Of a stretch of DNA of 15,422 bases, positions 1-15,422 are shown in pieces. Origin of the DNA: Acidimicrobiia bacterium. GTDB lineage: Bacteria; Actinomycetota; Acidimicrobiia; Spongiisociales; UBA5794. The position numbers and the translations under genes were made by a program. The notes under the pieces are model-generated. The model was given only the letters and a program-made list of their open reading frames with translations. It did no database searches and was not told the origin of the DNA. Every line of letters begins with the position of its first letter. Positions within the stretch are counted from its first letter, which is position 1. The stretch spans positions 1 to 15,422 of the forward strand of contig JABDMN010000276.1 of NCBI GenBank assembly GCA_013001485.1, read 5' to 3'.

Positions 1-944
1 GAGTCGAGCTCATGACGGTCCTGTTGGGAATGGCACCGACTTCGGAGATCGAGGAGTCGCCACCGTTCGAACCCAAACCCGTGCCGGATGGTGCCGAGCT
101 CGTGGTGCGGGAAACGGCCCGTCGAGCCGGGCGTCTCCTTGGTGCGGCGCGGTCCGCAAGACAAGCCTCGGGCGATCTCCAGGCGGCAGCCCTCGAGGTG
201 GCTCGACGGGCTCGCGCTATCTCCTACTCGCTCGGGTCGGGGTGGCTGTCTCCGGCGGCCAAGACGCCGCTCAACAAGACGATCGGCCCCAATCGCCGGT
301 TCGCCACCCTCGACATGGATTTGGCAGCGGTCAAGGGAATCAAGAACAAGCTCGGCGGCACGGTCAACGATGCCGTGCTCACCATCGTGGCGGGTGCGAT
401 CCGCCGCTTCCTGGAGCGCAGCGGTGCAGAGTCAGATGGCGGTCCGTTCCGCGTGATGGCGCCGGTCTCGGTGCGCCCCCCCGGAGGGCAGGCTGCGTCA
501 GGCAACCATGTGGCGATGTGGCTGGCTGAGTTGCCGATCGACGAGCCAGACCCCAAGGAGCGGTTCCGGCTGGTAGCTGAGGAAACCCTCAAGCTGAAGG
601 AGACTGATCAGGCTCTGGGAGCATCACTGCTCGTTCAACTCTCCTCGGGAGCCCCGGTCACCCTGGTCTCGCTGGGTACCCGGCTGGCGGCATCGGCCCG
701 GCCGTTCAACATGACGGTCACCAACATCCCGGGACCGCAGTTCCCCATCTTTCTCCTGGAATCCGAGATGGTGGGCCAGTATCCGCTGGTGCCCTTGTGG
801 AAGGGGCACGGTCTGGGTATTGCTCTCTTCAGCTACGCGGGGAAGTTGATGTGGGGGTTCAACGGGGACTTCGACGTGATGGATGACATGGCCGCTCTCG
901 TCGAGTGTGTCGAAGAGTCCTTCGCTGAGCTCGTCGACCTCTAG
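1..944 (+). CDS. WS/DGAT-family O-acyltransferase (wax ester synthase / diacylglycerol acyltransferase), 5'-truncated by window edge
   Basis: This is the C-terminal part of a bifunctional wax-ester synthase/acyl-CoA:diacylglycerol acyltransferase, the family that makes storage wax esters and triacylglycerol in actinobacteria. An ATG at 12 opens the longest complete ORF, but the frame stays open to base 3 with no stop. The family is usually about 450-480 residues with an N-terminal HHxxxDG active site, so the gene almost certainly starts upstream and the catalytic histidines lie outside the window. What is visible matches the C-terminal half. There is a PLNKTIGPNRRFATLD block, the NDAVLTIVAGAIRRFL helix, the NMTVTNIPGPQFPIFLL block followed by YPLVPL, and the closing GDFDVMDDM segment. 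The gene converges on a phosphofructokinase gene, and its stop (942-944) lies in the first copy of a 28-bp tandem duplication. Family assignment is confident. Substrate, and whether it is active, cannot be judged here. Confidence 0.9.
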   Translation, partial: VELMTVLLGMAPTSEIEESPPFEPKPVPDGAELVVRETARRAGRLLGAARSARQASGDLQAAALEVARRARAISYSLGSGWLSPAAKTPLNKTIGPNRRFATLDMDLAAVKGIKNKLGGTVNDAVLTIVAGAIRRFLERSGAESDGGPFRVMAPVSVRPPGGQAASGNHVAMWLAELPIDEPDPKERFRLVAEETLKLKETDQALGASLLVQLSSGAPVTLVSLGTRLAASARPFNMTVTNIPGPQFPIFLLESEMVGQYPLVPLWKGHGLGIALFSYAGKLMWGFNGDFDVMDDMAALVECVEESFAELVDL

Positions 945-984
945 CCGAAGAAGGTCGCTCGTCGACCTCTAGCCGAAGAAGGTC
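929..984. repeat. Perfect 28-bp tandem duplication at a convergent gene junction
   Basis: Bases 929-956 are repeated exactly at 957-984, with one further matching base at 985. The unit contains CTAG with flanking bases. In copy 1 the TAG at 942-944 ends the WS/DGAT gene. In copy 2 the CTA at 969-971 is the stop of the minus-strand phosphofructokinase. Collapsing the duplication would leave both genes intact but sharing one CTAG, as the dnaE/ArsA junction at 6872-6875 does today. No residue of either protein is altered by the duplication. Confidence 0.95.
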
Positions 985-988
985 GACG
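960..988. terminator. Inverted repeat between convergent genes, possible bidirectional terminator
   Basis: CGTCGACCT (960-968) and AGGTCGACG (980-988) are perfect 9-base complementary arms around an 11-base loop, which holds the minus-strand stop codon. The stem is GC-rich with no following T-run on either strand, so it would have to be a non-canonical terminator. The equivalent hairpin in the left repeat copy has only six paired bases (935-940 against 952-957 at best), so the intact stem belongs to the right copy. Function is inferred from position alone. Confidence 0.35.
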
Positions 989-1994
989 CCACGTCGTAGA
1001 TGTCTTCGGTCACTCCACGAACTGTGGAACACGCCTCTTCCAACGACACCGGGACGATCTCCGATCCCCGCAGCGCAACCATCACCCCGGACTCGCCGGC
1101 GACGGCAAGGTCAGCTGCAGCGACGCCAAGCCGTGTCGCCAGCACCCGATCGAACGCGGTGGGGGTGCCGCCTCGCTGAACGTGGCCGAGCACCGTGACC
1201 CGTGTCTCGAACCCGGTGAGGTCTTCAATCGTGGGCGCAAGGGAGTAGGCGACACCACCGAGGCGTTCGAACCCGAACGCGTCTTTCCGAACGTCGAGCT
1301 TCACCCCTTTTGGAGGGGCCACCCCCTCGGCGACCACCACGATGGAGAACCGTCTGCCCGCCCGGTACCGCTTCTTCACAATCGAGGCGACCTCGTCGAG
1401 GTCGTACGGGACCTCGGGGATCAAGATGGCGTCGGCACCACCGGCGATCCCGGAATAGGTGGCGATCCACCCCTTGGTGCGGCCCATCACCTCGAGCAGC
1501 ATCACCCGGTTGTGAGCCTCGGCGGTCGATGCGAGTCGGTCGATGGCCTCCGTGGCCACACTGACCGCGGTGTCGAACCCAAACGTCATATCGGTGCCGT
1601 TGATGTCGTTGTCAATGGTCTTCGGCACCCCGATGACGTTGAGTCCCTCCTCCGACAGCTGGAGAGCCGACCTCAGGGTTCCGTCACCCCCGATGACGAC
1701 CAACGTGTCGATCCCTGTCTTGCGGAGTGTGTTCTTGCACGACTCGAGCCCGGTGCCGTGGACATAGGGGTCCATGCGCGAGGTGCCCAGCATGGTGCCG
1801 CCACGAGTGAGGATGCCACGGACGTCGTCACGGTCGAGCGACACCGTGTCGCCCTCGATGAGGCCCTGCCAACCGTTGAGGATGCCCAGTACCTCGACGT
1901 CGTGAGTCTCCGTCGCCCTCACGGTGACTCCCCGGATAACCGCGTTGAGCCCGGGGCAATCGCCGCCAGCGGTGAGGATGCCGATGACGCTCAT
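969..1994 (-). CDS. pfkA: 6-phosphofructokinase, ATP-type signature (group III / mixed-substrate PFK)
   Basis: A 341-residue phosphofructokinase that phosphorylates fructose 6-phosphate to the 1,6-bisphosphate in glycolysis. The N-terminal loop TAGGDCPGLN (8-17) is typical. The nucleotide site reads GGDGT (102-106), with glycine where PPi-dependent enzymes have aspartate (E. coli position 104), which predicts ATP use. The catalytic loop PKTIDND (124-130) carries the lysine found in actinobacterial group III enzymes. MGR (170-172) and HVQRGGTPTAFD (271-282) are substrate-site blocks. The start is set at ATG 1994: an upstream in-frame start would add 28 unlike residues inside the preceding gene, while the family starts just before GILTAGGD. 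One base separates this ATG from the TGA of the upstream PFK paralogue, so the two are probably translationally coupled. Cofactor preference is inferred from the signature. Confidence 0.93.
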   Translation of the reverse strand: MSVIGILTAGGDCPGLNAVIRGVTVRATETHDVEVLGILNGWQGLIEGDTVSLDRDDVRGILTRGGTMLGTSRMDPYVHGTGLESCKNTLRKTGIDTLVVIGGDGTLRSALQLSEEGLNVIGVPKTIDNDINGTDMTFGFDTAVSVATEAIDRLASTAEAHNRVMLLEVMGRTKGWIATYSGIAGGADAILIPEVPYDLDEVASIVKKRYRAGRRFSIVVVAEGVAPPKGVKLDVRKDAFGFERLGGVAYSLAPTIEDLTGFETRVTVLGHVQRGGTPTAFDRVLATRLGVAAADLAVAGESGVMVALRGSEIVPVSLEEACSTVRGVTEDIYDVASTFFG

Positions 1995-1995
1995 G

Positions 1996-3144
1996 TCAGT
2001 ACAGGAACATCGGTTTGCCGGTGACGTGGCGGAGCTTGGGTCGATAGGCCTCGAGGTCATACAGCTCGTCGACATCAACCCGCTTCACGCCCTCGTTCGT
2101 CACCGAGATCGGCACTGCCGTGTAGGTGCCGGATCGCAACGCCACCATGCGGCCGGACGCTCCCTCGAGAGCGAGGTCGGCCGCCATGACGGCGTAGTTG
2201 GTGGCCACCATCAGGTCGAGGGAATCGGGGCTTCCCGACCGCATCAGATACGCAACCTGCTGGTAGATGATCTTCTGGCCGGTGATCTCCTTGAGCATTT
2301 CACCGGTCATCTGGCCGACTCCGCCCAGCTTGCGGTGCCCGTAGGCGTCTGCCTCGCCGCTCAGGTGCATCTCGCCGCCTTCGATGTGGGCTCCCTCAGA
2401 GATGGTCATCATTGCGTAGTTGGAGGGGTTGGACGCCTTGTCCTGAACGAGCTGCTCTGCAAGCCGGTTGATGTCGAAGGGAACCTCCGAAATCACCGCT
2501 CTGTCGACGCCGGAGAGATAGGCCGTCACGAGCGAGGTCTGGCCGCTGTATCGCCCGAAGAGCTCGACGACGGCGATCCTCTCGTGAGAGCCCGTTGAGG
2601 TACGCAGGTTGTGGATGAACTGGACGCCGCGGGTTACTGCCGTCGAGAACCCGATGCAGTAGTCGGTTCCGTGCACGTCGTTGTCCATGGTCTTGGGAAC
2701 CGCGATGACCGGCACACCCTCTTCATGGAGACGCAATCCATAGCTGAGGGTGTCGTCGCCGCCAATGGGGATCATCACGTCGATGCCCTGGGATTCGAGA
2801 ACCCTGATGGCGTGGTCGGTGAAGTCGTAGGGGCCGTCGCCGACTGCTCGGTCGGCAAGGAACTCCGGGACCTCGGAGGGCCGTACCTTGCCGGGGTTGG
2901 TTCTCGATGTGTGGAGGAAGGTGCCTCCCGTCCGGTCGACGGTGCGGACGCGAGCGCGGGTGAGGGGCAGCAAGTTCTCGGCAACGCTGGCAGCGTCGTC
3001 CGGGTTCGTGTTGAGGATGCCGCCCCAGCCTCGACGGATTCCGACTACTTCGTGCCCGAGGTCATCGACGCGGTTTACGACCGCCTTGATGCAGGCGTTG
3101 AGGCCCGGTACGTCCCCGCCGCCGGTGAGAATTCCGATACGCAT
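1996..3144 (-). CDS. pfp: Phosphofructokinase, pyrophosphate-type signature (PPi-PFK-like)
   Basis: A 382-residue member of the phosphofructokinase family, first gene of a two-gene PFK unit. The N-terminal loop is [10 protein letters not shown] (7-16). The nucleotide site reads GGDDT (128-132), and the second aspartate replaces the glycine of ATP enzymes. With lysine in PKTMDND (150-156) this is the Asp104/Lys124 combination that marks PPi-dependent PFKs such as the Amycolatopsis enzyme. FGRYSG (196-201) corresponds to the MGR substrate block. PPi enzymes run the step reversibly and are generally not allosterically controlled. ATG 3144 is chosen as start because a GGGGAG lies four bases upstream. 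A TTG at 3156 would add four residues and place that ribosome-binding site inside the gene. The two PFKs are clearly diverged paralogues, not a recent duplication. Using PPi as phosphoryl donor is a prediction from motif only. Confidence 0.92.
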
Positions 3145-3347
3145 GATGCTCCCCAATTGCTGTTTTCGGCATCACAGGATGCTCGCGGCGGGAGCCTAGC
3201 CCGCGTGGGGTTTGGCTCCGAGACTCGCCACGGCAGCCTCGGTCTCCGCCGTTGTGGAGTGACGGTTTTCGCGGGTCGCTGGCGCGGAGGGCGACTGGTA
3301 TCGTCGGTGCTTACACGCATGTAGTTCTCTGCTCGGGGCGCGGTCAG
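3145..3347. other. Divergent intergenic region between the PFK pair and dnaE (203 bp)
   Basis: This gap must hold the promoters of both the PFK pair (leftward) and dnaE (rightward). Facing dnaE, TGGTATCGT (3296-3304) resembles an extended -10 element (TGN-TATNNT) about 44 bases before the GTG start, without a convincing -35. Facing the PFKs, TAGGCT (minus strand, 3198-3193) is a weak -10 candidate. GGAGCC (3191-3196) and GGCTCC (3214-3219) form a six-base inverted repeat with a 17-base loop, overlapping the leftward candidate. No coding potential or RNA gene is evident. Confidence 0.35.
3149..3154 (-). promoter_or_regulatory. Ribosome-binding site deciding the PPi-type PFK start
   Basis: On the minus strand this reads GGGGAG, four bases before the ATG at 3144. 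It would fall within the coding region if the TTG at 3156 were used, so it supports the ATG. It is one of the few clear Shine-Dalgarno-like sequences in the window. Confidence 0.6.
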
Positions 3348-6300
3348 GTGAGTAGTTCGGCTTCCAAGAACGATCAGTTCGTCCATCTCCACGTCCACAC
3401 CGAGTTCTCAATGCTCGACGGTGCTGCTCGTGTGGATGACCTCGTCGCCGCCGTGGCCGCCGACGATCAACCGGCTGTCGCCATCACCGATCACGGTGTC
3501 CTTTACGGCGTCGTCGACTTCTACAAGGCGGCTCGCACTACAGGTGTGAAGCCGATCATTGGCATTGAGGCCTACGTGACTCCCGGTTCCCGGTTCGATC
3601 GCCCGCGCCGCAGCGACGACCTGCGGTTCCACATGAACCTGCTTGCCGTGAACGACACGGGGTATCGCAACCTGATGACGCTGGCTTCGCGGGCGTACCT
3701 CGACGGGTTCTATTACAAGCCGCGCATGGATCGCGAGCTCCTGGCTGAGTATTCCGAGGGACTGGTGGCCACAAGTGGATGCCTGGGAGGCCACGTCCCC
3801 CAGCTTCTTGCCCCGGACGCCTCCGGCGAGGAAGGGAATCAGGGTCAGGAACGCGACTACGAGGCCGCGCTCGAGGCAGCCGGGATGTACCAGGACATCT
3901 TCGGCAAGGACTCGTTCTACATCGAGATTCAGAACCATGGCATCCCTGCTCAGCAGCGGGTCATGGGTGATCTGCTGTCCATCGCGTCATCGATCGACGC
4001 ACCGCTTCTGGCCACGAACGACACCCATTACACCTATGCGTCCGAGGCCGACGCCCACGACGCGCTTCTGTGCATTCAGACCGGGGCGATCAAGTCGGAA
4101 GAGAAGCGTTTCAAGTTCCAGTCGAACGAGTTCTACGTGAAGTCGGCCGCCGAGATGCGAGCGTTGTTCCCCGAGGCCGACTTCCCCGGCGCATGTGACA
4201 ACACACTCGAAATCGCCGAACGCGCCGATGTCACCCTGGAGTTCGACAAGATCTTGCTGCCCCACTTCCCTGTGCCCACCGGGGAGTCCGAGACGGCGTA
4301 TCTCGCCTCGCTGGTCGTCGCTGGTGCTCGCCAACGCTACGGAGAGGTGCTGCCCGCCGAGGTCTCCGAGCGGATCGACTACGAACTGAGAGTCATCGAC
4401 GACATGGGGTTCTCGTCGTACTTCCTGATCGTCTGGGACCTCATCCGCTACGCCAAGGAGCGGGGGATCCGCACCGGACCGGGTCGTGGAAGCGCCGCCG
4501 GCTCGATCGTTGCCTACAGCCTCGGGATCACCGCGCTCGATCCCATCCACTACGGGCTCATTTTCGAGCGGTTCCTCAATCCCGGCCGGCGTGAGATGCC
4601 CGACATCGACATGGATTTCGATGAGCGCTATCGCACTGAGATGATCCGCTACTGCGCCGAGCGGTATGGCTCGGACCATGTAGCCCAGATCGTCACGTTC
4701 TCAACGATCAAGGGTCGGCAGGCGGTGCGAGATGCTGCCCGGGTGCTCGGATTTCCCTACGGACTCGGCGACAAGGTCGCCAAGCTCATGCCGCCTGCAA
4801 TCCTCGGCCGTGAGGCTTCGTTGTCGCAGTGCCTGGATGCCCCGCACGCGGACTCAGATCAAGAGCTGCGGGACCACTTCACGGCCGCGTCGGGACTCCG
4901 CACCGCCTATGAGACCGACCCCGATATCAAGCTCGTGGTCGACACCGCGCGAGGCCTTGAAGGTCTCCGTCGCCAGGACTCCATCCATGCAGCCGCAGTG
5001 GTGATCTCAGCCCAGCCGCTGACTGACATCGTGCCTCTGCAGCGCAAGGGTGAGGACGCCGAGGTTGTCACCCAGTACGAGATGCACGCCGTCGAGGCCC
5101 TCGGCTTGCTGAAGATGGATTTTCTGGGCCTGCGCAACCTGTCCACCATCGAACGGGCACTCGAGCTCATCGAAACCAATACCGGCGAGCGCATCGACAT
5201 CGACAACATCCCGCTCGACGATCCCGGCGTATTCACCATGTTGCAGGCTGGGGAGTCCATGGGCGTGTTCCAGTTCGAGGGTGGTCCGATGCGATCGCTG
5301 ATGCGCAACCTCAAGCCCGAACGGTTCGACCATCTTGTGGCCCTGAACGCCCTGTATCGGCCTGGCCCGCTCGGTGCGGGCATGCACACCGAGTACGCCG
5401 ACCGCAAGAACGGGCGGTCAGAGATCAGCTATCTGCATCCCGACCTCGAACCGATCCTTGGCGACTCCTACGGGATCATGGTGTTCCAGGAGCAGGTCAT
5501 GCAGGTGGCTCAGACGATGGCCGGGTTCTCGATGATCGAGGCCGATGGCCTGCGCAAGGCAATGGGCAAGAAGATCCCGTCGGTCATGGCTGCCCAGCAG
5601 GAGAAGTTCGTCGCTGGCTGCGTGGCGGAGGGCTATGACGAGGCTCTCGGCAAGGAGTTGTTCGGATTCATCGAGCACTTCGCCGGATACGGGTTCAACC
5701 GATCCCACTCTGCCGCCTACGGCCTCGTGGCGTATCAGACGGCGTGGCTGAAACACCGGTACCCGGCCGAGTACATGGCCGCACTTCTGACATCCTCCAA
5801 GCGCGACAAGGACCGAACCGCGATCTATCTCCACGAGTGCCGGCGGATGGGCATCGACGTCACCGTCCCGGACGTCAACACGTCGCAATCGGACTTCGTC
5901 GCCACTGACGGCAGCATCGTCTTCGGGCTCTCCGCCGTCCGCAACGTCGGTGAGGGAGTTGTCGAGTTGACCGTTTTGGAGCGAGACAAGAACGGCCCGT
6001 TCGCCGACTTCAAGGACTTCGTCGATCGTGTCGACCTGTCGGTGCTCAACAAGAGGACGATCGAGTCACTGGTCAAGGCCGGCGGGTTCGACTCCCTGGG
6101 TCATGCCCGACGCGGGCTGCTGCTCGTGTTCGAACAGATGCTCGACGCCGCTGTGGGACGTCGTCGGGCAGAGGCGATGGGCCAATACAGCCTGTTCGGT
6201 GGTGACGACGGTGCGGTGGTCGAGCACCCCGTCGTGATCCCCGAAGACGAGTGGGACAAGAAGACCCGGCTCGCGTTCGAGAAGGAGATGCTCGGCCTCT

Positions 6301-6875
6301 ATGTCTCGGATCATCCGCTGTTCGGCGTCGGAAAGGTGCTCGAGTCGATGTCGACAGCCACCATTCCGGGCCTGCTCGACATGGATGACAAGGCGTCTGT
6401 GACGGTCGGCGGCATCGTCGGTGCGATCACGCGGCGCTACACCAAGGCGGGCGACCCGATGTTCTTCTTCTCGCTGGAGGACCTGGAGGGGAGTGTCGAG
6501 GTGGTCTGCTTCCCCCGCACCGTCGCCGAGTACGGGCCGCTGATTCGAGAGGACGCCATCCTCCTTGTTGGGGGCCGGCTCGATCACAACGGCGACGGGG
6601 TGAAGGTCATCGGCCAGGAGCTCCGCGAGCCGACGCTCGACGCCGGCGAGGCCGTGCGGCTTCGGGTCCCGGCGGCCCGTCTATCACGCGCCGTGGTCGA
6701 TCGCCTGCGCGCGTTGCTGCGCAACCATCCGGGCGCGGCTGCCGTGTATCTCCACATGGTGGGTGATGACTCGGGCGAGAAGGTCATCAAGCTTGGCGAC
6801 GACCACCGGGTCGAGCCCCGAACTGCGTTGTACGCCGAGCTCCGTGAGCTGTTGGGCCCGAGCGCAGTCCTCTAG
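3348..6875 (+). CDS. dnaE: DNA polymerase III alpha subunit (DnaE1-type replicative polymerase)
   Basis: Catalytic subunit of the replicative polymerase, 1175 residues, close to the length usual in actinobacteria. The N-terminal PHP domain opens with HLHVHTE (13-19), followed by ITDHGVLYG. M. tuberculosis DnaE1 proofreads with this domain, and the metal-ligand motifs look intact here. The polymerase core has PDIDMDFDER (from 418), giving aspartates 419 and 421, and KMDFLGLRNLS with the third catalytic aspartate near 591. The QYSLF at 946-950, in the linker after the fingers, is a beta-clamp-binding motif of the expected form. An OB-fold follows (VTVGGIVGAITRRYTKAGD). GTG 3348 is chosen because it starts just before the conserved PHP opening. 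The longer frame from 3252 adds residues with no family match and crosses the likely promoter. The stop shares CTAG with the convergent ATPase gene. No intein or truncation is seen. Confidence 0.97.
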   Translation: MSSSASKNDQFVHLHVHTEFSMLDGAARVDDLVAAVAADDQPAVAITDHGVLYGVVDFYKAARTTGVKPIIGIEAYVTPGSRFDRPRRSDDLRFHMNLLAVNDTGYRNLMTLASRAYLDGFYYKPRMDRELLAEYSEGLVATSGCLGGHVPQLLAPDASGEEGNQGQERDYEAALEAAGMYQDIFGKDSFYIEIQNHGIPAQQRVMGDLLSIASSIDAPLLATNDTHYTYASEADAHDALLCIQTGAIKSEEKRFKFQSNEFYVKSAAEMRALFPEADFPGACDNTLEIAERADVTLEFDKILLPHFPVPTGESETAYLASLVVAGARQRYGEVLPAEVSERIDYELRVIDDMGFSSYFLIVWDLIRYAKERGIRTGPGRGSAAGSIVAYSLGITALDPIHYGLIFERFLNPGRREMPDIDMDFDERYRTEMIRYCAERYGSDHVAQIVTFSTIKGRQAVRDAARVLGFPYGLGDKVAKLMPPAILGREASLSQCLDAPHADSDQELRDHFTAASGLRTAYETDPDIKLVVDTARGLEGLRRQDSIHAAAVVISAQPLTDIVPLQRKGEDAEVVTQYEMHAVEALGLLKMDFLGLRNLSTIERALELIETNTGERIDIDNIPLDDPGVFTMLQAGESMGVFQFEGGPMRSLMRNLKPERFDHLVALNALYRPGPLGAGMHTEYADRKNGRSEISYLHPDLEPILGDSYGIMVFQEQVMQVAQTMAGFSMIEADGLRKAMGKKIPSVMAAQQEKFVAGCVAEGYDEALGKELFGFIEHFAGYGFNRSHSAAYGLVAYQTAWLKHRYPAEYMAALLTSSKRDKDRTAIYLHECRRMGIDVTVPDVNTSQSDFVATDGSIVFGLSAVRNVGEGVVELTVLERDKNGPFADFKDFVDRVDLSVLNKRTIESLVKAGGFDSLGHARRGLLLVFEQMLDAAVGRRRAEAMGQYSLFGGDDGAVVEHPVVIPEDEWDKKTRLAFEKEMLGLYVSDHPLFGVGKVLESMSTATIPGLLDMDDKASVTVGGIVGAITRRYTKAGDPMFFFSLEDLEGSVEVVCFPRTVAEYGPLIREDAILLVGGRLDHNGDGVKVIGQELREPTLDAGEAVRLRVPAARLSRAVVDRLRALLRNHPGAAAVYLHMVGDDSGEKVIKLGDDHRVEPRTALYAELRELLGPSAVL

Positions 6876-7882
6876 GGAGTGGTGGGCAGTCCGTCGGCGA
6901 GCGTGTCGAGAGCATCGGCGTCCGTCGGCGGAGTGGCCAACCAGGGAACCGCGACCACATCAACGCCGTATCGCTCAGAGAACTCTGCCTGCACCCGTGC
7001 TCCCTTGTGAGCCTCGGTGCCCCATCGTTCGATTGCCTTGTCGGCGATGACCCCGATCTTGCCTTCGACCCCGCTGGGGCCGGCGTCGGCCCACTCAGCT
7101 GGAAGGGCCCGATTGAAGACCACGAGCTCCGGTTTCTCGATGCTGCCGAAGAACCGGTGCGCCTCGCGAAGGGGCGTGGGGTCTGATGTGGTGACGACGA
7201 CTGTCGTGGCTTCGGCGAGGTGACGTTCGACGTGCCGGGCTCGTGCCGAAATGCCGTCATGGAGGGTTCGCAGGTCGACGAAGAAGTCGGCTATCTCTTC
7301 GAGCAGCGGTCCACCCAATACCGAGTCGGCCAGGCGAAGTGCCGGCCGGGCGGCGATGCGATACAAGGCCTTTCGCCCGGGGAGGCGAGCCCCCGTGATC
7401 CACCGCAACAGGCGCCCCCCGATGAGATTTCGCATGTTGGCCGGTGCCTCGAAGAAGTCGATGCCTCCTGCCGACGGGGGTGTGTCGACGACGATCACCT
7501 CCCATCTGCCTGACTCGATGTACCGCGACATCTCCTCGCCGGCGGCGTAGGACTGGGCGGCAGGGAAGCGATCGGCGATCGCCCTGAAGTACGGGTTGGC
7601 GAGCAACCGGTCTGCGACGTCAGGCTCGGCGTGCTGGTTGACCATTGCCTCCCACGACGCGGTCACGTCGAGCATCGCTGCCGAGAGGCCAGGTTCGTTA
7701 GGAACGGGCTCGGGATCGTTGCCGAGCTCGTCGAGACCCAGCGCGTCGGCGAGCCGCCGAGCGGGGTCGACCGTGAGCACGAGGGCGGACGATCCTTGTC
7801 TCGCAGCGCGGACCGCGGTAGCCGCGGCCAGCGTCGTCTTGCCGACACCTCCCGCACCGGTGACGACTACGACCCTGCTCAT
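6872..7882 (-). CDS. ArsA/Get3-family ATPase, second subunit of a pair (Rv3680-like)
   Basis: A 336-residue deviant-Walker ATPase resembling M. tuberculosis Rv3680. The P-loop is GAGGVGKTT (9-17). It lacks the signature lysine of classical ArsA/Get3 loops (GKGG), as I recall Rv3680 also does. TVDPARRLADALG (37-49) corresponds to the Rv3680 TIDPAKRLAQALG block, and VVVDTPPSAGGIDFFEAP holds the switch region DTPP (133-136). No arsenite-binding cysteines are evident, so an arsenic pump role is unlikely. The mycobacterial pair is described as a Get3-like complex, so a client-protein or envelope-linked role is more plausible. The ATG overlaps the stop of the upstream ATPase by four bases (ATGA, 7879-7882), which supports co-translation of the two subunits. 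The stop is palindromically shared with dnaE. Confidence 0.9.
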   Translation of the reverse strand: MSRVVVVTGAGGVGKTTLAAATAVRAARQGSSALVLTVDPARRLADALGLDELGNDPEPVPNEPGLSAAMLDVTASWEAMVNQHAEPDVADRLLANPYFRAIADRFPAAQSYAAGEEMSRYIESGRWEVIVVDTPPSAGGIDFFEAPANMRNLIGGRLLRWITGARLPGRKALYRIAARPALRLADSVLGGPLLEEIADFFVDLRTLHDGISARARHVERHLAEATTVVVTTSDPTPLREAHRFFGSIEKPELVVFNRALPAEWADAGPSGVEGKIGVIADKAIERWGTEAHKGARVQAEFSERYGVDVVAVPWLATPPTDADALDTLADGLPTTP

Positions 7883-8730
7883 GTCGACTCCAGGAGGTCC
7901 GCTATCCGCGCAGCCACCTCGAAGGGCGTGAGCAGGCCGAACAGGTAGGGGAGACGGATCGCCGGGTCGAGCTCGGCGAGCCAGTACGTCTGGTCGGCAG
8001 CGACGGCGGTGTGAAGAGACACGGCTTCACGGTGAGGTCCTTCAGGAAGTCGAGACAGACTGCGGTTCGTTACGTCCAAGGGCTCGACGACGCGGTTCGC
8101 CACGACTGCACTGACGGGGATCACCCCTTCTCCCTCGAGCATGGCGACGGCCTCCAGCGTCTCGTTGACGGGGAGTTCGGCGGGGGTCGCCACGAGGACG
8201 AGCTCGCTGTCCTGGGCCAGGACTTCGGCCATGGCGGTTGCCTGGTCGCGCACGCGTCCGCCGGGGACGATCGAGGCGACGGTCTGGGGAGCCCGGAGGT
8301 AGGAGGCCAGCTGTCCAAGAGGCGGTGCGTCGACGATCACGTGGTCCCATCGCTCGCTCCACACCTCGAACACGGGCTTGCCCATGGTGACGATCTCGCG
8401 GATCCCCGGTGCCGTTTCGGCGAGCACGGTCAGGGCTCGTGTCAGCTGGGCGGTAGGCGCTGCCCGTGGCACACGCAGCTGCAGGCGTATGTACTCATCG
8501 AGTGCCGCCGGCCTGTCGAGGGCAAGAGCCGAGACACCGGGGTGGATCTCTCGAGCCTCATAGGTAAGGCGCTCGACACCGAGGTGTTCGGCCAGTCCGA
8601 GCGGCTCGGTGAGGCCGACCACCAGCACCCGAGCGCCGTGGGAAGCCGCCTGTAGCGCGAGGGCAGCAGCGACCGCCGATTTCCCGACGCCGCCCTTCCC
8701 GGAGACGACGACCAGATGGCTGTCGAGCAT
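7879..8730 (-). CDS. ArsA/Get3-family ATPase, first subunit of a pair (Rv3679-like)
   Basis: A 283-residue P-loop ATPase matching the M. tuberculosis Rv3679 layout. The loop is the complete deviant Walker A GKGGVGKS (11-18). VDAPPLGQLASYL (133-145) is the switch region, comparable to the VDAPPTGRIARFL of Rv3679. LVATPAELPVNETLEAV (179-195) matches the Rv3679 LPVQETLEAIEEL segment. It is shorter than Rv3679, mainly at the C-terminus. It is likely the partner of the ATPase encoded next, and the two probably form a heteromer in which this subunit has the classical signature lysine. The ATG directly follows the TAG of the upstream small gene (TAGATG), so translation is probably coupled. Substrate is unknown; arsenite transport is not supported by any visible cysteine site. 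Confidence 0.9.
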   Translation of the reverse strand: MLDSHLVVVSGKGGVGKSAVAAALALQAASHGARVLVVGLTEPLGLAEHLGVERLTYEAREIHPGVSALALDRPAALDEYIRLQLRVPRAAPTAQLTRALTVLAETAPGIREIVTMGKPVFEVWSERWDHVIVDAPPLGQLASYLRAPQTVASIVPGGRVRDQATAMAEVLAQDSELVLVATPAELPVNETLEAVAMLEGEGVIPVSAVVANRVVEPLDVTNRSLSRLPEGPHREAVSLHTAVAADQTYWLAELDPAIRLPYLFGLLTPFEVAARIADLLEST

Positions 8731-8943
8731 CTAGCCGCCGAGCGGTATGCGGAGGACGAGGTTGCCGTCCTCGACTGCCCACTCCGCTGAACCCAGCAGG
8801 GAGTAGTCGGTGAAGTCGGTTTCCATCTGCGCGACGTAGGAGCGACGGGCCTCTCCTTCGAGGGGAGGGATCCCGCGCTCGCGAACCGCAGCGGCGCGCT
8901 CTTGAAAGCGGGCGAGGAACTCGTCGACGTTGAACTCAGCCAT
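8731..8943 (-). CDS. Small conserved-looking protein of unknown function, in operon with the ATPase pair
   Basis: A 70-residue soluble, acidic protein that I do not recognise. Its N-terminal half (residues 6-24) is a predicted amphipathic helix around DEFLARFQERAAAVRERG, followed by a proline turn (IPPLEG). The second half looks like a helix then a short beta strand, ending in LVLRIPLGG. It has no cysteine, signal peptide or membrane segment. ATG 8943 is preferred; a TTG at 8955 would add four residues and lies nearer the preceding stop. AGGGG sits almost directly before the ATG, which is poor spacing, so coupling to upstream translation is likely. It abuts the first ATPase gene with no gap, suggesting a partner or regulatory role for that complex. 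That function is inference only. Confidence 0.75.
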   Translation of the reverse strand: MAEFNVDEFLARFQERAAAVRERGIPPLEGEARRSYVAQMETDFTDYSLLGSAEWAVEDGNLVLRIPLGG

Positions 8944-8977
8944 GCCCCTAGTCAACCACGCCCGTGGCGCGTTGGGG

Positions 8978-10627
8978 TCACTCTGGATCGGCGATGCCCG
9001 CCGCGGCCCGCTTTGCTGCTGCCCTGCGCTCGCCCTCGAGGCGGGCCAGGTCGTAATCGTTGTGATCGACGAACTGCATGGCGTCTGCGATCCGACGGTG
9101 ACCCGCCTGGTCGCGGATGAGCCGGTGCATCTCCTGACACACTCTGCGGTAGTCGGGATGACCGCCCTGAGCAGTGCGTAGCTCGAGGAGGTGGAACGCC
9201 TCCCGGGCGTTCAGCTGGAAGAAGAACCGGATCTTGTAGGCGAACGGAACCACGTATTGGGCGACGTCAGCGCCAAGGCCCGGGGCGAGTGCTCCGTGCA
9301 ACTCGGCGGTTCGATCCATGGCCTCGCGCCAGACGCCATCTGCTCCGATGTCAACGATCGACTCTGGCAAGACATACCCGTGAAGCGGGCCCAGCCGCTG
9401 CCAGTCGAGAGTAAGCATGCGATGGCGCTGGAGGTCACGGAAGATCCCGTAGTCGGCCAGGATGTCGAACCGATACGCGGTGCGCTCCATCGCCCGACCT
9501 GGCTTGTGGCGGCGGTTCTGCCGGTCTCCGACATAGGCAGCGAACACCCGGTCTATGTCGACGTCGCTCATCGACTCTGAGGCGGTGAGCAAGTGGTCGT
9601 CGGGGAGGTTGGTGTACGGGTACAGGCTGGCGGCTGCCACCTTGCGCTCGGCATCACGATCCCAGTCGACCAGGACCACCTCGGGACGCGGCTCCGGGGG
9701 TCCCTCGTAGGTCCCCGCTTCGGTGCGCATCCGGCCCGCAACGTCCTCCAGGTAGCTGGACCAGGCACCGCCCCGTTCGGGGATATCGACGCGCCGCATG
9801 AACGCCGGCATCATCTTGCGAAGCTCGGTCAGCATCATCCTCGCGTAGTCGCGAGCTTCAGCGAGCGGGTGAGCGAACATGCGCAGCAGCATCATCTCGT
9901 ACGCCTGACCCGAAGCGAAGATGCCAACGTTCGAGGACGTCGAAGCCGGAAGCAGGCCGCGCACGTCGTCACACGCCTTGGCACGAATGGTCGACCGCCA
10001 CACGAACCCAGAGTCACCCTCCTGTTTCGGATAGAGGGTCTCGTAGTAGGGCACCAGCTTCGCGACGAGTTCAGCGTAGGTATCGAACAGCCAGTCCATC
10101 GTCTCGGAATAGAGCGCGGCATGAGGCGACGCTGCGATCTCGGGGGGCACGATGTAGCGGTAGCGATCGCCGAGTTTCTTGTCGTAGAAGATGTAGCGCG
10201 TCGATTGCTCGAGGTACGACGCCAGCCGACCCCATTCGAGGACTTTGGTCAGGATGTTGGATGCCTGTTCGCAGGCGAGATGGGCACCGCCGACCTGGGC
10301 GACAGAATCATCGCCGTACTCCGTGAAGACACGTTGGTACAGGTCTTCGGCACGCTTGCGGTCGACGATGGGATCGCCAGAACCGACGTGGTCGGCGATC
10401 GAGACGACGCCAGTCTCCGGGTGGTTGTAGAACTCGTCGAGGAAGAGCCGTCGGACCGACTTGGGAGACCGGCTGTACCTGGCGAACAACGCCCCCTTGA
10501 CCACCTCGGGCAGGTTCTGAATGCCGAAAACTGGCGAGTCCAGGTTGGTGAAGAATCGGTCCAGCACCTGTCGCTCCTCGGCAGTGAACGACTCGGTTGC
10601 ATACACGGTGGTGCTCGTCGCGGTCAT
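8978..10627 (-). CDS. Tandem-domain ThyX-like protein (FAD-dependent thymidylate synthase superfamily), domains complementarily degenerate
   Basis: At 549 residues this is over twice the length of ordinary ThyX (about 220-250), and it contains two ThyX-like domains. Domain 1 (about 95-290) has YGDDSVAQ and then ASYLEQSTRY, keeping the E, S and R equivalent to Thermotoga E86, S88 and R90 at 140, 142 and 144. It also keeps VRGLLP with the R147-equivalent at 223, but R78-H79 have become W-G and NAR has become SGQ. Domain 2 (about 365-520) has QRHRML with RHR intact at 401-403, NAR at 473-475 and LELR with the R174-equivalent at 484. Its S88, R90 and R147 counterparts are R, G and Q. Canonical ThyX methylates dUMP using methylene-tetrahydrofolate, NADPH and FAD, with each site built from two chains. 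A GGAG four bases upstream supports the ATG at 10627. It heads an apparent four-gene unit. Activity is uncertain, so no symbol is given. Confidence 0.85.
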   Translation of the reverse strand: MTATSTTVYATESFTAEERQVLDRFFTNLDSPVFGIQNLPEVVKGALFARYSRSPKSVRRLFLDEFYNHPETGVVSIADHVGSGDPIVDRKRAEDLYQRVFTEYGDDSVAQVGGAHLACEQASNILTKVLEWGRLASYLEQSTRYIFYDKKLGDRYRYIVPPEIAASPHAALYSETMDWLFDTYAELVAKLVPYYETLYPKQEGDSGFVWRSTIRAKACDDVRGLLPASTSSNVGIFASGQAYEMMLLRMFAHPLAEARDYARMMLTELRKMMPAFMRRVDIPERGGAWSSYLEDVAGRMRTEAGTYEGPPEPRPEVVLVDWDRDAERKVAAASLYPYTNLPDDHLLTASESMSDVDIDRVFAAYVGDRQNRRHKPGRAMERTAYRFDILADYGIFRDLQRHRMLTLDWQRLGPLHGYVLPESIVDIGADGVWREAMDRTAELHGALAPGLGADVAQYVVPFAYKIRFFFQLNAREAFHLLELRTAQGGHPDYRRVCQEMHRLIRDQAGHRRIADAMQFVDHNDYDLARLEGERRAAAKRAAAGIADPE

Positions 10628-10631
10628 GGCA

Positions 10632-10635
10632 CTCC
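10632..10635 (-). promoter_or_regulatory. Ribosome-binding site of the tandem ThyX-like gene
   Basis: GGAG on the minus strand lies four bases before the ATG at 10627. No other in-frame ATG, GTG or TTG lies close by, and the residues that follow reach the first domain directly. This gene therefore appears to have a leadered message, unlike its divergent neighbour. Confidence 0.5.
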
Positions 10636-10733
10636 AGGCCGGCCAGCACGTCCGGCGTTGCGAATTACGGCCGTGTGATTCTCGCAGTGCCAGCCGGGGT
10701 CGTGCAAGTGGAGGTGAAGCCGGAAGGACCGGC

Positions 10734-10739
10734 TACCTT
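10734..10739 (+). promoter_or_regulatory. -10-like element for a leaderless GTG start
   Basis: TACCTT ends seven bases before the GTG at 10747. Transcription would therefore be expected to begin at or next to the start codon, and no Shine-Dalgarno sequence is present. No good -35 hexamer is seen at 17-18 bases upstream. The 119-base gap between this gene and the ThyX-like gene (10628-10746) holds nothing else I can identify. Confidence 0.4.
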
Positions 10740-10746
10740 GATACAC

Positions 10747-11142
10747 GTGATCGTCCTCCGCATGCTCATCGGTGCGCTCATCGTTGCGATCGCAGCGGTG
10801 GCCATCGTCCCTCTCCTTGTTCTCCTCGATCTGGTCGAAGGCGGGAACGGGTGGGGAGTCTGTCCAGAGGGTCTTGCGGTGTGCCGGTCGTCGTACTTCG
10901 ACGGACCCGAGCTGTTTGCGGTGTTGCTCATCGTGATGGGCGGGCTGGCGTTTGTCCTCCACGTCACGTTTGTGATTCACCGCAAGCTTGGAGCCAGGGC
11001 GGCGCGGCGATCGATCGACCTCAGTGGGCAGGGCCGACCGACTCAGCGGCAGGTAGCGGGTCGTCAGCGGAGTCGACGGCCGACAGCACGGCCACGATCG
11101 CGACGAGGATCATCATCGCCCCAATCCAACCCCGTGTGGTGA
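10747..11142 (+). CDS. Small membrane protein, two predicted helices, unknown function
   Basis: A 131-residue protein that I do not recognise. Residues 2-28 and about 56-77 are strongly hydrophobic and look like transmembrane helices. The loop between them (CPEGLAVC, cysteines 39 and 46) could form a disulphide if it lies outside the membrane. After HRKLG the tail (from about 80) is very rich in arginine, proline and serine. The final 122 bases run antisense to the 3' end of the EamA transporter gene, so that tail may be unselected read-through of sequence constrained on the other strand. GTG 10747 is preferred over the ATG at 10762 because of the -10-like element just before it and the lack of a ribosome-binding site. 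It diverges from the ThyX-like gene. The hydrophobic core is convincing; the exact C-terminus is less so. Confidence 0.7.
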   Translation: MIVLRMLIGALIVAIAAVAIVPLLVLLDLVEGGNGWGVCPEGLAVCRSSYFDGPELFAVLLIVMGGLAFVLHVTFVIHRKLGARAARRSIDLSGQGRPTQRQVAGRQRSRRPTARPRSRRGSSSPQSNPVW

Positions 11143-11905
11143 ACCGTTCGCCAAGCACGATCGCCGCAGTCGCCGCAGCGAAGACGGGTTCCAATGCCAG
11201 GACGAGAGCGGTCCGATTCGGCCCGATCACGGTCTGAGACCAAACCTGCACGAGGAAGGCGCCGGCGCTGACCACGAGGCCAGTGACGACTACCGCCAGC
11301 AGGGGACGACCAGTAGGTACTTCGAGGGCGTCAAAGCCCACTGCCCAGCCGAGCGCGAGCACGGAGGTGACCAGCAGCTGCACGGCAGTCAGAGGTATGA
11401 CCCGGTGCCGGTGAGCCACGCGAGACAACACCACGATGTGCGCCGCAAACGCCATAGCACAACCCACCGTCAGTAGGTCTCCGGCGGCAAGGCCGAAGTC
11501 AGACCCGACTGTGAGCAAAGCAAGGCCGATGAACGCGACGACGGCTCCCACCAGGACGGCAGGTCGGATTGCGGTTCGACTGGCGACGGCAGCGACAACG
11601 GGGGTGAAGACGACGTAGAGCCCGGTGATCAGCCCGGAGTTCGAGGCCGATGTCTGAGCAAGGCCCTCTGTCTGCAGGGCGTATCCGATGAACAGAAGGA
11701 CCCCTGTGGCCACGCCGTCCCGCCACGTGGCAGCGTCTCGCGGCGGGGCGAGGGCGAGCAGCACTAGGGCCCCCAACAGAAACCTCCAGCCCACGAAGCT
11801 CATCGGGGGCACCTCGACGATGGCCTCTTTGATCACGACGAACGTGGCGCCAAAGCCGAAGGCGGCGAGTGCGAGGGCTGCGATGGCGGTGCGAGTCGAG
11901 CGCAT
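11021..11905 (-). CDS. EamA/DMT-family transporter (10 TM drug/metabolite exporter)
   Basis: A 294-residue integral membrane protein of the drug/metabolite transporter superfamily, with the usual two five-helix EamA repeats. Repeat 1 begins LALAAFGFGATFVVIK and includes the characteristic PPMSFVGWRFLLGAL and ASNSGLITGLYVVFTPV blocks. Repeat 2 includes AMAFAAHIVVLSRVA and NRTALVLALEPVFAA, then GERFTTRGWIGAMMIL. The family exports or imports amino acids, nucleosides or other small metabolites, and the substrate cannot be predicted here. ATG 11905 is used: a start at 11971 would add 22 polar residues reaching back across the divergent gene's start, while 11905 gives a normal first helix. A GGGGA lies about seven bases upstream, within a palindrome. 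The last 122 bases overlap the 3' end of the convergent small membrane gene. Confidence 0.92.
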   Translation of the reverse strand: MRSTRTAIAALALAAFGFGATFVVIKEAIVEVPPMSFVGWRFLLGALVLLALAPPRDAATWRDGVATGVLLFIGYALQTEGLAQTSASNSGLITGLYVVFTPVVAAVASRTAIRPAVLVGAVVAFIGLALLTVGSDFGLAAGDLLTVGCAMAFAAHIVVLSRVAHRHRVIPLTAVQLLVTSVLALGWAVGFDALEVPTGRPLLAVVVTGLVVSAGAFLVQVWSQTVIGPNRTALVLALEPVFAAATAAIVLGERFTTRGWIGAMMILVAIVAVLSAVDSADDPLPAAESVGPAH

Positions 11906-11906
11906 G

Positions 11907-11919
11907 GTGGGGTCCCCAC
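11907..11919. promoter_or_regulatory. 13-bp perfect palindrome between divergent genes, possible operator
   Basis: GTGGGG-T-CCCCAC is a perfect inverted repeat with six-base arms about a central T. It begins one base upstream of the EamA start codon and ends 14 bases before the -10-like element of the divergent gene at 11946. Its right half provides the only Shine-Dalgarno-like sequence of the EamA gene. It could be a repressor site or simply a GC-rich coincidence; a 40-base gap leaves little room for other control. Confidence 0.3.
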
Positions 11920-11933
11920 GGTGGCAGGCTTCG

Positions 11934-11939
11934 TACACT
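11934..11939 (+). promoter_or_regulatory. -10-like element for a leaderless ATG start
   Basis: TACACT ends six bases before the ATG at 11946, placing the expected transcription start on the A of the start codon. There is no Shine-Dalgarno sequence. The spacer is GGCCCG, close to the CGCCCG seen before the nth start at 13839. Confidence 0.5.
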
Positions 11940-11945
11940 GGCCCG

Positions 11946-12377
11946 ATGGAGCTCGAGACGCAAAGCCTCACGCTGCGAGAACGGCTGCCCGATTACCTGG
12001 CCCTGTTTGCGGTCGGTATTGGAGTCTCGGCCTTGATCGGCTTCGTGATCTGGCTTGCTTCATCGGCCCAGCTGGCTGACTCGGTCGGCTTCACGATGGC
12101 CGGGCTAGGGGTCGTGCTCTTGCTCTCGGGAGGGGCCACCGGCGGTGGTTATGCCAACATCGGTGTCGGAGCCGTCGAGGCGATGTTCGGAGGTCGGCGT
12201 CGCCACGACGATGACGTCAGTGACCCCGACGTCCGGCGGGGCCGGCCATCGCGAGTCGATCCCTACGAGCGTCTTCGCAAGGGACTCCGTCCCGGGCCAA
12301 ACCCGACGGCCTTCTGGAGAGTGATCAGCGGCGTCTGCTACCTGGCACTTGGTATCGGAGTATCCGGGCTGGGCTGA
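11946..12377 (+). CDS. Membrane protein of unknown function, three hydrophobic segments
   Basis: A 143-residue protein that I do not recognise. Hydrophobic segments lie at about 17-40 and 47-70, with a glycine-rich run GGATGGGYANIGVG at 62-75, and at the C-terminus (about 123-143). Between them lies a charged cytoplasmic-looking stretch, GGRRRHDDD, running to YERLRKGLRPGPNPTAFW. That last block, leading straight into the third helix, looks like a conserved motif by its composition. ATG 11946 is chosen because it follows a -10-like TACACT by six bases and because an open frame further upstream (from 11688) runs antisense through the EamA gene. The stop is one base from the stop of the convergent four-helix gene (TGACTCA). 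No enzyme motif is visible. Confidence 0.75.
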   Translation: MELETQSLTLRERLPDYLALFAVGIGVSALIGFVIWLASSAQLADSVGFTMAGLGVVLLLSGGATGGGYANIGVGAVEAMFGGRRRHDDDVSDPDVRRGRPSRVDPYERLRKGLRPGPNPTAFWRVISGVCYLALGIGVSGLG

Positions 12378-12378
12378 C

Positions 12379-12777
12379 TCAGCCTCCGGCGACCCGTCGA
12401 CTGAGGGTCGCCGCTGCCCCGGTGACCAGCACCACTGCGCCACCGAGGAGGATCCAGGCGCCGATCCCGATCGACCCCGAACCTGCAATCGATGTTGCGA
12501 TGTCGGCTGCCTTGCCTGCGTCGACCACCTTCCAAACCGCGAACAGAAGGCCGAGTGAAGCCGAGATGATGGCGAGCAACGCCAGCGGAGGTCGGAATCC
12601 TTCGGCGCGATCGCCGAGGACCGAGAGCAACACCGGCAGTGCGACGAAGAACACGATTCTCCACCCCCCGCCGTCGATGCCATTCGTAGAACCGGTCGGC
12701 GTGTCGAGATAGGAGAAGAGGATCGAGACGGCACACACAGCCGAGGAGGCGAGGATCATCCAGCGCGAGAAGTGCAC
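12379..12777 (-). CDS. Four-helix membrane protein of unknown function
   Basis: A 132-residue protein with four predicted membrane helices, at about 6-24, 39-55, 63-85 and 102-121, and no motif I can assign. The start is set at GTG 12777, one base after the TGA of the upstream thioesterase gene. A longer frame begins at 12822 but its extra residues lie inside that gene. The TGA-G-GTG arrangement suggests translational coupling, which makes it the last gene of an xpt, thioesterase, membrane-protein unit. The loop between helices 1 and 2 is rich in glycine, threonine and serine. The stop nearly touches that of the convergent gene, leaving no room for a separate terminator. Confidence 0.7.
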   Translation of the reverse strand: MHFSRWMILASSAVCAVSILFSYLDTPTGSTNGIDGGGWRIVFFVALPVLLSVLGDRAEGFRPPLALLAIISASLGLLFAVWKVVDAGKAADIATSIAGSGSIGIGAWILLGGAVVLVTGAAATLSRRVAGG

Positions 12778-12778
12778 C

Positions 12779-13210
12779 TCAGCCCCCGACACCTTCGGCC
12801 ACGACGAAGAGGCCTCTCGCACTTGCCACCGGCCGGGCTTCGCCTTCGATGGTCAGCTTGCTCTCGATGCGGAGACGTCGGCCTCGCCGCTCCAGCACGG
12901 ACGCCTCGATGCGATACCGGGAATCGAGGGGAGCCTGGCTGGCGTAGCGGAAATCGAGCGTGCCTGTGAACACGAACACGTCGTGAGTGAGCATCGCCGC
13001 CCACGCCATCGCCTCGTCGAGGGCGGCGGCCACGATTCCACCATGGAGGATTCCATCGAACCCCTGGTAATCGGGGCGTGGTGTCCAATCAACCGAAACG
13101 GTCGAGCCGTCGATGCGGAAATCGTCGAGTTGGAGTCCCAGCGGATTCGCCCGCCCGCAACCGAAGCAGTGGTCGTACTCGGCGCGGATCCGCTCGAGGT
13201 CCAAGCTCAT
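12779..13210 (-). CDS. Hotdog-fold thioesterase, PaaI-like
   Basis: A 143-residue acyl-CoA thioesterase of the PaaI/YiiD-like hotdog superfamily. The characteristic turn and long helix are GILHGGIVAAALDEAMAWAA (53-72); the HGG and the acidic DE two turns later are the usual active-site positions. An N-terminal CFGCGRANPLGL (15-26) is the paired-cysteine NPxGL opening common in actinobacterial members. FTGTLDFRYASQAPLDSRY follows as the second strand. ATG 13210 overlaps the stop of the upstream xpt by four bases (ATGA, 13207-13210). A longer frame from 13273 lies inside xpt and is rejected. The substrate is unknown, and the link to purine salvage through its neighbour is probably only co-transcription. 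Confidence 0.88.
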   Translation of the reverse strand: MSLDLERIRAEYDHCFGCGRANPLGLQLDDFRIDGSTVSVDWTPRPDYQGFDGILHGGIVAAALDEAMAWAAMLTHDVFVFTGTLDFRYASQAPLDSRYRIEASVLERRGRRLRIESKLTIEGEARPVASARGLFVVAEGVGG

Positions 13211-13773
13211 GAGGCGACCTCGAAACCCGTCGGCGACAACGAGGTGATCGACACCACTGACTCGACACGCCAATCCCGCACCTCGAGCCGCTCGCGTCCC
13301 TCGGCGTACGACTTCTCGATGAGGAATCCGAACCCCACGATCTCGGCGCCGGCCTCCGTCGCGATCTCTCCCAGCGCCTCGGCAGTCCGACCCCCCGACA
13401 GGAAGTCGTCGACGATGAGCACCCGCTCGGCCGGCGAGATCGCACGTCGTGACACCTCAACCCGATACTCGGTTCCCCTGGTCGGAGAGGTGACTTCGCG
13501 TGAGATGGCATATCGATCGCCCACCCCCAGGTACTTCTTGGCGTACACAACGGGTACGTCGAGCTCGGCGGCGCAGGCAAGAGCGGGAGGGATTCCGGAC
13601 GCCTCGGCCGTGAGGATGAGGTCGATGGGGGTCGCTTCGTACCGGTCAAGCAGCTCACGAGCCGCAGTCTGGACGATGTCGAGCTCGACCCGGTGGTTGA
13701 GGAAGCCGTCGACCATCAACAGGCCTCCCTCGACACGGGCCCGCTGTTCGACCGCCTCTCGTAGCGTCGTCAT
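13207..13773 (-). CDS. xpt: Xanthine phosphoribosyltransferase
   Basis: A 188-residue type I phosphoribosyltransferase that converts xanthine and PRPP to XMP in purine salvage. It lines up along its length with Bacillus subtilis Xpt (194 residues). MVDGFLNH (20-27) corresponds to Xpt KVDSFLNH, EASGIPPALA (57-66) to ESSGIAPAVM, and VLIVDDFLSGGRTAEAL (118-134) is the PRPP-binding loop with the paired aspartates 122-123. GFLIEKSYAEGRERL (149-163) matches the IVIEKSFQPGRDEL region. The start is ATG 13773; the upstream in-frame ATG at 13797 and an earlier one at 13848 add unlike residues and cross the promoter region. It heads a three-gene unit with a thioesterase and a membrane protein. No purine riboswitch fits in the 65-base divergent gap with nth. 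Adenine PRT is the only real alternative and fits less well. Confidence 0.9.
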   Translation of the reverse strand: MTTLREAVEQRARVEGGLLMVDGFLNHRVELDIVQTAARELLDRYEATPIDLILTAEASGIPPALACAAELDVPVVYAKKYLGVGDRYAISREVTSPTRGTEYRVEVSRRAISPAERVLIVDDFLSGGRTAEALGEIATEAGAEIVGFGFLIEKSYAEGRERLEVRDWRVESVVSITSLSPTGFEVAS

Positions 13774-13781
13774 CGGGCGAG

Positions 13782-13787
13782 AGCGTA
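13782..13787 (-). promoter_or_regulatory. -10-like element upstream of xpt
   Basis: TACGCT on the minus strand ends eight bases before the xpt ATG at 13773, and the bases just before the ATG read CGCCCG. The message would be leaderless or nearly so, with no Shine-Dalgarno sequence. It faces away from the nth promoter within the same 65-base gap. Confidence 0.4.
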
Positions 13788-13826
13788 GGCGATCCATGTG
13801 TGGCTCCGGGTAGGGCTGGCTGTCCG

Positions 13827-13832
13827 TAGGAT
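13827..13832 (+). promoter_or_regulatory. -10-like element for a leaderless nth start
   Basis: TAGGAT ends six bases before the nth ATG at 13839, with CGCCCG between them. This is the same geometry as TACACT before the gene at 11946. No Shine-Dalgarno sequence or clear -35 is seen. Confidence 0.45.
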
Positions 13833-13838
13833 CGCCCG

Positions 13839-14492
13839 ATGCCGACAACCGATGAACGCCGCCACGCTCGCGTTGTCCTCAACCGTCTCGAGAAGCTGTA
13901 CCCGGTGTCGAGGACCGCGCTGGACTACGTCGATCCGTGGCAGCTGCTCGTCGCCACCGTGCTGTCCGCCCAAACGACAGATGAGAACGTCAACAGGGTG
14001 ACTCCAGGCCTCTTCGAGGCGTATCCCTCAGCAGCTGATCTCGCAGAAGCCGATCCCGACGATGTGGAGACGCTCGTCTTCTCGACCGGCTTCTACCGGC
14101 AGAAGACCAAGTCCATCATCTCCCTGTCGGTAGATCTGGTTGAGGAGTTCGACGGCGTAGTACCCCGCGATCTGGACTCGTTGGTGACTCTGCGAGGCGT
14201 GGGGCGCAAGACAGCCAGCGTCGTTCTCGCCGAAGCCTGGGGGATTCCGGCGATCGCCGTCGACACCCACGTCAAACGAGTGGCGCGCCGGCTCGACCTG
14301 ACGGCCGAAACCGATCCCGTGAAGGTCGAGTCTGACCTGCGGGAGCTCTACCCCGAGAGCCGTTGGGCCGGCGTTTCGATGCGAGTCATCCAGTTCGGGC
14401 GGGATGTGTGCGATGCGCGTACTCCGCTGTGCTGGGCGTGCCCGTTGGTGGACCGTTGCCCGTACCCCGACAAGACGCCGCCGCCGACCTGA
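13839..14492 (+). CDS. nth: Endonuclease III (DNA glycosylase/AP lyase)
   Basis: A 217-residue base-excision repair enzyme that removes oxidised pyrimidines and cleaves at the abasic site. LLVATVLSAQTTDENVN (36-52) is the conserved N-terminal block. The helix-hairpin-helix LRGVGRKTASVV (118-129) carries the catalytic lysine 124. The catalytic aspartate is D142 in VDTHVKR. The C-terminal 4Fe-4S cluster motif is intact: cysteines 191, 198, 201 and 207 with the C-x6-C-x2-C-x5-C spacing of the family. The ATG is directly preceded by a -10-like element with no ribosome-binding site, so the message is probably leaderless. The stop overlaps the ATG of a MATE-family transporter by one base (TGATG), suggesting co-expression. 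Confidence 0.97.
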   Translation: MPTTDERRHARVVLNRLEKLYPVSRTALDYVDPWQLLVATVLSAQTTDENVNRVTPGLFEAYPSAADLAEADPDDVETLVFSTGFYRQKTKSIISLSVDLVEEFDGVVPRDLDSLVTLRGVGRKTASVVLAEAWGIPAIAVDTHVKRVARRLDLTAETDPVKVESDLRELYPESRWAGVSMRVIQFGRDVCDARTPLCWACPLVDRCPYPDKTPPPT

Positions 14493-15422
14493 TGGTGTCC
14501 GTTCGTAGGGTGTTCGAGCCGAGACGGACTCGGTATGACCGCGAGATCCTGGCTCTGGCGATCCCGGCGCTGGGCACTCTGGCCGCCGATCCACTGGTCT
14601 CGCTCGTCGACACGGCGTTCGTCGGCCAGATCGGAGCAGTTGAGCTCGCCGCCCTCGCGATTGCAGCCGCGATCTTCGGCGTGGTGTTCTGGGCGTTCAG
14701 CTTCCTCGCTTATGGAACGACTCCTGCCGTCGCCCACGCCGTCGGTGACGGAGACCACGACAGCGCGTCGCGAGTGGTGGCGGCTGCCATGACGATCGCT
14801 CTTGTCGCCGGAGTGGTGGCGCTCGCCGGTGGACAGGCCGGCCTGCGCTGGATGGTCACCACGGTGATGAACGCTTCCGCCGAGGTTGCCGAACCGGCGG
14901 TCGATTACTTGAGAATCCGTCTGTTCGCGTTGCCTGTGGTGCTGCTCATCACAGCGGGCCACGGAGTCTTTCGCGGGTTTCAGGACACAAGAACTCCCCT
15001 CGTGCTCTCGCTCGGCCTCAATCTGATCAACCTCGTCCTGGACCCGATCCTCATCTTCGGGGCCGGCCTCGGGATCGCCGGGGCAGCGTGGGCGACCCTG
15101 ATCGCGCAGTGGGCGGGAGCCGTCTCGTTCGTCGTGGTGCTCGCCGCGCGGAGTGGCCGACTCGGAGTGACCCTCGCCTGGCCCAGGTGGGACGACATCC
15201 GCAGGCTGCTCAGGGTTGGAGGTGACCTCATCGTTCGCTCCGCTGCGTTGGTCGGAACTCTCACGTACGCCACTGCGGTAGCGGCTGGCATTGGCACCGT
15301 TGACGTCGGTGCCCACCACGTTGCGATGCAGCTGTGGGTGTTCCTGGCCCTGGTGGTCGATGCACTCGCCATCGCCGCGCAGGCTCTGGTTGGGAAGTAC
15401 CGGGGTTCAGACCGCCCCGATG
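14492..15422 (+). CDS. MATE-family efflux protein (DinF-like), 3'-truncated by window edge
   Basis: The frame opens at ATG 14492 in TGATG and continues to the window end without a stop, giving 310 residues of a protein that is typically about 440-460. DREILALAIPALGTLAADPL (17-36) and the following VDTAFVGQIG are the classic MATE/DinF opening. VFRGFQDTRTPL, after the fourth helix, is the DinF-like loop. About eight hydrophobic helices are present, so helices 9-12 are missing beyond the edge. The family couples export of cationic or neutral toxic compounds to a sodium or proton gradient. The one-base overlap with nth points to translational coupling. In other bacteria dinF often accompanies an SOS gene, so pairing with a repair gene is suggestive, but no SOS box is visible here. 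The substrate is unknown. Confidence 0.92.
   Translation, partial: MVSVRRVFEPRRTRYDREILALAIPALGTLAADPLVSLVDTAFVGQIGAVELAALAIAAAIFGVVFWAFSFLAYGTTPAVAHAVGDGDHDSASRVVAAAMTIALVAGVVALAGGQAGLRWMVTTVMNASAEVAEPAVDYLRIRLFALPVVLLITAGHGVFRGFQDTRTPLVLSLGLNLINLVLDPILIFGAGLGIAGAAWATLIAQWAGAVSFVVVLAARSGRLGVTLAWPRWDDIRRLLRVGGDLIVRSAALVGTLTYATAVAAGIGTVDVGAHHVAMQLWVFLALVVDALAIAAQALVGKYRGSDRPD

Follow-up and report, generated by a model that had tools for sequence, protein, structure and literature searches.

The window analysed here, a stretch of 15,422 nucleotides from an Acidimicrobiia bacterium, contains a gene whose product resembles the flavin-dependent thymidylate synthase ThyX twice over, with different active-site residues kept in each of the two copies. 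This raises the question of whether such a protein can still convert dUMP to dTMP and, if it can, from which parts its active sites would be assembled.

Two ThyX-like domains with complementary residues

The gene lies on the minus strand (Table 1); the plus-strand reading of 8978-10627 is broken by stops. The Pfam family Thy1 (PF02511) matches two stretches of the protein with a total of 139.6 bits against a curated cut-off of 24.8, and is the only family matched at E values up to 0.01, the ThyA family (PF00303) not being among the matches. The NCBIfam thyX equivalog TIGR02170 scores 66.4 bits, under its cut-off of 87.9. The first-pass annotation, which described two ThyX-like domains in one chain of 549 residues, is thereby borne out: both Thy1 stretches fall within a single minus-strand frame. 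The possibility of a pseudogene or a sequencing artefact was considered and is ruled out by the single open frame in many assemblies and by the conserved residues. With outer limits of the domains (D1 and D2) that are our choice, profile-profile alignment with single-domain ThyX gave E values of 1.9e-8 for D1 and 1.2e-15 for D2. Aligned with each other, the two profiles give only a meaningless 2-column alignment, so that the pair may stem from the duplication of one gene or from the fusion of two ThyX genes. Elsewhere on the minus strand of the window, two consecutive ORFs for ArsA-type ATPases (6872-7882 and 7879-8730), overlapping by 4 bases, adjoin the tandem ThyX gene, and two back-to-back phosphofructokinase ORFs (969-2078 and 1999-3156) have open frames that overlap by ~80 bases.

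Table 1. Features of the tandem ThyX gene in the window. Equivalents are residues of Thermotoga maritima ThyX; counts refer to the 98 tandem rows unless another total is given.
Feature	Position	Strand	Remarks
Tandem ThyX ORF	8978..10627	minus	549 aa plus stop, ATG start
Domain 1 (D1), about residues 16-304	9716..10582	minus	Thy1 match at residues 86-275; keeps the putative dUMP-clamping half-site
Domain 2 (D2), about residues 305-549	8981..9715	minus	Second Thy1 match, 9107-9673; keeps the putative flavin and uracil-activating half-site
D1 E140-Q-S142-T-R144-Y145 (E86, S88, R90, Y91 equivalents)	10193..10210	minus	S142, R144, Y145 98/98; E140 96/98
D1 R223 (R147 equivalent)	9959..9961	minus	98/98
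D1 W132-G133 at the R78-H79 place	10229..10234	minus	W74 R21 D3; G88 P6 H2 A1 S1
D1 S108 (T55 equivalent)	10304..10306	minus	98/98 and 10/10
D2 R401-H402-R403 (RHR motif)	9419..9427	minus	98/98 each; 10/10
D2 N473-A-R475 (NAR)	9203..9211	minus	R475 98/98; R in only 4/9 far relatives
D2 R484 (R174 equivalent)	9176..9178	minus	97/97, one gap; 10/10
D2 R411, L412, G413 at the S88, G89, R90 places	9389..9397	minus	R411 and G413 positions vary
D2 Q457 at the R147 place	9257..9259	minus	Q58 P18 S12 A5 and others

The residues on which the earlier proposal was built are all where it placed them: E140, S142, R144, R223, W132-G133 and S239-G240-Q241 (where NAR would be) in D1, and R401-H402-R403, N473-A474-R475, R484, R411, G413 and Q457 in D2. 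Their assigned Thermotoga equivalences are upheld by a MAFFT alignment with the T. maritima sequence and by profile-profile alignment. To these we add the equivalent of the lid tyrosine Y91, which is also kept in D1 only. RHR occurs only in D2 and S-x-R-Y only in D1; neither domain has RHR-x7-S with the following R, and this ThyX motif is complete only across both domains. The main residues of the composite inter-subunit site are present, with S142, R144, Y145 and R223 in D1 and R401-403 and R484 in D2. S108 and W132 are 24 residues apart, the same spacing as that between Ser71 and Arg95 of M. tuberculosis ThyX as given in the accessible text of PMC6514825.

Subunit roles and predicted fold

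The same accessible text describes a M. tuberculosis ThyX site in which subunit A supplies RHR 95-97 and R199, subunit B supplies S71 and R190, and subunit C supplies R87, S105, R107 and Y108 (PMC6514825). The part of PMC3498832 available to us describes PBCV-1 ThyX with a bound inhibitor, where monomer A contributes Gln75 and Arg182 and monomer B contributes Ser88 and Gln89. For T. maritima ThyX, excerpts of PMC8316439 report that the S88A, R90A and Y91A variants are slower in the dUMP-triggered consumption of the flavin carbinolamine and that R174 activates dUMP. The first-pass annotation was right to draw the dUMP site from different chains, but not to draw it from only two, the canonical site using three subunits (accessible text of PMC6514825). 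By alignment, the residues of role A are in D2 and those of role C are in D1, and the role of the third subunit, B, seems to fall mostly to D1. In the tandem family we did not identify a conserved counterpart of M. tuberculosis R87. Because RHR and R174 stand on a different subunit from S88, R90 and Y91 in print, the kept residues would form one composite site, and the reciprocal site would be dead.

An AlphaFold2 model computed from a 12-row alignment has a mean pLDDT of 83.3 and a pTM of 0.82; the means of the five models range from 58.6 to 83.3, and the D1 motif stretch (residues 131-150) is at pLDDT 56-64. The 50 PDB matches listed by Foldseek are all ThyX or its homologue PolB, with TM-scores by target of 0.60-0.75, and span the length of one domain, which of the two being unspecified. 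The model and these matches over one domain's length suggest a ThyX fold. Longer matches, over 537-552 columns, are to two viral models, which include the thymidylate synthase of Ma-LMM01. A phmmer search of the PDB with the window protein gave no match at E values up to 0.01; the family alignment profile does find matches there, the best at 4.8e-5. The division of residues implies a putative pseudo-tetramer of two chains.

Conservation of the partition across the family

The family alignment consists of 98 tandem rows, with relatives taken from genome and phage scans only. All rows have S142, T143, R144, Y145 and R223 in D1, with E140 in 96 of them; in D2, R401, H402, R403 and R475 are likewise present throughout, and R484 in each of the 97 rows without a gap. 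The reciprocal places are occupied otherwise. In D1, the R78 and H79 places are mostly tryptophan and glycine (Table 1), the R165 place is Q in 95 rows and R in 3, and the rows tallied for the R174 place show L, M or F. In D2, the S88 place holds a mixture of residues, the R90 place holds T (51), S (26), G (19) and two others, and the R147 place is Q in 58 rows, with P, S, A and others in the rest. When the rows are thinned to 18 with less than 60% identity the partition persists, with exceptions: in D1 the H79 place is H once and the R78 place is R in 5/18, and in D2 the R147 place is R once.

A ten-row alignment of three bacterial and seven phage sequences, reaching down to 18% identity, has 21 invariant columns: S52, R53, Y104, S108, S142, T143, R144, D220, R223, L225 and P227 in D1, and D392, G394, D398, R401, H402, R403, L483, R484, H490 and R494 in D2. 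They include 7/7 of the predicted residues and 0/7 of the reciprocal ones; the corresponding hypergeometric probability for 7/7 among 21 (4e-11 over 549 positions) is illustrative, as motif residues are adjacent and the rows are related. From annotated binding sites, we take S30, E58 and R147 to be ThyX site residues as well. The equivalents of S30 and T55 are always serine in D1 (S52 and S108) and not in D2. It had been proposed earlier that homologues should conserve the two retained half-sites jointly; these positions are among the best conserved of the family and do not vary freely. As judged from the alignments, the observed partition is a family trait.

The split is not entirely neat. 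D2 keeps R475 (the R165 equivalent) and E381 (the E58 equivalent), and D1 keeps R134 (the R80 equivalent), each in 98/98 rows. A pure model in which D2 plays subunit A would need neither R475, R165 belonging to subunit B in print, nor E381. The R165 equivalent is found in D2 in the 98 rows; among nine far relatives it is found in D1 in 6/9 and in D2 in 4/9. In addition, R369, R372, R373 and R378 of D2 are invariant, at places where the aligned T. maritima sequence has no arginine.

Distribution and phylogeny

A scan of genome contigs returned 11 relatives, with best-segment identities from 86% down to 32% and record titles naming Acidimicrobiia, Ilumatobacteraceae, Dehalococcoidia, SAR202, Verrucomicrobia, Deltaproteobacteria and Doudnabacteria. 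In a sample of the window's own phylum, probably Actinomycetota to judge from L003-L006, 88 of 296 genomes match at 1e-10. In a second sample, from the phylum of a Dehalococcoidia genome (G300), the profile of the family alignment matched 97 of 251 genomes; of these, 84 carry by our count a two-domain protein (broken in two in G403), 12 a single-domain one and one only a fragment. Inspection of 19 further regions from this second sample, built around the genome of L007, gave one single-domain protein (L159) and 18 tandem ones; in 18/18 of the latter, RHR is found in D2 and S-x-R-[YF] in D1. A scan of viral contigs gave no match with the window protein alone and two loci with the family alignment. 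Known phage carriers are Tunturi_5, BONAISHI, Microcystis phages including Ma-LMM01, the Vibrio Yong phages, Microcoleus phage My-WqHQDG and two IMG/VR contigs.

In a quick tree of 56 domains, which has several very long branches, all 21 D1 and all 21 D2 sequences are each set apart from the other domains by a branch of SH-aLRT 99, and the 14 single-domain rows by one of 78. The simplest reading of this separation is a single fusion that predates the divergence of bacterial and phage copies.

One protein departs from the common pattern: L144 (G385, C50:42300-44400) has both RHR and S-x-R-Y in D1, and in D2 it has just RHR. By eye, the R174 place of its D1 is leucine, and its D2 has lost S88, R90 and R147. 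With RHR retained in D1 the losses look stepwise, and L144 would be an apparent intermediate of the split. A distant tandem class (L147-L151), scoring 17 to 30 bits with the family profile, has an identical division of residues; its stop-to-stop frames are of 559-712 aa, that of L150 extending beyond its region.

Co-occurrence with other thymidylate synthases

The first-pass annotation called for a look at the genome for a separate thyA or canonical thyX. Neither is found in the window's assembly (G000, 82.85% complete), which has no PF00303 match and PF02511 only in the two halves of the tandem protein, and in the two phylum samples the tandem form nearly excludes the others. In the first sample, single-domain ThyX (at least 100 bits) occurs in 120/296 genomes overall and in 0/88 tandem genomes, where 35.7 would be expected; ThyA of at least 200 bits occurs in 31/296 overall and in 1/88 tandem genomes against an expected 9.2, and PF00303 matches of any strength in 3/88 (G199, G129 and G230). 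In the second sample, single-domain ThyX is present in 119/251 genomes and in 0/84 tandem ones (expected 39.8), ThyA of at least 150 bits in 10/251 and in 0/84 (expected 3.3), and weak PF00303 matches in 4/84. Fisher values for the exclusion are 7e-26 and 2e-32, with the relatedness of genomes ignored. PF00303 is also found in 0/15 of the genomes or records behind L003-L013 and L128-L131.

PF02511 matches were listed down to 68.6 bits in the 296-genome sample and 93.9 bits in the 251-genome sample, and a stronger single-domain ThyX would appear among them. Apart from five genomes, the tandem ones have one or two such matches. Two of the five belong to the first sample, G040 with 4 matches (from two tandem copies) and G292 with 3; the others, of the second sample, are G354 and G404 with 3 each and G435 with 4, from two tandem copies or pieces. 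The third match of G354 and G404 is not among the matches listed. The two copies of G040 are both full-length and lie on different contigs (L019 and L056).

None of the kinds of thymidylate synthase counted was found in 59/296 and 38/251 genomes. Since the enzyme so often goes undetected, its absence from one genome says little, and it is the near-exclusion that matters. A count limited to strong ThyA and single-domain ThyX would leave 87/296 and 84/251 genomes seemingly without a thymidylate synthase, a metabolic gap that the tandem ThyX would fill. Members of one family seem to exchange one form for another: two families (f27 and f51) have one single-domain ThyX genome each (G143 and G172) among tandem ones, and G177, of the window's order, has a ThyA of 419 bits but lacks PF02511.

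The three tandem genomes with PF00303 differ in what they carry. In G199 a contig of 7.2 kb carries ThyA as two pieces that are separated by ~1 kb. At this locus (L112, G199 C39:500-6000; split ThyA at 1466-3390) the ORF between the ThyA pieces resembles a GIY-YIG endonuclease, and the split ThyA is upstream of, and next to, an ORF that resembles DHFR, both by eye; a search for an intron in the split gene gave no Rfam match at gathering scores. G129 has a ThyA fragment where a contig of 3.8 kb ends, preceded by an ORF that again resembles DHFR by eye, and the PF00303 match of G230 is partial, at 51 bits (locus L113).

Five genomes (L123-L127), 0/5 of them among the tandem genomes of the window's phylum sample, have one diverged ThyX each, with PF02511 matches of 39-44 bits, frames of 300-451 aa and THR for RHR. 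In 39/296 genomes with neither tandem ThyX, single-domain ThyX nor strong ThyA, PF00303 scores ~44 bits or less; these weak matches are in frames mostly of 190-330 aa (e.g. G015, G020, G030) and are perhaps diverged ThyA.

Gene neighbourhoods

A dUMP-supplying gene is near the tandem ThyX at 3/7 phage loci, and a nucleotide-related neighbour, if a dNMP kinase is included, at 4/7. At L129 a dUTPase gene overlaps the start of ThyX by 4 bases and is preceded by an ORF resembling ribonucleotide reductase (RNR_Alpha scores 27.6 bits, above its cut-off of 26.4, and two further RNR models fall short of theirs). At L128 an ORF of the DCD family lies ~0.9 kb downstream of ThyX, at L130 (Tunturi_5) a dCMP deaminase gene is directly upstream, and at L134 a dNMP kinase gene is two genes upstream. 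L131, L132 and L133 have no dUMP-related neighbour in the stretch fetched (L131 and L132 by annotation only). In Ma-LMM01, gp020, the thyX homologue, is classed as a middle gene, as are RNR and dUTPase, according to the available portion of PMC5780444. The Tunturi_5 dCMP deaminase (L130, 941-1903) also contains a CBM_5_12 carbohydrate-binding stretch of 39.3 bits. Clustering of ORFs from 98 loci of unequal flank revealed no conserved bacterial neighbour: the largest remaining cluster covers 16/98 loci, with the ThyX cluster set aside together with one of 92 loci and 328 ORFs taken for overlapping frames.

A probable lopsided thymidylate synthase and its alternatives

We consider it highly probable (about 84%) that the tandem protein is a flavin-dependent thymidylate synthase built as a pseudo-heterodimer, with live D2-centred and dead D1-centred sites. 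The pseudo-dimer with one composite and one dead site put forward in the first-pass annotation is supported by the conserved partition and the near-exclusion. D2 would hold FAD and polarise the uracil through RHR and the R174 equivalent, and D1 would hold dUMP and cover the flavin through the equivalents of S88, R90, Y91 and R147, which in ThyX come from a neighbouring subunit. Two chains would place their four domains as in the ThyX tetramer. If D1 takes roles B and C and D2 takes role A, each D2-centred site would be complete and each D1-centred site would be empty of key residues, with 2/4 sites live. The meeting of the half-sites, the quaternary arrangement, catalysis, and pairing within the same chain or between two are what we infer from sequence. 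As the tandem form tends to replace the usual enzyme of four identical subunits rather than to accompany it, it probably works as a lopsided version of that enzyme, and is probably the sole thymidylate synthase of this organism.

A more elaborate reading, tentative at best, is that of an obligate half-sites enzyme, its two specialised domains no longer able to function singly, whose dead D1-centred pockets bind nucleotide or flavin for regulation, the same split having arisen in a second tandem class, L147-L151. The regulatory pocket would use R369, R372, R373 and R378 of D2 together with the kept R475 and E381.

It is unlikely that thymidylate synthase activity has been lost and the pocket reused in another flavin or nucleotide role, with thymidylate coming from an unassembled thyA or thyX or from salvage. 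The score below the NCBIfam cut-off, the incompleteness of the assembly (82.85%), from which a gene could be missing, the 59/296 sampled genomes with no counted thymidylate synthase and the four D2 arginines that have no T. maritima counterpart would fit such a loss. Against these stand the near-exclusion in 296 and 251 genomes, the residues of ThyX chemistry among the few invariant ones, the dUMP-making genes beside 3/7 phage copies and the grouping of gp020 with RNR and dUTPase among the middle genes of Ma-LMM01 (PMC5780444, available portion).

Less likely still is an active enzyme with no dead site, in which both sites of the pseudo-dimer work through substituted residues (W132, Q241, R411 and others). 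R134 (98/98) and Q241 (95/98) in D1 and R475 and E381 (98/98) in D2 are conserved beyond the need of a wholly dead D1-centred site; yet unlike residues alternate at D1's R78 place and at the S88, R90 and R147 places of D2, glycine predominates at the D1 H79 place (88/98), and the tallied rows have L, M or F where D1 would have R174. Methylation of a pyrimidine nucleotide other than dUMP is very improbable: the ThyX homologue PolB reportedly acts as an unusual UMP C-5 methylase (PMC5003785, in the part accessible), so substrate shifts do occur, but the near-exclusion suggests dTMP production, and dUMP-making genes neighbour the tandem gene at 3/7 phage loci.

In the putative pseudo-heterodimer, evolution has already taken each half of the site away from one domain, and the protein would therefore serve as a natural experiment on what the individual subunits contribute to the three-subunit ThyX site. 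It would also show clearly how a site shared between subunits can degenerate in complementary ways, with L144 as an apparent intermediate.

Comparison with known systems

We found no description of a tandem ThyX or of its divided site among the titles and abstract openings listed in our literature searches, with thin coverage of subscription papers; the accessible portions of PMC9931769 and PMC10733785 hold nothing relevant on duplication, tandem or domain arrangement. ThyA (PF00303) would perform the same pathway step, and is of a different family, unmatched in the window's assembly. Single-domain ThyX (FDTS; T. maritima TM0449, 1o26; M. tuberculosis 2af6/3gwc) shares with the window protein the Thy1 domain, the fold over one domain and the dUMP- and flavin-contacting residues (accessible text of PMC6514825) except for the R87 equivalent, these residues being spread over two domains in the window protein. 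Unlike it, the window protein has two domains per chain, neither having RHR and S-x-R together, and its D1-centred sites are predicted to be without key residues.

The closest relatives already named are viral. The tandem proteins of Tunturiibacter phage Tunturi_5 (gp50) and of the Vibrio phages BONAISHI and Yong XC31 have the same invariant residues at only 20-24% identity to the window protein; the Yong XC31 copy is annotated as hypothetical. The window protein matches PHROG 36506, 'thymidylate synthase', at 3.4e-8 and 33.5 bits, and gp020 of Microcystis phage Ma-LMM01 (491 aa) matches it over all 491 positions. This phage protein shares the two-domain build and the partition, but is only 21% identical to the window protein, is 58 residues shorter and does not keep the NAR of D2. 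Such proteins are thus already annotated as thymidylate synthases in some members of the family; the partition of the site between the two domains may be new, as far as the titles and abstract openings listed go.
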